Below are positions 1 to 64,000 of a stretch of 64,000 bases of DNA, one piece after another. The position numbers and the translations under genes were made by a program. The DNA is from Kineococcus mangrovi (GTDB taxonomy: Bacteria; Actinomycetota; Actinomycetes; Actinomycetales; Kineococcaceae). Within the stretch, counting starts at the first letter, position 1; each line of letters starts with the position of its first letter. The stretch spans positions 248,001-312,000 of the forward strand of contig NZ_JBGGTQ010000004.1 of the NCBI RefSeq assembly GCF_041320705.1. The letters are read 5' to 3'. The notes below the pieces were generated by a model that was not told the origin of the DNA, made no database searches, and worked only from the letters and a program-made list of their open reading frames with translations.

Positions 1-1
1 C

Positions 2-82
2 CACCTCACCGCCCTGCCACCGTCGCCCGCCCGCGAGGCGCTCGAGGCGTACGCCGCCACCGTCGCGGACCGGGTGGCCTGA
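2..82 (+). CDS. C-terminal end of a protein cut by the window edge
   Basis: Reading from base 2, 26 codons run without interruption to a TGA stop and end in ...EAYAATVADRVA. The codons have the strong third-position G/C bias of the neighbouring genes. The fragment is too short to identify a family. It is the 3' end of a gene that begins left of the window and converges on the chemotaxis receptor gene. The stop and frame are seen; the function is unknown. Confidence 0.4.
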   Translation, partial: HLTALPPSPAREALEAYAATVADRVA

Positions 83-154
83 GGCCCGTCCCGGTCGGGC
101 GCCCCCGGTCCCGCGCCCGGTCCCGCGACGGTGCGGCGGAGCTGCTGGCGGGGG

Positions 155-1765
155 TCAGACGCGGAAGCGGCCGACGAGGGCGCTGAGCTCACCCGCCATC
201 CGGTGCAGGTCGTCCGTCGCGGCGCGGGTGCCGGTGACGACCTCGGCCGTCGTCCGGGCCGAGCCCGTGATCCCGCGGATCCCCGCCGAGATCGACTCCG
301 ACCCGGCGGCGGCCTCACCGACGCTGCGGCTCATCTCGGCCGTCGTCGCGGACTGCTCCTCGACGGCCGAGGCGATGGTCGTCTGGTGGTTGCTGATCTC
401 GCCGACGACCTCGGCGATGCTCTCGATGGCCCGCACCGCCTCGGCGGTGTCGGCCTGGATGGACCCGACGCGGGAGGCGATGTCCTCGGTCGCGCGGGCG
501 GTCTGGGCGGACAGCTCCTTCACCTCACCGGCGACGACGGCGAAACCCTTGCCGGCCTCGCCGGCCCGCGCCGCCTCGATGGTGGCGTTGAGCGCCAGCA
601 GGTTCGTCTGCTCGGCGATCGCGGTGATGGCCTTGACGACGTCGCCGATCTGGGTGGAGCTGACCCCCAGGCGGGCGACGGTCTCCCCGGCCCGGCCGGC
701 CAGGTCGTCGGCGCGGGCCGCGACCGCGGTGGCCTCGGAGGCACCGGAGGCGATGTCGCGGATGGCGGCCTGCATCTCGGTGGCACCCGCGGCGACGGTC
801 GCGACGCTGGCGGCGACGGTGGCCGCGGTCTCCGCGGCGTCCGCGGCCACGGCGGCCGTCTGCCCGGCGGTCGCGCCGATGCGTTCGCTGTCGGCGGCCA
901 GCTGCGTCGAGGCGGCGGCCAGGGACGCCGACGACGAGGCGATCGCGGCCACCGTCCCGCGCACGCTGTCCCGCGCCTTCTCCAGGGAGGCGGCCATCTG
1001 CCCGACCTCGTCGCGGCTGTCGACGTGCGCGGTGACGGTGAGGTCCCCGGCCGCCATGGCCTCCAGCGAGCGCGACACCTCGTGCAGCGGGCGGGTGATG
1101 GAGCGCACGACGGCCAGGGCGATCGCGGTGGCCAGCCCCAGCCCGAGCACCAGCCCGGCCAGGACGAGGGTGCGCGAGCGCGCGGAGTCGGAGGCGGCGG
1201 TCTGCGCGTTGGCCTCGGCGTCGCGGTCCTCGGCGGCCTCGACGGCGTCCAGCGCGTCGGCGGCCCCGCTGACCAGCGGCTGGGCGACGGCGGAGTTCGC
1301 GGCGGCCCAGCCCGCCAGGTCCCCCCGGTCCGAGGCCGGCAGCAGCTGGCTGTCGCGGGCCTGGCGCCACTGCGCCCAGGTGTCGGTGAAGGTCTTCCAG
1401 CCCGCCGGGTCGGCCAGCGGGGTCGCGGAGTACCTCCCCGCCCAGTCGTCGAGCTCGGCGTCGCTGTCCTGGATCTTCCGCGCCACCTCGGCCTTGCCGG
1501 CCGCGTCCGGCGTCGCGGCGTGCTGCGCCACGAGCATCCGGGTCTTCAGCTCCTCCTGGTGCACGCGCCCGAGCGCGGTGAGGCCGACGACGCTGTCCTG
1601 GTAGAGGGTGTTCGACCGCGTCGTGCCCTCGTGCAGCGCGGTGAGGGAGGCCGCGCTGACGGCGACGGTCACCAGGCCGAGCGCTCCCAGGGCGCCGAGG
1701 ACCTTGGTGCGGACGCTGCGGTCGGCCAGCAGCGAGCGCGAGGGACGGGTGGCGGTGCTCGGCAT
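155..1765 (-). CDS. Methyl-accepting chemotaxis protein
   Basis: A 536-residue chemoreceptor that should relay an extracellular signal to a CheA/CheW array and so to the flagellar motor. A basic N-terminus is followed by a membrane helix (about residues 22-42), a mostly helical extracellular domain of about 155 residues resembling the four-helix-bundle class, a second membrane helix (about 199-220), a HAMP linker (about 221-275) and a long coiled-coil signalling domain. The conserved hairpin tip ([19 protein letters not shown]) lies around residues 385-403. No CheR/CheB-tethering pentapeptide is visible; the protein ends in VGRFRV. Kineococcus-like bacteria are motile, which fits. No che gene lies nearby, so this is an orphan receptor. 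The ligand cannot be inferred. Confidence 0.95.
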
Positions 1766-1856
1766 CGAAGGCTCCCGGGGGTCGCGCCGGGGCGCCCCGG
1801 CTCACCTTCTCCTCTCGGCCCGTCCCCGGCGCACCTTGAACCGTCGTCGGTCCCGG

Positions 1857-2882
1857 TCAGGCGTTCCTGGCCCGCGACGGCTGCACCCGCGCCGGCTCAC
1901 CCGGCACCTTGGGGTGGTTCGGCGGGTACGGCAGGTCCCCCAGACCGGCCTCGGCGTCGGCGTCGGCCAGGGCCAGCAGCGGTTCCAGCGAGTGCGCCCG
2001 CCCGCCGCGGTCGGCCCACACGTCGCCCACCTCGGCGTACCGGGCCGGGAACGTCGTCAGGGTGAAGTCGTCCGGGTCGAGGTCGTCGGTCAGCTCCTCC
2101 CACCGCAACGGCGCCGACACCGTCGCCCGGGCCGTCCGGCGCAGCGAGTAGGCGCTCGCGATCGTCCGGTCGCGGGCGTTCTGGTTGTAGTCGACGAACA
2201 CCGCCTCGCCGCGCTCCTCCTTCCACCAGGCGGTGGTGACGAGGCCGTCGGCCCGCCGCTGCACCTCCCGGGCCAGCGCGATCCCCGCCCGGCGCACCTG
2301 CGTGAAGGTCCACCGCGGCTCGATCGCCACGACCACGTGCAGACCCCGCCCGCCGGACGTCTTGACGAACCCCTCGCACCCCAGCTCGGCGAGCAGGGGA
2401 CGCAGCACGTCCCGCGCCACCGCCCGCGCCTGCGCGAACCCCGTGCCCGGCTGGGGGTCGAGGTCGACGCGCAGCTCGTCGGGGTGGTCGACGTCGGGGG
2501 CCGTGCACGGCCACGGGTGGAAGGTGATCGTCGACTGCTGCGCGGCCCAGACGAGGGTGGCCGCGTTCGTGGGCCGGACCACGTCCGCCGACCGCCCCGA
2601 CGGGAACGTCACGCGCACGGTCTCCACGTGCCCGGGGGCCGACCGCGGGACGCGCTTCTGGTACACCTCCTCGCCCCCGACCCCGTCGGGGAAGCGCTGC
2701 AGGTGGGTGGGCCGGTCCCGCACGGCGCCCAGCAGCGCCGGGGCCAGGAGCCGGTAGAACTCCACGACGCGCCGCTTCGTCCCGGCCTCGCCCAGCGCCG
2801 GGTAGTACGGCTTGTCGGGGGAGGTCAGCCGCACGGGCGTGCCGTCGACGTCGATCTCCTCCGCCGGTGCCCGCGGGTTCAC
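1857..2882 (-). CDS. ligD: LigD-type polymerase/primase domain protein (PolDom)
   Basis: A 341-residue stand-alone relative of the polymerase domain of LigD, which adds and fills nucleotides during bacterial non-homologous end joining. Family landmarks are SPDKPYYP near the N-terminus, YQKRVP, ITFHPW, the metal-binding DELRVDLDP (acidic residues about 140 and 142) and SGGRGLHVVV. I chose the GTG start at 2882 because it overlaps the upstream ligase stop (GTGA). The longer reading frame to 3092 is the ligase read in another frame. There is no ligase or phosphoesterase domain on this chain, so it represents a split LigD architecture with the ligase as a separate, translationally coupled gene. 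No Ku gene is visible here. Confidence 0.9.
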   Translation of the reverse strand: MNPRAPAEEIDVDGTPVRLTSPDKPYYPALGEAGTKRRVVEFYRLLAPALLGAVRDRPTHLQRFPDGVGGEEVYQKRVPRSAPGHVETVRVTFPSGRSADVVRPTNAATLVWAAQQSTITFHPWPCTAPDVDHPDELRVDLDPQPGTGFAQARAVARDVLRPLLAELGCEGFVKTSGGRGLHVVVAIEPRWTFTQVRRAGIALAREVQRRADGLVTTAWWKEERGEAVFVDYNQNARDRTIASAYSLRRTARATVSAPLRWEELTDDLDPDDFTLTTFPARYAEVGDVWADRGGRAHSLEPLLALADADAEAGLGDLPYPPNHPKVPGEPARVQPSRARNA

Positions 2883-3928
2883 CGCGACGCCCCCGACAGC
2901 ACGTCGGCGAGGTCGTGGTCGGCGGGGACGTCGAGCTGGTCCAGCCGGCACTGCTCCGGTGGCTTGTCCGGCCGCCACCGCAGGAACCGCGGGTTGTGCC
3001 GGAACCGCCGCCCCTCGAGCTGGTCGTACTCGACCTCGCACACCAGTTCCCGCCGCACCGGGATCCACGCGTCGTCCCGCCGCGCGTTCCACCGGTTCCC
3101 CTCACCCCGCGCCGGTTCGTCGCCGGTGCGCAGCGCGGCGAGCTGCTCGAGCAGCTCGACCCGCCGCTGGGCGGTGAACGCCGTGGCCCCGCCGACGAAC
3201 GCGACGCCGTCGTCGGCGTGCAGCCCCAGCAGCACCGACCCGACCCCGGGCAGGCTCTTGTGCGGGCGGTACCCCACGACGACGCAGTCGGCGGTCCGCC
3301 GGTGCTTGACCTTCGTCATGACCCGCCGGCCCTGCTCGTAGGGCGCGTCCAGGGGTTTGGCGACGACCCCGTCGAGCCCGGCCCCCTCGAACGTGGTGAA
3401 CCACCCGGCCGCCACGGCCGCGTCCCGCGTGGCCGTCGTGACGTGGGTGACCGGGCCGCAGCCCGCGAGCGCCTCGACGAGCCGCGCGCGGCGCTCGGCG
3501 GTGCCCGCACCGGTGAGGTCGTCGGCGCCGAGGGCGAGCAGGTCGAAGGCGACGAACTGCGCGGGCGTCCGCCGCGACAGCTCCTCGACGCGGCTGCGCG
3601 CCGGGTGGACCCGCTGCGAGAGCAGTTCCCAGGACAGCCGGCCCCCGTCGGGCTGCGGCACGAACAGCTCCCCGTCCACGACGCAGCGCTGCGGCAGCTC
3701 GGCCCGCACGGCGTCCTCGACCTCCGGGAAGTACCGGGTGAGGGGTTTGGCGGTGCGCGAGCCGAGCACGACCTCCTCGCCGTCGCGGAACACGATGCAG
3801 CGGAAGCCGTCCCACTTCGGCTCGTAGAGCCAGGCCGGCCCGTCGGCGGGCTGGTCCGGGACGGCGGCGGCGGCCCTGGCCAGCATCGGAGAGACGGGCG
3901 GGTTCACCGGCAGGTCCACCGCACCCAC
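2879..3928 (-). CDS. ATP-dependent DNA ligase (LigC/LigD ligase-domain type)
   Basis: A 349-residue ATP-dependent DNA ligase that seals nicks through an enzyme-adenylate. Motif I is EPKWDGFR with the adenylated lysine at about residue 38. Motif III is VDGELFV (about 84-90). Motif IV is LDGVVAK, and motif V lies in the KVKHRRTADCVVVGY segment. A C-terminal OB-fold of about 120 residues follows. The length matches the short accessory ligases of actinobacteria rather than the replicative NAD-dependent enzyme. It starts on GTG and overlaps the LigD-type polymerase gene by four bases, so the two products probably act together in end repair. That role is inferred from the family and the context. 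Confidence 0.93.
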   Translation of the reverse strand: MGAVDLPVNPPVSPMLARAAAAVPDQPADGPAWLYEPKWDGFRCIVFRDGEEVVLGSRTAKPLTRYFPEVEDAVRAELPQRCVVDGELFVPQPDGGRLSWELLSQRVHPARSRVEELSRRTPAQFVAFDLLALGADDLTGAGTAERRARLVEALAGCGPVTHVTTATRDAAVAAGWFTTFEGAGLDGVVAKPLDAPYEQGRRVMTKVKHRRTADCVVVGYRPHKSLPGVGSVLLGLHADDGVAFVGGATAFTAQRRVELLEQLAALRTGDEPARGEGNRWNARRDDAWIPVRRELVCEVEYDQLEGRRFRHNPRFLRWRPDKPPEQCRLDQLDVPADHDLADVLSGASR

Positions 3929-3975
3929 TCTGCCGCACGGGGGTGTCCCGGCACGAGGACGCAGCAGGAGAACTC

Positions 3976-5265
3976 GTGCCGGGGTCTGGTCTACTGCCAG
4001 GCGTGAACCACAAGACCGTCGTCCTGGACGACGACCCCACCGGGACGCAGTCCGCGACGGGGGTGCGCGTCCTGCTGCGCTGGGGGGCGCCGCACCCGCC
4101 GCTGGCCGAGCTGCTGCACGAGGCCCTGCGCGAGGCCGACGGCGTGTACGTGCAGACCAACTCCCGCGCGCTCGACGAGGCGGCGGCGCTCGCCCTCGTG
4201 ACCGAGGTCCGGGACGCCGCCCGCGAGGCCGGCCGGCTCCTCGGCGCCCGGGTGCGGTGCGTGCTGCGCGGGGACTCCACGCTGCGCGGGCACGTGTTCG
4301 CCGAGACGGGCGCGTTCACCGGCCCCGACGACGTCGTCCTCTTCGTCCCGGCCTTCCCCGCGGGTGGCCGCACGACCGTCGACGGCGTGCACCTGGTCCG
4401 CACCGCCGACGGCGACGTCCCGGCGGGGGAGACGGAGTACGCGGCCGACCCCGTGTTCGGGTTCACCAGCTCCCGGCTGAGCGAGTACGTGCGGGAGAAG
4501 TCCGGGCGCACCCCGGTGCCCGTGGCCCGGCCCGACGCCCTCGCCCGCGCCCTCGAGGAGGCCCCCGCCGGTGCCGTCCTGCTGCCCGACGTGCGCGACG
4601 ACGCCGACGTGCAGGCGCTGGCGGACGCGGTGCGCGCTTGGACGCCGCCGCCGGGGCGGGACGTCGTCGTGCGCTGCGCCGCCCCGCTGGCGGCCGCGCT
4701 GGCGGGGGTGACGAGCACGGGGTTCCTCGACCGGCCCCTGCGGCCGGGGTCCCCGCACGTGCTCGTGGTCTGCGGGTCGCACACCGACGGCGCCCGCGCC
4801 CAGCTCGAGGCCCTCGCCCGGCGGCACGGCCCTGCGCACGTCCTGCCCACGGCCGACGCGCTCGCCGACCCCGTCGCCGCGGGCGAGGACCTCGCCGAGC
4901 GCGCCCGCGCCGACCTCGCGGCCGGGGTGGCCGTCGTGGCCACCGAACGCGTCCGCTCCGGCGAGCACGGCACCCTCGCCCACGGCGAGGCGGTCATGAC
5001 GGCCCTCGTGGCGGCCGTGCAGCGCCTCGTCCCGGACGCCGACGCCGTCGTCAGCAAGGGCGGCATCACCGCCGCCGAGGTCGCCCGCACGGGCATCGGC
5101 GCGGACACGGCGCTCGTCGAGGGTCAGGTCGCCGCCGGGATCTCCGTGTGGCGGATGGCGGTGCAGGGCGGGGACGGGGACCGCGACGTGCTGCAGGTCG
5201 TGGTCCCCGGCAACGTCGGCGGCCCGGACGCGGTCGTCGACGCCGTCGCGGCGCTCGGCCGGTGA
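3976..5265 (+). CDS. Four-carbon acid sugar kinase family protein (DUF1537)
   Basis: A kinase of the four-carbon acid sugar kinase family, whose characterised members phosphorylate tetronate-like acids during catabolism. The N-terminal ATP-grasp-like domain opens with VVLDDDPTGTQSATG, the family signature, and later has VRCVLRGDSTLRGH. The C-terminal nucleotide-binding domain includes LVVCGSHT, SKGGITAAEVA and VVPGNVGG. A GTG at 3976 has AGGAG five bases upstream (3966-3970) and was chosen, giving 429 residues. A GTG at 4003 is an alternative that begins directly before the conserved core. It overlaps the next gene by four bases. The substrate cannot be named, because no aldolase, isomerase or dehydrogenase of a tetronate pathway is adjacent. 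Confidence 0.85.
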   Translation: MPGSGLLPGVNHKTVVLDDDPTGTQSATGVRVLLRWGAPHPPLAELLHEALREADGVYVQTNSRALDEAAALALVTEVRDAAREAGRLLGARVRCVLRGDSTLRGHVFAETGAFTGPDDVVLFVPAFPAGGRTTVDGVHLVRTADGDVPAGETEYAADPVFGFTSSRLSEYVREKSGRTPVPVARPDALARALEEAPAGAVLLPDVRDDADVQALADAVRAWTPPPGRDVVVRCAAPLAAALAGVTSTGFLDRPLRPGSPHVLVVCGSHTDGARAQLEALARRHGPAHVLPTADALADPVAAGEDLAERARADLAAGVAVVATERVRSGEHGTLAHGEAVMTALVAAVQRLVPDADAVVSKGGITAAEVARTGIGADTALVEGQVAAGISVWRMAVQGGDGDRDVLQVVVPGNVGGPDAVVDAVAALGR

Positions 5266-5918
5266 CGCTGCGCCGACCCGTCGTGCGGCTGGCCGTGGTG
5301 CTCGCCGTCCTCGCCGCGGTCGCCAACGCGAACTTCCTCCTCGAGCCCGTCGTCGGCGGGCGCGTCGACCTCGCCGTCGGGGTCGTCAGCGAGCTGTCGG
5401 TGCCCTCGGAGCCGGGGTCGGTGTGGTTCCGGCTGGGGGACGGGACCTCCGGTCTCCTCGGCGCCGTCCTGGGGGTCCTGCTGTGGCGCGGGGCCGGGGC
5501 GAGGGGGGCCCGGCACGTGAGGTTCCGCGCGCTGTGCCTGCTGGCGTTCGGGGTGGGGACGTTCGTCTCGGCCCTGGTGCCCATCACCTGCGCCCCGTCC
5601 CTGGGCCCGTGCCCGCCCTCGTCGGAGACCGCCGAGCTCGTCCACGACGGCGTCTCGGTCCTGGCCACGACCGGGGCCGTGCTGGGCGCGGGGGAGCTGG
5701 CCTGGCGGGCGCGCGGGGTGCTCAAGGTCCTGGCGGTGCCCACGGCGCTCGTCTCGGCCGGCTGCGGGCTGTACGAGGTCGTGACGTTCTCCCAGGGCGG
5801 CAACGGCGGCGGTGGGGACTCCCAGCGCTGGCAGGTGCTGGCCGTCTCGGCTTGGCTCGTCCTGGAGGCGCTGAGCTGGCGGCCGGGCGCGAGGACCCCC
5901 CGGCCCGCGCCGGGGTAG
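5262..5918 (+). CDS. Integral membrane protein, DUF998-like
   Basis: A 218-residue membrane protein with about six hydrophobic segments: a first one near residues 8-22, then regions containing LLGAVLGVLLW, LCLLAFGVGTFVSALVP, VLATTGAVLGAGELAW, VLAVPTALVSAGCGLYEVV and a last one near QVLAVSAWLVLEAL. The overall shape (segment, polar LEPVVGG loop, then paired helices) resembles the DUF998 family, whose function is not established. The GTG start at 5262 overlaps the preceding kinase stop (GTGA), so the two are co-translated. Its link to sugar-acid metabolism is only positional. I cannot assign a function. Confidence 0.75.
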   Translation: MTLRRPVVRLAVVLAVLAAVANANFLLEPVVGGRVDLAVGVVSELSVPSEPGSVWFRLGDGTSGLLGAVLGVLLWRGAGARGARHVRFRALCLLAFGVGTFVSALVPITCAPSLGPCPPSSETAELVHDGVSVLATTGAVLGAGELAWRARGVLKVLAVPTALVSAGCGLYEVVTFSQGGNGGGGDSQRWQVLAVSAWLVLEALSWRPGARTPRPAPG

Positions 5919-5925
5919 CGACCCG

Positions 5926-5939
5926 CGGGCGCGAGCCCG
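5926..5939. terminator. Weak hairpin between convergent genes
   Basis: A short inverted repeat CGGGC-GCGA-GCCCG lies in the 47-base gap where the membrane-protein gene and the DMT transporter gene converge. It could end transcription from both sides, but the stem is only five base pairs and no T tract follows. Confidence 0.25.
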
Positions 5940-5965
5940 GGGCCCACCGCCGGCGAGGACCGCGC

Positions 5966-6772
5966 TCACGCCTCCTCCGGGAGGGCCGGCGACCCGGCGA
6001 GCACGACCGAGCAGCCGACGACGACGAGCAGGGCGGCCACGGTCGGCACCCACCAGCCGGGCCGCACGACGTCCCCGAGCAGCCAGAACCCGGCGACCGC
6101 GGGGACGACGACCTCGACCGACCACAGCAGCGCCGTCGCCGGCCCCACGGGGCCCTTCTCCAGCGCCGCCGCGTACCCGAGCGTGCCCGCGACCCCGGCC
6201 ACCACCACGGCCCACGCCACCGGTTCGAGCCCGACCCGCCACGCCTGCGACCACGCGTCCGGCAGCGTCACCGCCCGCGCCCCCAGCGCCGCGACGGAGT
6301 AGCCGAGCCCGGCGAGCCCGGCGAAGGCCGCCGACCCGCTGCGGCGCAGCCCGAGCACGGCGACGAGCGCGAGCCCCGCGGCCACGCACAGCGCGACCTG
6401 CCCACCTGGCCCGACGGTGGGGGAGGGCTGCTCGGTGCCGGCCCCGCCGACGACGGCGAGGGCCGCGACGAGCCCCAGCACGGCGGCGGTGTCGCGCGGG
6501 CGCAGCCGGGAGCCGAGGAAGGCCCGCGCGAGCAGCACGGTCAGGGCCAGCGACCCGGCCAGCAGCGACTGCACCGCGAACGTCGGCAGCCGGCGCAGCG
6601 CCACGAGGGACAGCAGCCACGCCAGCCCGTCGCAGCCCAGGCCGGTGAGGTAGAGCGGGGACCGCGTCAGCGCCGCCGCCCCGGACCCGCCGCGCACCCC
6701 GACGGCCTGCAGGATCGACCCGGCCGCGTACCCCAGGGCGGCCAGGACGGCGGCCGCCAGCGCCGGCCCCAC
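5966..6772 (-). CDS. DMT-superfamily (EamA-like) transporter
   Basis: A 268-residue protein made almost wholly of hydrophobic helices, about nine or ten of them, in the two-repeat pattern of the drug/metabolite transporter superfamily. The first repeat starts AAAVLAALGYAAGSILQAVG and the second ends VPTVAALLVVVGCSVVLAG. It starts on GTG immediately after the stop codon of the MprF-like gene (6773), so ribosomes can pass directly from one to the other. Members export metabolites or amino acids, and some carry lipids. Substrate is unknown. The tight coupling to a lipid-modifying enzyme suggests a joint role in envelope chemistry, which is inference. Confidence 0.8.
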   Translation of the reverse strand: MGPALAAAVLAALGYAAGSILQAVGVRGGSGAAALTRSPLYLTGLGCDGLAWLLSLVALRRLPTFAVQSLLAGSLALTVLLARAFLGSRLRPRDTAAVLGLVAALAVVGGAGTEQPSPTVGPGGQVALCVAAGLALVAVLGLRRSGSAAFAGLAGLGYSVAALGARAVTLPDAWSQAWRVGLEPVAWAVVVAGVAGTLGYAAALEKGPVGPATALLWSVEVVVPAVAGFWLLGDVVRPGWWVPTVAALLVVVGCSVVLAGSPALPEEA

Positions 6773-8521
6773 TCAGGACCCCGTGCCCGAGGCCGGGGTC
6801 GACGGCCGGCGCCCGAGGAACCGGCCGACGACGGGCAGCTCGGCCACGCCCTCGGCGTCGGCGATCGTGAAGCCCTGCGCGGCGGAGAACTCCACGGAGT
6901 CCAGGACGACGTACCGCGGCCGCCACTGCGGGTCGTACTTGGCGTTGAACTTCCACAGCGACTCGATCTGGGCGCTGCGCGACAGCGCGTGCAGCGCCTT
7001 GCGGCCGAGGTCGGCGAACGTGCCCTCGCGCTCCCCGGCGACGACCTCGCGCAGCACCGCGAAGTTCAGGCCGAGCCCGCGCATCCCGTTCTCCGCCAGG
7101 TGGGTCGCCGTCGCCACGATGAGCGCGTCGGTCAGACCGTTGGGCACGTCCTCGGCGGTCGAGCGGCGCATGACGTCGAGGGAGTAGCCCTGCACCTTCG
7201 GGGCCGGGGCCCACTGGACGAACCCGGCCGGGCGACCGTCGGCGAAGCGGGCGACGCTCACGAGCACGCCGGTGTCGGCGGGGTCGAACAGGCGCGACAG
7301 CGTCATCGAGTAGCCGCGTTCGGCCCCGCCGTGCCGGGACTCCCCGGAGATCGACAGCAGTTCCTGCCGCACCGCGGCCGGCAGCGTCGCGCCGTCGTGG
7401 AACTCCACGGTGATCCCGGCCTTGGCGACGCGGTTCACCGCCCCGCGCAGGCTCTTCATCGCCGAGCCCTTGAGGGAGAACCTCGAGCAGTCCAGGACGG
7501 CCTCGTCGCCGAGGTAGACCGGGCGCAGCCCGACGGCCTCGTACGAGGGCAGCCAGTCCGCCGCCGCGCCCACGACGGCGACCGACCAGCCCGACCGCTC
7601 GCAGTGCTCGAGGAAGTCCAGCAGCAGCGCGCCGCGGCGTTCCCCGGGCCCGATGGGGTCGGGGGAGACGAGGCACACGCCGTTGCGGACGCTGTGCGCC
7701 ACGACGCCCTCGCCCTCGGGGTAGGTGGCGAAGAAGAAGTCCTTGTCGTCGCGCAGCGCGAAGAAGTCCAGGGTGTCCCCGCCGTGCGCGTCGACGACCG
7801 CACGGGCGCGTTCGCGCTGGGCCAGGCGCTGCTCGGCGGTGAGCTGCGGGGCCCGGTGCGGGCTGAACAGCAGCCAGGCCAGCACGACGAGCAGGGCCAG
7901 GCCCAGGGCCAGCAGCGAGGGGTTCAGCAGCGGCAGGAAGACGTGGTCCTCGTCCCCGCGCAGCCGCGGCAGCGGGCGGCTCCGGTCCCCGACGAGCCGT
8001 TCGACGACGGCGGCGGTCGTCTCCCGCGGGTGCCGCTCCTCCCCGACGGCCACGACGAGCGCCGCGGACACCGCCAGCGTGGCGAGCGCCCCGACGACGA
8101 GGACGCGGACCGCCTGCCGCCGGCGGGCCGGGCTCGGCAGGACGGGGAAGGCGCGGGCGTTGGCGATCAGCCAGACCAGGGCCACGACGTCGAGCGCGGC
8201 CTCCTCCACGTCGATGCCCTTGACCAGGTGCAGCACCACCGAGGCCGCCAGCAGCCCGATCGTCGTGCCCCACGCGAGGCGCTGCCCGCGGCGCAGGCCA
8301 CCGGCCAGCAGCAGCAGGGCCAGCGAGACCGGGACCAGGACGGTCTTGCCGAGCAGCGGGACACCGAGCGGCAGCACCTCCAGGAGCGGGCCGAAGCGTT
8401 CGCGGGCGGGGGCGGTGATCGCGGACAGGACACCGAGGACCGCCAGGAGCACGACGGCCCCGGCGCCGAGGCGGCGGGTGCGGTCGCGGCGGGCGCGGCC
8501 GGCCAGGAGCGGGGGGAGCAC
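6773..8521 (-). CDS. MprF-like aminoacyl-phosphatidylglycerol synthase (DUF2156)
   Basis: A 582-residue membrane enzyme related to MprF and LysX, which transfer lysine or another amino acid from tRNA to phosphatidylglycerol and reduce the negative charge of the membrane. The N-terminal 225 residues contain about six membrane helices. The soluble C-terminal domain (about 240-582) has the dual GNAT-fold features of DUF2156: DFFALRDDKDFFF, SPDPIGP, LKGSAMKSLRGAVNR, RGYSMTLSRL, GFVQWAP and LWKFNAKYDPQWRPRY. It is much shorter than full MprF (about 840 residues), so a dedicated flippase half is missing. It starts on GTG and is followed without a gap by the DMT transporter gene. The amino acid used is not predictable. 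Confidence 0.85.
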   Translation of the reverse strand: MLPPLLAGRARRDRTRRLGAGAVVLLAVLGVLSAITAPARERFGPLLEVLPLGVPLLGKTVLVPVSLALLLLAGGLRRGQRLAWGTTIGLLAASVVLHLVKGIDVEEAALDVVALVWLIANARAFPVLPSPARRRQAVRVLVVGALATLAVSAALVVAVGEERHPRETTAAVVERLVGDRSRPLPRLRGDEDHVFLPLLNPSLLALGLALLVVLAWLLFSPHRAPQLTAEQRLAQRERARAVVDAHGGDTLDFFALRDDKDFFFATYPEGEGVVAHSVRNGVCLVSPDPIGPGERRGALLLDFLEHCERSGWSVAVVGAAADWLPSYEAVGLRPVYLGDEAVLDCSRFSLKGSAMKSLRGAVNRVAKAGITVEFHDGATLPAAVRQELLSISGESRHGGAERGYSMTLSRLFDPADTGVLVSVARFADGRPAGFVQWAPAPKVQGYSLDVMRRSTAEDVPNGLTDALIVATATHLAENGMRGLGLNFAVLREVVAGEREGTFADLGRKALHALSRSAQIESLWKFNAKYDPQWRPRYVVLDSVEFSAAQGFTIADAEGVAELPVVGRFLGRRPSTPASGTGS

Positions 8522-8578
8522 GGTCAGCAGTCTGGTGCTCGACCGGCCCCCACCGCAGCGGCACAGCGCACCACCAGG

Positions 8579-9556
8579 TCAGCCGGCCGGTTCCGGGACC
8601 CGGGCCCGCCGCTGGTGGCGCAGCACGTCCACCGTCAGCAGGGCCAGCGCCGCCCACACGAGGCCGAAGCCGATCCACCGCGAGGTGGGCATCGTCTCCC
8701 CGAGCAGTAGGGCCGCGGCGAACTGCAGGACGGGGGTGACGTACTGCAGCATCCCGATGACCGTCAGCGGCACCCGGGCCGCGGCGGCCGCGAACAGCAC
8801 GAGCGGCACCAGCGTCGTGGGGCCGGCCAGGACGAGCAGCGTCGCATGCAGCGGGCCCTCGCTCGCGAACGTCAACCGGTCGCCGAGGACGGCGAGCGCC
8901 GCGACGGCGGGCACGAGCAGCACCCCCGTCTCCACCGTCAGCCCCGTCAGCGGGTCCACCCCCGCGCCCCGGCGGGCGAGCCGGTTCTTCAGCAGGCCGT
9001 AGCTGCCGAAGGAGACGGCCAGGGTCAGCGCCATCCACGGCAGCCGCCCCAGGTCGGCGGTGATGACCAGGACCGCGACCAGGCCCACCCCGACGGCCGC
9101 CCACTGCCCCCGGCGCAGCCGTTCGCGCAGCACGAGCACGCCCAGCAGCACCGTCAGCAGCGGGTTGACGAAGTACCCCAGCGACGCCTCCAGGACGTGC
9201 CCGGTGACGACGGCCAGGCCGTACACGCCCCAGTTCGCGGCGATCGCGACCGCCGCGAGCGCGAGCAGCCCGCGCTGGGCCGGGTCGCGCAGGACGAGGA
9301 GCACGCGCGCCCACCGGCGCAGCACCGTGACGAGGACCACGGACAGGGCGAGGGAGAAGACGATCCGCCACGCCAGCAGCTCGACCGCCCCCGCCGGTCG
9401 CAGCGCGTGGAAGTAGAAGGGGAACAGCCCCCACATCCCGTAGCAGGCCAGCCCCGCGGCGACCCCGGCCGTCCCGGCGCGGGGGGTGCGCGACCGGTGG
9501 ACGATCCGTGCGCGTGCTGGGCGGGTCCGGCCCGGGGTGTCCTCCACGTGGTTCAC
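8579..9556 (-). CDS. rarD: RarD-family EamA transporter
   Basis: A 325-residue member of the RarD branch of the drug/metabolite transporters, with ten predicted membrane helices in two repeats. RarD landmarks are the N-terminal GLACYGMWGLFPFYFHAL, then WRIVFSL, EASLGYFVNPLLTVLLGVLVLRERL and, near the end, MLQYVTPVLQFAAALLLGE. Escherichia coli RarD was linked to chloramphenicol sensitivity, but its natural substrate is not settled. It starts on GTG and is transcribed away from fprA. The two genes share a 105-base intergenic region that holds the iron-box-like palindrome. Confidence 0.87.
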   Translation of the reverse strand: MNHVEDTPGRTRPARARIVHRSRTPRAGTAGVAAGLACYGMWGLFPFYFHALRPAGAVELLAWRIVFSLALSVVLVTVLRRWARVLLVLRDPAQRGLLALAAVAIAANWGVYGLAVVTGHVLEASLGYFVNPLLTVLLGVLVLRERLRRGQWAAVGVGLVAVLVITADLGRLPWMALTLAVSFGSYGLLKNRLARRGAGVDPLTGLTVETGVLLVPAVAALAVLGDRLTFASEGPLHATLLVLAGPTTLVPLVLFAAAAARVPLTVIGMLQYVTPVLQFAAALLLGETMPTSRWIGFGLVWAALALLTVDVLRHQRRARVPEPAG

Positions 9557-9595
9557 GCAGCCATCGTGACGGCGGTCGTGCCCCGCGCCCGGCGT

Positions 9596-9607
9596 TAGGC
9601 TTGCCTA
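9596..9607. promoter_or_regulatory. Iron-box-like palindrome upstream of fprA-etfBA
   Basis: The perfect inverted repeat TAGGC-TT-GCCTA sits in the divergent rarD/fprA gap, 54 bases before the fprA start. With its preceding T it matches 11 of 14 positions of the right side of the DtxR/IdeR/DmdR consensus (TTAGGCTCACCTAA), but the left five bases of the 19-base box do not match. It also contains a possible -10 element, TAGGCT (9596-9601). The palindrome is seen; regulator binding is inference. Confidence 0.4.
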
Positions 9608-9661
9608 CGCACGTTCGCTCCACCGATCCAGCTGCACCGACCGAGAGGGACACCGAGACCT

Positions 9662-11059
9662 GTGACCGATTCGAACCGTTCGCTGCGCGTCGCCGTCGTC
9701 GGAGCCGGGCCGGCCGGGATCTACGCCTCGGACATCCTCTCCAAGGCCGACCTGTCGGGCACCGGGTTCGACGGCGTCGGCATCGACCTCTTCGAGCGCC
9801 TGCCCGCGCCCTTCGGCCTCGTCCGGTACGGCGTCGCCCCCGACCACCCGCGCATCAAGCAGATCGTCGTGGCGCTGGAGAAGGTGCTCTCCCGCGGGGA
9901 CATCCGCCTCCTGACGAACGTCGACTTCGGCACCGACGTCACGCTGGAGGACCTGCGGCGGCACTACGACGCCGTGATCTTCTCCACGGGCTCGATCGAG
10001 GACGCGCGCCTGGAGATCCCCGGGGTCGACGCCCCCGAGAGCTACGGCGCGGCCGACTTCGTCTCCTGGTACGACGGCCACCCCGACTACCCGCGCACCT
10101 GGCCGCTGCAGGCCGAGCGCGTCGCGGTCCTCGGCGCCGGGAACGTCGCCCTGGACGTGGCCCGCATCCTCGCCAAGCACGCCGAGGACCTCCTGCCGAC
10201 GGAGATCCCGGACAACGTCCACGAGGTGCTCCAGGCCTCGCCGGTCACCGACGTGCACGTCTTCGCCCGCCGCGGGCCCGCGCAGGTGAAGTTCTCGTCG
10301 CTGGAGCTGCGTGAACTCGGTCACGTCCCCGACGTCGACATCGTCGTGGACCCGGAGGACTTCGACTTCGACGAGGGGTCCGAGCAGGCCATCGCCTCCT
10401 CCAACCAGACCAGGCAGGTCGTCAAGACGCTCACCGACTGGACCTTGAAGGAGGGGGACTCGACGGCCTCGCGCCGCATCCACCTGCACTTCCTGCACGC
10501 CCCGGCCGAGATCGTCACCGGACCCGACGGGCACGTCACGGGGCTGCGCACCGAGCGCACCCGCCTGGTCGGCGACGGCACGGTCGAGGGCACGGGCGAC
10601 CTGCACGACTGGGACGTCCAGGCCGTCTACCGCGCGGTGGGCTACGTCGGTTCCCCGCTGCCGGGGGTGCCGTTCGACGCCCTCGCCGGGGTCATCGCCA
10701 ACCACGAGGGCCGCGTCACCGACCCCGAGGGCGGGTCCGTTCCGGGCGTCTACTGCACCGGCTGGATCAAGCGCGGTCCCGTGGGCCTCATCGGGCACAC
10801 GAAGTCCGACGCGTCCGAGACGGTCCGGCACCTGGTCTCCGACGCCGCCGGTCTGGCCCGGGCCGAGCAGCCGGACCCGCAGGCCGTGCTGGACTTCCTG
10901 CGCGGCAAGGGCGTGGAGGTCCTGACCTGGACCGACTGGGAGACGCTGGACGCCTACGAGCGCTCCCTCGGTGCGCCGCGGGGCCGCGAGCGCGTCAAGG
11001 TCGTCTCCCGCGAGGACATGATCGAGGCCTCGCGCCGCGCGGGCGCCGGGGAGGCCTGA
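9662..11059 (+). CDS. fprA: Ferredoxin/flavodoxin-NADP+ reductase, FprA type
   Basis: A 465-residue two-dinucleotide-domain flavoprotein of the adrenodoxin-reductase type, which passes electrons between NADPH and ferredoxin. The FAD-binding motif VVGAGPAGIYAS lies at about residues 12-23, and LFERLPAPFGLVRYGVAPDHP follows. The NADP-binding motif VLGAGNVALDVARIL lies near residue 160, followed by RRGPAQVKFSSLELREL. The C-terminal FAD-contact segment is CTGWIKRGPVGLIG. Length agrees with Mycobacterium FprA (about 456). It starts on GTG, with GAGAGGGA some 11 bases upstream. A single base separates its stop from etfB, so FprA, EtfB and EtfA form one operon. Confidence 0.95.
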   Translation: MTDSNRSLRVAVVGAGPAGIYASDILSKADLSGTGFDGVGIDLFERLPAPFGLVRYGVAPDHPRIKQIVVALEKVLSRGDIRLLTNVDFGTDVTLEDLRRHYDAVIFSTGSIEDARLEIPGVDAPESYGAADFVSWYDGHPDYPRTWPLQAERVAVLGAGNVALDVARILAKHAEDLLPTEIPDNVHEVLQASPVTDVHVFARRGPAQVKFSSLELRELGHVPDVDIVVDPEDFDFDEGSEQAIASSNQTRQVVKTLTDWTLKEGDSTASRRIHLHFLHAPAEIVTGPDGHVTGLRTERTRLVGDGTVEGTGDLHDWDVQAVYRAVGYVGSPLPGVPFDALAGVIANHEGRVTDPEGGSVPGVYCTGWIKRGPVGLIGHTKSDASETVRHLVSDAAGLARAEQPDPQAVLDFLRGKGVEVLTWTDWETLDAYERSLGAPRGRERVKVVSREDMIEASRRAGAGEA

Positions 11060-11060
11060 C

Positions 11061-11864
11061 GTGCGGGTCGTGGTGTGCGTCAAGCACGTCCCCGACGTCC
11101 AGCAGCCCCGGTCCCTGCGCCCGGACGGCCGGCTCGCCCGGGGCGGGGACGACGACACCCTCAACGAGCTCGACGAGGACGCGCTCGAAGCGGGCCTGCG
11201 CACGGCCGAGGCCGCCGGGTTCCCCGGTGAGGGGCACGACGTCACCGTCCTGACCGTGGGCCCGGCCGCCGCCGTGGAGGCCGTGCGCCGCGGGGTCGCC
11301 ATGGGCGCCTCGGGGGCCGTGCACGTGCGCGACGACGCCGTGGCCGGTTCGGACGCCGTGGCGACCGCGCGGGTCCTGGCGGCCGCGATCGCCGAGCTGC
11401 ACGCCGAGGCGCCCGTCGACGTCGTCGTGGCCGGGATGGCCGCGCTCGACGGCCTGACCTCCCTGGTCCCGGCCGCGCTCGCGGAGCTGCTGGGCTGGCC
11501 CCAGCTCACGCTGGCCGACCGGATCACCGTCGCCGACGGCGTGGTGACGGTGCGCCGCGAGACGTCCACCGACGTCGAGGAGCTCACCGCGCCGGCCCCC
11601 GCGGTGCTCTCGGTCACCGACCAGGCGTTCCGCGCCCGCTTCCCGGGCTTCAAGGGGATCCTGGCCGCCCGCAAGCACCCCGTGACGACGTGGTCGCTGG
11701 CCGACCTCGGCCTCGACCCGTCCACGGTCGGCCCGGCCGGGTCCGCGACGCGGGTCGTGCACGCCGCCGAACGCCCCGAGCGGGCCGACCGCGTCCTCGT
11801 CACCGGGGACGCCGAGACGGTGCCCGCCCTGGTGGACTACCTGTCGCAGAAGGGTTTCGCGTGA
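11061..11864 (+). CDS. etfB: Electron transfer flavoprotein beta subunit
   Basis: A 267-residue EtfB/FixA subunit, which binds AMP and together with EtfA carries electrons from dehydrogenases such as acyl-CoA dehydrogenases. The N-terminus VVVCVKHVPDVQQ and the following NELDEDALEAGLR are typical. The ADGV...VRRETSTDVEELTAPAPAVLSV region and the late FPGFKGILAARK segment fit the adenylate-binding and dimer-contact parts of the family. It starts on GTG one base after the fprA stop and overlaps etfA by four bases (GTGA). The arrangement ensures near-equal synthesis of the two ETF subunits. Confidence 0.93.
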   Translation: MRVVVCVKHVPDVQQPRSLRPDGRLARGGDDDTLNELDEDALEAGLRTAEAAGFPGEGHDVTVLTVGPAAAVEAVRRGVAMGASGAVHVRDDAVAGSDAVATARVLAAAIAELHAEAPVDVVVAGMAALDGLTSLVPAALAELLGWPQLTLADRITVADGVVTVRRETSTDVEELTAPAPAVLSVTDQAFRARFPGFKGILAARKHPVTTWSLADLGLDPSTVGPAGSATRVVHAAERPERADRVLVTGDAETVPALVDYLSQKGFA

Positions 11865-12850
11865 ACGAGAGGGAGAACGGCGGACAGGCCGGTGGATCGG
11901 TGGCCGTCCTCGTGGACCACCTCGACGGGACGGTCCGGCCGACCGCGCTGGAGCTGCTGACCCTGGCCCGCGGGCTGGGCCGCGAGGTCCACGCCGTGTG
12001 GGTGGGGGACCGGGCTCCGGCGGCCGAGCTCGCGGCCCACGGCGCGGACGTCGTGCACGAGGTGGAGGTCTCGGGTGCCGACGCCCGGTTGACGGCCTCG
12101 GTCGTCGACGCGCTCCAGGCCGTCCTCGCCGCCGGCGTCGTCGGGCTCGTGCTCGTCCCGTCCACGTTCGAGGGGCGGGAGGTGGCCGCCCGCCTGGCCG
12201 TCCGCACCGGCGCCGGTGTCGTCACGGGCGTTTCCGGCGTGGCCGTCGAGGACGGGTGCTGGACCGCCCGCAAGACCGTCCTGGCCGGCGGCTGGGACAC
12301 CGCCTGCGCCGTCACCGGTCCGCTCGCGGTCGTCGCCGTGGCCCCGCACGCCGTGCAGGCGCTCGCGCGGGACGGGGCGGCGGAACCGGTCGTCGTCCGC
12401 CGCACCGCGGAGGCGTCCGCGGCGGCCCGGGCCGTCACGGTCGTCTCCCGCACCCGCCGCCCCGCGAGCGAGCGGCCCCCGCTCGCCGAGGCCGAGGTCG
12501 TCGTCGTCGGCGGCCGCGGCGTCGAGGGGGACTTCTCCGGCGTCGAGGAGCTGGCCGACGTCCTCGGCGGTGCCGTCGGCGCCACGCGCGTCGCCACCGA
12601 CGAGGGCTGGATCGGGCACGAGGCCCAGGTCGGGCAGACCGGGGTGACGATCTCCCCGCGCCTGTACGTCGGGCTCGGCGTGTCCGGCGCCGTGCACCAC
12701 AAGGGCGGCATGGCGGCCTCCGCCACGGTCGTCGCGGTGAACAACGACCCCGACGCCCCCGTCTTCGAGTTCGCCGACTACGGGATCGTCGGGGACCTCA
12801 CCGAGGTCCTGCCCGCCCTCACCGCCGAACTGCGCCGCCGCCGCGGCTGA
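11861..12850 (+). CDS. etfA: Electron transfer flavoprotein alpha subunit
   Basis: A 329-residue EtfA/FixB subunit, which supplies the FAD site of the ETF heterodimer. The variable N-terminal domain begins VAVLVDHLDGTVRPTALELL. The C-terminal FAD domain contains VGGRGVEGDFSGVEELADVL, then GQTGVTISPRLYVGLGVSGA, HHKGGM and the terminal ADYGIVGDLTEVLPAL, all diagnostic. The GTG start at 11861 overlaps the etfB stop. The longer upstream frame is etfB read out of frame. A strong bidirectional hairpin follows the stop. The ETF:quinone oxidoreductase partner is not in the window, and fprA occupies the place where such a partner gene might be expected. Confidence 0.93.
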   Translation: MNERENGGQAGGSVAVLVDHLDGTVRPTALELLTLARGLGREVHAVWVGDRAPAAELAAHGADVVHEVEVSGADARLTASVVDALQAVLAAGVVGLVLVPSTFEGREVAARLAVRTGAGVVTGVSGVAVEDGCWTARKTVLAGGWDTACAVTGPLAVVAVAPHAVQALARDGAAEPVVVRRTAEASAAARAVTVVSRTRRPASERPPLAEAEVVVVGGRGVEGDFSGVEELADVLGGAVGATRVATDEGWIGHEAQVGQTGVTISPRLYVGLGVSGAVHHKGGMAASATVVAVNNDPDAPVFEFADYGIVGDLTEVLPALTAELRRRRG

Positions 12851-12859
12851 CCCGCTGAC

Positions 12860-12894
12860 CCCCTCCCGCGCCCGGGTCCCGGGCGCGGGAGGGG
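12860..12894. terminator. Bidirectional terminator between etfA and the esterase gene
   Basis: A perfect 16-base-pair GC-rich stem (12860-12875 with 12879-12894) with a three-base loop lies exactly between the converging etfA and esterase stop codons. No T tract follows, as is common for actinobacterial terminators. Position and symmetry suggest it serves both strands. Confidence 0.8.
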
Positions 12895-12896
12895 CC

Positions 12897-14012
12897 TCAG
12901 GCCGACGTCGGCGCGAAGCCCTGCAGGTTCTCGCCGAGCCATTCCAGGGCCTGCGGGACGAAACCGGCCCAGATGCTCGTGCGGTGCCCGCCCTGCTGCT
13001 GGGTCACCAACGTCACCTGCAGCGGCCCGTGCGCGGCGGCGGCCAGGGCCGACGTCGACGGCCAGGACAGCGAGTCGCTCTCGGAGGCCATGGCCCACAC
13101 GCGGACGGCGGGCGGGCTGACCTTCGCCAGGGTCACGAGGTCGAGCCGCTGACCCGCGGGGCTGTCCAGCGCGAACGGCGTCCACGACCCGAAGTTCGGC
13201 GTGAAGTACCCGCCGAAGGAGATCGTCGCCCCGAACCGGTCCGGGTGCAGCATCGTCAGCTGGTTCGCGCACCACCCGCCCATCGACAGGCCCATCGTCG
13301 CCCAGGAAGCGGCCGTGCGGGCGGCCTGGTAGTGGCTCTCGACCCAGTCCGGGACGTCCTTCGACATCCACGTCTCCAGTTGCGGCTCACCGGGTCCACC
13401 GTTGACGCACTCGGTGTCGCGGCCCGCGGGGATCTCCAGGTCGGGGAACACGAGGATGGGCGGCACGATCTGCCGGCTGGTCACGGCGCCGTCGACCGCG
13501 GGCTGGACGTCCATCGCGTCCAGCCACTGCTGCGGGGTCCCCGGGTAGCCGTGGAAGGCCTCGACGACGGGGTACCCGCCGGCCGGGGCGGGCTTCGTGC
13601 CGTACCCGGCGGGGAGCATGACGAGCACCGTCCCGGTGACGCCGGACGCCGGTCCGGGCACCTGCGCCCGGAACACGCGGCCGTCGTAGCCCGCGATCTG
13701 CTCGGCCTTCGGGTCGCTCACCGTCGTCGTGCCGCCGGTGTCCCCGCCGGACGTCGTGGTGGTCGTCGCGGACTGGGCGGACCGGGTGCCCAGGAGGTCG
13801 TCCCAGTCGGAGTACAGGCCGAACTCGGAGTTCACGACGAGGAACACCGCCACGAGGACGGTCAGGTTGACCGCGATGAGCGAGGCCGCCCGGCCGAGCA
13901 GCGCCAGCACCCCCCGTCGCGCCAGCAGCCGCCAGCCGACGACGATCGCGACCAGTGCCGCGCACGCCACCCCGATGGCCACCCCCTGGGTGACCGGACT
14001 CGACAGACCCAC
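12897..14012 (-). CDS. Membrane-anchored alpha/beta-hydrolase (esterase D / mycolyltransferase-like)
   Basis: A 371-residue protein with two N-terminal membrane helices (about 9-30 and 42-64), a Thr/Ser/Gly-rich linker (about 82-97) and an extracytoplasmic alpha/beta-hydrolase of the putative esterase family that includes antigen 85. The nucleophile elbow is GLSMGGW with Ser about 243. A catalytic His is likely in QQGGHRTSIW, and an oxyanion-side segment is VEAFHGYPGTP. Related two-helix versions occur in actinobacteria without mycolic acids, so mycolyl transfer should not be assumed. Cell-wall ester or acyl chemistry is the reasonable inference. It starts on GTG. The SGNH hydrolase gene lies upstream on the same strand, 82 bases away. 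Confidence 0.82.
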   Translation of the reverse strand: MGLSSPVTQGVAIGVACAALVAIVVGWRLLARRGVLALLGRAASLIAVNLTVLVAVFLVVNSEFGLYSDWDDLLGTRSAQSATTTTTSGGDTGGTTTVSDPKAEQIAGYDGRVFRAQVPGPASGVTGTVLVMLPAGYGTKPAPAGGYPVVEAFHGYPGTPQQWLDAMDVQPAVDGAVTSRQIVPPILVFPDLEIPAGRDTECVNGGPGEPQLETWMSKDVPDWVESHYQAARTAASWATMGLSMGGWCANQLTMLHPDRFGATISFGGYFTPNFGSWTPFALDSPAGQRLDLVTLAKVSPPAVRVWAMASESDSLSWPSTSALAAAAHGPLQVTLVTQQQGGHRTSIWAGFVPQALEWLGENLQGFAPTSA

Positions 14013-14035
14013 CGTGGAACCTCCCCCGTGCCTGC

Positions 14036-14053
14036 GAACGCCGGTGGGCGTTC
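14036..14053 (-). terminator. Short hairpin between SGNH hydrolase and esterase genes
   Basis: The inverted repeat GAACGCC-GGTG-GGCGTTC, with a seven-base-pair stem, lies downstream of the SGNH hydrolase stop and upstream of the esterase start, both on the minus strand. It may end the hydrolase transcript. No T tract follows. Confidence 0.3.
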
Positions 14054-14094
14054 CTCCCGATCATCGGGGCGGGGAGGACCGGGAGGGAGCGTTC

Positions 14095-14898
14095 TCAGCG
14101 GATGTCCGGTGAACGTGGAGCGCGTTCGGAGGACAGCGCCGCCAGCACGGCGTCCGCGATGGCCCGCTGGCCCTCCGCGTTCGGGTGGTCGCCGTCGTCG
14201 GCCAGCAGCGGCGCGGGGTCCAGGCTCCCGTCGTCGCCGTGGAAGACCTGCCGGAGGCCCACGAACGTCACCCGCGCCCCCTCGGCGTCCACGGCCGCCT
14301 GCAGCCGGTCGTCGAAGGAGTCCGTCAGCTGCTCCTGCACGGCCCGCTGGGCCGGCGTGTACTCCTGGTCGGCGACCGCCCCGTCGAGACCCACGGCCCA
14401 GTAGTCCAGGACGACCACCCGCGCGCCGGTGGGCGCGATGCGGCCGACGGTGGCCGAGACGGTGGCGACGGCCTCGGCCGCGGCGGCGTCGACCTGCTGC
14501 TCGTCCGGCAGGGGGTCGGACCCGTCGACCAGGTCGGCGACGTCGTTGGCGCCGGCCTCGAGCAGGACAACGTCGGTGGCGGAGAAGTCCGACAGGTTCT
14601 CCTCGACCGTGGCCGCGACGTCGTCGGACGTCGCGCCGTCCTCGGCGAGCTGCTCGAGCCCGACACGCTGCCCGGGGGCCGCCAGGTCGGCCGCGACGAG
14701 GACCGGGAACGGGGAGCAGTTGCACTGGGCGCCGGTCGGGACGGAGTCGCCGAGGGAGACGACGCGCGTCGGGCGCCCGGACCCGCCGTCCCGGGTGCTG
14801 TCGGTCACCGCGCCGGACTCCTCGGGCAGGGAGGCGGCCACGCTGCCCAGCAGGAGCAGCACGACGGCGAAGACGCGGAGGGGTCTCACGCTCCGCAC
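14095..14898 (-). CDS. Secreted SGNH/GDSL hydrolase
   Basis: A 267-residue exported hydrolase of the SGNH fold, a family of lipases, esterases and carbohydrate deacetylases. A signal peptide (VRSVRPLRVFAVVLLLLGSV) is followed by a low-complexity stretch and then the catalytic domain. Block I is VVSLGDSVPTG with Ser about 52. Block III is the GANDVADL segment (G-x-N-D), and block V is DGDHPNAEG with the Asp/His pair. Two cysteines in QCNCSPFP may form a disulfide. The GTG at 14898 was chosen because a longer frame to 14985 would put basic, proline-rich residues before the signal peptide. A GTG at 14889 is also possible. The substrate is unknown. Confidence 0.83.
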   Translation of the reverse strand: MRSVRPLRVFAVVLLLLGSVAASLPEESGAVTDSTRDGGSGRPTRVVSLGDSVPTGAQCNCSPFPVLVAADLAAPGQRVGLEQLAEDGATSDDVAATVEENLSDFSATDVVLLEAGANDVADLVDGSDPLPDEQQVDAAAAEAVATVSATVGRIAPTGARVVVLDYWAVGLDGAVADQEYTPAQRAVQEQLTDSFDDRLQAAVDAEGARVTFVGLRQVFHGDDGSLDPAPLLADDGDHPNAEGQRAIADAVLAALSSERAPRSPDIR

Positions 14899-15009
14899 TG
14901 TGACACCACCACCTGTGCTCGACCCGCGGGGCGGGGGAGGGACCGGCCGGGGTCGATGCTCGGTCCTGCGGGCCCTCCTCGCCACCCCGGCCCCGGACGC
15001 GACGGGAGG

Positions 15010-16386
15010 TCAGCCGACGTCGCGCACGGCCAGCACCGCGCAGTCGTCCTCGGAGTTCGCGACGTGCTCGGTGACGAGCTCGTCGAGCAGGGTCTCCAGC
15101 GGCGCCGCGCGGGAGCGCTCCAGGCTCGCCCGCAGGACGAGGACGCCCTGCCCGACGTCGCGCCCGCGCCGCTCCACCAGGCCGTCGGTGTAGAGGACGA
15201 GCGTCCCCCCGGCGGGCCAGTCGTGGACGTGGTCGTGCCGGGCCCGTTCCGGGGCCACGCCCAGCGGCAGGTCCGGTTCCGCCGCCAGGGCCGTGCTGCC
15301 GCCCCGGGCGTCGACGAGCAGCGGCGGCGGGTGCCCGGCGAGCGTCCAGCGCACGACCCGCGGGTGCCCGGGCGGGTCCAGGCGCACGACGGCCAGCGTC
15401 GCGAGCGTGGCGTCCCCCAGGACGTCCAGGACGTGGTCCAGCCGCCGGACCAGGGCCGCCGGGTGCTCCTCGGGGCGGTCGACCGCCAGCGCCCGGAACA
15501 TCGAGCGCACCCGGCCCATCCGGGCGGCGGCCTCGATGTCGTGCCCGGCGACGTCGCCGATGAGCAGGAGCACCCCGCCGTCGGGCAGGGCCATCGCGTC
15601 GTACCAGTCCCCGCCGACCTGCTCGTCCGTCGGCGACCACGGCAGGTACCGGCTGGCGAGCTGCAACCCCGGCAGCGCGGGCAGCTCCGGCAGCATCGCG
15701 GCCTGCAGCGTGTGGGCCACGTCGCGGCGCTCGCGGTACAGCTGGGCGCGCCGGGCGGCCTGGGCGATCGCGTCGGCCACGGCCGCCACGAGGACGGCCT
15801 CCTCCTCGCCCAGGGTCCGCTCGACGTCCCACGCGATCGTCAGCGCGCCGATGCGGAACCCGCCGGCGACCAGCAGGGGCAGCACGACCCCGGAACGCAG
15901 GCCCGCGCGCCGGTAGGTGTCGGCGGCGCCGGGGAAGGTCTCCAGCAGGTCGCGCTGGCGGTGGAAGACGAGGGGGCGGCCGGTGCGGGCGACGCGGTGG
16001 GCGGGGGAGTCGACGTCGAGCGGCAGCCGCAGCCAGCGCTGCTCGGTGTCGTCGTCGAGCTGACCGAGGGCGGGGGTGGTGAGCCAGGGCCCGTCGATCA
16101 TCGAGACCGACGTGTAGCTCGCGTCGAGGTCCCGGCGCACGAGGTCGCGCACCGCGAGGGCCACGTCCTCGACGGTGTCGGTGGCGGCCAGCGCGGTCGC
16201 CAGGCCCAGCAGGGTCGCGTCGCGACGGCCGGTCGTGGTGCTGGTCGTGGGGGTGGTCGTGGGGGTGGTCGTGCCCGCACTGCTCGCCTCCACGCGCCGC
16301 GTCCCCGTCCTGGTGGTTCCCGATGAGTCCCGGGGAGTCCCGGTGAGTCCTGCACGTTGCCTCGACGCCCCCTGGAAGTCACTCAC
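15010..16386 (-). CDS. GAF-domain PP2C (SpoIIE-type) serine phosphatase
   Basis: A 458-residue regulator with a disordered Thr/Pro-rich N-terminus (TTTPTTTPTTSTTTG around residues 39-53), a GAF sensor domain (about 60-200) and a C-terminal SpoIIE/RsbU-like phosphatase domain (about 215-458). Metal-binding acidic motifs are GGDWYDAM, LIGDVAGHD, VLYTDGLVERR and NSEDDCAVL. Such enzymes dephosphorylate anti-anti-sigma factors in partner-switching pathways that free alternative sigma factors. The GAF domain may sense a small ligand or redox state. The GTG at 16386 has AGGA just upstream and is preferred to a longer Pro/Arg-rich frame. No anti-sigma gene is adjacent. Confidence 0.88.
   Translation of the reverse strand: MSDFQGASRQRAGLTGTPRDSSGTTRTGTRRVEASSAGTTTPTTTPTTSTTTGRRDATLLGLATALAATDTVEDVALAVRDLVRRDLDASYTSVSMIDGPWLTTPALGQLDDDTEQRWLRLPLDVDSPAHRVARTGRPLVFHRQRDLLETFPGAADTYRRAGLRSGVVLPLLVAGGFRIGALTIAWDVERTLGEEEAVLVAAVADAIAQAARRAQLYRERRDVAHTLQAAMLPELPALPGLQLASRYLPWSPTDEQVGGDWYDAMALPDGGVLLLIGDVAGHDIEAAARMGRVRSMFRALAVDRPEEHPAALVRRLDHVLDVLGDATLATLAVVRLDPPGHPRVVRWTLAGHPPPLLVDARGGSTALAAEPDLPLGVAPERARHDHVHDWPAGGTLVLYTDGLVERRGRDVGQGVLVLRASLERSRAAPLETLLDELVTEHVANSEDDCAVLAVRDVG
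16245..16277. repeat. Short tandem repeat encoding a Thr/Pro linker
   Basis: About two and a half copies of a 12-base unit (ggtcgtgggggt) lie inside the phosphatase gene and encode the TTTPTTTPT linker on the minus strand. The unit is a whole number of codons, so copy-number change would alter linker length without a frameshift. Confidence 0.6.
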
Positions 16387-16571
16387 AGTCCTGCCGCGTG
16401 ACGCAACCACCGCGGGTGGTCCTCCCGACTGGGCCCGGTGTGCCGGTCGTCGTGGGGCGCGCCCGGGTCGCCGCGCCGTCCCGAGGGGCCCGGCACCGGT
16501 GGGGGGTGGCGGAACGCGCGGCGGGCGTGCCGCGTTCAGCCTGACGAGACTCACCCGGGGGAAGGGACGGC

Positions 16572-17453
16572 ATGCACCGGCACCACAACGGGGTCAAGAC
16601 CGCCGTGCTCTTCGGCGCGATCTGGGCCGTGCTGCTGCTCATCGGGGGCCTGCTGGCGTCCTCGTTCCGCGCCCCCGTGATCCTCCTGGTCTTCGTCCTC
16701 ATCGGCGTCGGGACGTCGGCCTACGGCTACTGGAACTCCGCGACGCTGGCCCTGCGCGCCATGCGGGCACGCCCGGTCTCCGAGGCCGAGCAGCCCGCGA
16801 TGTACCGGATCGTGCGCGAGTTGTCGACGGCGGCGCGTCAGCCGATGCCCCGGTTGCACGTGTCACCGACCATGGCGCCGAACGCCTTCGCGACGGGACG
16901 CAACCCGCAGAACGCGGCCGTGTGCTGCACCGAGGGCATCCTGCAGCTGCTCGACGAGCGCGAGCTGCGGGGGGTCCTCGGCCACGAGCTGATGCACGTC
17001 TACAACCGCGACATCCTCACCAGCTCGGTCGCCGGCGCCCTCGCCGGGGTCATCACCTCGATCGCGCAGTTCGGGTTGTTCTTCGGCTCGGTGCTGGGCG
17101 GGGGGCGCGACGAGGACCGGCCCAACCCGCTCGCGATGCTGCTGCTCTCCCTCGTGGCCCCGCTGGCCGCGACCGTCATCCAGCTCGCGATCTCCCGCAC
17201 CCGCGAGTACGACGCGGACGAGGACGGCGCCAAGCTGACGGGGGACCCGCTGGCCCTGGCCTCCGCGCTGCGCAAGCTGGAGATGGGCACCCGTCAGCTG
17301 CCGCTGCCGCCCGAGCGCGAGCTCGTGAACTCCAGCCACATGATGATCGCGAACCCGTTCCGCGGGCAGGGGGTCGCCAAGCTCTTCTCCACCCACCCAC
17401 CCATGGCCGAGCGCATCGCGCGGCTGGAGGCCCTCGCCGGCTACCGGCGCTGA
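16572..17453 (+). CDS. htpX: M48-family membrane zinc protease HtpX homologue
   Basis: A 293-residue membrane metalloprotease that degrades damaged membrane proteins. Two N-terminal helices (about 10-30 and 35-52) precede a cytoplasmic domain with the zinc motif HELMH (His138, Glu139, His142). The third ligand is probably in SRTREYDADEDGA (Glu about 214), and two further hydrophobic stretches lie at about 151-175 and 188-207. Near the C-terminus, HMMIANPF and FSTHPPMAERIARLE are typical of HtpX. It starts on ATG with GGGAAGGGACGG upstream. It is divergent from the SpoIIE-type phosphatase gene and convergent with yajQ. Envelope-stress control is known for the family but is not shown by the sequence. 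Confidence 0.93.
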   Translation: MHRHHNGVKTAVLFGAIWAVLLLIGGLLASSFRAPVILLVFVLIGVGTSAYGYWNSATLALRAMRARPVSEAEQPAMYRIVRELSTAARQPMPRLHVSPTMAPNAFATGRNPQNAAVCCTEGILQLLDERELRGVLGHELMHVYNRDILTSSVAGALAGVITSIAQFGLFFGSVLGGGRDEDRPNPLAMLLLSLVAPLAATVIQLAISRTREYDADEDGAKLTGDPLALASALRKLEMGTRQLPLPPERELVNSSHMMIANPFRGQGVAKLFSTHPPMAERIARLEALAGYRR

Positions 17454-17609
17454 GGGGTCGACCGGCCGGTGGGCCCGACGGCGCCGGGGCGGGGCCGGCG
17501 GGGAGGTCCGCACCGGCGCCGCCGCACCCCCGGAGCACCCCGCGAGGACACCGCCGGTCGGTGCCGGCCACCGCCGGGTCGAGCGGGGCTCGCCGGCCCT
17601 GACCCGCGG

Positions 17610-17626
17610 GACCCCCGGGGGGGGTC
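17610..17626. terminator. Hairpin between convergent htpX and yajQ
   Basis: The 182-base gap downstream of htpX is a very GC-rich stretch without a credible gene. Near its yajQ end lies a seven-base-pair stem, GACCCCC-GGG-GGGGGTC, suitable as a terminator for yajQ and possibly for htpX. No T tract is present. Confidence 0.35.
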
Positions 17627-17635
17627 TCGGTCACC

Positions 17636-18127
17636 TCAGCGGTAGTTCACGAACTGGAGCGCGACGTCGAGGTCGGCCCCCTTGAGCAGCGCGATGACGT
17701 CCTGCAGGTCGTCGCGGCTCTTGGAGCTGACGCGCATCTCCTCGCCGGTGACCTGCGTCTTGACGCCCTTGGGACCCTCGTCGCGGATGATCTTGCCGAT
17801 CTTCTTCGCGACGTCCTGGGCCAGGCCCTCCTTGAGGGTGGCGGTGATGCGGTGCTCCTTGCCGGACGGGAGCGGCTCGGAGGTGTCGAGCGCCTTGAGG
17901 GACACCCCGCGCTTGACGAGCTTGGTCTGCAGCACGTCGAGCACCGCGTTCACGCGGTCCTCGGAGCTGGCGACCATGAGGATCGACTCCCCGCTCCAGC
18001 GGACGTCGGCCCCGACGCCCTTGAAGTCGTAGCGCTGGGAGATCTCCTTGGCGGCCTGGTTGAGGGCGTTGTCGACCTCCTGGCGGTCCACCTTGCTGAC
18101 GACGTCGAACGACGACTCGCTGGGCAC
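17636..18127 (-). CDS. yajQ: YajQ-family nucleotide-binding protein
   Basis: A 163-residue protein of the YajQ (DUF520) family, small proteins of two ferredoxin-like folds. Some members bind nucleotides, and a Xanthomonas member was reported to bind cyclic di-GMP. Family landmarks are [54 protein letters not shown] and the C-terminal [10 protein letters not shown]. The GTG at 18127 has AGGAGG nine bases upstream and gives the standard family length. The longer frame to 18205 is rejected. It is transcribed away from the tRNA cluster and shares a roughly 95-base regulatory gap with it. Confidence 0.95.
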
Positions 18128-18163
18128 GAGGGGGGTCCTCCTGGTGTGGATCGGGATCTCGGT

Positions 18164-18193
18164 TTCCGAGCAGTGCCTCGGGCTTGCTATCGT
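18164..18193 (+). promoter_or_regulatory. Candidate promoter of the tRNA-Tyr/Thr/Met cluster
   Basis: A TATCGT -10 element (18188-18193) preceded by TGC, giving an extended -10, lies 31 bases before tRNA-Tyr. A weak -35 (TTCCGA, about 18164-18169) is placed 18 bases upstream. The motif and position are seen; activity is inferred. Confidence 0.45.
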
Positions 18194-18223
18194 CTCACCC
18201 GTCACCAGCTCGCTGGTGGCACT

Positions 18224-18305
18224 GGCGGGTTGCCCGAGCGGCCAAAGGGAGCGGATTGTAAATCCGCCGGCGTAGCCTACGTTGGTTCGAATCCATCACC
18301 CGCCA
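18224..18305 (+). tRNA. tRNA-Tyr (GTA)
   Basis: Acceptor arms GGCGGGT (18224-18230) and ACCCGCC (18298-18304) pair perfectly, with discriminator A. The anticodon loop in CGGATTGTAAATCCG reads GTA, so the tRNA decodes UAC and UAU. The 82-base length with an enlarged variable arm fits bacterial class II tRNA-Tyr. The T loop TTCGAAT is present. CCA is not encoded. Confidence 0.95.
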
Positions 18306-18410
18306 CGTCGCGAGTCGCGACCCGGTGCTCCGCGCGGAGCACCGGGTCGTGCCGTGTAAGGTCTTCACCGGCCGCGCACGCGGCAGTACGACCAGCAACA
18401 TCGCAGCACT

Positions 18411-18482
<72 letters not shown>

Positions 18483-18510
18483 CGCAGCCGGCGGCCTCCG
18501 CCGGACGCAC

Positions 18511-18583
18511 GGCGGGGTAGCTCAGTTGGTAGAGCAAGCGGCTCATAATCGCTGTGTCGCCGGTTCAAGTCCGGCCCTCGCTA
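18511..18583 (+). tRNA. tRNA-Met (CAT), probably elongator
   Basis: Acceptor GGCGGGG (18511-18517) pairs with CCTCGCT (18576-18582) with two G-T wobbles, including the first pair. The anticodon loop CTCATAA gives CAT. The T arm GCCGG-TTCAAGT-CCGGC is perfect. The anticodon stem lacks the three consecutive G-C pairs of initiators, so elongator Met is more likely than initiator. It ends 168 bases before rpmG. Confidence 0.9.
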
Positions 18584-18751
18584 CAGCGCACGACGCGCCC
18601 CGAGCGGTCACCGTCCCGGTGGCCGCTCGTCGCGCGTCCGGGCGTCGTGCGCTCATCGCGTACCCTGGTAGGCAGTTCGGCGGAGCAGTCCTGGACACCG
18701 CCCGCAGTTGACGACACGCAGTCGCTACAGACCGAGGAAGAGGCACCCGCC

Positions 18752-18919
18752 GTGGCCAAGACCACCGACGTCCGCCCGAAGATCACCATGGCTTGCACCG
18801 AGTGCAAGGAGCGGAACTACATCACCAAGAAGAACCGCCGGAACGACCCCGACCGTCTCGACCTGGCGAAGTTCTGCCCGCGCTGCGGCAAGAAGACCAC
18901 GCACCGCGAGACCCGCTGA
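18752..18919 (+). CDS. rpmG: 50S ribosomal protein L33, zinc-containing form
   Basis: A 55-residue L33 of the large ribosomal subunit. Two CxxC pairs, CTEC (residues 15-18) and CPRC (42-45), make it the zinc-binding type. It starts on GTG, giving [15 protein letters not shown]. It follows the tRNA cluster and precedes two hydratase-fold genes. The same neighbour order (rpmG then hadA, hadB) occurs in mycobacteria. Zinc-free paralogues often exist elsewhere under Zur control, but none is in this window. Confidence 0.95.
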
Positions 18920-18951
18920 CCCTCTCGTCCCGACCGGGGAGCCGCACCGCC

Positions 18952-19431
18952 GTGACCGTCACCGTCGACGAGTCCTTCGCGGGGCGCGTCTACCCCTCCA
19001 CCGGGGCGACCCTGGTGACCGCCGACGCGGTCCGGGCCTTCGCCCGGGCCGTGCGGGCGGCCCACCCCAGCCACCACGACTCGGGCGCGGCCCGTGCGGC
19101 CGGCCACGCCGACGTGGTCGCGCCCCCGACGTTCGCCGTCACCCTCGCCCAGGCCGCCGAGCAGCAGTTCGTCGCCGACCCGGCCGCCGGGATCGACTTC
19201 TCCCGCGTCGTGCACGGCGAGGAGCAGTTCACCCACCACCGCCCGATCGTCGCCGGTGACGAGGTGGCCGCCGAGCTGCACGTCGACCGCGTCCGCGTCG
19301 TGCGCGGCAACGCCATGGTCACCACGCGCGTCGAGCTGACCCTCGCCGACGGCACCCCGCTGACGACGGTCGTCTCGATGCTCGTCGTCCGCGCCCCCGA
19401 CCCCGCGCCCGCCCCGGAGGAGACCTCGTGA
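18952..19431 (+). CDS. FAS1-like/HadA-type hydratase-fold protein
   Basis: A 159-residue hot-dog-fold protein of the MaoC N-terminal-domain type (the UPF0336/HadA group). In mycobacteria HadA is the substrate-holding partner of the catalytic subunit HadB in the FAS-II (3R)-hydroxyacyl-ACP dehydratase. The conserved stretch VVAPPTFAVTLAQ and the later HGEEQFTHHRPIVAGDEVAAEL fit. The catalytic D-x-N-P-x-H motif is absent, as expected for this partner. The GTG at 18952 has GGGGAG about ten bases upstream. It overlaps the HadB-like gene by four bases. This bacterial group is not expected to make mycolates, so the substrate is open. Confidence 0.87.
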   Translation: MTVTVDESFAGRVYPSTGATLVTADAVRAFARAVRAAHPSHHDSGAARAAGHADVVAPPTFAVTLAQAAEQQFVADPAAGIDFSRVVHGEEQFTHHRPIVAGDEVAAELHVDRVRVVRGNAMVTTRVELTLADGTPLTTVVSMLVVRAPDPAPAPEETS

Positions 19432-19847
19432 GCGAGGAGCTGAGCGCCGAGGTCGGCACCGAGCTGCCGACCGCCCGCTACGAGCTGTCCCGCGAAGACC
19501 TGCGCTCCTACGCCGAGGCCTCGGGCGACCGCAACCCGATCCACCTCGACGAGGCCACCGCGCGCTCGGTCGGGCTGCCCGACGTCATCGCCCACGGGAT
19601 GCTGACGATGGGCCTGGCGGGCACCGTGGTCGCCGACTGGGTCGGCGACCCCGCGCGCGTGCTGTCCTACGGCACGAAGTTCACCGCGCCCGTCGTCGTC
19701 CCCGCCGACGCACCGGCCGTCGTCGAGGTGGCGGGGACGGTCGTCGCGCTCGACGAGGCCGCCGGCACCGCCGAGGTCGACCTCGTCGTCACCAGCGCCG
19801 GCGCGAAGGTCCTGACGCGAGCCCGCGCGGTCGTCGCGCTCCGGTGA
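19428..19847 (+). CDS. MaoC-like (R)-hydratase, HadB type
   Basis: A 139-residue hot-dog-fold hydratase/dehydratase. The catalytic hydratase-2 motif is intact: YAEASGDRNPIHLDEATA, with Asp34 and His39 as likely catalytic residues, followed by GLPDVIAHGMLTMGL. In mycobacteria the equivalent HadB works with HadA on long acyl-ACP. Here the same pairing by four-base overlap suggests an obligate heterodimer. The gene starts on GTG inside the stop of the HadA-like gene and itself overlaps the MFS gene, so four genes from HadA to MurB are translationally linked. Confidence 0.9.
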   Translation: MSEELSAEVGTELPTARYELSREDLRSYAEASGDRNPIHLDEATARSVGLPDVIAHGMLTMGLAGTVVADWVGDPARVLSYGTKFTAPVVVPADAPAVVEVAGTVVALDEAAGTAEVDLVVTSAGAKVLTRARAVVALR

Positions 19848-21085
19848 CCACCCCGCCCGTCCCCGCCACCGCGGCGCTGCGGGCGCGGACGGCCGTGTAC
19901 GCGGCGTTCGTCCTCAACGGCGCCTTCACGTCGGCCTGGGTGTCCCGCATCCCCTCCGTCCGCGACACCCTGGACCTGTCCAACGCCCGGATGAGCCTGC
20001 TGCTGCTGGCGCTCTCCCTGGGGTCGGTCACCGCCATGCCGCTGGCCGGGGCCGTCGTCCTGCGCATCGGCCCGGCCCGCACGGTCTTCCTGGGGTCGGT
20101 GGCCGTCGCGACCGGCCTGGTCGTCGTGGGGCTGTCCGTCGACGGCCTCGGGCTCGTGGTCCCGGCCGCCGTCGGCCTGTTCGTCGCCGGCGCCGGGACG
20201 GCGAGCTGGGACGTCGCCATGAACGTCGAGGGCTCGGCCGTCGAGCGACGGCTCGACCGCGCGATCATGTCCCGCTTCCACGCCGCGTGGAGCCTGGGCA
20301 CGGTGCTGTCCGCCGGGCTCGCCGTCCTCCTGCTGCGCCTGGGCGTGCCGACCTGGGCGCACCTGGCGGGGTTCGCCGTCCTCGTCGTCACGGGGACGGC
20401 GATCGCCACCCGCTCGTTCCTCGTGGGCGCGGCCCCCGCGGCGGGACAGGAGCGCCCCGCGGGCAGCATCACGCTGGGTCAGGCGTGGCGCGAGCCCCGC
20501 ACCCTCGTCATCGGCGTCCTCGTCCTGTGCATGGCGTTCGTCGAGGGGACCGCCAACGACTGGCTCGCCCTCGGCATCGTCGACGGCCACGAGGCGGCCC
20601 ACTCCGTCGGCGTCGCGGGCTTCACCGTCTTCGTCGTCGCCATGACGGCTGGTCGCCTCGGTGGCCCCTGGGCGCTGGAGACCTTCGGCCGGGTCCGCGC
20701 CCTGCGGTTCAGCGCCGCGGTCGCCGCCGTCGGGATCGGCGCCTTCGTGCTGTCCCCGAACGTGGGTGTGGCGGTGGCGGGCGCCCTGCTGTGGGGGCTC
20801 GGCACGGCCCTGGGCTTCCCGACCGGCATGAGCGCGGCCGGTGACCAGGAGGTCAACGCGGCCGTGCGCGTCAGCGTCGTGTCCTCCGTGGGCTACACGG
20901 CGTTCCTCGCCGGCCCGCCCCTGCTCGGGCTGCTCGCCGACCACGTCGGCGTCATGACGGCCGTGGTCGCCGCCGCGGTCGCGGCCGTCGTGGGGTCGTT
21001 CGTGGCCGGGGCCACCGCCCCGCACGCCGACGGGACGGCCCTCGGATCGGCGCGCCGCCGCCCGGAGGGCAAGCTGTCCTCGTGA
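19844..21085 (+). CDS. MFS transporter
   Basis: A 413-residue major facilitator with about twelve membrane helices. The first begins AVYAAFVLNGAFTSAWVSRIPSVRDTLDLS, which resembles the N-terminus of YbjJ-like/fucose-permease-like MFS proteins. The loop between helices 2 and 3 is short. The cytoplasmic side carries MSRFHAAWSLGTV, and later helices include GFPTGMSAAGDQEV. It starts on GTG and overlaps both neighbours by four bases. The substrate is unknown. Its place between a hydratase pair and murB is conserved only loosely, so function cannot be read from context. Confidence 0.85.
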   Translation: MTTPPVPATAALRARTAVYAAFVLNGAFTSAWVSRIPSVRDTLDLSNARMSLLLLALSLGSVTAMPLAGAVVLRIGPARTVFLGSVAVATGLVVVGLSVDGLGLVVPAAVGLFVAGAGTASWDVAMNVEGSAVERRLDRAIMSRFHAAWSLGTVLSAGLAVLLLRLGVPTWAHLAGFAVLVVTGTAIATRSFLVGAAPAAGQERPAGSITLGQAWREPRTLVIGVLVLCMAFVEGTANDWLALGIVDGHEAAHSVGVAGFTVFVVAMTAGRLGGPWALETFGRVRALRFSAAVAAVGIGAFVLSPNVGVAVAGALLWGLGTALGFPTGMSAAGDQEVNAAVRVSVVSSVGYTAFLAGPPLLGLLADHVGVMTAVVAAAVAAVVGSFVAGATAPHADGTALGSARRRPEGKLSS

Positions 21086-22152
21086 CCACCACCCTCGCCG
21101 ACCTCACCACCCTGCGCGTCGGGGGACCGGCCCGGCGCCTCGTCGAGGCGCGCACCGAGGACGAGCTGGTGACCGCGGTCGCCGCGGCCGACGCGGCGGG
21201 CGAGCCGCTGCTCCTCGTCGCGGGCGGGTCCAACCTCCTCGTCGCCGACGCCGGGTTCGACGGCACGGTCGTCCACGTCGCCACCGAGGGCGTGCAGGTG
21301 GCCTCCGAGGACGCGTGCGGCGGCGGGATCGTCACCGTCGCCGCCGGCCACCGCTTCGACGACTTCGTCGCCACCGCCGTCGAGCGGGGCTGGGCCGGCG
21401 TGGAGGCCCTGTCCGGCATCCCCGGCAGCGTCGGCGCCACCCCCGTCCAGAACGTCGGCGCGTACGGCCAGGAGGTCGCCCACACGGTCGAGACCGTCCG
21501 CACCTGGGACCGGGTGGAGCGGCGGCGGAAGACCTTCGTGGCCGCCGAGCTGGGCTTCGGCTACCGGACCTCGCTGCTCAAGCGCTCCCGCGTGGCCCTG
21601 AACGGCCCGCACCCCGAGAGCCGCTACGTCGTCCTGGCCGTGACGTTCCAGTTCCCGTTGCGCGCCCACGCCTCCGAGGTCCGCTACCCGGAGCTGGCCC
21701 GCCGCCTCGGCGTCGCGGTGGGCGACCTGGCCCCCGCCCGCGACGTGCGCCGCGCGGTGCTGGAGCTGCGCGCGGGCAAGGGGATGGTGTGGGACCCGGC
21801 CGACCGCAGCGACCACGACACGTGGAGCGCCGGATCCTTCTTCACCAACCCCGTGCTGACCCCCGAGGAGGCCGCGGCGCTCCCCCCCGAGGCGCCGCGG
21901 TTCCCCGCCGGGGACGGCCGGGTCAAGACGTCCGCCGCCTGGCTCATCGACCGCGCCGGGTTCGGCAAGGGGTTCGGCGCCCCCGGCCCGGCGACCCTGT
22001 CGACGAAGCACACCCTCGCCCTGACCAACCGCGGGTCCGCCACGGCCACCGACCTCCTCGACCTCGCCCGGACCGTGGCCGACGGCGTCGAGAGGGAGTT
22101 CGGGGTGCGGCTCGTCAACGAGCCCGTGCTCGTGGGGGCCTCGCTCGACTGA
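21082..22152 (+). CDS. murB: UDP-N-acetylenolpyruvoylglucosamine reductase MurB
   Basis: A 356-residue FAD enzyme that reduces UDP-GlcNAc-enolpyruvate with NADPH to UDP-MurNAc, the second committed step of peptidoglycan precursor synthesis in the cytoplasm. FAD-binding segments are LLLVAGGSNLLVAD (about 43-56) and VEALSGIPGSVGATPVQNVG. The catalytic serine is in SAGSFFTNPV, and the C-terminal Glu is in VNEPVLVG. The length and the absence of a type IIb deletion fit type I MurB. It starts on GTG overlapping the MFS stop. It converges on the GntR gene six bases away, with no room for a terminator. Confidence 0.96.
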   Translation: MTTTLADLTTLRVGGPARRLVEARTEDELVTAVAAADAAGEPLLLVAGGSNLLVADAGFDGTVVHVATEGVQVASEDACGGGIVTVAAGHRFDDFVATAVERGWAGVEALSGIPGSVGATPVQNVGAYGQEVAHTVETVRTWDRVERRRKTFVAAELGFGYRTSLLKRSRVALNGPHPESRYVVLAVTFQFPLRAHASEVRYPELARRLGVAVGDLAPARDVRRAVLELRAGKGMVWDPADRSDHDTWSAGSFFTNPVLTPEEAAALPPEAPRFPAGDGRVKTSAAWLIDRAGFGKGFGAPGPATLSTKHTLALTNRGSATATDLLDLARTVADGVEREFGVRLVNEPVLVGASLD

Positions 22153-22158
22153 CGGGCT

Positions 22159-22548
22159 TCAGCCGACGGGACGCCGGGACCGTCCCACCGAGTCCAGGGC
22201 CGCGCGGACGACGTCGAGCGCCTGGTCGGGGGTCAGTCCCGAGCTGAGCGCCCGCTCGACGAACCCCTCCGCGGCCCACCGCACGTCCTCCTCCACGCTC
22301 ACCCCGGCCGCGACGACGGTCCCGGTCCGTCGCCGGGAGACCACCGTCCCCGCCAGTTCCAGCTCGCGGTAGGCCCGCTGCACGGTCCCCACCGCGAGTC
22401 CGAGGTCCGCCGCGAGCGCGCGCGCCGCGGGCAGCCGGTCGCCCTCGCGCAGCGCACCGGTCGTCACGAGGGTCGTGACCTGCTCGCGCAGCTGCTCGTA
22501 GGCGGGGACGGCCGAGGCCGTGTCGACGAGGACCCGCAGCTCGCTCAC
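22159..22548 (-). CDS. GntR-family (YtrA-type) transcriptional regulator
   Basis: A 129-residue regulator with an N-terminal winged-helix domain and only a short C-terminal helical tail, the size of the YtrA subfamily. The DNA-binding domain reads AVPAYEQLREQVTTLV, GDRLPAARALAADLGLAVGT (recognition helix) and VQRAYRELELAGTVVSRRRTG. YtrA-type regulators usually repress the membrane or ABC-transporter operon in which they lie. Here the gene overlaps the upstream membrane-protein gene by four bases (GTGA), so it is probably an autoregulator of that two-gene operon. The palindrome at 23479-23496 is the likely operator. Confidence 0.9.
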   Translation of the reverse strand: MSELRVLVDTASAVPAYEQLREQVTTLVTTGALREGDRLPAARALAADLGLAVGTVQRAYRELELAGTVVSRRRTGTVVAAGVSVEEDVRWAAEGFVERALSSGLTPDQALDVVRAALDSVGRSRRPVG

Positions 22549-23462
22549 GAGAGCACGCGCTCGCGCTGAAGGCCACGGGCCGGGACGAGCAGGACGGCGA
22601 GGGCCAGGAGCAGCAGCGGGACGCCCGACAGGGCCACGCCCGCCGCGACGGCGTCGAGGGCGGGCGGCAGGCTCGTGGTCCCCGTCACGACCCTTCCGCC
22701 CTCCTCGTAGCTCCAGGACCCGCCCGCTCGGTGGGCGGCGGACCCGCCGACGGCGACGAGCGCTGCCGCGGTGGTCAGGACGGCGGCGGTCGTCGCCCGG
22801 AGGGCCCGGTGGGCCGCGGCACGGCGCAGCGTGCCGTCGGTCGCCGCGTCGGCCCCCGTGACGGTGGGCCGCTGCGGGACGCGCAGCAGGACGGCGACGG
22901 TCAGCGCGACGGCCAGGGCCCCCGCGAGCGCGATCGGGCCCGCGTAGAAGGCTCCGGGGAAGGGGGTGGCGGTTCCGGTGCTCGGGGGGACGGACACGGT
23001 GATCCCCCGTCCCGAGTCGTCGGCCAGCACCGTCCCCGCCACGCAGACGGCCCAGAGCAGCCCGCAGGCCCCGGCGAACAGCACGACCATCCCGCGCGGC
23101 GCGTCCTGCCGGACGGTGCGCACGGCCAGCCGCGCGGACCGCAGCCGCTGCGCCGGCCGCGGCCAGGTGAGCTCCCCGGCCAGGAGGACCGCCGCGTGCA
23201 GGGCGGCCGCGGCCAGCGGGGCCACGGCGACGAGCTGGGTCCGGCGCAGCGACGTCGGCGGCAGCGACAGCCCGGTGACGAGCAGCGCCACGGCGACGGC
23301 GAGCGCCGCGCCGGCGACGACCGTCCCGCGGCGCCGGGCACGGACCACGGGCAGGGTGAACTGCGCCGAGGGTGCGTGCCGGACGAGGAGCACGCAGCCC
23401 ACCACGATCCCGCCGATGAGCAGGAGGGTCAGCGGTAGGGCGACGACGAGCGGTGCGAACAC
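22545..23462 (-). CDS. Polytopic membrane protein of a GntR/YtrA-type operon
   Basis: A 305-residue protein with about seven or eight hydrophobic segments (LVVALPLTLLLIGGIVVGCVLLV at the N-terminus and GVALSGVPLLLLALAVLLVPA at the C-terminus). Arg-rich loops separate the helices, and a Gly/Ser/Glu-containing outer segment (GGSWSYEEGGRVVTG) lies between the last two. It resembles the DUF1648-like proteins co-encoded with YtrA-type regulators, but I do not recognise a defined family. It starts on GTG with GGGAGG upstream. Its promoter lies directly after the adenosine deaminase gene. Confidence 0.72.
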   Translation of the reverse strand: MFAPLVVALPLTLLLIGGIVVGCVLLVRHAPSAQFTLPVVRARRRGTVVAGAALAVAVALLVTGLSLPPTSLRRTQLVAVAPLAAAALHAAVLLAGELTWPRPAQRLRSARLAVRTVRQDAPRGMVVLFAGACGLLWAVCVAGTVLADDSGRGITVSVPPSTGTATPFPGAFYAGPIALAGALAVALTVAVLLRVPQRPTVTGADAATDGTLRRAAAHRALRATTAAVLTTAAALVAVGGSAAHRAGGSWSYEEGGRVVTGTTSLPPALDAVAAGVALSGVPLLLLALAVLLVPARGLQRERVLS

Positions 23463-23474
23463 GGCGACCTCCCG

Positions 23475-23502
23475 GTATCAATGAATCAACTCATTGAGTC
23501 AA
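23475..23502 (-). promoter_or_regulatory. Promoter and likely GntR operator of the membrane-protein/GntR operon
   Basis: On the minus strand a TTGACT -35 (23502-23497) and a TGATAC -10-like element (23480-23475) are 16 bases apart. The spacer is occupied by the inverted repeat CAATGA-N6-TCATTG (plus-strand 23479-23496), and a second small palindrome TTGAGTCAA (23494-23502) covers the -35. This is AT-rich against a GC-rich background. A repressor bound here would block polymerase. The promoter directly abuts the stop codon (23503-23505) of the adenosine deaminase gene. Confidence 0.65.
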
Positions 23503-24585
23503 TCACACCGCGACGCCCCGCGTCCCCCGTTCCGCGGACCCGGCGGGCTGCGCGATCCAGTCGTCCACCGTCGCGTGCAGCTCCGCCTTCGTCGCCGCCG
23601 GGGCCCGCGAGGCGCTGATCGACGCCTTCGCCAGCCCGGCCAGGCCCTCGTCGTCGAAGCCGTGGTCCTCCCGGGCGCTGCGGTACTGCGCGGCCAGCCG
23701 CGGTCCGAACAGCAGCGGGTCGTCCGCGCCCAGGGCGATGATCGCGCCCGCGGACACCAACTGCCGCAACGGGACCCGCGGCAGGTCGGGGTAGACGCCG
23801 AGCGAGACGTTGCTCGTCGGGCAGACCTCCAGCGCGATGCCCGCGTGGACCAGCCGCTCCAGCAGTCGCGGGTCCTCGCCGCTGCGCACCCCGTGCCCGA
23901 GCCGGTCCGGGCGCAGGGCCCGCAGCGTCGCCTCGACGTGCTGCGCGCCGAGCAGCTCACCGGAGTGCGGCACGCACGCCAGCCCCGCGGCCCGGGCGAT
24001 GTCGAAGGCCCCGGCGAACTCGGCCGTGTCCCCGCGCCGTTCGTCGTTGGACAGGCCGAAGCCGACGACCGTGCCGGGGCCGTCCCCGGCGTACCTGGCC
24101 GCCAGCCGGGCGAGGGTCCGCGCGTCGAGGGGGTGCCGGATCCGGCTGGCCGCCACGACGACCGCCACCTGCGTCCCCGTGAGGGCCGTGGCGTCGCGCG
24201 CGGCCTGCAGGACGATCTCCAGGGCCGGGGTGATGCCGCCGACGTGCACGGCGTAGGAGGTGGGGTCGACCTGCAGCTCCAGCCACCGCGACCCCTCCGC
24301 CGCGTCGTCGGCGGCCGCCTCCAGGACGATGCGCCGCATGTCGTCGGCCGTGCGCACGCAGGCGCGCGCGGCGTCGTAGAGCCGCTGGAACCGGAACCAC
24401 CCGCGGGCGTCGGGGGACAGGGTGATCATGGCCTGCGAGCTCAGCGTCGCGGGGAGCCGGGTGCCGTGCCGCTGCGCGAGCTCGAGCAGGGTCGAGGTCC
24501 GCATCGACCCGGTGAAGTGCAGGTGCAGGTGGGCCTTGGGGAGGGTCTCGACCGCGCGCGTCACGCTCCGTGAGTCTGCCAGCAC
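23503..24585 (-). CDS. Adenosine deaminase family protein
   Basis: A 360-residue metal-dependent amidohydrolase of the adenosine/adenine deaminase family, which turns adenosine into inosine in purine salvage. Zinc ligands are in KAHLHLHFTG near residue 20. Other family blocks are CVPHSGELLG (usually HAGE), GHGVR, EVCPTSNVSLG and ALGADDPLLF (usually N-T/S-DDP). The small departures leave substrate open: adenosine, adenine or aminodeoxyfutalosine are all possible. The GTG at 24585 has GGAG six bases upstream. A second GTG at 24564 is less well placed. No terminator is visible before the next promoter. Confidence 0.87.
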   Translation of the reverse strand: MLADSRSVTRAVETLPKAHLHLHFTGSMRTSTLLELAQRHGTRLPATLSSQAMITLSPDARGWFRFQRLYDAARACVRTADDMRRIVLEAAADDAAEGSRWLELQVDPTSYAVHVGGITPALEIVLQAARDATALTGTQVAVVVAASRIRHPLDARTLARLAARYAGDGPGTVVGFGLSNDERRGDTAEFAGAFDIARAAGLACVPHSGELLGAQHVEATLRALRPDRLGHGVRSGEDPRLLERLVHAGIALEVCPTSNVSLGVYPDLPRVPLRQLVSAGAIIALGADDPLLFGPRLAAQYRSAREDHGFDDEGLAGLAKASISASRAPAATKAELHATVDDWIAQPAGSAERGTRGVAV

Positions 24586-24624
24586 GCCCGGCTCCGCGCG
24601 GGGCCGGAGGGGCCTGGTGGAACG

Positions 24625-24673
24625 CCTCGGTGGCCCCGTGGGGTCGATGATCGGCCGCGTGGGGCCACCGAGG
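24625..24673 (-). terminator. Long-arm inverted repeat downstream of the response-regulator gene
   Basis: Perfect 13-base arms, CCTCGGTGGCCCC and GGGGCCACCGAGG, are separated by 23 bases. They lie between the response-regulator stop and the adenosine deaminase start, both on the minus strand. A terminator for the two-component operon is the simplest reading. The large loop is unusual, so an operator or RNA switch is possible. Confidence 0.5.
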
Positions 24674-24696
24674 TCGACCCCGCGCCCCTGCGCGCA

Positions 24697-25326
24697 TCAC
24701 GCGGGGGGCGAGAGCAGCCCCCGCTGCAACGCCACGGTCACCGCGTGCGTCCGGTCGTCCACGCCGAGCTTGGCGAACACCCGCAGCAGGTGCGTCTTGA
24801 CCGTCGCCTCGGCGATGAACAGCTCCCGGCCGATCTCGGCGTTCGTGGCCCCGCGGGCGACGGCGCTCAGCACGTCCAGCTCCCGCCGGGTGAGCGTCTC
24901 CTGCACCGGCGCCCGCAGGCGCGCCATGAGCCGGGCGGCCACCGGGGGCGCCAGGACCGTCTCACCCCGCGCGGCCGCCCGCACCGAGTCCACGAGCTCC
25001 ACGAGCGGGGTGTCCTTGAGCAGGTACCCCGTGGCGCCCGCCTCGACGGCGCGCACGATGTCGGCGTCCGTCTCGTACGTGGTGAGCACCAGCACGTGCA
25101 CGCAGGGGTGCTCGGCCCGGATCCGTTCCGTCGTGCTCGCCCCGTCCAGCCCCGGCATCCGCAGGTCCATGAGGACGACGTCGGGCCGCAGCGAGGCGAC
25201 GAGCTCCACGGCCTCCAGCCCGTCCCCGGCGCTGCCCACGACCTCCAGGTCACCCGCGGTCGCCAGGAGCGCCTCGATGCCGCCGCGGACGACGGGGTGG
25301 TCGTCGACGACGAGGACGCGGATCAC
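24697..25326 (-). CDS. NarL/LuxR-family response regulator
   Basis: A 209-residue two-domain regulator. The receiver domain (about 1-120) has the acidic pair in VLVVDDHPVVR, the phosphorylation site Asp54 in VLMDLRMPG and the switch Lys in YLLKDTP. The C-terminal LuxR-type helix-turn-helix (about 145-205) contains LTRRELDVLSAVARGATNAE, then IGRELFIAEATVKTHL and RVFAKLGVDDRT. It starts on GTG overlapping the histidine-kinase stop by four bases, so it is the cognate partner of that kinase. Target genes are not apparent. Confidence 0.95.
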   Translation of the reverse strand: MIRVLVVDDHPVVRGGIEALLATAGDLEVVGSAGDGLEAVELVASLRPDVVLMDLRMPGLDGASTTERIRAEHPCVHVLVLTTYETDADIVRAVEAGATGYLLKDTPLVELVDSVRAAARGETVLAPPVAARLMARLRAPVQETLTRRELDVLSAVARGATNAEIGRELFIAEATVKTHLLRVFAKLGVDDRTHAVTVALQRGLLSPPA

Positions 25327-26567
25327 CCGGCACCACCACCGAGGTGGTCGACGGGTCCCGTGGGCACCGCGATCCGCACGCGGGTCCCCGCGCCCGGTTC
25401 CCCGGCCACGTCGAGCACCCCGCCGACCTCCTCGACGCGCCGGCGCATCCCCGTCAACCCGAAGCCGGTGCTGCCGGCCAGGTCGGCGGGGACGAGGCCC
25501 ACGCCGTCGTCCCGGACCTCCAGCGCCGCGGTCCCCTCGGCGCCCGAGAGCACCACCTGGGCCCGGACCGCCCCCGCGTGCTTGCGCACGTTCGCGAGCG
25601 CCTCCTGCGCCGCCCGCAGCAGCACGACCTGCTGGGCCCGGGGCAGCGAGCGGGGGTCCTGGCCCGTCACGACGACCTCGACGCGCACCCCGCTCTCGCG
25701 CGAGACCCGTTCGGCGAGGCGCCGCAGCGCCTCCGCGAGCGTGCCGGCGTCCTCCAGCCCGACGGGGCTCATCGCGGCGACGAGGGTCCGCGCCTCGGTG
25801 AGCCCGGACCGGGCCGCGTCCTCGATGAGGCCGAGCGAGCGCCGGGCCGGTTCCTCGCGCGCCACCGCCCGGGCCGACCGCGCGAGCAGGAGGATGCCCG
25901 TGAACCCCTGCGCCAGGGTGTCGTGGATGTCGGCGGCCATCCGCGCGCGCTCCGCCGCCGCTCCCGCGTCGTGGTGCGCCGCAGCGAGTTCGGCCCGGGT
26001 GTCCTCCAGCTCGGCGATGAGCTCGGCGCGGTCGGCGCTCTGCTCGACCACGAACGAGATCCACACGCCGAGCACGCACGTGAACCCGACGGACACGAGC
26101 ATCGACACCGCGATGTCCATCGTGCCCACCGTCGGCCCGTACCCGGCGGCCATCCCGACCAGGCCCGCCAGCGCGGTCGCCACCGTCCACAGCACGCCCT
26201 CGCGGCGGGTGTCGGTGAGGAACCACGTCTGCGGGAAGGCGATGAAGAGCAGGAAGTTCAGCTGGGGGTCCGCCGCGTAGGCCGCGCAGCACCCCGCGAC
26301 CGCGACGGCAAGGTAGGCCCGGGCCCGCCAGTCCCGCCGGCGGGCGCCGGGGACCCCCAGCGCCGCGTACGCGACGGCGACGGCGCCGACGGCCAGGGCC
26401 GCCGCGCCCCGGTCGGGGTCGCGCGAGGCGAGGAGGACGGCCGCGGCGATGACGACGAACAGGGCGAACGCCCCGTGCCACCCCGGCACGCTGCGCACCC
26501 ACCAGGACCCCGCGCCCCGCGGGTCCGTCTTCGACCAGCGCTCCCGGGGTGTCGGCACGGTCCCCAT
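25323..26567 (-). CDS. NarL-type sensor histidine kinase
   Basis: A 414-residue membrane kinase with five or six helices in the first 175 residues and no sizeable extracellular domain, suggesting it senses something in or near the membrane. A short coiled coil leads to a HisKA_3 dimerisation domain with MAADIHDTLAQGFTGIL (phospho-accepting His215). The HATPase domain shows AAQEALANVRKHAG, DDGVGL and GFGLTGMRRRV. It starts on ATG and overlaps the response-regulator gene (GTGA). The architecture resembles DesK-like and actinobacterial orphan-ligand kinases. Confidence 0.94.
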   Translation of the reverse strand: MGTVPTPRERWSKTDPRGAGSWWVRSVPGWHGAFALFVVIAAAVLLASRDPDRGAAALAVGAVAVAYAALGVPGARRRDWRARAYLAVAVAGCCAAYAADPQLNFLLFIAFPQTWFLTDTRREGVLWTVATALAGLVGMAAGYGPTVGTMDIAVSMLVSVGFTCVLGVWISFVVEQSADRAELIAELEDTRAELAAAHHDAGAAAERARMAADIHDTLAQGFTGILLLARSARAVAREEPARRSLGLIEDAARSGLTEARTLVAAMSPVGLEDAGTLAEALRRLAERVSRESGVRVEVVVTGQDPRSLPRAQQVVLLRAAQEALANVRKHAGAVRAQVVLSGAEGTAALEVRDDGVGLVPADLAGSTGFGLTGMRRRVEEVGGVLDVAGEPGAGTRVRIAVPTGPVDHLGGGAG

Positions 26568-26604
26568 GGTGCCGCCTGCGCGTGCGCGACCGGCCGACGC
26601 CGGG

Positions 26605-27849
26605 TCAGCGCACCTCGGCCAGCAGCCGCTGGACCCGTTCGACGCCTGCGACGAGGTCGGCGTCGGCCAGCGCGTAGGACAGGCGCAGGAACCCGCCGGG
26701 TCCGAACGCCTCGCCCGGGACGACCGCGACCTCGGCCTCGGTGAGGATCAGCTCGGCCAGCCGCGCCGAGGACGTGATCTCGTGCCCCCGCAACGACTTC
26801 CCGATGAGCCCCTCGACGCTGGGGTACGCGTAGAACGCGCCCTGCGGCAGCGGGCACCGGACCCCCTCGATCGCGTCGAGCATCGAGACCATCGTCCGGC
26901 GACGGCGGTCGAAGGCCTCCCGCATCTGCGCGACGGCCGTCAGGTCGCCCGTGAGGGCCCGCACGGCCGCCCGCTGGGACACGTTGGCGACGTTGGACGA
27001 CAGGTGCGACTGCAGGTTGCCCGCGGCCCCGACGACGTCGGCCGGCGCGATCATCCAGCCCACCCGCCAGCCCGTCATGGCGTAGGTCTTCGCGACGCCG
27101 TTGAGCACGATCGTCGTGTCGGCGAGCTCGGGGACCTCCACGGGCATCGACGCGGCGCGCACGCCGTCGTAGACGAGGTGCTCGTAGATCTCGTCGGTGA
27201 CGACCCAGACGCCGTGCTCGAGCGCCCAGTGGCCGATCGCCCGGACCTCCTCGGGCGCGTAGACGGCGCCCGTGGGGTTGGACGGGGAGCAGAACAGCAG
27301 CGCCTTGGTGCGCGGGGTCCGCGCCGCCTCCAGCTGGTCGACGGTCACCTTGTAGCCCGCGTCGAGACCCGCGAACACCTCGACCGCCACCCCGCCGGCC
27401 AGCCGGGCCGCCTCGGGGTACGTGGTCCAGTACGGCGCCGGCAGCAGCAGCTCGTCGCCGGGGTCCAGGATCGCCGCGAACGCCTCGTACACGGCCTGCT
27501 TGCCGCCGTTGGTCACGAGGACCTGACCGGGGGAGACCTCGTACCCGGAGTCGCGCAGCGTCTTCGCCGCGATCGCCTCCTTGAGCGCGGGCAGCCCCCC
27601 GGCGGGCGTGTACCGGTGGTTGGCGGGGTCCTGGCAGGCCGCGACGGCCGCGTCCACGACGGCCTGCGGGGTGGGGAAGTCCGGCTCGCCGGCGCCGAAG
27701 CCGATGACCGGCCGGCCCGCGGCCTTCAGCGCCTTCGCCTTGGCGTCCACCGCGAGGGTCGCGGACTCCGCGATGCCGCCGACGCGGGCCGAGACCCGGG
27801 TCCGGGCCTGCTCGGGGGCGGTGGGCTGGGGACTCGTCTGCGCGGTCAC
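26605..27849 (-). CDS. Pyridoxal-phosphate aminotransferase (aspartate type, class I)
   Basis: A 414-residue class I aminotransferase, most like the Ibeta aspartate (or prephenate) aminotransferases, which move amino groups between aspartate and 2-oxoglutarate. Typical segments are [62 protein letters not shown] and the PLP-lysine region [16 protein letters not shown]. The last conserved Arg lies in GGFLRLSYA. The GTG at 27849 has GGGAGG about nine bases upstream. An ATG at 27858 would abut that ribosome site and is less likely. Its place just before tRNA-Trp and secE is conserved in actinobacteria. Confidence 0.93.
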
Positions 27850-27882
27850 GCGGCTCATCCTCCCACCCCCGCCGGGGGACGG

Positions 27883-27913
27883 TTCGACTCGCGGGGCCGC
27901 CGTCACCTATGGT
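27883..27913 (+). promoter_or_regulatory. Candidate promoter of tRNA-Trp (and secE-nusG)
   Basis: TTCGAC (27883-27888) and TATGGT (27908-27913) are 19 bases apart and lie 59 bases before tRNA-Trp. They are in the gap divergent from the aminotransferase gene. The same TATGGT -10 occurs at rpoB. The spacing is one base long, so support is moderate. Confidence 0.45.
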
Positions 27914-27972
27914 GGTCACGGCGGTCCCCGTACCGCTGCGGTGGAGCACGCCTCACGGCGGGCGATCCGCGA

Positions 27973-28045
27973 AGGGCAGTGGCGCAATTGGTAGCGCACC
28001 GGTCTCCAAAACCGGCGGTTGTGGGTTCGAGTCCCTCCTGCCCTG
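27973..28045 (+). tRNA. tRNA-Trp (CCA)
   Basis: Acceptor arms AGGGCAG (27973-27979) and CTGCCCT (28038-28044) pair perfectly, with discriminator G as expected for Trp. The anticodon loop CTCCAAA within CCGGT...ACCGG gives CCA. The T stem GTGGG/CCCTC has one T-T mismatch. CCA is not encoded. It lies 71 bases before secE, the usual actinobacterial position. Confidence 0.95.
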
Positions 28046-28116
28046 CGAGCACCACCCGTGGGCCGGTCTCCCGGCCCACGTTCCCAGGAGGCGAGCACAG
28101 GAGCGGGGCAGCCGAC

Positions 28117-28350
28117 GTGAGCCAGACGACGAAGGCCGTGGCCGAGCCCGGCGAGTCCAAGCGGCGCACCGGTCTCCTCCTGTTCCTGCGGCAGGTCGTC
28201 GAGGAGCTGCGCAAGGTCGTCTGGCCGAGCCGCCGGGACCTGTTGAGCTACACGGGCGTCGTCCTCGTCTTCGTCGTGGTGATGATGCTCTTCGTCTCCT
28301 TGCTGGACTACGGCATCGGCAAGCTCATCCTGCTGGTGTTCGGGTCCTGA
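28117..28350 (+). CDS. secE: Preprotein translocase subunit SecE
   Basis: A 77-residue SecE, the small essential subunit that clamps SecY in the plasma membrane. The amphipathic segment [20 protein letters not shown] (about 23-42) carries the conserved WPSR/T motif. One membrane helix follows (about 46-74). It starts on GTG with GGAG upstream. The preceding tRNA-Trp and the following nusG form the conserved trpT-secE-nusG block. SecY, its partner, is encoded at 55098. Confidence 0.95.
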
Positions 28351-28415
28351 CGAACGTCGGCGCGTCCCCGCCCGGGGCGCGTGAGTCCCGAACCCCGAAG
28401 GAAGCAGGTCAGCAC

Positions 28416-29324
28416 GTGTCGGAGCAGTGGGGTCGTCCCTCGGACGACGACCGGTCGGACGAGCAGTTCGACGCGACCCAGTCCTACGACGCCGAGGACG
28501 TCCGCGACGACGTCGAGGCGGACGTCGAAGCCGACGACGAGCAGTCCGCTGACACCCCCGCGGCCCCCGTGGGCGACGCCCTCGGCGCACCCGAGGCCGA
28601 GCTCGACGGCGCCGGGACGGGCGACCTGGGCGCCGGGTCCGACGACGTCCTGGCCGGGGGCGGCGCGGACGAGGGGGCCGGTGAGGCGCTCGACACCGGT
28701 GAGGGCGAGGTCGACGAGGCCGAGGAGTTCCGCAAGAAGCTGCGGCGCATGCCCGGCGAGTGGTTCGTCATCCACTCCTACGCCGGCTACGAGAACCGCG
28801 TGAAGACCAACCTCGAGACGCGCATGACGTCCCTCAACATGGAGGACTACATCTTCCAGGTCGAGGTGCCCATGGAGGAGGTCGTCGAGGTCAAGAACGG
28901 CCAGCGCAAGAACGTGCGCCGCGTGCGGATCCCCGGGTACGTCCTCGTCCGCATGGACCTGACGGACGAGTCGTGGGGCGCCGTCCGGCACACCCCGGGC
29001 GTCACCGGCTTCGTCGGCAACACCCACCAGCCCGTGCCGCTGTCGCAGGACGAGATCTTCTCGATGCTCGCCCCAAGCATGACGCCCAAGCCGCAGGCGG
29101 GGGAGAAGCCCTCGACCGGCGGTGGCACCGCCACCGCGACGCCGGCCAAGGTGGTCGACTTCGAGGTCGGGGAGTCCGTCACGGTCATGGAGGGTCCCTT
29201 CGAGACCCTCCCGGCGACGGTCTCGGAGATCTCCGCCGACCGCCAGAAGCTCACCGTGCTGGTCTCGATCTTCGGCCGTGAGACGCCCGTCGAGCTCAAC
29301 TTCAACCAGGTCGCCAAGATCTGA
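28416..29324 (+). CDS. nusG: Transcription termination/antitermination factor NusG
   Basis: A 302-residue NusG, which binds RNA polymerase and couples it to ribosomes or Rho. The first roughly 105 residues are a disordered, strongly acidic extension (rich in Asp, Glu, Gly, Ala). The NGN domain starts at [20 protein letters not shown] and includes [12 protein letters not shown]-like sequence and [11 protein letters not shown]. The C-terminal KOW domain holds [20 protein letters not shown]. The acidic extension is common in actinobacteria but long here. It starts on GTG. A 12-base-pair terminator hairpin follows, ending the secE-nusG unit. Confidence 0.96.
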
Positions 29325-29337
29325 CGCGCTCCAGCAC

Positions 29338-29380
29338 GAGCGAACCCCCTGTCCCGCACCGGGTCGGGGGGTTCGCTCTT
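29338..29380 (+). terminator. Terminator after nusG
   Basis: Arms GAGCGAACCCCC (29338-29349) and GGGGGTTCGCTC (29367-29378) form a perfect 12-base-pair stem with a 17-base loop, followed by TT. It separates nusG from rplK. Confidence 0.75.
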
Positions 29381-29422
29381 CTCCGGGCCCGCGCGCGGTC
29401 CAGAGCCCGGGCGCGGCCGTCG

Positions 29423-29428
29423 TAGACT
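29423..29428 (+). promoter_or_regulatory. Candidate -10 element upstream of rplK
   Basis: TAGACT lies 80 bases before rplK and after the nusG terminator, in the position expected for an rplKA promoter. No convincing -35 is seen 16-19 bases upstream. Confidence 0.3.
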
Positions 29429-29507
29429 GGACGGCGGCCTCCAACCGCTCGTCGCCCGATCCGCGGGCACCGAAGGGCCGTTCACGCATCCGAGGAAGGG
29501 ATCGCTC

Positions 29508-29939
29508 ATGCCCCCCAAGAAGAAGGTCGCCGGGCTCATCAAGCTCCAGATCAAGGCCGGCCAGGCGACCCCGGCCCCGCCGATCGGCCCCGCGCTCGGT
29601 CAGCACGGCGTGAACATCATGGAGTTCTGCAAGGCGTACAACGCCCAGACCGAGGCCCAGCGCGGCAACGTCATCCCGGTCGAGATCACGGTCTACGAGG
29701 ACCGCTCGTTCACCTTCATCACCAAGACCCCGCCGGCCGCCGAGCTCATCAAGAAGGCCGCCGGCGTCGACAAGGGGTCGGGCGAGCCGCACGTGAAGAA
29801 GGTCGCCAACCTCACCCAGGCCCAGGTGCGCGAGATCGCGGAGCAGAAGCTCCAGGACCTCAACGCCAAGGACGTGGACATGGCCGCGCGCATCATCGCC
29901 GGCACCGCCCGCTCCATGGGCATCACCGTCTCCGACTGA
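29508..29939 (+). CDS. rplK: 50S ribosomal protein L11
   Basis: A 143-residue L11, which binds the GTPase-associated region of 23S rRNA with L10 and takes part in factor binding and stringent-response signalling. The start [20 protein letters not shown] leads to [20 protein letters not shown], the proline-rich region where thiostrepton resistance changes occur. The C-terminal RNA-binding domain ends in [13 protein letters not shown]. It starts on ATG with GAGGAAGGGA upstream. It is followed by rplA after 77 bases. Confidence 0.97.
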
Positions 29940-30016
29940 GCACCCGCTCGGCCGGTCCCAGTGGCAGGGCCCGCGCGGCCCGTCCGACCACGACCTCCCG
30001 CAACGAAGGAGCAGCA

Positions 30017-30733
30017 GTGAAGCGCAGCAAGGCCTACCGCGCCGCCGTCGAGAAGATCGACGGCGACGAGCTCTACGCCCCCCTCGACGCCGTGAAGCTG
30101 GCGCGCGAGACCTCCACCGTGAAGTACGACGCGACCGTCGAGGTCGCGTTCCGCCTCGGGGTGGACCCGCGCAAGGCCGACCAGATGGTCCGCGGCACCG
30201 TCAACCTGCCGCACGGCACCGGCAAGACCGCCCGCGTGCTGGTCTTCGCCGTCGGTGACCGCGCCGCGCAGGCCGAGGCCGCCGGCGCCGACGTCGTCGG
30301 TGGCGACGAGCTCATCGACGAGGTGGCCAAGGGCCGCCTCGACTTCGACGCCGCCGTCGCGACGCCGGACCTCATGGGCAAGGTCGGCCGTCTGGGCAAG
30401 GTGCTGGGCCCCCGCGGCCTCATGCCGAACCCGAAGACCGGCACCGTGACCATGGACGTGGCCAAGGCCGTCACGGAGATCAAGGGCGGGAAGATCGAGT
30501 TCCGCACCGACAAGCACGCCAACCTGCACTTCATCATCGGCAAGGCGTCCTTCGACGACACCCAGCTCGTCGAGAACTACTCCGCCGCGCTCGACGAGGT
30601 GCTGCGCCTGAAGCCGTCGTCCTCCAAGGGTCGTTACCTGCGCAAGGCGACGATCACGACGACGATGGGCCCCGGCATCCCCGTGGACCCGGCCCTCACC
30701 CGCAACCTGACGGGCGAGGCCACCTCCGCCTGA
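30017..30733 (+). CDS. rplA: 50S ribosomal protein L1
   Basis: A 238-residue L1, the protein of the mobile stalk near the ribosomal E site. Landmarks are [45 protein letters not shown] and [19 protein letters not shown]. In many bacteria L1 represses its own rplK-rplA messenger. I see no L1-binding mimic that I can define with confidence. It starts on GTG with GAAGGAGCA upstream. A long terminator-like hairpin follows. Confidence 0.97.
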
Positions 30734-30759
30734 GACCGGGCGGCACGACCCGCACCACC

Positions 30760-30797
30760 CGCAGGGGCGGGATCCCGACAGGGGTCCCGCCCCTGCG
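30760..30797 (+). terminator. Terminator after rplA
   Basis: A 17-base-pair stem with one G-T pair (30760-30776 with 30781-30797) and a GACA loop follows rplA. It should separate rplKA from the rplJ leader. Confidence 0.75.
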
Positions 30798-30863
30798 GCG
30801 TCCCGTCTCCCGTGGACCCGGCGGGCCTCGCGCTCGTGGTCGGGACCACCCCGCGGCGGCGTG

Positions 30864-31011
30864 TACGCTGGTGGGGTACCGAAGACCGCCGGTCGCCGCC
30901 TCCTCCGGGGAGCGGCCGAAGGCCCCGTGCACACGGGCGACCTGCGCAGGTGAGCAAGAGCTTCGAGAGTTCCGACCTTCGACGCCCCGTGCCGCGCCTG
31001 CGCCGGGGCGT
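30864..31011 (+). promoter_or_regulatory. rplJ leader with possible attenuator
   Basis: The 332-base gap between rplA and rplJ holds a terminator (30760-30797), a -10-like TACGCT (30864-30869) and then a structured leader. CCGAAGACCGCCGGTCG resembles the conserved part of known L10 leaders, where L10-(L12)4 binds its own messenger. Near the end the hairpin ACGCCCCG (30982-30989)/CGGGGCGT (31004-31011) is followed by TTCGTGCGT, like a weak terminator. Autoregulation by L10 is established for the family; this instance is inferred. Confidence 0.55.
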
Positions 31012-31065
31012 TTCGTGCGTCCAGGGCCCGACCGGCTCCCCCGAGACGAAGGAAGGAGGGCACCC

Positions 31066-31593
31066 GTGCCGAAGCCCAGGAACATCGCGGCCGTGAAGGA
31101 GATCACGGCCCTGTTCGAGGCGTCCAACGCCGCCGTGCTCACCGAGTACCGGGGGTTGTCCGTCGCGCAGATCACCAACCTGCGCCGGGCGCTGGGTCCT
31201 GACACGACCTACGCGGTCCTCAAGAACACGCTGACCAGCATCGCCGCGAAGGAAGCCGGCGTCACGGCTTTCGAGGGGCAGCTGTCCGGCCCCTCCGCGA
31301 TCGCCTTCATCACCGGTGACCCGGTGGAGGCGGCCAAGGGTCTGCGTGACTTCGCGAGGGCCAACCCCCAGCTGATCGTCAAGAGCGGCATGCTCGACGG
31401 TCGCGCCATCAGCGCCGCTGAGGTCACGGCCCTGGCCGACCTGGAGAGCCGCGAGGTCCTCCTGGCCAAGGTCGCCGGTGTCCTCAAGGCGTCCCAGTCC
31501 AAGGCCGCGTCGCTGTTCCAGGCGCCGCTGTCGAAGACCGTCCGCACCGTGGAAGCGTTGCGGGAGAAGCAGGCCGGTTCCGAAGCCGCCTGA
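31066..31593 (+). CDS. rplJ: 50S ribosomal protein L10
   Basis: A 175-residue L10, the base of the L7/L12 stalk. The N-terminal RNA-binding domain has [39 protein letters not shown] and [19 protein letters not shown]. The C-terminal helix that carries L7/L12 dimers ends in [14 protein letters not shown]. The GTG at 31066 follows GGAAGGAGGG. rplL lies 81 bases downstream. L10 and its leader probably form a feedback loop. Confidence 0.97.
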
Positions 31594-31674
31594 GCGCGGC
31601 CGCGGAGCACGACCACACCACCCGCCCGCAGGCGCACACCTGCGGATCACCCCAGCACAGGAAGGACCGCCACC

Positions 31675-32061
31675 ATGGCGAAGCTCAGCACCGAAGAGCT
31701 CATCGACGCGTTCAAGGAGCTCACCCTCATCGAGCTCTCCGAGTTCGTGAAGCAGTTCGAGGAGACCTTCGACGTCACCGCCGCCGCCCCCGTGGCGATC
31801 GCGGGCCCGGGCGGCGGCGGTGGCCCCGTCGCCGAGCCCGAGGACGAGAAGGACGAGTTCGACGTCATCCTCGCCGCCGCCGGTGACAAGAAGATCGGCG
31901 TCATCAAGGAGGTCCGCGCGCTGACCTCCCTCGGCCTCAAGGAGGCCAAGGACCTCGTCGACGGTGCCCCCAAGCCCATCCTCGAGAAGGTCAACAAGGA
32001 CACCGCCGAGAAGGCGAAGGCGCAGCTCGAGGGCGCCGGCGCCACCGTCGAGCTCAAGTGA
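31675..32061 (+). CDS. rplL: 50S ribosomal protein L7/L12
   Basis: A 128-residue L7/L12, present in several copies per ribosome and contacting translation factors. The N-terminal dimerisation helix ([20 protein letters not shown]) is joined by an Ala/Pro/Gly hinge (about 38-55, including GPGGGGGPV) to the factor-binding domain with [20 protein letters not shown] and [16 protein letters not shown]. It starts on ATG with AGGAAGGACCGCC upstream. A strong hairpin follows the stop. Confidence 0.98.
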
Positions 32062-32096
32062 TGCCCGCCCCGGTCTGACCGGGGCGCACCACGCCG

Positions 32097-32131
32097 CGAG
32101 GGCGGCCGGACGACTCGTCCGGCCGCCCTCG
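32097..32131 (+). terminator. Terminator after rplL
   Basis: A stem of about 15 perfect base pairs (arms from 32097 and to 32131) with a five-base loop follows rplL by 36 bases. It should limit read-through into rpoB, a known control point between ribosomal and polymerase genes. Confidence 0.75.
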
Positions 32132-32261
32132 TGCGTTCCCGGCCGCTCCCGGGGGAGCGGCGTCCGGGTGACGTCCCGTCCACACCCCGGGGAGTCGCCT
32201 TGACGCGACCGGCACGGCGGAGCATCCTCGTCACCGGTCGTCCCTGATCCTGGCACCGCAA

Positions 32262-32283
32262 CGACACCGACGTCGTGGGTTCG
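32262..32283 (+). promoter_or_regulatory. Possible degenerate copy of the rpsL/rpsJ leader element
   Basis: The 389-base rplL-rpoB gap contains CGACAC followed by CGACGTCGTGGGTTCG. This matches the shared rpsL/rpsJ element at 20 of 22 positions if three bases are deleted. It lies upstream of the rpoB promoter at 32318, so it would be transcribed only from an upstream start (a TTGACG is at 32200) or by read-through. It may be chance. Confidence 0.25.
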
Positions 32284-32317
32284 CCAGGGGTCCGGCCCGG
32301 TTCACCGCGAGCCGGGG

Positions 32318-32347
32318 TTGGACTTGCGCGCCTGCGCACGCTATGGT
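32318..32347 (+). promoter_or_regulatory. rpoB promoter
   Basis: TTGGAC (32318-32323) and TATGGT (32342-32347) are 18 bases apart, close to the housekeeping sigma consensus. They lie about 100 bases before the rpoB TTG start, so the transcript would have a leader of about 100 bases. Confidence 0.65.
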
Positions 32348-32450
32348 GCTGTTTTGCGCTGCCCAAAGTCATATGGCCGGTCGTCGCCGTGGGAACGACC
32401 GAGTGGGGCGGGGAGCGCGCAACGTTCGCAGGCCCGTGGAAGGACCCCTC

Positions 32451-35960
<3,510 letters not shown>

Positions 35961-35967
35961 CGGAGGA

Positions 35968-35993
35968 GCGGGTGGGGGAGCGCCCCCACCCGC
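35968..35993 (+). other. Hairpin in the rpoB-rpoC gap
   Basis: Arms GCGGGTGGGGG (35968-35978) and CCCCCACCCGC (35983-35993) form a perfect 11-base-pair stem with an AGCG loop right after the rpoB stop. A smaller CCCCC/GGGGG hairpin follows near 36015-36027. As rpoC must be co-expressed, these are more likely RNA-processing or stability elements than full terminators. Confidence 0.55.
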
Positions 35994-36075
35994 CCCCGGC
36001 CGGACAACGGAGCCCCCCACCGGGGGTTCCTCGGATCAGTCAGACCTCGGAAGAACCTAGAGAAAGAAGATCACG

Positions 36076-39957
<3,882 letters not shown>

Positions 39958-39968
39958 CGCCGGTCCGG

Positions 39969-40004
39969 GCCGCCCCCTCCTCCCTCGCCGGGGGAGGGGG
40001 CGGC
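39969..40004 (+). terminator. Terminator after rpoC
   Basis: Arms GCCGCCCCCTCC (39969-39980) and GGAGGGGGCGGC (39993-40004) form a perfect 12-base-pair stem 11 bases after the rpoC stop. It ends the polymerase operon ahead of the str promoter. Confidence 0.8.
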
Positions 40005-40040
40005 CCCCTCGCGGGCCCTCACCGCCGGTGTGCGCCCGTT

Positions 40041-40070
40041 TTGACCACTCAGCAACAGCGCGGGTAGTCT
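40041..40070 (+). promoter_or_regulatory. str operon (rpsL) promoter
   Basis: TTGACC (40041-40046) and TAGTCT (40065-40070) are separated by 18 bases, the best housekeeping promoter in the window. Transcription starting near 40077 would give a leader of about 170 bases containing the element at 40141-40165. Confidence 0.75.
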
Positions 40071-40140
40071 CGTGTCCGCTTGACACGAGCGCGCCCGCGA
40101 CCAGGTGACAGGACGTCACTCCTGCGGGACCTCGACCGAA

Positions 40141-40165
40141 CGACACGCCCGACCTCGTGGGTCGG
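40141..40165 (+). promoter_or_regulatory. Shared r-protein leader element, rpsL copy
   Basis: CGACACGCCCGACCTCG, one variable base (T here), then GGGTCGG. The same 25-base element, differing only at the variable base, lies before rpsJ (44979-45003). CCGACC and GGTCGG pair around a five-base loop. It ends 80 bases before the rpsL start. A second bulged hairpin (40176-40199) follows. I do not recognise it as a named RNA family. Confidence 0.6.
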
Positions 40166-40245
40166 CGGGGGTCGAGCGCCAGCCCACGACGGGCGGCGCG
40201 TTCCCAGGACAGCCGAACCACCAGATCGAGACAGACGGAGACAGG

Positions 40246-40620
40246 GTGCCCACCATCCAGCAGCTGGTCCGCAAGGGCCGGGAGGACAAGGTCGTCAAGA
40301 CCAAGACGCCCGCCCTCAAGGGCAGCCCGCAGCGCCGTGGCGTGTGCACGCGCGTGTACACCACGACGCCGAAGAAGCCGAACTCGGCGCTGCGCAAGGT
40401 CGCTCGCGTGAAGCTGACCAGCGGCATCGAGGTCACGGCCTACATCCCCGGCGTGGGTCACAACCTGCAGGAGCACTCGATGGTCCTGGTCCGCGGTGGC
40501 CGCGTGAAGGACCTGCCGGGTGTCCGCTACAAGATCGTCCGCGGGTCGCTCGACACGCAGGGCGTGAAGAACCGCAAGCAGGCGCGCAGCCGCTACGGCG
40601 CGAAGAAGGAGAAGAGCTGA
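40246..40620 (+). CDS. rpsL: 30S ribosomal protein S12
   Basis: A 124-residue S12 of the decoding centre. The streptomycin-determining regions [19 protein letters not shown] and [16 protein letters not shown] are wild type (both key lysines present), and [10 protein letters not shown] is conserved. The GTG at 40246 follows GGAG with five intervening bases. It is the first gene of the str operon rpsL-rpsG-fusA-tuf and lies one base before rpsG. Confidence 0.98.
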
Positions 40621-40621
40621 C

Positions 40622-41092
40622 ATGCCGCGCAAGGGCCCCGCACCCAAGCGTCCCCTCGTGGTGGACCCCGTCTACCAGTCCCCGCTGGTGACGCAGCTCG
40701 TCAACAAGATCCTCCTCGACGGCAAGAAGTCCGTCGCCGAGTCGATCGTGTACGGCGCCCTCGAGGGTGCCCGCGACAAGACCGGTGGCGACCCCGTCGT
40801 CGTGCTGAAGCGTGCGCTCGACAACGTCAAGCCCGCGATCGAGGTCAAGTCCCGCCGCGTCGGCGGCTCGACTTACCAGGTGCCCATCGAGGTGCGCCCG
40901 AGCCGTTCCACGACGCTGGCCCTGCGCTGGCTCGTCGGCTACGCCCGGCAGCGCCGCGAGAAGACGATGACCGAGCGTCTGCTCAACGAGATCCTCGACG
41001 CCTCGAACGGTCTCGGTGCCGCGGTGAAGCGCCGCGAGGACACGCACAAGATGGCCGAGTCGAACCGGGCCTTCGCGCACTACCGCTGGTGA
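40622..41092 (+). CDS. rpsG: 30S ribosomal protein S7
   Basis: A 156-residue S7, which starts assembly of the 30S head and contacts the E site. The start [20 protein letters not shown] and the segments [39 protein letters not shown] and [13 protein letters not shown] are standard. In E. coli S7 represses the str operon by binding the rpsL-rpsG gap. Here that gap is one base, so such a site cannot exist in the same place. Confidence 0.98.
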
Positions 41093-41154
41093 CCCCGGCG
41101 GTGAGCTGCGCTCGCCGTTCCACCCCCTCGATCCCAGGGAAGAGGCAGTAAACC

Positions 41155-43257
41155 GTGGCACAGGACGTGCTGACGGACCTGACCAAGGTCCGCAACATCG
41201 GCATCATGGCGCACATCGACGCCGGCAAGACCACGACGACGGAGCGGATCCTCTTCTACACGGGGATCAACTACAAGATCGGCGAGGTCCACGACGGCGC
41301 GGCCACGATGGACTGGATGGAGCAGGAGCAGGAGCGGGGGATCACCATCACCTCCGCCGCCACCACCTGCTTCTGGGAAGGCACCCAGATCAACATCATC
41401 GACACGCCCGGCCACGTCGACTTCACGGTCGAGGTCGAGCGGTCCCTGCGCGTCCTCGACGGTGCTGTCGCCGTCTTCGACGGCAAGGAGGGTGTCGAGC
41501 CCCAGTCCGAGACCGTGTGGCGGCAGGCGGACAAGTACGACGTCCCGCGCATCTGCTTCGTCAACAAGATGGACAAGCTGGGCGCCGACTTCTACTTCAC
41601 GGTGAAGACCATCGTCGAGCGCCTCGGCGCCGAGCCGCTGGTCATGCAGATCCCGATCGGGGCCGAGAACGACTTCCTCGGCGTCGTCGACCTGGTGTAC
41701 ATGCGCGCGCTGACCTGGCGCGGCGACACCGCCAAGGGCGAGGCGTACGAGAAGGAGGACATCCCGGCCGAGCTGCAGGAGACGGCCGAGGAGTACCGCA
41801 CCAAGCTGCTCGAGCGCGTCGCCGAGACCGACGAGGCGCTGCTCGAGAAGTACCTGGGCGGCGAGGAGATCTCCCCCGAGGAGATCAAGGCGGCCGTCCG
41901 CAAGCTCACGATCGCCAGCGAGGTCTACCCGATCTTCTGCGGCTCCGCGTTCAAGAACAAGGGCGTGCAGCCCATGCTCGACGCGGTCCTGGACTACCTG
42001 CCCTCCCCGCTCGACGTGAAGCCGATGATCGGCCACAAGGTCGGCGACGAGTCGGTCGAGATCTTGCGCAAGCCGGACTCCACCGAGCCGTTCTCCGCCC
42101 TGGCGTTCAAGGTCGCGGCGCACCCGTTCTTCGGGAAGCTCACCTACGTGCGCGTCTACTCGGGCGTCGTCTCCGCCGGCTCGCAGGTCGTGAACTCGAC
42201 CAAGGGCAAGAAGGAGCGCATCGGGAAGCTCTTCCAGATGCACTCCAACAAGGAGAACCCGGTCGACGAGGCTCGCGCGGGCCACATCTACGCGATGATC
42301 GGCCTGAAGGAGACGACGACGGGCGACACGTTGTCCGACCCGGCGCAGCAGGTCGTCCTCGAGTCGATGACCTTCCCCGAGCCCGTCATCTCGGTCGCCA
42401 TCGAGCCGAAGACGAAGGGCGACCAGGAGAAGCTGGGCACCGCGATCCAGCGCCTGGCCGAGGAGGACCCGACCTTCCAGGTCGAGCTCGACCAGGAGAC
42501 CGGCCAGACCATCATCAAGGGGATGGGCGAGCTCCACCTCGACATCCTCGTGGACCGCATGAAGCGCGAGTTCAAGGTCGAGGCCAACGTCGGCAAGCCG
42601 CAGGTCGCCTACCGCGAGACCATCCGCCGGGCGGTGCTCAAGGAGGACTACACCCACAAGAAGCAGACGGGTGGGTCCGGCCAGTACGCGAAGGTCCAGG
42701 TCTCGATCGAGCCCCTGGACACCACCGACGGGACGTTCTACGAGTTCGTCAACGCCGTCACCGGTGGTCGTGTGCCGCGCGAGTACATCCCCTCGGTGGA
42801 CAACGGGATCCAGGAGGCCATGCAGGAAGGTGTCGTCGCCGGCTACCCGCTGGTCGGCATCAAGGCCTCCCTCGTCGACGGTGCGGCGCACGACGTCGAC
42901 TCGTCCGAGATGGCCTTCAAGATCGCCGGCAAGATGGTCCTGCGCGAGGCTGTCCGCAAGGCGCAGCCCGTGCTGCTCGAGCCGGTCATGGCCGTCGAGG
43001 TGCGCACGCCCGCCGACTACATGGGCGAAGTCATCGGCGACCTGAACTCCCGCCGTGGGCAGATCGAGTCCATGGAGGACGTCAGCGGGGCCAAGCTCGT
43101 CAAGGCCGCCGTCCCGCTGTCGGAGATGTTCGGCTACGTCGGGGACCTCCGGTCCAAGACCCAGGGCCGCGCGGTCTACTCGATGCAGTTCCAGAACTAC
43201 GCCGAGGTGCCGCGCAACGTCGCGGACGAGATCGTGAAGAAGGTCCGCGGGGAGTGA
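41155..43257 (+). CDS. fusA: Elongation factor G
   Basis: A 700-residue EF-G, the GTPase that drives translocation and, with RRF, ribosome recycling. G1 is [19 protein letters not shown], switch II is DTPGHVDF, and G4 is [10 protein letters not shown]. Domain II onward shows [20 protein letters not shown], and domain IV has [15 protein letters not shown] and [18 protein letters not shown]. The long fusA form rather than a fusidic-acid-resistance paralogue is clear. It starts on GTG with GGGAAGAGG upstream. The 170-base gap to tuf holds a hairpin. Confidence 0.98.
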
Positions 43258-43275
43258 CCCGCTCCTGACACACCC

Positions 43276-43318
43276 GGGGGAGCGGTCCGCGAAGCCGTTG
43301 CCAGCAGACCGCTTCCCC
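43276..43318 (+). other. Hairpin in the fusA-tuf gap
   Basis: Arms GGGGGAGCGGTC (43276-43287) and GACCGCTTCCCC (43307-43318) form a 12-base-pair stem with one G-T pair and a 19-base loop. It may partly terminate or process the str transcript, leaving tuf with its own level of expression. No clear promoter is visible between it and tuf. Confidence 0.5.
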
Positions 43319-43427
43319 ACGGCACGACCCCTGGACCACCGCCGTGTGGGCCAGTGACCAGCCAGGTCACCCACCCACCCGTTGAGAACCGGGTCGGGAA
43401 GAAACGACAGTCCGAGGAGGACCCCCA

Positions 43428-44621
43428 GTGGCGAAGGCGAAGTTCGAGCGGACCAAGCCGCACGTCAACATCGGCACGATCGGTCACATCGACCACGGGA
43501 AGACGACGTTGACCGCGGCGATCACCCGCGTGCTGCACGACAAGTTCCCGGAGCTCAACAAGGCTTCGGCGTTCGACCAGATCGACAAGGCCCCTGAAGA
43601 GCGTCAGCGCGGCATCACGATCTCGATCGCTCACGTCGAGTACCAGACCGAGGCGCGTCACTACGCCCACGTCGACTGCCCGGGTCACGCGGACTACATC
43701 AAGAACATGATCACGGGTGCGGCGCAGATGGACGGCGCCATCCTCGTGGTCGCGGCCACCGACGGCCCGATGCCGCAGACGAAGGAGCACGTCATCCTGG
43801 CCCGCCAGGTCGGCGTCCCCTACATCGTCGTCGCGCTGAACAAGGCCGACATGGTCGAGGACGAGGAGCTCCTCGAGCTCGTCGAGATGGAGGTGCGTGA
43901 GCTCCTCTCGTCCTACGAGTTCCCGGGCGACGACGTCCCCGTGGTCCGCGTCTCCGCGCTCAAGGCCCTCGAGGGCGACGCCGAGTGGGGCGACAAGCTC
44001 ATGGAGCTCATGAACGCGGTCGACACCGCGATCCCCGAGCCCGAGCGCGCCGTCGACCAGCCCTTCCTCATGCCGATCGAGGACGTCTTCACGATCACCG
44101 GCCGCGGCACCGTCGTGACCGGCCGCATCGAGCGCGGTGTCCTGAACGTCAACCAGGAGGTCGAGATCGTCGGCATCAAGCCGACGTCCTCGAAGACCAC
44201 CGTCACCAGCATCGAGATGTTCAACAAGATGCTGGACTCCGGCCAGGCCGGCGACAACGCCGCCCTGCTGCTGCGTGGTCTCAAGCGTGACGACGTCGAG
44301 CGCGGCCAGGTCGTGACCAAGCCGAACTCGATCACCCCGCACACCGAGTTCGAGGGTCAGGCCTACATCCTGTCCAAGGACGAGGGTGGCCGTCACACGC
44401 CCTTCTACAACAACTACCGTCCGCAGTTCTACTTCCGGACGACCGACGTCACGGGCGTCGTCTCGCTGCCCGAGGGCACCGAGATGGTCATGCCCGGTGA
44501 CAACACCGAGATGAAGGTCGACCTCATCCAGCCCATCGCGATGGAAGAGGGTCTGAAGTTCGCGATCCGTGAGGGTGGCCGCACCGTCGGCGCCGGTCGG
44601 GTCACGAAGATCATCAAGTGA
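43428..44621 (+). CDS. tuf: Elongation factor Tu
   Basis: A 397-residue EF-Tu, which brings aminoacyl-tRNA to the ribosome. G1 is [18 protein letters not shown], switch II is [21 protein letters not shown]4 is NKADMV, and the tRNA-binding [20 protein letters not shown] is intact. Positions where kirromycin or pulvomycin resistance arises look wild type by eye. It starts on GTG with GAGGAGG upstream. Two tandem hairpins follow the stop. Confidence 0.98.
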
Positions 44622-44627
44622 GTCGAG

Positions 44628-44657
44628 CCGCCGCGGGGGAGTGATCCCCCGCGGCGG
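44628..44657 (+). terminator. First terminator after tuf
   Basis: Arms CCGCCGCGGGGGA (44628-44640) and TCCCCCGCGGCGG (44645-44657) form a perfect 13-base-pair stem with a GTGA loop, seven bases after the tuf stop. Confidence 0.8.
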
Positions 44658-44670
44658 AACGCTCGCCACG

Positions 44671-44704
44671 CGAAGGGGCGGGTCCTCCTGGACCCGCCCC
44701 TTCG
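44671..44704 (+). terminator. Second terminator after tuf
   Basis: Arms CGAAGGGGCGGGTCC (44671-44685) and GGACCCGCCCCTTCG (44690-44704) form a perfect 15-base-pair stem with a TCCT loop. It backs up the first terminator and cleanly separates the str and S10 operons. Confidence 0.8.
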
Positions 44705-44744
44705 TCGTGGGCGAGCCGCCCAGCACCGGTACGCCGCTGCTCGA

Positions 44745-44775
44745 TTCGCCAAGGGACGCCTCCGTCTGGCACACT
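44745..44775 (+). promoter_or_regulatory. Candidate S10 operon promoter
   Basis: The 371 bases after the tuf terminators carry no credible gene. TTCGCC (44745-44750) and CACACT (44770-44775), the latter preceded by TGG, are 19 bases apart and could start a leader of about 295 bases that includes the element at 44979-45003. Support is weak. Confidence 0.3.
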
Positions 44776-44978
44776 GTCGGGGTTGCTGCGCCGCTGGACC
44801 GCGCCTGGATCACGATTCCACCCGATCCGGGGACCGGGTCAGAGCACCGGCCCGCAACCGCGAACGTCGAACGTCTCGGACGGGCGGCGAACGGTTCACC
44901 TGGACCTCCAGGGCAACCTGAACAGGACGACAGGACCACACCGGGCAACCGGGTGAGGGTGCAGAACGTGCGAAAGCG

Positions 44979-45003
44979 CGACACGCCCGACCTCGGGGGT
45001 CGG
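44979..45003 (+). promoter_or_regulatory. Shared r-protein leader element, rpsJ copy
   Basis: CGACACGCCCGACCTCG, variable base G, then GGGTCGG: 24 of 25 bases identical to the rpsL copy at 40141-40165. CCGACC pairs with GGTCGG around a five-base loop. It ends 72 bases before the rpsJ start, against 80 for rpsL. Flanking sequence outside the element is not conserved between the two leaders beyond chance, which argues for selection on the element itself. Confidence 0.6.
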
Positions 45004-45075
45004 GGCCTCACCACACGGGGCTCCGCGCCGCGCGCGAGTCAGTAGCGGTACGAAGAGAGAGAGTCAGACGACGCC

Positions 45076-45384
45076 ATGGCGGGACAGAAGATCCGCATCA
45101 GGCTCAAGGCCTACGACCACGAGGTCATCGACAGCTCGGCGCGCAAGATCGTCGACACGGTGACCCGCACTGGTGCTTCGGTCGCAGGGCCCGTGCCGCT
45201 GCCGACCGAGAAGAACGTCTACTGCGTCATCCGCTCGCCGCACAAGTACAAGGACAGCCGCGAGCACTTCGAGATGCGGACGCACAAGCGTCTCATCGAC
45301 ATCATCGACCCGACGCCGAAGACCGTCGACTCGCTCATGCGGCTCGACCTGCCGGCCGGGGTCGACATCGAGATCAAGCTCTGA
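45076..45384 (+). CDS. rpsJ: 30S ribosomal protein S10
   Basis: A 102-residue S10 of the 30S head. S10 also pairs with NusB in antitermination and binds NusG in transcription-translation coupling. Landmarks are [40 protein letters not shown] and [13 protein letters not shown]. It starts on ATG with GAGAGAGAG upstream. It is the first gene of the S10 operon, and rplC follows 13 bases later. Confidence 0.98.
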
Positions 45385-45397
45385 GGGACTGCACACG

Positions 45398-46057
45398 ATG
45401 AGCGACAGGCAAGTGCGAGGGGTGCTCGGCACCAAGCTCGGCATGACGCAGCTGTGGGACGCGGACAACCGCGTCGTCCCGGTGACCGTCGTCAAGGTCG
45501 AGCCGAACGTCGTCACCCAGATCCGCACCACTACCACCGACGGCTACGAAGCCGTCCAGCTGGCCACCACGGCGATCGCGCAGCGCAAGGCCAACAAGCC
45601 CGCTGCCGGCCACTTCGCGAAGGCGGACGTCGCGCCTCGCCGTCACCTGGTGGAGCTGCGCACGACCGACGCCGGTGAGTACCAGCTCGGTCAGGAGGTC
45701 ACCGCCGAGGTCTTCGAGACCGGCACGACCGTCGACGTGGTCGGCACCACCAAGGGCAAGGGCTTCGCCGGGGTCATGAAGCGTCACGGCTTCTCCGGCG
45801 TCGGCGCCTCCCACGGTGCGCACCGCAACCACCGCAAGCCGGGGTCCATCGGCGGCTGCGCCACCCCCGGCCGCGTGTTCAAGGGCATGCGGATGGCCGG
45901 GCGCATGGGTGCTGCCCGCCAGACGACCCAGAACCTGACCGTGCAGGCCATCGACGCGGAGAAGGGTCTGCTGCTCATCACGGGCGCGATCCCCGGTCCC
46001 CGCGGCGGGCTCGTGCTCGTCAAGAGCGCCTCCAAGGCGCGCGTGAAGGAGGCCTGA
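45398..46057 (+). CDS. rplC: 50S ribosomal protein L3
   Basis: A 219-residue L3, an early assembly protein near the peptidyl-transferase centre. The start [18 protein letters not shown] and the central [37 protein letters not shown] and [10 protein letters not shown] segments are standard. The ATG at 45398 gives the family length. The longer upstream frame overlaps rpsJ and is rejected. Confidence 0.97.
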
Positions 46058-46062
46058 GCCAG

Positions 46063-46767
46063 ATGTCGACCGAAACTCACGCCACCGAGAACGTCACCGT
46101 CCCGCTGCGGACGGCTGACGGTGGCACCAACGGCACCGTCGAGCTGCCGGCCGAGCACTTCGCCCGCCAGGCGAACGTCGCCCTGATCCACCAGGTCGTC
46201 ACCGCCCAGCTCGCCGCGGCCCGCCAGGGCACCCACGCGACGAAGACGCGGGGCGAGGTCCGCGGTGGCGGCAAGAAGCCGTACAAGCAGAAGGGCACCG
46301 GCCGCGCCCGCCAGGGTTCGCTGCGCGCCCCGCAGTTCACCGGTGGTGGCACCGTGCACGGTCCCCAGCCGCGCGACTACTCCCAGCGCACCCCCAAGAA
46401 GATGAAGGCCGCCGCCCTGCGCGGTGCCCTCTCCGACCGGGTGCGCCACGACCGGCTGCACGTCGTCGAGGGCCTGGCCGCCGGCGAGGTCCCCTCGACC
46501 AAGACGGCGCGCACGCTCATCGCGACGCTGTCCGGCCGCAAGAACGTGCTGGTCGTCCTGACCCGCGACGACGAGGTCTCGCAGAAGTCCCTGCGCAACC
46601 TCGACAACGTGCACGTCCTGCCGGCCGACCAGCTCAACACCTACGACGTTCTGAAGAGCGACGACGTCGTCTTCACCCGCGCGGCCCTCGACGCCTTCGT
46701 CGCCGGCCCGCGCAAGGGTCGCAGCGCGACCGCGGTGGCGGCGGAGTCCGAAGGGAGCACCCTGTGA
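46063..46767 (+). CDS. rplD: 50S ribosomal protein L4
   Basis: A 234-residue L4 that lines the exit tunnel; in E. coli it also represses the S10 operon. Landmarks are [39 protein letters not shown] and [19 protein letters not shown]. The macrolide-relevant loop ([12 protein letters not shown]) is intact. The C-terminal part carries [20 protein letters not shown]. It starts on ATG and overlaps rplW by four bases (GTGA). Confidence 0.97.
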
Positions 46768-47075
46768 GCGCGCTCGGCGGAACCCAGAAGGACCCGCGCG
46801 ACATCCTGCTCGCGCCGGTCGTCTCGGAGAAGAGCTACGGGCTCATCGACGAGGGCAAGTACACGTTCCTGGTGGACCCGCGGGCCAACAAGACCGAGAT
46901 CAAGATCGCGGTCGAGAAGGTCTTCGGCGTCAAGGTCTCCGCGGTGAACACCGCGAACCGTCAGGGCAAGAGCCGTCGCACCCGGTTCGGTACGGGCAAG
47001 CGCAAGGACACCAAGCGGGCCATCGTGACGTTGCGCGAGGGCACGATCGACATCTTCGGCGGCTCGGTCGCCTGA
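46764..47075 (+). CDS. rplW: 50S ribosomal protein L23
   Basis: A 103-residue L23 at the exit-tunnel rim, the docking point for trigger factor and the signal recognition particle. Landmarks are [40 protein letters not shown] and [12 protein letters not shown]. It starts on GTG inside the rplD stop. A 57-base gap precedes rplB. Confidence 0.97.
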
Positions 47076-47132
47076 GCCCGGTAGGGCTCGCACGACTGCC
47101 GTAGACACCTTCGAACCCGAGGAAACGCTGCA

Positions 47133-47969
47133 ATGGGAATCCGCAAGTACAAGCCGACGACGCCGGGCCGCCGTGGCTCGTCCGTCGCCGACTTCGTCGA
47201 GATCACGCGGAGCGAGCCGGAGAAGTCGCTCGTCCGCCCGCTGTCCAAGACCGGTGGCCGCAACTCGTCCGGGCGCATCACGACCCGCCACATCGGCGGT
47301 GGCCACAAGCGCGCGTACCGCGTCATCGACTTCCGTCGCCACGACAAGGACGGCGTCGTCGCCAAGGTCGCGCACATCGAGTACGACCCGAACCGCACCG
47401 CGCGCATCGCGCTGCTGCACTACGTGGACGGCGAGAAGCGCTACATCATCGCCCCCGCGAAGCTGAAGCAGGGTGACCGGATCGAGAACGGCCCCGAGGC
47501 CGACATCAAGCCGGGCAACAACCTGCCGCTGCGCAACATCCCGGTGGGTACGGTCGTCCACGCCATCGAGATCCGTCCCGGTGGCGGCGCCAAGATCGCC
47601 CGCTCCGCGGGCGCGAGCGTCCAGCTGGTGGCCCGCGAGGGCCGGTACGCGCAGCTGCGCATGCCGTCCGGCGAGATCCGCAACGTCGACGTCCGCTGCC
47701 GCGCGACGATCGGTGAGGTCGGCAACGCCGAGCAGTCGAACATCAACTGGGGCAAGGCCGGCCGCATGCGCTGGAAGGGCAAGCGCCCGACCGTCCGCGG
47801 TGTCGCCATGAACCCGATCGACCACCCGCACGGTGGTGGTGAGGGGAAGACGTCCGGTGGGCGTCACCCCGTCAGCCCCTGGGGCAAGCCTGAGGGCCGT
47901 ACGCGGCGTCCGGGCAAGGAGAGCGACAAGCTCATCGTCCGTCGCCGCCGCACCGGCAAGAAGCGCTGA
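47133..47969 (+). CDS. rplB: 50S ribosomal protein L2
   Basis: A 278-residue L2, one of the most conserved proteins of the peptidyl-transferase region. Landmarks are [58 protein letters not shown] and, near the C-terminus, [16 protein letters not shown] with the conserved histidine, then [12 protein letters not shown]. It starts on ATG with GAGGAAACG upstream. Confidence 0.98.
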
Positions 47970-47984
47970 TAGGGAGCTAGAGCC

Positions 47985-48266
47985 ATGCCTCGCAGCTTGA
48001 AGAAGGGCCCGTTCATCGACGACCACCTCCAGAAGAAGGTGGACGCGCAGAACGAGGCCGGTACGCACAACGTCATCAAGACGTGGTCCCGCCGTTCGGT
48101 CATCACGCCGGACTTCCTGGGTCACACGTTCGCGGTGCACGACGGCCGCAAGCACGTCCCCGTCTTCGTCACCGAGTCGATGGTGGGGCACAAGCTCGGC
48201 GAGTTCGCCGCCACGCGGACGTTCAAGGGCCACGAGAAGGACGACCGCAAGGGTCGTCGCCGCTGA
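47985..48266 (+). CDS. rpsS: 30S ribosomal protein S19
   Basis: A 93-residue S19 of the 30S head near the A-site tRNA. Landmarks are [40 protein letters not shown] and [18 protein letters not shown]. It starts on ATG 16 bases after the rplB stop. rplV follows 57 bases later. Confidence 0.98.
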
Positions 48267-48322
48267 GCCACCGGCTCACGCGACACAACCTTTCGAGACC
48301 GAAACCAGGAAGCAGGACAGGG

Positions 48323-48703
48323 ATGGAAGCCAAGGCGCAGACGCGGCACCTCCGCGTCACGCCCCAGAAGGCGCGCCGAGTCGTCGACCTCGTCCGGGGC
48401 AAGCAGGCCACCGAAGCCGTCGCCGTGCTCTCGTTCGCCCCGCAGGCGGCGGCCGAGCCCGTGCGCAAGCTCGTCGAGAGCGCCATCGCGAACGCGAAGT
48501 TCCTCGCGGACAAGCACTCCGAGGCGTTCGACCCGAACGAGTACGTCGTGAAGGCGATCCACGTCGACGAGGGTCCGACCATGAAGCGCTTCCGTCCGCG
48601 GGCCCAGGGCCGCGCCGGACGCATCCTGAAGCGCACGAGCCACATCACCGTGGTCGTGGCCCCCGCCGTCGCCGGCGCCAAGAAGACGAGGAGGACCCGC
48701 TGA
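48323..48703 (+). CDS. rplV: 50S ribosomal protein L22
   Basis: A 126-residue L22, whose loop reaches into the exit tunnel. Landmarks are [24 protein letters not shown]-type hydrophobic core [40 protein letters not shown] and [15 protein letters not shown]. The ATG at 48323 follows AGGACAGGG. Its stop overlaps the rpsC start by one base. Confidence 0.97.
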
Positions 48704-49506
48704 TGGGACAGAAGGTCAACCCGCACGGGTTCCGGCTGGGCATCACCACGGACCACAAGAGCCGTTGGTTCGCCGACTCCACCAAGACCGGTCAGCGCTA
48801 CGCCGACTACGTCAAGGAGGACGTCGCGATCCGCCGCCTCATGTCCAAGGGCATGGAGCGCGCCGGCATCTCCAAGGTCGAGATCGAGCGCACCCGCGAC
48901 CGCGTGCGCGTCGACATCCACACCGCCCGGCCGGGCATCGTCATCGGCCGTCGCGGCGCGGAGGCCGACCGCATCCGCGGCGAGCTCGAGAAGCTCACGG
49001 GCAAGCAGGTCCAGCTGAATATCCTCGAGGTCAAGAACCCCGAGACCGACGCCCAGCTGGTCGCCCAGGGCATCGCCGAGCAGCTCGCGAGCCGCGTCTC
49101 GTTCCGTCGCGCCATGCGCAAGGGGATGCAGACGTCGCTCCGCTCGGGCGCCAAGGGCATCCGGGTGCAGTGCGCCGGCCGTCTCGGCGGCGCCGAGATG
49201 AGCCGCTCGGAGTTCTACCGCGAGGGTCGGGTGCCGCTGCACACGCTGCGCGCGAACATCGACTACGGGTTCTACGAGGCCCGCACCACCTTCGGTCGCA
49301 TCGGCGTGAAGGTCTGGATCTACCACGGTGACGTCACCAGCCGTGAGCTCGCCCAGTCGCAGGCCGCCGCCCCGCGCGCGCCGCGTCGCGGTGAGCGCGG
49401 TGACCGCGGTGAGAGCCGCGGGCGTCGTCGCCCCACCGCCGAGCAGCAGCCGGCAGCCGAGGCTGCTCCCGCTGCGGCCCCGGCCAGCACCGGAACGGAG
49501 GCCTGA
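48703..49506 (+). CDS. rpsC: 30S ribosomal protein S3
   Basis: A 267-residue S3 at the mRNA entry channel. Landmarks are [20 protein letters not shown], the KH domain [40 protein letters not shown] and [18 protein letters not shown]. After about residue 214 comes a low-complexity tail with Arg/Gly-rich and then Ala/Pro-rich parts, seen in many actinobacterial S3 proteins. It starts on ATG. Confidence 0.97.
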
Positions 49507-49509
49507 GTC

Positions 49510-49926
49510 GTGCTCATCCCACGGCGAGTCAAGCACCGCAAGCAGCACCACCCCACGCGCCGTGGTGCGGCGACCGGCGGCACCCGCGTCACGTTCGGTG
49601 AGTACGGGATCCAGGCCGTCGAAGGTGGCTACGTCACCAACCGGCAGATCGAGTCGGCCCGTATCGCCATCACCCGCCACATCCGTCGTGGCGGCAAGGT
49701 CTGGATCAACATCTACCCGGACCGGCCGCTGACGAAGAAGCCCGCCGAGACCCGCATGGGTTCCGGGAAGGGTTCGCCGGAGTGGTGGATCGCGAACGTC
49801 AAGCCCGGACGCGTCATGTTCGAGCTGTCGTTCCCCAACGAGAAGGTCGCTGCGGAAGCGCTCACCCGCGCCATCCACAAGCTGCCCGTCAAGTGCAAGA
49901 TCGTGCGCCGCGAAGGTGGTGAGTGA
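49510..49926 (+). CDS. rplP: 50S ribosomal protein L16
   Basis: A 138-residue L16, which helps position tRNAs in the A site. Landmarks are [40 protein letters not shown] and the [19 protein letters not shown] segment. It starts on GTG three bases after the rpsC stop. One base separates it from the preferred rpmC start. Confidence 0.97.
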
Positions 49927-49927
49927 G

Positions 49928-50176
49928 TTGGCCATCGGGACCAAGGGCCTGAGCGCCGACGAGCTGCGTGAGTTCGACGACGCGAAGCTGGTCGACGAGC
50001 TGAAGAAGGCAAAGGAAGAGCTGTTCAACCTGCGCTTCCAGTCCGCCACCGGTCAGCTCGAGAACAACTCGCGGCTGAAGGCCGTCAAGCGGGACATCGC
50101 CCGCATCTACACGACGATGCGCGAGCGCGAGCTCGGCATCACCGAGGCGCCGATCACGAAGGAGGCTGCGAAGTGA
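49928..50176 (+). CDS. rpmC: 50S ribosomal protein L29
   Basis: An 82-residue L29 near the exit tunnel. The core [40 protein letters not shown] and [19 protein letters not shown] is standard. The TTG at 49928 ([12 protein letters not shown]) has AAGG upstream at acceptable spacing. GTG codons at 49916 and 49919 inside rplP are alternatives but would place the ribosome site too close. It overlaps rpsQ by four bases. Confidence 0.93.
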
Positions 50177-50466
50177 GCGAGCAGGACACCACCGTGTCGT
50201 CCCAGGCGACCACCGAGCGCGGCTACCGCAAGACGCGTCGCGGGTACGTCGTCAGCGACAAGATGCAGAAGACCGTCGTCGTCGAGGTCGAGGACCGCGT
50301 GAAGCACCCGCTCTACGCCAAGGTCATCCGCCGCACGACGAAGGTCAAGGCGCACGACGAGGTCGAGACGGCCGGCGTGGGGGACCTCGTCCTCATCGCC
50401 GAGACCCGGCCGCTGTCGGCGACCAAGCGTTGGCGCGTCGTCGAGGTCCTCGAACGCGCGAAGTGA
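50173..50466 (+). CDS. rpsQ: 30S ribosomal protein S17
   Basis: A 97-residue S17, an early 16S-binding protein. Landmarks are [40 protein letters not shown] and the [20 protein letters not shown] segment. The N-terminal ten or so residues are a polar extension. It starts on GTG inside the rpmC stop. It is the last gene of the S10 cluster, followed by two hairpins. Confidence 0.97.
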
Positions 50467-50469
50467 CGC

Positions 50470-50521
50470 ACGCGTCCTCGGACGCGTTCGACCGAGGGCG
50501 GGCCGCACGTGCGGCCCGCCC
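50470..50521 (+). terminator. Tandem hairpins between the S10 and spc clusters
   Basis: ACGCGTCC-TC-GGACGCGT (50470-50487) is followed by a perfect 26-base palindrome (50496-50521; arms GGGCGGGCCGCAC and GTGCGGCCCGCCC). They lie in the 130-base rpsQ-rplN gap, the longest in this gene run before rplO. Termination or processing between the S10 and spc units is likely. Confidence 0.65.
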
Positions 50522-50596
50522 CCAGATTCCATGTCCGTTCGGCCAGGCTCGCCCCCACGCGGGTGGTCGAGAACCGGCGCGACGAAGGAGTAGAGA

Positions 50597-50965
50597 GTGA
50601 TCCAGCAGGAGTCGCGGCTCAAGGTCGCCGACAACACGGGTGCCAAGGAGATCCTTTGCATCCGCGTGCTCGGCGGCTCCGGCCGCCGCTACGCCGGCAT
50701 CGGTGACGTGATCGTGGCCACGGTCAAGGACGCCATCCCCGGCGGGAACGTCAAGAAGGGCGATGTGGTCAAGGCCGTCATCGTCCGCACCAAGAAGGAG
50801 CGTCGGCGTGCCGACGGTTCGTACATCCGTTTCGACGAGAACGCCGCGGTGATCCTCCGCGCTGACGGCGACCCGCGCGGTACCCGCATCTTCGGGCCCG
50901 TCGGTCGCGAGCTGCGTGAGAAGAAGTTCATGCGGATCATCTCGCTGGCGCCGGAGGTGCTGTGA
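50597..50965 (+). CDS. rplN: 50S ribosomal protein L14
   Basis: A 122-residue L14 at the subunit interface. Landmarks are [40 protein letters not shown] and [20 protein letters not shown] with FGPVGRELR. It starts on GTG with GAAGGAGTAGAG upstream. It is the first gene of the spc cluster. Its stop overlaps the preferred rplX start by four bases. Confidence 0.98.
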
Positions 50966-51351
50966 AGATGAGTGCGAAGACGCCGAAGCTGCGCATCAAG
51001 AAGGGTGACCTGGTCCAGGTCATCACCCGCGTCCGCGGTCGCAAGAACGAGGACGGCACCAAGACGTCCGACCTCGGCAAGCAGGGCAAGGTCCTCGAGG
51101 TCAACGCCGAGACCCAGCGCGTCCTGGTCGAGGGTGTGAACCGCATCAAGCGCCACACCAAGGCCCGTCCGGGTGTGGAGGGCGGCATCGTCGAGCGCGA
51201 GGCCCCCATCCACATCAGCAACGTGCAGCTCGTCGACCCGGAGACCAAGAAGCCGACCCGCGTCGGCATCCGCGAGGAGAAGGTCGAGCGCGACGGTCGC
51301 ACCAAGACGAACCGCATCCGCGTCGCCAAGCGTTCCGGCAAGGACATCTGA
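50962..51351 (+). CDS. rplX: 50S ribosomal protein L24
   Basis: A 129-residue L24, an assembly initiator of the 50S subunit with a KOW domain. Landmarks are [40 protein letters not shown] and [20 protein letters not shown]. The GTG at 50962 follows GGAGG by four bases. An ATG at 50968, ten bases from the same site, is equally possible. It is somewhat longer than the usual 105-120 residues. Confidence 0.95.
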
Positions 51352-51920
51352 TGACCACCACCACTGAAGCGCCCGCCCTGCCTCGTCTGAAGCAGCGCTA
51401 CCGCGAAGAGATCAAGGGTCAGCTGAACACGCAGTTCTCGTACCCGAACGTCATGCAGATCCCCGGCCTGGTCAAGGTCGTGGTGAACATGGGTGTCGGC
51501 GAGGCCGCGCGTGACTCCAAGCTGATCGACGGCGCCGTCCGCGACCTCATGGCCATCACCGGCCAGAAGCCGCAGATCACCAAGGCCCGCAAGTCCATCG
51601 CGCAGTTCAAGCTGCGCGAGGGCATGCCGATCGGCTGCCACACCACCCTGCGCGGGGACCGGATGTGGGAGTTCCTGGACCGTCTGCTGTCGCTCGCGCT
51701 GCCGCGCATCCGCGACTTCCGCGGGCTGTCGCCGAAGCAGTTCGACGGCAACGGCAACTACACCTTCGGTCTCACCGAGCAGTCGATGTTCCACGAGATC
51801 GACCAGGACAGGATCGACCGCGTCCGAGGGATGGACATCACGGTCGTGACGACGGCGAAGACCGACGACGAAGGCCGTGCGCTGCTGCGTGCTCTGGGCT
51901 TCCCCTTCAAGGAGAACTGA
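51351..51920 (+). CDS. rplE: 50S ribosomal protein L5
   Basis: A 189-residue L5, which binds 5S rRNA and contacts P-site tRNA. Landmarks are [60 protein letters not shown] and [20 protein letters not shown]. It starts on ATG sharing one base with the rplX stop. rpsN follows after two bases. Confidence 0.98.
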
Positions 51921-51922
51921 CC

Positions 51923-52108
51923 GTGGCGAAGACCGCTCTGATCCACAAGGCCGCGCGCAAGCCGAAGTTCAAGGTGCGCGCCTACACCCGCTGCCAGCGT
52001 TGCGGTCGCCCGCACGCCGTGTACCGCAAGTTCGGCCTGTGCCGCGTCTGCGTGCGCGAGATGGCGCACCGCGGCGAGCTGCCCGGTGTGACCAAGAGCA
52101 GCTGGTGA
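51923..52108 (+). CDS. rpsZ: 30S ribosomal protein S14, type Z
   Basis: A 61-residue S14 of the short, zinc-binding form. Two CxxC pairs (CQRC and CRVC) hold the metal. The start [20 protein letters not shown] and the end [13 protein letters not shown] are typical. It starts on GTG with AAGGAGAAC upstream. Actinobacteria often carry a second, zinc-free S14 elsewhere; none is in the window. A 97-base gap without a gene follows. Confidence 0.97.
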
Positions 52109-52205
52109 CCTCCTACTCCTTCACGACCCTGATCACTGAGACGCCGAAGGTCCGGCCCGCACGGCGAGGCACGGAAACCGCGGCGAGGAAGGGCGGACGA
52201 GCCCG

Positions 52206-52604
52206 ATGACGATGACCGACCCCATCGCGGACATGCTGACGCGTCTGCGGAACGCCAACTCGGCGTACCACGACACCGTCCAGATGCCGTACAGCAAGCT
52301 GAAGTCCCACATCGCCGACATCCTCCAGGCCGAGGGGTACATCGCCTCCTGGACCGTCGAGGACGCCGAGGTGGGCAAGAAGCTCACGCTGAACCTGAAG
52401 TTCGGCCCGAACCGTGAACGTGCGATCGCCGGCCTGCGCCGCGTGAGCAAGCCCGGTCTGCGGGTCTACGCGAAGTCGACGAACCTGCCCCGCGTGCTCG
52501 GTGGCCTCGGCGTGGCGATCCTGTCCACGTCCTCGGGGCTGCTGACCGACAAGCAGGCCAACAAGAAGGGCGTGGGTGGGGAAGTCCTCGCCTACGTCTG
52601 GTGA
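52206..52604 (+). CDS. rpsH: 30S ribosomal protein S8
   Basis: A 132-residue S8, which organises the central 16S domain and in E. coli represses the spc operon. Landmarks are [40 protein letters not shown] and [19 protein letters not shown]. It starts on ATG with AAGGGCGGA upstream. rplF follows after 13 bases. Confidence 0.98.
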
Positions 52605-52617
52605 GGGAGGAGAACTC

Positions 52618-53157
52618 ATGTCGCGCATCGGTCGACTCCCGATCACCGTCCCCTCGGGCGTGGACGTGACCATCGACGGTTCCGCCGTCACGGTCAAGGG
52701 CCCCAAGGGCGAGCTGAACCACACCGTCGCCTCCCCCATCGCGGTGGAGCGCACCGAGGACGGGGCCCTGTCGGTCACCCGTCCCGACGACGAGCGCACC
52801 TCGCGCTCGCTGCACGGCCTGACCCGCACCCTCCTCTCGAACATGGTCGAGGGTGTGACGAACGGCTACGAGAAGAAGCTCGAGATCGTCGGCACGGGGT
52901 ACCGCGTCACGGCCAAGGGCTCCGACCTCGAGTTCGCGCTCGGCTACAGCCACCCGGTCGTCGTCAAGGCGCCGGCCGGCATCACCTTCGCCGTGGAGAA
53001 CAACACCAGGTTCTCCGTGGCCGGCATCGACAAGCAGCAGGTCGGCGAGGTCGCCGCGAACATCCGCAAGCTCCGCAAGCCCGACCCGTACAAGGGCAAG
53101 GGCGTGCGCTACGCCGGCGAGCAGATCCGCCGCAAGGTCGGAAAGGCTGGTAAGTGA
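52618..53157 (+). CDS. rplF: 50S ribosomal protein L6
   Basis: A 179-residue L6 near the sarcin-ricin loop. Landmarks are [52 protein letters not shown] and [20 protein letters not shown]. The ATG at 52618 has GGGAGGAGAACTC upstream. It overlaps rplR by four bases. Confidence 0.98.
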
Positions 53158-53537
53158 CGATGGGACTCTCCACCCAGAAGACCCAGAAGGGCACTGCGCC
53201 GGCGCGCAAGCGTCGTCACACCCGCGTGCGCAAGAAGGTCGTCGGCACGGCCGTGCGTCCTCGCCTCGTCGTCACGCGGTCCACGCGGCACGTGTTCGTC
53301 CAGGTCATCGACGACGCCGCGGGTCACACCCTGGCGTCGGCCTCGACCATGGAGGCGGACCTGCGCGCCAGCGGCGACGACAAGTCGGCCAAGGCCAAGG
53401 CCGTCGGTGTGCTCGTCGGCGAGCGGGCCAAGGCGGCCGGTGTCGAGTCCGTGGTCTTCGACCGCGGCGGCAACCGCTACGCCGGGCGCGTCGCGGCGAT
53501 CGCGGACGGCGCTCGTGAGGCGGGGCTGTCCCTGTGA
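53154..53537 (+). CDS. rplR: 50S ribosomal protein L18
   Basis: A 127-residue L18, which binds 5S rRNA with L5. After a basic N-terminus ([20 protein letters not shown]) come [29 protein letters not shown] and [20 protein letters not shown] with [10 protein letters not shown]. The GTG at 53154 overlaps the rplF stop. An ATG at 53160 is an alternative. Confidence 0.97.
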
Positions 53538-53568
53538 CCTACGAAGTCGATGAGATGAGGAACGTCTG

Positions 53569-54222
53569 ATGCCTGGACCCCAGCGCCGAGGCGCCGGTGC
53601 GGCCGGCGGCGGCGACAACCGCAACGACAACCGCGGGAACGACCGCGGTCGTGGCGGTCGCGACGGCGGCCGCGACAACCGCGGACGTAGCGACGCGGGC
53701 GACCGCAGCAACTTCGTCGAACGCGTCGTGACGATCAACCGCGTCGCCAAGGTCGTCAAGGGCGGTCGTCGCTTCAGCTTCACGGCCCTCGTGGTCGTGG
53801 GTGACGGTGACGGCACCGTCGGTGTCGGCTACGGCAAGGCCAAGGAGGTGCCCGCGGCGATCGCCAAGGGCGTCGAGGAGGCCAAGAAGAACTTCTTCCG
53901 CGTCCCCAAGATCCAGGGGACGATCCCGCACCCCGTGCAGGGCGAGAAGGCTGCCGGCGTGGTCATGCTGCGCCCGGCCTCCCCGGGTACCGGTGTCATC
54001 GCCGGTGGTCCGGTCCGCGCCGTGCTCGAGTGCGCGGGCATCCACGACGTGCTGTCGAAGTCGCTCGGCTCCGACAACGCGATCAACATCGTGCACGCGA
54101 CGATCGAGGCCCTGCGCGGTCTCGAGCGCCCCGAGCAGGTGGCGGCCCGCCGCGGTCTGTCCGTGGAGCAGGTCACCCCGGTCGCGCTGCTGCGCGCCCA
54201 GGCCGCGGGGGTGAGCTCCTGA
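53569..54222 (+). CDS. rpsE: 30S ribosomal protein S5 with an RG/DN-rich N-terminal extension
   Basis: A 217-residue S5, which acts in decoding fidelity and at the mRNA entry helicase site. The first about 47 residues are an unusual low-complexity extension rich in Arg, Gly, Asp and Asn, with repeats of DNR and RGG-like triplets. The S5 fold begins at [20 protein letters not shown] and shows [40 protein letters not shown] and [20 protein letters not shown]. It starts on ATG and its stop overlaps the rpmD start. Confidence 0.97.
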
Positions 54223-54404
54223 TGGGTCGCATCAAGGTCACGCAGATCAAGTCCGGCATCGGCGGCAAGCGGAACCAGCGCGACACGCTCCGCAGCCTCG
54301 GGCTCCACAAGATCGGGCAGTCGGTCGTCAAGGACGACAAGCCCGAGTTCCGTGGCATGGCGAACACCGTCGCGCACCTCGTGAAGGTTGAGGAGGTCGA
54401 CTGA
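54222..54404 (+). CDS. rpmD: 50S ribosomal protein L30
   Basis: A 60-residue L30, a small intrinsic protein of the large subunit absent from some bacteria. The start [20 protein letters not shown] and the segments [20 protein letters not shown] and [19 protein letters not shown] are standard. The ATG overlaps the rpsE stop by one base, and the stop overlaps the rplO start by one base, so the three genes are tightly coupled. Confidence 0.97.
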
Positions 54405-54862
54405 TGGCGAACCAGGGTGACCACGTCCTGAAGCTGCACCACCTGCGTCCCGCCCCGGGGTCGAACACGGCGAAGACCCGTGTCGGTCGCGGTGAGGGCA
54501 GCAAGGGCAAGACCGCCGGTCGCGGCACCAAGGGCACGAAGGCCCGCTACCAGGTGCCCGAGGCGTTCGAGGGCGGGCAGATGCCCCTCCACATGCGCCT
54601 GCCGAAGCTGCGCGGGTTCAAGAACCCGTTCCGCGTCGAGTACCAGGTCGTCAACCTCGACAAGCTCGCGACCCTCTTCCCCGAGGGCGGCACCGTCGGT
54701 GTCGACGAGCTCGTCGCCAAGGGCGCGGTCCGCAAGGGCCAGCCCGTCAAGGTCCTCGGCACCGGTGAGGTGTCCGTGGCCCTGCAGGTGACGGCCGACA
54801 AGTTCTCGACCTCGGCGGCCGAGAAGATCGCGGCTGCGGGCGGGTCCACGACCGTCCGCTGA
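54404..54862 (+). CDS. rplO: 50S ribosomal protein L15
   Basis: A 152-residue L15, a late assembly protein. Landmarks are [20 protein letters not shown], the Gly-rich [40 protein letters not shown] and [11 protein letters not shown]-like sequence near the end. It starts on ATG sharing one base with rpmD. A terminator-like hairpin follows, so secY is probably also transcribed separately. Confidence 0.97.
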
Positions 54863-54879
54863 CGCCCAGCACCACCGCC

Positions 54880-54918
54880 CACGGCGGTAGCGGCGAGTGA
54901 TCGCCCGCTACCGCCGTG
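54880..54918 (+). terminator. Terminator between rplO and secY
   Basis: CACGGCGGTAGCGG (54880-54893) pairs with CCGCTACCGCCGTG (54905-54918), with three more pairs beyond a one-base bulge. A -10-like TAGGGT (54937-54942) follows and may start secY transcription, though no good -35 is visible. Confidence 0.65.
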
Positions 54919-55097
54919 TGTGCGTTTGGGGGAAGGTAGGGTCTACCGGGGTGGCGCGCCTCGTGCGGCGTCGTCCCAGCGCCACCACCAGAACCACCAG
55001 CACCACCCGCAGTGCCCGAACCACCCTGTTCGACCCACCCGTCCGACCAGCCAGGAACGACTCCGGCTCCTCCGGGAGCGCGGTGCAGGAGGTCGTA

Positions 55098-56399
55098 GTG
55101 CTCACCGCAATCGGTCGCGCCTTCCGGACGCCCGACCTGCGCCGCAAGCTGCTCTTCACGATCGGGATCATCGTCCTGGTCCGGCTGGGCTCCTTCGTGC
55201 CGGCTCCCGGGGTCTCGTACTCCGCCGTGCAGCAGTGCATCGACGTGGCGCAGACCGGCAACGACCTGCTCGGCCTCGCGAACCTCTTCTCCGGCGGCGC
55301 GCTGCTGCAGCTGAGCATCTTCGCGCTCGGGATCATGCCGTACATCACCGCGAGCATCATCGTGCAGCTGCTGACGGTGGTCATCCCGCGCTTCGAGGCC
55401 CTCAAGAAGGAGGGCCAGCAGGGGACGAGCAAGCTCACGCAGTACACGCGGTACCTGACGATCGGTCTGGCGGTCCTGCAGTCGACGACCTACGTGACGA
55501 TCGCCCGCGAGCCCTCGCGCCTGTTCGGCACCTCGTGCAACGCCCAGGTCCTGCCCGACCAGAGCGTCCCGACGATCCTGCTGATGGTCCTCACGATGAC
55601 CGCCGGGACCGGGCTCATCATGTGGATGGGGGAGCTCGTCACCGAGCGCGGTGTCGGCAACGGCATGTCGCTGCTGATCTTCGCCCAGATCGCCGCGACC
55701 TTCCCGACCTCGCTGTTGGCCATCGGCCGCGAGCGCGGCTGGCTGACCTTCGCGGGCGTGCTCCTCATCGGGCTCGTCGTCGTCGCGGCGGTCGTGGCCG
55801 TCGAGCAGTCCCAGCGTCGCGTGCCCGTCCAGTACGCCAAACGGATGATCGGCCGGCGGATGTACGGGGGCACCTCCACCTACATCCCGCTCAAGGTCAA
55901 CATGGCCGGCGTCATCCCGGTGATCTTCGCCTCGTCGCTGCTCTACCTGCCCGCCCTCGTGGCCCAGTTCAACGACCCGAACGCGGCCTGGGTGGCCTGG
56001 ATCACCGACCACTTCACCAAGGGTGATCACCCGCTGTACATGGCGGTCTACTTCCTGCTCATCATCTTCTTCGCGTACTTCTACGTCGCGATCACGTTCA
56101 ACCCGGACGAGGTCGCCGAGAACATGCGCAAGTACGGCGGTTTCATCCCCGGGGTGCGCGCCGGACGGCCCACCGCGGAGTACCTCGACTACATCCTCAC
56201 CCGCATCACCCTGCCAGGATCGCTGTACCTGGGGCTCATCTCGCTGCTTCCCCTCATCGCGTTCGTGCTCTTCAATGCGAACACGAACTTCCCCTTCGGG
56301 GGCACGTCGATCCTGATCATCGTCGGGGTGGGGCTCGAGACGGTGAAGCAGATCGAGTCCCAGCTCCAGCAGCGCAACTACGAAGGGTTCTTGCGATGA
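55098..56399 (+). CDS. secY: Preprotein translocase subunit SecY
   Basis: A 433-residue SecY, the protein-conducting channel of the plasma membrane, with ten membrane helices. Landmarks are AFRTPDLRRKLLFTIGIIVL, the helix 2 region FSGGALLQLSIFALGIMPYI, TASIIVQLL, LKKEGQQG, GNGMSLLIFAQI and the large cytoplasmic loop with RRVPVQYAKRM. The GTG at 55098 has AGGAGG five bases upstream. A longer frame to 54897 would add a non-conserved basic stretch. It overlaps adk by four bases (ATGA), the usual spc-end arrangement. Confidence 0.97.
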   Translation: MLTAIGRAFRTPDLRRKLLFTIGIIVLVRLGSFVPAPGVSYSAVQQCIDVAQTGNDLLGLANLFSGGALLQLSIFALGIMPYITASIIVQLLTVVIPRFEALKKEGQQGTSKLTQYTRYLTIGLAVLQSTTYVTIAREPSRLFGTSCNAQVLPDQSVPTILLMVLTMTAGTGLIMWMGELVTERGVGNGMSLLIFAQIAATFPTSLLAIGRERGWLTFAGVLLIGLVVVAAVVAVEQSQRRVPVQYAKRMIGRRMYGGTSTYIPLKVNMAGVIPVIFASSLLYLPALVAQFNDPNAAWVAWITDHFTKGDHPLYMAVYFLLIIFFAYFYVAITFNPDEVAENMRKYGGFIPGVRAGRPTAEYLDYILTRITLPGSLYLGLISLLPLIAFVLFNANTNFPFGGTSILIIVGVGLETVKQIESQLQQRNYEGFLR

Positions 56400-56971
56400 C
56401 TCGTCTCGTCCTCCTCGGTCCGCCCGGTGCGGGCAAGGGCACCCAGGCCAAGCTCCTGTCCGAGCGCCTCGGCGTCCCCGCCATCTCGACCGGCGACATC
56501 TTCCGCGCGAACGTCGCGGAGGAGACCGAGCTGGGCACGACGGTCAAGGAGTACCTGGACGCCGGCAAGTACGTCCCGGACTCGGTCACCAACGCGATGG
56601 TCCGCGACCGCCTCCGGCAGCCGGACGCGGCCGAGGGCTTCATCCTCGACGGCTACCCGCGCACGACCGACCAGGTCCGCGAGCTCGACGACATGCTGCG
56701 CGAGACCGGGGCCAAGCTCGAGCACGTCCTGGAGATCACCGCCGACACCGACGAGCTGGTGCGCCGGCTGTCGCGCCGGGCCGCCGAGCAGGGCCGCAGC
56801 GACGACACCGAGGACGTCATCCGCACCCGCCAGCAGGTCTACCTGGACCAGACGGCCCCGCTCGTGGAGGTCTACTCCGAGCGCGGCCTGCTGCGCTCGG
56901 TGGACGGGCTGGGGGAGATCTCGGCGGTGACCGAGCGCCTCGTCAAGGCCCTCGACCTGCCCGACGCCTGA
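56396..56971 (+). CDS. adk: Adenylate kinase
   Basis: A 191-residue adenylate kinase that balances AMP, ADP and ATP. The P-loop is GPPGAGKGTQA, the AMP-binding part includes STGDIFR and GFILDGYPRT, and the ATP-side arginines lie in RLSRRAAEQGRSDD. It has the short LID typical of actinobacteria, without the four-cysteine zinc finger of long forms. It starts on ATG overlapping secY. map follows after 11 bases. Confidence 0.97.
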   Translation: MTRLVLLGPPGAGKGTQAKLLSERLGVPAISTGDIFRANVAEETELGTTVKEYLDAGKYVPDSVTNAMVRDRLRQPDAAEGFILDGYPRTTDQVRELDDMLRETGAKLEHVLEITADTDELVRRLSRRAAEQGRSDDTEDVIRTRQQVYLDQTAPLVEVYSERGLLRSVDGLGEISAVTERLVKALDLPDA

Positions 56972-56982
56972 GGTCGCCCGCC

Positions 56983-57795
56983 GTGTTCGGACGTGAACGG
57001 GTCGAGTACAAGACCCCCCAGCAGGTGCTGGCCATGCGCCGGGCCGGGCTGCTGACCCACGCCGCGCTGCAGAGCGTGCGCTCGGCCCTGCGGCCGGGCG
57101 TCAGCCTCGCCGAGCTGGACGCCCTGGGGGCCGAGGTCATCCGCGCCGGTGGTGGCACCTCGAACTTCCTCGGGTACCACGGCTACCCCAAGACGCTGTG
57201 CATCTCGGTCAACGAGGTCGTCGTGCACGGCATCCCGGGGGACCAGGTCCTCGCCGAGGGCGACGTCGTCTCCGTGGACGGGGGCTGCGTCGTCGACGGC
57301 TGGCACGGCGACTCGGCCTTCACCGCGATCGTGGGGGAGCCGGCCGACGCCGGCGACGTCGAGCTCGTCGAGATCACCCGCCAGGCGCTGTGGGCCGGCA
57401 TCGCCGCGCTCGACGCCCGCGGTCGCGTCGGGGACGTGGGAGCGGCCGTGGAGGACGCCGTCGACGGCCGCCTGGGCATCGTCGACGGCTACACCGGCCA
57501 CGGCATCGGCACGGCCATGCACATGGCTCCCGAGGTGCTGAACCACCGCGTCCGGGAGAAGGGCCCGAAGGTCAAGGCCGGGCTCGTCCTGGCCATCGAG
57601 CCGATGTGCACGCGCGGCGGCGTTGAGACCGACGTGCTGGCCGACGACTGGACCGTCGTGACGTCCGACGGCGCGCGGGCCGCGCACTGGGAGCACACCG
57701 TCGCCGTCCTGGACGAGGGCCTGTGGGTGCTCACGGCGCCCGACGGCGGGGCCTCGGAACTGGCCGCCTTCGGAGTCAGCGTCCCGCAGGACTGA
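56983..57795 (+). CDS. map: Methionine aminopeptidase, type I
   Basis: A 270-residue metal aminopeptidase that removes the initiator methionine. Metal ligands are seen as Asp in VSVDGGCVVDGWHGDSAF (two), His in TGHGIGTAMHMAPEV, Glu in LAIEPMC and Glu in AHWEHTVAV. The start VFGRERVEYKTPQQVLAMRR lacks the SH3-like N-terminal extension of the second actinobacterial MetAP type. It starts on GTG. The 180-base gap after it holds the infA promoter candidate. Confidence 0.96.
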   Translation: MFGRERVEYKTPQQVLAMRRAGLLTHAALQSVRSALRPGVSLAELDALGAEVIRAGGGTSNFLGYHGYPKTLCISVNEVVVHGIPGDQVLAEGDVVSVDGGCVVDGWHGDSAFTAIVGEPADAGDVELVEITRQALWAGIAALDARGRVGDVGAAVEDAVDGRLGIVDGYTGHGIGTAMHMAPEVLNHRVREKGPKVKAGLVLAIEPMCTRGGVETDVLADDWTVVTSDGARAAHWEHTVAVLDEGLWVLTAPDGGASELAAFGVSVPQD

Positions 57796-57860
57796 GCGTC
57801 CCGGCTCCCCGGGTGCTCTTCGGTTGCGCCGCAACGCCGAGCGGCGGCGTGATCGCTCGA

Positions 57861-57890
57861 TTTCGCCCAGGGCGCGCCGTCGCGTAAGCT
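57861..57890 (+). promoter_or_regulatory. Candidate infA promoter
   Basis: TTTCGC (57861-57866) and TAAGCT (57885-57890) are 18 bases apart and about 86 bases before infA. A hairpin around CCCG...CGGG (57913-57933) lies in the leader. Separate control of infA is common in bacteria, but this one is inferred. Confidence 0.45.
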
Positions 57891-57975
57891 TGAGCGTCGG
57901 TCCGCCATGCCTCCCGTTGGTTCCACCAGCGGGGCCGGGCTGACTCCCACCGACACTTGATGAAAAGCGGAGGAC

Positions 57976-58197
57976 ATGCCGAAGAAGGACGGCGTCATCG
58001 AGATCGAAGGCACCGTGATCGAGGCCCTGCCGAACGCGATGTTCCGCGTCGAGCTGAGCAACGGTCACAAGGTGCTCGCCCACATCTCCGGGAAGATGCG
58101 TCAGCACTACATCCGCATCCTCCCCGAGGACCGGGTGGTCGTCGAGCTCAGCCCGTACGACCTGTCCCGCGGGCGCATCGTCTACCGCTACAAGTGA
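57976..58197 (+). CDS. infA: Translation initiation factor IF-1
   Basis: A 73-residue IF-1, an OB-fold protein that occupies the ribosomal A site during initiation. The sequence [40 protein letters not shown] and [14 protein letters not shown] is complete. It starts on ATG with GGAGG upstream. A hairpin follows before rpmJ. Confidence 0.98.
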
Positions 58198-58215
58198 CCA
58201 CCCACTGGCCGCCGG

Positions 58216-58237
58216 CCCGCCCCGAGACCGGGGCGGG
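58216..58237 (+). terminator. Hairpin between infA and rpmJ
   Basis: CCCGCCCCG (58216-58224), loop AGAC, CGGGGCGGG (58229-58237), then TTC. This perfect nine-base-pair stem fills the short infA-rpmJ gap. It may attenuate transcription or protect the infA message from decay. Confidence 0.6.
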
Positions 58238-58258
58238 TTCTGCACGACCGGAGACACG

Positions 58259-58372
58259 ATGAAGGTCAAGCCGAGCGTCAAGAAGATCTGCGACAAGTGC
58301 AAGGTGATCCGCCGTCACGGGCGGGTCATGATCATCTGCGACAACCTGCGCCACAAGCAGCGCCAGGGCTGA
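58259..58372 (+). CDS. rpmJ: 50S ribosomal protein L36, zinc-containing form
   Basis: A 37-residue L36, the smallest ribosomal protein. It begins [19 protein letters not shown] and ends RHKQRQG. Cys11, Cys14, Cys27 and His32 form the zinc site, so this is the C+ form. It starts on ATG with CGGAG upstream. It lies between infA and rpsM as in most bacteria. Confidence 0.97.
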
Positions 58373-58473
58373 CGCAGCGGGTCGCACCGCCGCACGGACC
58401 CGCAGTCCTCGCCGAGGACGCGCACCACCCATTCGCAGGACCCGCCGACCGCACCCGTCAGGGGCGGTGCGGT

Positions 58474-58497
58474 GACACCCCCGGTCGGAGGCCGGGG
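58474..58497 (+). promoter_or_regulatory. Possible divergent relative of the shared leader element, rpsM copy
   Basis: GACAC is followed directly by a seven-base-pair hairpin CCCCGGT-CGGAG-GCCGGGG with a five-base loop, ending 64 bases before rpsM. The plan (GACAC, GC-rich stem, five-base loop, 60-80 bases to the start) matches the rpsL and rpsJ elements, but the stem sequence differs. The 189-base gap holds no gene. Confidence 0.3.
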
Positions 58498-58561
58498 CCC
58501 GCTCGAGACGGCGGGGCCGGTCCTGCGGCAGACCTCCGCGACAGAAGAGGGACCATCCCGC

Positions 58562-58942
58562 ATGGCACGTCTCGTCGGCGTCGACCTCCCCCGCGAGAAG
58601 CGGCTGGAGATCGCGCTCACGTACATCTACGGCGTCGGTCGCACCCGCGCCCAGGAGACCCTGGCCGCGACGGGCGTCAGCCCGGACCTGCGCGTCCGCG
58701 ACCTCACGGACGACGACCTGGTCGCTCTGCGCGACCACATCGAGGGCAACTACCGCGTCGAGGGTGACCTCCGCCGCGAGGTGGCCGCCGACATCCGCCG
58801 CAAGGTGGAGATCGGTTGCTACGCCGGTCTGCGGCACCGCCGCGGCCTGCCCGTCCGCGGGCAGCGCACCAAGACCAACGCGCGCACCCGCAAGGGCCCC
58901 AAGCGCACCGTGGCCGGCAAGAAGAAGGCCGGTCGCAAGTAA
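58562..58942 (+). CDS. rpsM: 30S ribosomal protein S13
   Basis: A 126-residue S13 at the top of the 30S head, bridging to the 50S subunit. Landmarks are [59 protein letters not shown] and [18 protein letters not shown]. It starts on ATG. It opens the alpha cluster rpsM-rpsK-rpoA-rplQ; an rpsD gene, often found here, is absent between rpsK and rpoA. Confidence 0.98.
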
Positions 58943-59041
58943 CCGTCCCCGTGACGGTGCGGTCCACCAGCGGGCCGCCTCGCGAACCCGTGGTTCGCCC
59001 TCGCACCCCAGTCGTCGCAGTCCACCAGGAGTCCGGAGAGC

Positions 59042-59449
59042 ATGCCTCCCAAGAGCCGTCAGGCCAGTGCGACGCGCAAGCCGCGTCGCAAGGAGAAGAA
59101 GAACGTCGCGCACGGCCACGCGCACATCAAGTCGACGTTCAACAACACGATCGTCTCGATCACCGACCCGACGGGCGCGGTCATCGCGTGGGCGTCGGCC
59201 GGTCAGGTCGGGTTCAAGGGGTCCCGCAAGTCGACCCCGTTCGCCGCGCAGATGGCCGCCGAGGCGGCTGCCCGCCGTGCGCAGGAGCACGGCATGCGCA
59301 AGGTCGACGTCTTCGTCAAGGGCCCGGGTTCGGGCCGCGAGACCGCGATCCGCTCGCTCCAGGCCACCGGCCTGGAAGTCGGCGCGATCCAGGACGTGAC
59401 CCCCAGCCCGCACAACGGCTGCCGTCCGCCCAAGCGTCGGCGCGTCTGA
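59042..59449 (+). CDS. rpsK: 30S ribosomal protein S11
   Basis: A 135-residue S11 of the 30S platform. Landmarks are [60 protein letters not shown] and [16 protein letters not shown]. It starts on ATG with GGAG upstream. The next gene is rpoA after 149 bases that hold a hairpin. Confidence 0.98.
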
Positions 59450-59464
59450 CGAGGGTGCGGCCTT

Positions 59465-59489
59465 GACCCCCACCCGCGCGGTGGGGGTC
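59465..59489 (+). terminator. Hairpin between rpsK and rpoA
   Basis: GACCCCCACC (59465-59474) pairs with GGTGGGGGTC (59480-59489) around a five-base loop, 16 bases after the rpsK stop. It may attenuate entry into rpoA. Many bacteria have rpsD in this place; here there is only this non-coding gap. Confidence 0.55.
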
Positions 59490-59598
59490 GGGGCCGTCCC
59501 GACCGGAACCCAGTTCTAGCAGTCAGACCCCGTCGGCGGACCGATGTCGACGGGCGTGCGGGGCGTCATATGGCGGACGCCCGCGGGAAGGAACCTCC

Positions 59599-60612
59599 GT
59601 GCTGATCGCACAGCGCCCCACCCTCACCGAGGACGTCGTCGACGAGTACCGCTCGCGCTTCGTCATCGAACCCCTCGAGCCCGGCTTCGGGTACACCCTC
59701 GGCAACTCGCTGCGCCGCACCCTGCTGTCGTCCATCCCGGGCGCCGCGGTGACGAGCCTGCGCATCGACGGCGTGCTCCACGAGTTCACCTCCGTGCCGG
59801 GGGTCAAGGAGGACGTCACCGAGATCGTCCTCAACGTCAAGAACCTCGTCGTCTCCTCCGAGCACGACGAACCCGTCGTGATGTACCTGCGCAAGCAGGG
59901 CCCGGGCGCGGTCACCGCGGCCGACATCGCCCCGCCCGCCGGGGTCGAGGTGCACAACCCCGACCTGCACATCGCGACGCTCAACGGCAAGGGCAAGCTC
60001 GAGCTGGAGCTGACGGTCGAGCGCGGCCGCGGCTACGTCTCGGCGGCGCAGAACAAGTCCGGTGAGCAGGAGATCGGCCGCATCCCGGTCGACTCGATCT
60101 ACTCGCCGGTCCTGAAGGTGACGTACAAGGTCGAGGCGACCCGCGTCGAGCAGCGGACGGACTTCGACCGCCTCGTCGTGGACGTGGAGACCAAGCACGC
60201 CATCTCCCCGCGCGACGCCGTCGCCTCCGCCGGCAAGACGCTCGTCGAGCTGTTCGGGCTGGCGCGTGAGCTCAACGTCGAGGCCGAGGGCATCGACATG
60301 GGCCCCTCGCCGACCGACGCCGCGCTCGCGGCCGACCTCGCGCTCGAGATCGAGGCGCTGGACCTCACCGTCCGCTCCTACAACTGCCTCAAGCGCGAGG
60401 GCATCCACACCGTCGGCGAACTGGTCTCGCGCAGCGAGGCCGACCTGCTCGACATCCGCAACTTCGGGCAGAAGTCCATCGACGAGGTCAAGGCCAAGCT
60501 GGTCGGCATGGGCCTGCACCTGAAGGACTCCCCGCCCGGGTTCGACCCGAGCGCCGTCGTCAACGACTTCGAGGACGACGACCAGTCGTTCGCCGAGGAC
60601 GAGCAGCTCTGA
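59599..60612 (+). CDS. rpoA: DNA-directed RNA polymerase alpha subunit
   Basis: A 337-residue alpha subunit, which nucleates polymerase assembly and binds activators and UP elements. The N-terminal domain has [40 protein letters not shown] and [17 protein letters not shown]. The C-terminal domain has [20 protein letters not shown] and [20 protein letters not shown]. It ends in an acidic tail. It starts on GTG with GGAAGGAACC upstream. rplQ follows after 56 bases. Confidence 0.98.
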
Positions 60613-60668
60613 CCGTCCGCAGCCGCGCGCTCTGAGAACACGCGCGGCAACACCGAGGAGACAACACA

Positions 60669-61232
60669 ATGCCCACCCCCACCAAGGGTCCGCGGCTCGG
60701 CGGCGGGCCGGCCCACGAGAAGCTCATCCTCGCCAACCTGGCGACTGCGCTCTTCGAACACCGCAGCATCACCACCACCGAGGCCAAGGCGAAGCGGCTG
60801 CGCCCGCACGCCGAGCGCCTCATCACGTTCGCGAAGAAGGGTGACCTGGCGGCCCGCCGCGAGGTCATGAAGACGGTGCGCGACAAGTCCGTCGTGCACT
60901 TCCTCTTCACCGAGATCGCCCCGGCCATGGCCGAGCGCAACGGCGGTTACACCCGCATCGTGAAGATCGGCCCCCGCAAGGGCGACAACGCCCCCATGGC
61001 CGTGATCCAGCTCGTCATGGAGCCGGTCAGCGCCAAGCAGGGCGTCGTCCGCGAGGCCGAGCAGGCCGCCGCGGCGTCCACCCCGGCCGAGGAGACCCCG
61101 GCGGAGGAGACCACCGCGACCGAGTCGACCGAGGACACCACCTCGGACGCGGTCGAGGTCGACGCCGCCGAGGCCGACCCGAGCGACGAGAGCGCCACCG
61201 AGCAGGACGGCGAGAAGAAGGACCAGGCCTGA
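60669..61232 (+). CDS. rplQ: 50S ribosomal protein L17 with an acidic C-terminal tail
   Basis: A 187-residue L17. The core (about 1-120) is [60 protein letters not shown] and [20 protein letters not shown]. The last about 65 residues form a disordered Glu/Asp/Thr/Ala-rich tail, absent from the 120-residue E. coli protein but seen in shorter form in other actinobacteria. It starts on ATG. Its stop overlaps the inferred CTG start of truA. Confidence 0.97.
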
Positions 61233-62122
61233 GCGCCTCCCTCCCCGCCGACGAGCCCGTCCACCCCGACACCGGGGGGGACGGGCTCGTCCGCGTCCGG
61301 CTCGACCTCGGCTACGACGGGACGCGCTTCGCGGGCTGGGCCGAGCAGCCGGGCCTGCGCACCGTCCAGGGCGAGGTGACCGCCGCTGTGGGGCGCGTGC
61401 TGCGGCTCGACCCGGCTCCTCGGCTGACCGTCGCCGGGCGCACCGACGCGGGGGTGCACGCGAGCGGCCAGGTGGCCCACGTGGACGTCCCGGCCGCCGC
61501 GTGGGCCGCGGTCCCCGGACGGTCCGGCGCTGCGCCGGGCACGGCCCTCGTGCGGCGCCTGGCGGGCGTCCTGCCGCCCGACGTCCGCGTCCAGCGCGCT
61601 CGGCAGGCCCCCACCGGTTTCGACGCGCGGTTCGGCGCCCTGCGGCGCCGCTACGCCTACCGGGTGTGCGACGACCCCGCCGGCGTCCCGCCCCTGCGGC
61701 GCTTCGACGTGCTGCACCACCGCCGTCCCCTCGACGTCGCCGCGATGGACCTCGCGGCCCGCAGCCTGGTCGGGCTGCGGGAGTTCGCGGCCTTCTGCAA
61801 GCCGCGCGAGGGGGCCAGCACCGTGCGCACCCTGCTCGCGTACTCGTGGCGGCGCACCGACGACGGCCTGCTGGTCGCCGACGTCCGCGCCGACGCGTTC
61901 TGCCACTCGATGGTCCGCGCCCTGGTGGGTGCCGCGCTCGCCGTCGGCGACGGCCGGCGCGACGTCGACTGGCCGCGCCTGGTGCAGGACCGCGCCGTGC
62001 GCGACCCCGCCGTCGCCGTCGTGGGCCCCCGGGGCCTGACGCTGGAGGAGGTCGTCTACCCCGCCGACGCCGACCTCGCCGCCCGCGCCGCGCAGTCCCG
62101 CGCCGTGCGCACCCTCCCGTGA
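61229..62122 (+). CDS. truA: tRNA pseudouridine synthase TruA with an apparent CTG start
   Basis: TruA forms pseudouridine at positions 38-40 of the tRNA anticodon stem. The conserved N-terminus [20 protein letters not shown] is in frame but no ATG, GTG or TTG precedes it. The first standard start (GTG at 61376) would delete this essential part. CTG at 61229 overlaps the rplQ stop as CTGA and has AAGGA six bases upstream, so it is the probable start, giving 297 residues. The catalytic Asp is in [39 protein letters not shown] near the end is typical. ATC or ATT starts are not available either. Confidence 0.9.
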
Positions 62123-62210
62123 CCGGCTGCCCCCGCGTGGGGGACGGGGTGGGCCGTGCGGGTGAGGGGCGGGTGGGTCGCGGGGCCGGGCGTGCGGCAG
62201 GCTGGGCCGG

Positions 62211-62738
62211 GTGCCCACGCTCGTCGTCGTCCGCCACGCGAAGGCCGACTCGCCGGTAGGACTGCAGGACATCGCCCGCCCCCTGGCCGAGCGCGGCAAG
62301 GTCGACGCGCGGCAGGCCGGTCGTTGGCTGGGCGAGCACGTCGGCGGTTGCGACCTGCTCCTGGTCTCCCCGGCCCGGCGCACCGAGGAGACGACCGCCC
62401 GGCTGCTCGACGGCTGGGGCGCCGCGCCCGTCGTCGTCGACGAGGAACGGCTCTACGAGGCCACCCTGGGCGACCTGCTGCGCGTCGTCCGCGGCCTGGA
62501 CACCGAGACCGCCGACGCCACCGTCGTCCTCGTGGCCCACAACCCCGGCGTCAGCGCGCTCGTGGAGGCCCTCACGGGTGAGGTGGTGCAGTTGCGCACG
62601 GCCGGCATCGCGGTGCTCGACGTCAGCGGGGCGTGGGCGGACGCGGACACGACGAGCTGCACCCTGCGGCTGCAGCACACCGCCCGCGCCGAGACCACCG
62701 GTCCCGGGGGCGCCGGGGAAACCAGCGGCGGGCACTGA
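62211..62738 (+). CDS. SixA-like histidine phosphatase
   Basis: A 175-residue member of the histidine phosphatase superfamily, most like SixA, which dephosphorylates phosphohistidine in His-containing phosphotransfer proteins. The phosphohistidine motif is VVVRHAKADSP (His about 9). A second catalytic His is in VLVAHNPGVSALVEAL. The segments DLLLVSPARRTEETTARLL and EERLYEATLGDLLRVVRGL fit. The C-terminal 20 residues are disordered. It starts on GTG (PTLVVVRHAK follows). The gene is monocistronic between truA and the ABC-F gene. The substrate could also be a small phosphate ester. Confidence 0.87.
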   Translation: MPTLVVVRHAKADSPVGLQDIARPLAERGKVDARQAGRWLGEHVGGCDLLLVSPARRTEETTARLLDGWGAAPVVVDEERLYEATLGDLLRVVRGLDTETADATVVLVAHNPGVSALVEALTGEVVQLRTAGIAVLDVSGAWADADTTSCTLRLQHTARAETTGPGGAGETSGGH

Positions 62739-62783
62739 CCCCGACCCGGCACACTGGCCGCTCACGCGAGGAGGAGCGGGGAA

Positions 62784-64000
62784 GTGGCTGGAACAACGGG
62801 TGGGCACGTCGACGTCGCAGGGTTGAGCCACGAGCTCCCCGACGGCCGGCCGCTGCTGAGCGAGGTCTCGTTCCGCGTGGCCGACGGGTCGACCACGGCC
62901 CTCATCGGCCCCAACGGCACGGGCAAGACGACGCTGCTGCGGCTGGTCGCGGGGGACGAACCCGTCCAGGAGGGGGCCGTCGCGCGCAGCGGCGGTCTCG
63001 GGGTCATGCGCCAGTTCGTCGGTTCGGTGCGCGACGGCACGACGGTCGCCGAACTGCTCGTCTCGGTGGCCCCCGCCCCGCTGCGGGAGGCCTTCGCGGC
63101 CGTCGAGACGGCCGAGGCGGCCATGGTCGAGCAGGAGACGGAGAAGTCGCAGCTGCGGTACGCGCAGGCCCTGGCCGACTTCGGCGACGCCGGCGGGTAC
63201 GAGCAGGAGGTGCTGTGGGACGAGTGCACCCGGGCCGCCCTCGGCGTCCCCTTCGACTCCTGCCGCAACCGGCTCGTGCGGACCCTGTCGGGCGGTGAGC
63301 AGAAGCGGCTCGTGCTCGAGGCGCTGCTGCGCGGGCCCGAGGGCGTCCTGCTGCTGGACGAGCCGGACAACTACCTCGACGTGCCCGGCAAGCGCTGGCT
63401 CGAGGAGCAGCTGCGCGCCACGCCGAAGTCGGTGCTGCTCGTCAGCCACGACCGCGAGCTGCTGGCCGCGGCGGCCGACCGCGTCGTCACCCTCGAACCC
63501 GGCGCGGCCGGTGCGGTGTCCTGGACGCACGGCGGGTCCTTCGCCGACTACGGCGCGGCCCGCCGCGCGCGGGGGGAGCGGCTGGAGGAGCTGCGCCGCC
63601 GCTGGGACGAGGAGCGCGTCAAGCTGCGCACCCTCGTGGTGACGCTGCGGGAGAAGTCGAAGTTCAACGACGGCATGTCCTCGCGCTACGCGGCGGCGCA
63701 GACGCGGCTGGCCAAGTTCGAGGAGGCGGGTCCGCCGCAGGCGCCGCCCGCCGCGCAGGACGTCCGGATGCGCCTGCGCGGGGGGCGGACCGGCAAGCGC
63801 GCCGTCGTCGTCGAGCGCCTGGAGCTCACCGGGCTCATGCGGCCCTTCGACGCCGAGCTGTGGCTGGGGGACCGGGTGGCCGTGCTCGGTGCCAACGGCT
63901 CGGGCAAGTCGCACTTCCTGCGGCTGCTCGCCGCCGGCGGTTCCGACCCCGACGCCGAGCACCGCCCGGTCGACGAGCACGTCCCGGACCCGGTGCAGCA
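62784..64000 (+). CDS. ABC-F family ATPase, truncated by the window edge
   Basis: The first 405 residues of a duplicated-domain ATPase without membrane segments. The first cassette has Walker A LIGPNGTGKTTLLRLV, signature LSGGEQKRLVLEALL, Walker B GVLLLDEPDNYLDVPGKRWL and the switch His in LLVSHDREL. A basic, helical inter-domain linker (about 250-330, with the SKFNDGMSSRYAAAQTRLAK segment) precedes the second Walker A, AVLGANGSGKSHFLRLL. ABC-F proteins act on ribosomes in translation control or antibiotic protection. The GTG at 62784 follows GAGGAGCGGGGAA. Which subgroup cannot be decided without the C-terminus. Confidence 0.88.
   Translation, partial: MAGTTGGHVDVAGLSHELPDGRPLLSEVSFRVADGSTTALIGPNGTGKTTLLRLVAGDEPVQEGAVARSGGLGVMRQFVGSVRDGTTVAELLVSVAPAPLREAFAAVETAEAAMVEQETEKSQLRYAQALADFGDAGGYEQEVLWDECTRAALGVPFDSCRNRLVRTLSGGEQKRLVLEALLRGPEGVLLLDEPDNYLDVPGKRWLEEQLRATPKSVLLVSHDRELLAAAADRVVTLEPGAAGAVSWTHGGSFADYGAARRARGERLEELRRRWDEERVKLRTLVVTLREKSKFNDGMSSRYAAAQTRLAKFEEAGPPQAPPAAQDVRMRLRGGRTGKRAVVVERLELTGLMRPFDAELWLGDRVAVLGANGSGKSHFLRLLAAGGSDPDAEHRPVDEHVPDPVQ

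Follow-up and report, generated by a model that had tools for sequence, protein, structure and literature searches.

A sequence element common to the str and S10 ribosomal protein operon leaders in Actinomycetes

Previously described str and S10 leaders

The papers on leader elements cited here as PMC7247131 and PMC2965389 are those of Eckert and Weinberg (2020) and of Naville and Gautheret (2010), respectively. The r-leaders, like the element reported here, are conserved cis elements located in the 5' leader of a ribosomal protein operon within a single lineage; however, these motifs are defined by covarying structure, whereas our element, which precedes rpsL in the str operon and rpsJ in the S10 operon, is mainly a matter of sequence and serves two operons (PMC7247131). 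Among the 20 motifs in Table 1 of that paper, the entries for Actinobacteria are L17 and L31 only, and none stands before rpsL or rpsJ. The attenuators termed 'rpsL-leader' also lie before rpsL, where they are supposed to serve str feedback, but as described they are terminator/antiterminator structures of Listeria, Xanthomonas, Pseudomonas and Rickettsia with no common sequence (PMC2965389). Unlike them, our element is almost fixed in sequence and lacks a terminator-like site. In the window, i.e. the 64,000-nucleotide stretch of Kineococcus mangrovi DNA analysed here, no hairpin followed by a T run was found in 39950-40250 or 44600-45080. An intrinsic-terminator attenuator, of the rpsL or the S10 kind, was thus rejected, given that neither window leader has a terminator-like site.

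In Escherichia coli, the uS7 repressor controls the same str operon, which is the role proposed here, from a site between rpsL and rpsG (PMC10931766). However, the median gap between these two genes is -1 nt in Actinomycetes versus 79.5 in other phyla, and therefore an operator of the E. coli type has no room between them; identity with the E. coli str operator was rejected on this ground. Likewise, no intercistronic operator fits in the window, because rpsG starts one base past the rpsL stop. The E. coli S10 leader, controlled by uL4, has leader control of the S10 operon in common with our case, but it is described as a long structured leader that contains a Rho-independent attenuator, whereas the present S10 leader has no terminator-like site and its signal is also found at str (PMC10931766). 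The same 2024 review regrets that control by uS7 has been studied in few phyla only. One leader element at two ribosomal operon places is also known from Candidatus Pelagibacter ubique, where similar RNA structures precede rpsL and fusA (cited in PMC2965389); this case differs in phylum and targets, and it is set apart here by its description, not by its sequence.

A literature search that covered few subscription papers returned no published description of the element. An earlier note on this DNA had recognised no named RNA family in it, in agreement with Rfam release 15: at the gathering score the window contains tRNAs only, with no family matching the element, and at E up to 5 there are only sub-threshold matches, all of them away from it.

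Two copies in the window and their occurrence across genomes

The earlier note had reported two 25-base copies, identical at 24 of 25 positions, before genes assigned by protein family to rpsL (S12) and rpsJ (S10). The two copies were recovered by exact match and by a sequence profile, with the following arrangement.

40041..40070, + strand: predicted sigma-A-type str promoter (TTGACC, 18 bases, TAGTCT), from our own scan; none in a stricter scan
40141..40165, + strand: element copy 1, CGACACGCCCGACCTCGTGGGTCGG, in the leader of the str operon (rpsL-rpsG-fusA-tuf); exact match, profile E 4.2e-7; conserved core at 40141-40159
40246..40620, + strand: rpsL (S12), open reading frame, first gene after copy 1; served as a query for fetching loci
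40622..41092, + strand: rpsG (S7), open reading frame
44767..44775, + strand: S10 promoter prediction, an extended -10, TGGCACACT, of the motif class that accompanies the element in relatives; none in a stricter scan
44979..45003, + strand: element copy 2, CGACACGCCCGACCTCGGGGGTCGG, in the leader of the S10 operon (rpsJ and following genes); exact match, profile E 1.0e-7; conserved core at 44979-44997
45076..45384, + strand: rpsJ (S10), open reading frame, first gene after copy 2; likewise served as a query

The sole difference between the copies is at their 18th base. Copy 1 ends 80 bases before the rpsL start codon (GTG, 40246), and copy 2 ends 72 bases before that of rpsJ (ATG, 45076). The two operons had been called unlinked, which is wrong: str and S10 adjoin, str first, and the copies are 4.8 kb apart. 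With up to three mismatches allowed, these copies are the only matches in the window, and 100 dinucleotide-preserving shuffles of the window gave none; the whole 4.36 Mb genome adds one site, at three mismatches. The profile places the copies at E 1e-7 and 4e-7 in their own genome and the next-ranked site at 0.028, and there is no convincing third copy.

Within the class Actinomycetes the profile matches 179 of 197 genomes, which were drawn evenly and screened with stricter filters at which weak matches are lost, and each positive genome has one or two matches. Six of the 18 genomes without a match at the cut-off belong to one family. In addition, 13 of 16 named genomes have matches, and all 22 matches at E ≤ 0.0013 precede rpsL or rpsJ, so that the element is conserved and leader-specific in the manner of an r-leader; two Microbacteriaceae genomes and one from Propionibacteriaceae, among these 16, gave no profile match. 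Since some genomes of the class have no match, the element can be dispensed with. Scatter over random genome positions, which had been named beforehand as speaking against a regulatory element, is not what we see, as the strong matches sit at rpsL and rpsJ leaders. The 11 weaker profile matches inspected each overlap an open reading frame of at least 80 codons, on either strand, which is expected by chance in DNA of this kind. The 26 Nitriliruptoria genomes gave one match away from rpsL, at E 9e-4 (G305, L197/L297).

Loci fetched by protein, counting the 39 with a readable leader and a title not of another class or phylum, carry the element before rpsL in 27 cases; of the remaining 12, four have it before rpsJ at the same locus. 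Loci L113-L172 come from genomes chosen because a pattern matched them, and profile matches guided the choice of most loci added later; presence rates are therefore taken from the even survey of 197 genomes and from the protein-fetched loci. The rpsJ leaders L064, L066 and L068, which are weak, and L104, which is not from an actinobacterium, were left out before profile building; L065 is a contig end and counts as a false leader in the promoter and reading-frame surveys. Loci of 43-50% G+C still retain the G+C-rich element.

Beyond the class, in the related Nitriliruptoria, a variant of the element stands before rpsL in 26 of 31 leaders (a stricter pattern matched 23 of 30) and before rpsJ in none of 10. 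Acidimicrobiia, in which the rpsL-rpsG gap is missing too (two loci), have no element, and none was found in 46 rpsL or rpsJ leaders from other phyla.

Fixed sequence and potential hairpin

The fixed sequence is GCRMACRCCCG-N4-CGKG, usually continued on its 3' side by a GGTCGG-like half that is able to close a small stem. The 5' half is near-invariant and the 3' half is variable; ACRCCCG and CGKG barely vary, and many copies break the stem. The copies were gathered with patterns that fix part of this core, so the invariance among 152 copies is partly built in. To control for this bias, each leader was scored with the position in question omitted, using a profile derived from the same copies: 216 of 258 leaders from Actinomycetes and 26 of 30 from Nitriliruptoria pass, and bases 8-11, 17 and 19 are identical in every leader that does.

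The earlier note had described the element as a hairpin. CCGACC and GGTCGG can indeed pair around five bases in both window copies, the local folds of which are little better than those of shuffles (z of -1.5 and -0.7), but no covariation above shuffles accompanies this pairing in the class. First, in 113 copies from Actinomycetes, 86.9% of cells pair, versus 86.7% in shuffles, 173 of 500 shuffles being as high. Second, in a set of 76 copies, namely 22 from Nitriliruptoria and 54 from Actinomycetes thinned to one per 25-mer, pairing is 80.3 versus 78.7 in shuffles and is reached by seven of 500; the same set has eight cells with both sides changed versus 5.2 shuffled (51/500), and three pairs versus 2.1 (111/500). 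Third, over 152 copies pair 14-20 rises above shuffles (fraction 0.0235), and pairs 13-21 (0.14) and 12-22 (0.88) do not. An alternative stem, CCCG-N4-CGKG, is uninformative on covariation because it hardly varies; C9 and T18 fail to pair in 60 of 152 copies. Fold prediction for these copies gave the CCGACC/GGTCGG kind in 51, the CCCG-N4-CGKG kind in 76 and neither in 25. Lack of stem covariation, which the note had listed as counter-evidence, is thus only partly the case: it holds in the 113 copies from Actinomycetes and gives way to a weak excess with Nitriliruptoria. Because stem covariation is weak or absent, we set the hairpin aside as the conserved feature, and the reading moves from structure to sequence: the element would be recognised mainly by its sequence, and the hairpin is poorly supported.

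Mimicry of rRNA sites has been ascribed to leader families (PMC2965389). The likeness to the ligand's own site on rRNA that an r-leader should have was not found, the 27-nt profiles remaining within background on the five rRNA stretches scanned (one of them incomplete, and the first third of 16S rRNA excluded), where the nearest score corresponds to 0.048 of background windows; the window's own genome gave no LSU match. In the Nitriliruptoria form, the 5' half (16 nt) resembles GGGAAACGCCCGGUCC of 5S rRNA, with background fractions of 0-0.018 in three genomes and of 0.27 and 0.36 in two further genomes. As several sub-ranges were tried, and as the Actinomycetes form shows no such likeness, this resemblance may serve as a weak lead.

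Promoters, orientation and the candidate functions

The predicted str promoter lies 70 bases ahead of copy 1, and the predicted S10 extended -10 about 200 bases ahead of copy 2. Among relatives, promoter-like sites occur 53-387 bases upstream of the element in 101 of 104 rpsL leaders, and an extended -10 occurs in 22 of 26 rpsJ gaps with the element versus none of 27 without it; three Microbacteriaceae (L064, L066 and L068) have a predicted rpsJ promoter, yet no leader copy. The position, conservation, specificity and orientation of the element were observed; the promoters of both operons are predicted, and the presence of the element in leader transcripts depends on them. Transcription starting downstream of the element, a further objection foreseen in the note, is contradicted solely by these predicted promoters.

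The inverted repeat CCGACC-N5-GGTCGG could instead be an operator bound as DNA by a transcription factor. The dyad is present in DNA too; in 97 of 288 leaders a loose core pattern also matches the reverse strand, always at the element itself; and in four Microbacteriaceae a 13-mer, CGACACGCCCGGG, adjoins the -35 box of a predicted rpsJ promoter. There is also a precedent in the MerR-type regulator ResR/McdR, which binds DNA to control the rplN operon, the tested targets named being whiB2 and rplN rather than rpsL or rpsJ (PMC10336103). However, the full pattern occurs in one orientation (239 sense, 0 antisense), the element lies anywhere from 53 to 387 bases downstream of the predicted rpsL promoter, and the halves are unequally conserved, and we regard a DNA operator as quite improbable. 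An element that codes for part of a conserved upstream peptide is hardly credible at all: open frames with an upstream ATG or GTG are common in this G+C-rich DNA, but the three frames are about equally open (159, 151 and 165 of 242), spacing from the start codon is spread over all three phases (73, 76 and 93), and the two copies in the window occupy different frames of the open reading frames running through them. With no preferred reading frame, this candidate was rejected. Given its location downstream of predicted promoters, its variable distance, its sense orientation and the lack of a preferred frame, the element most likely acts as RNA.

The explanation we favor, with very nearly an even chance of being right, is a leader RNA element shared by str and S10 and read by one trans factor, probably in ribosomal protein feedback. 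A cis-acting element in the 5' untranslated leaders of both operons would be recognised by a single RNA-binding factor, a common ligand that would couple the two operons. This factor would most likely be a ribosomal protein that represses by feedback: free protein in excess of rRNA would bind the leader and reduce translation or completion of the transcript, uS7 or uS12 being the first candidates to consider. A common trans-acting regulator, as the earlier note had suggested, is consistent with class-wide conservation at two operons.

A signal for transcription elongation is a less likely option that we nevertheless take seriously: RNA polymerase would be loaded with factors where long ribosomal protein operons begin, at a site of the nut or boxA-boxB type, at a pause dependent on NusG or Nus, or at an anti-Rho site. 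Such a signal would suit the element's free spacing from promoter and start codon, its single orientation, its conserved 5' part of single-strand-like character beside a small potential hairpin, and its tie to promoter-led operons. Against this, genomes have at most two matches, located at rpsL or rpsJ where the context was inspected, with none at other long ribosomal operons; neither window leader has a terminator-like site, and we noticed no likeness to a known boxA. Conservation of sequence rather than structure, and free position within the leader, would also suit a site at which another RNA-binding protein, a ribonuclease or a small RNA binds or processes these mRNAs and so sets their stability; yet a general nuclease or chaperone would not usually be restricted to str and S10, and no consistent complement was found in the rRNA stretches scanned, making such a site improbable.

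If joint control through one factor is correct, two ribosomal operons would be controlled together, unlike in the E. coli scheme of one operon and one repressor, and this would be a rare case of one leader signal common to two ribosomal operons across a whole class. We would propose, tentatively and at somewhat below an even chance, a previously undescribed class-wide RNA signal, read by sequence and not by fold, through which one factor sets str and S10 jointly in Actinomycetes and str in Nitriliruptoria. For the balance of ribosomal protein synthesis in actinobacteria, a near-invariant signal of 20 letters at no more than two operons gives a direct handle, as the element can be used for mutation, as bait for its ligand and in reporters.

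The ancestral site would seem to be the str leader, because Nitriliruptoria have the element there and not at rpsJ, and because the S10 copy of Actinomycetes mostly comes with its own predicted promoter. Twin copies within one genome are closer to each other than copies across genomes (2.80 versus 3.38 differences, 46 pairs), a likeness that may reflect merely shared ancestry or base composition.

The element and its occurrence

The two 25-mers of the earlier note were confirmed in the window sequence, where they differ by a single base. The str and S10 operons, which had been described as unlinked, turned out to be adjacent, as listed below, with genes named by protein family:

70 bases before copy 1, predicted str promoter, TTGACC-N18-TAGTCT
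40141-40165, forward strand, element copy 1, before rpsL
40246-40620, rpsL, str operon
40622-41092, rpsG, str operon
41155-43257, fusA, str operon
43428-44621, tuf, str operon
44979-45003, forward strand, element copy 2, before rpsJ
45076-45384..., rpsJ, S10 operon, directly after the str operon

The 25-mers never arise in shuffled windows, and a pattern search of the entire 4.36 Mb genome gave one additional site, with three mismatches. On the same genome R1, a sequence profile made from 113 distinct element copies, scored the two copies at E values of 1e-7 and 4e-7, and all other sites at 0.028 or worse. In this assembly, rated 99.9% complete, a 23S rRNA match was not found.

The initial pattern search matched 175 of 197 Actinomycetes genomes and R1 matched 179 (among the best assemblies, 162 of 173); genomes positive with R1 had one or two matches each, and the other 18 had none. 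Among 16 named genomes, which include Streptomyces, Mycolicibacterium, Gordonia and Nocardioides, 13 had matches, and the enrichment before rpsL and rpsJ anticipated in the earlier note was borne out: all 22 matches with E <= 0.0013 lie upstream of one gene or the other. A further 69 loci were retrieved around matches, and in 67 of them the element likewise precedes rpsL or rpsJ; the stretches of L386 and L398 contain neither gene. The rpsJ leader of a Pauljensenia locus (L070) holds two copies, 290 and 32 bases upstream of the start codon.

The element was found in none of 46 leaders of other phyla, chosen solely for encoding rpsL, and in none of four Acidimicrobiia leaders. When 149 genomes were drawn from across the phylum, every match with E below 8e-4 was in Actinomycetes; 15 other genomes gave weak matches, two of these before rpsL. 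Via two weak rpsL-upstream matches outside Actinomycetes we collected 31 rpsL leaders of a second class, namely, Nitriliruptoria, an assignment based on the 100% identity over 3363 bases of locus L249 to L069, a Nitriliruptoria bacterium contig (both themselves without the element). A clear variant, typically GCGGAACGCCCGGCCCCGTGGGTCGG, occurs in 26 of the 31, and 26 Nitriliruptoria genomes gave 21 matches with E <= 0.0014, placed before rpsL, judging by position, except for one in G305. Since none of the ten Nitriliruptoria rpsJ leaders fetched has the element, the str leader is likely its ancestral site.

Conserved sequence and possible stems

Across 152 distinct copies, C8, C9, C10, G11, G17 and G19 (numbered within the element) are invariant, A5, C6 and C16 show one change each, and positions 12-15 and 20-25 vary. 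The collecting patterns had fixed part of this core, and a recount therefore left each position out of the score in turn. It was passed by 216 of the 258 leaders from Actinomycetes and by 26 of the 30 from Nitriliruptoria, and in these the six bases stay constant, with A3 and C4 additionally fixed in Actinomycetes and T18 in Nitriliruptoria. The resulting consensus is GCRMACRCCCG-N4-CGKG. Base composition was ruled out as the cause, because loci of 43-50% G+C retain this G+C-rich element. Comparable constraint was not found in the flanks, and the additional conserved blocks of Streptomyces and Mycobacteriaceae-like leaders are lineage-specific. With few exceptions, Streptomyces rpsJ leaders (L187, L190, L215 and others) carry two blocks adjoining the start codon, CGGGTTCCAGAGCG and GACAGGACTAC-N2-AGTAGCC, and another ahead of the element, GGACGTACGGGAATCTT-N-CGGGAAG.

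The 3' half is better kept in rpsJ-upstream than in rpsL-upstream copies, base 25 being G in 45 of 46 and 26 of 46, respectively. Twin copies of one genome are slightly closer to each other, with 2.80 differences, against 3.38 between genomes (46 pairs), as would be expected from a common ligand, but from common descent too.

Two alternative hairpins are possible, CCGNNN/NNNCGG and CCCG-N4-CGKG. The hairpin of the earlier note found little support: covariation in CCGNNN/NNNCGG was not found among Actinomycetes copies, and a weak excess appears once Nitriliruptoria are added. The latter class has both clear paired changes (CCGACA/TGTCGG in L248, CCGACT/AGTCGG in L251) and plain stem breaks (L254, L260, L273). 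CCCG-N4-CGKG is almost invariant, hence uninformative on covariation, and folding of the window's whole leaders and local pieces was little or no better than of shuffles (z -0.6 to -1.5). The element may form a small stem, but recognition by sequence is the better supported description.

Promoters and the RNA reading

A TTGACN-N17/18-TANNNT promoter or near form is predicted in 102 of 104 element-bearing rpsL leaders, and upstream of the element in 101 of the 104 (the one placed otherwise, in L065, is an artefact of a contig end), 53 to 387 bases separating -10 and element. As a control the reverse complements were scanned, which produced a hit in 28 of 145 leaders (rpsL and rpsJ pooled). The same scan found a promoter in only 23 of 41 rpsJ leaders. 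As a stricter consensus scan listed none in either window leader, the str and S10 promoters stay predictions.

Among tuf-rpsJ gaps shorter than 700 bases, 22 of 26 with the element have an extended -10 (GGCATACT or TGGCACACT, for example), against 0 of 27 without the element (two of these 27 being Acidimicrobiia), a count over related, not independent, genomes to which no probability is attached. S10 in the element-free gaps probably depends on read-through from tuf. Contrary to this rule, three Microbacteriaceae loci with longer gaps (L064, L066, L068) have a predicted rpsJ promoter without a leader copy.

Strong G+C-rich inverted repeats lie directly behind tuf in element-free gaps (e.g. L123, L124, L034, L035, L038, L040), where a promoter motif of the searched kind was not found, which suggests read-through or processing into S10. 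In four Microbacteriaceae loci (L063, L064, L066 and L068), CGACACGCCCGGG occurs some 330-420 bases ahead of rpsJ, outside the predicted transcript and immediately at the -35 box of what is predicted to be a TTGCAN-N17-CAAAMT promoter of the extended -10 type; L063 has a normal leader copy besides. A relocated signal, or chance kept by descent, is possible.

Of the full pattern, 239 leaders have a sense copy and no leader has an antisense one. A looser core pattern has opposite-strand matches in 98 of 294 leaders (recount, 97 of 288), and every one in the recount coincides with the element, which in that part is close to self-complementary. Reading frames across the element are used about equally. 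Based on promoter position, varying distance, sense orientation, the extended -10 link and equal frame use, an RNA signal of the str and S10 transcripts fits better than a DNA operator.

Published record and candidate function

Rfam 15 gave no match on the element. An actinobacterial rpsL or rpsJ element is absent from Table 1 of PMC7247131 and unnamed in the consulted passages of PMC2864571, PMC2965389 and PMC6429828. Those of a Streptomyces Term-seq study give premature units by ribosomal protein leader, with rpsL and rpsJ ones unnamed (PMC8269248). The element's 14-mer was not found in print in the literature searched, which included few subscription papers or supplements, and an earlier published description is possible.

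In E. coli the uS7 operator is located in the rpsL-rpsG gap (PMC10931766, consulted sections), whereas Actinomycetes have practically no such gap (median -1 nt, stop and start overlapping or nearly so; 177 partly redundant loci). The median is 2 nt in Nitriliruptoria and 79.5 nt in other phyla (34 loci, nine at <= 30), and two Acidimicrobiia have 1 nt. Control of str in Actinomycetes, if existing, would therefore lie elsewhere, with the leader element as its natural place; the argument is no proof, because Acidimicrobiia have neither gap nor element. On this ground we favour, at somewhat less than even confidence, feedback by a ribosomal protein that would act through the shared leader site of str and S10. 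What holds this confidence down is that comparison of the element with the scanned stretches of rRNA found no clear likeness. With weak and uneven significance, GGGAAACGCCCGG of Actinomycetes 5S rRNA (L400, L402, L403, L404) is similar to the 5' half of the element in its Nitriliruptoria form. The strongest rival is an elongation signal, either nut-like or a pause site.
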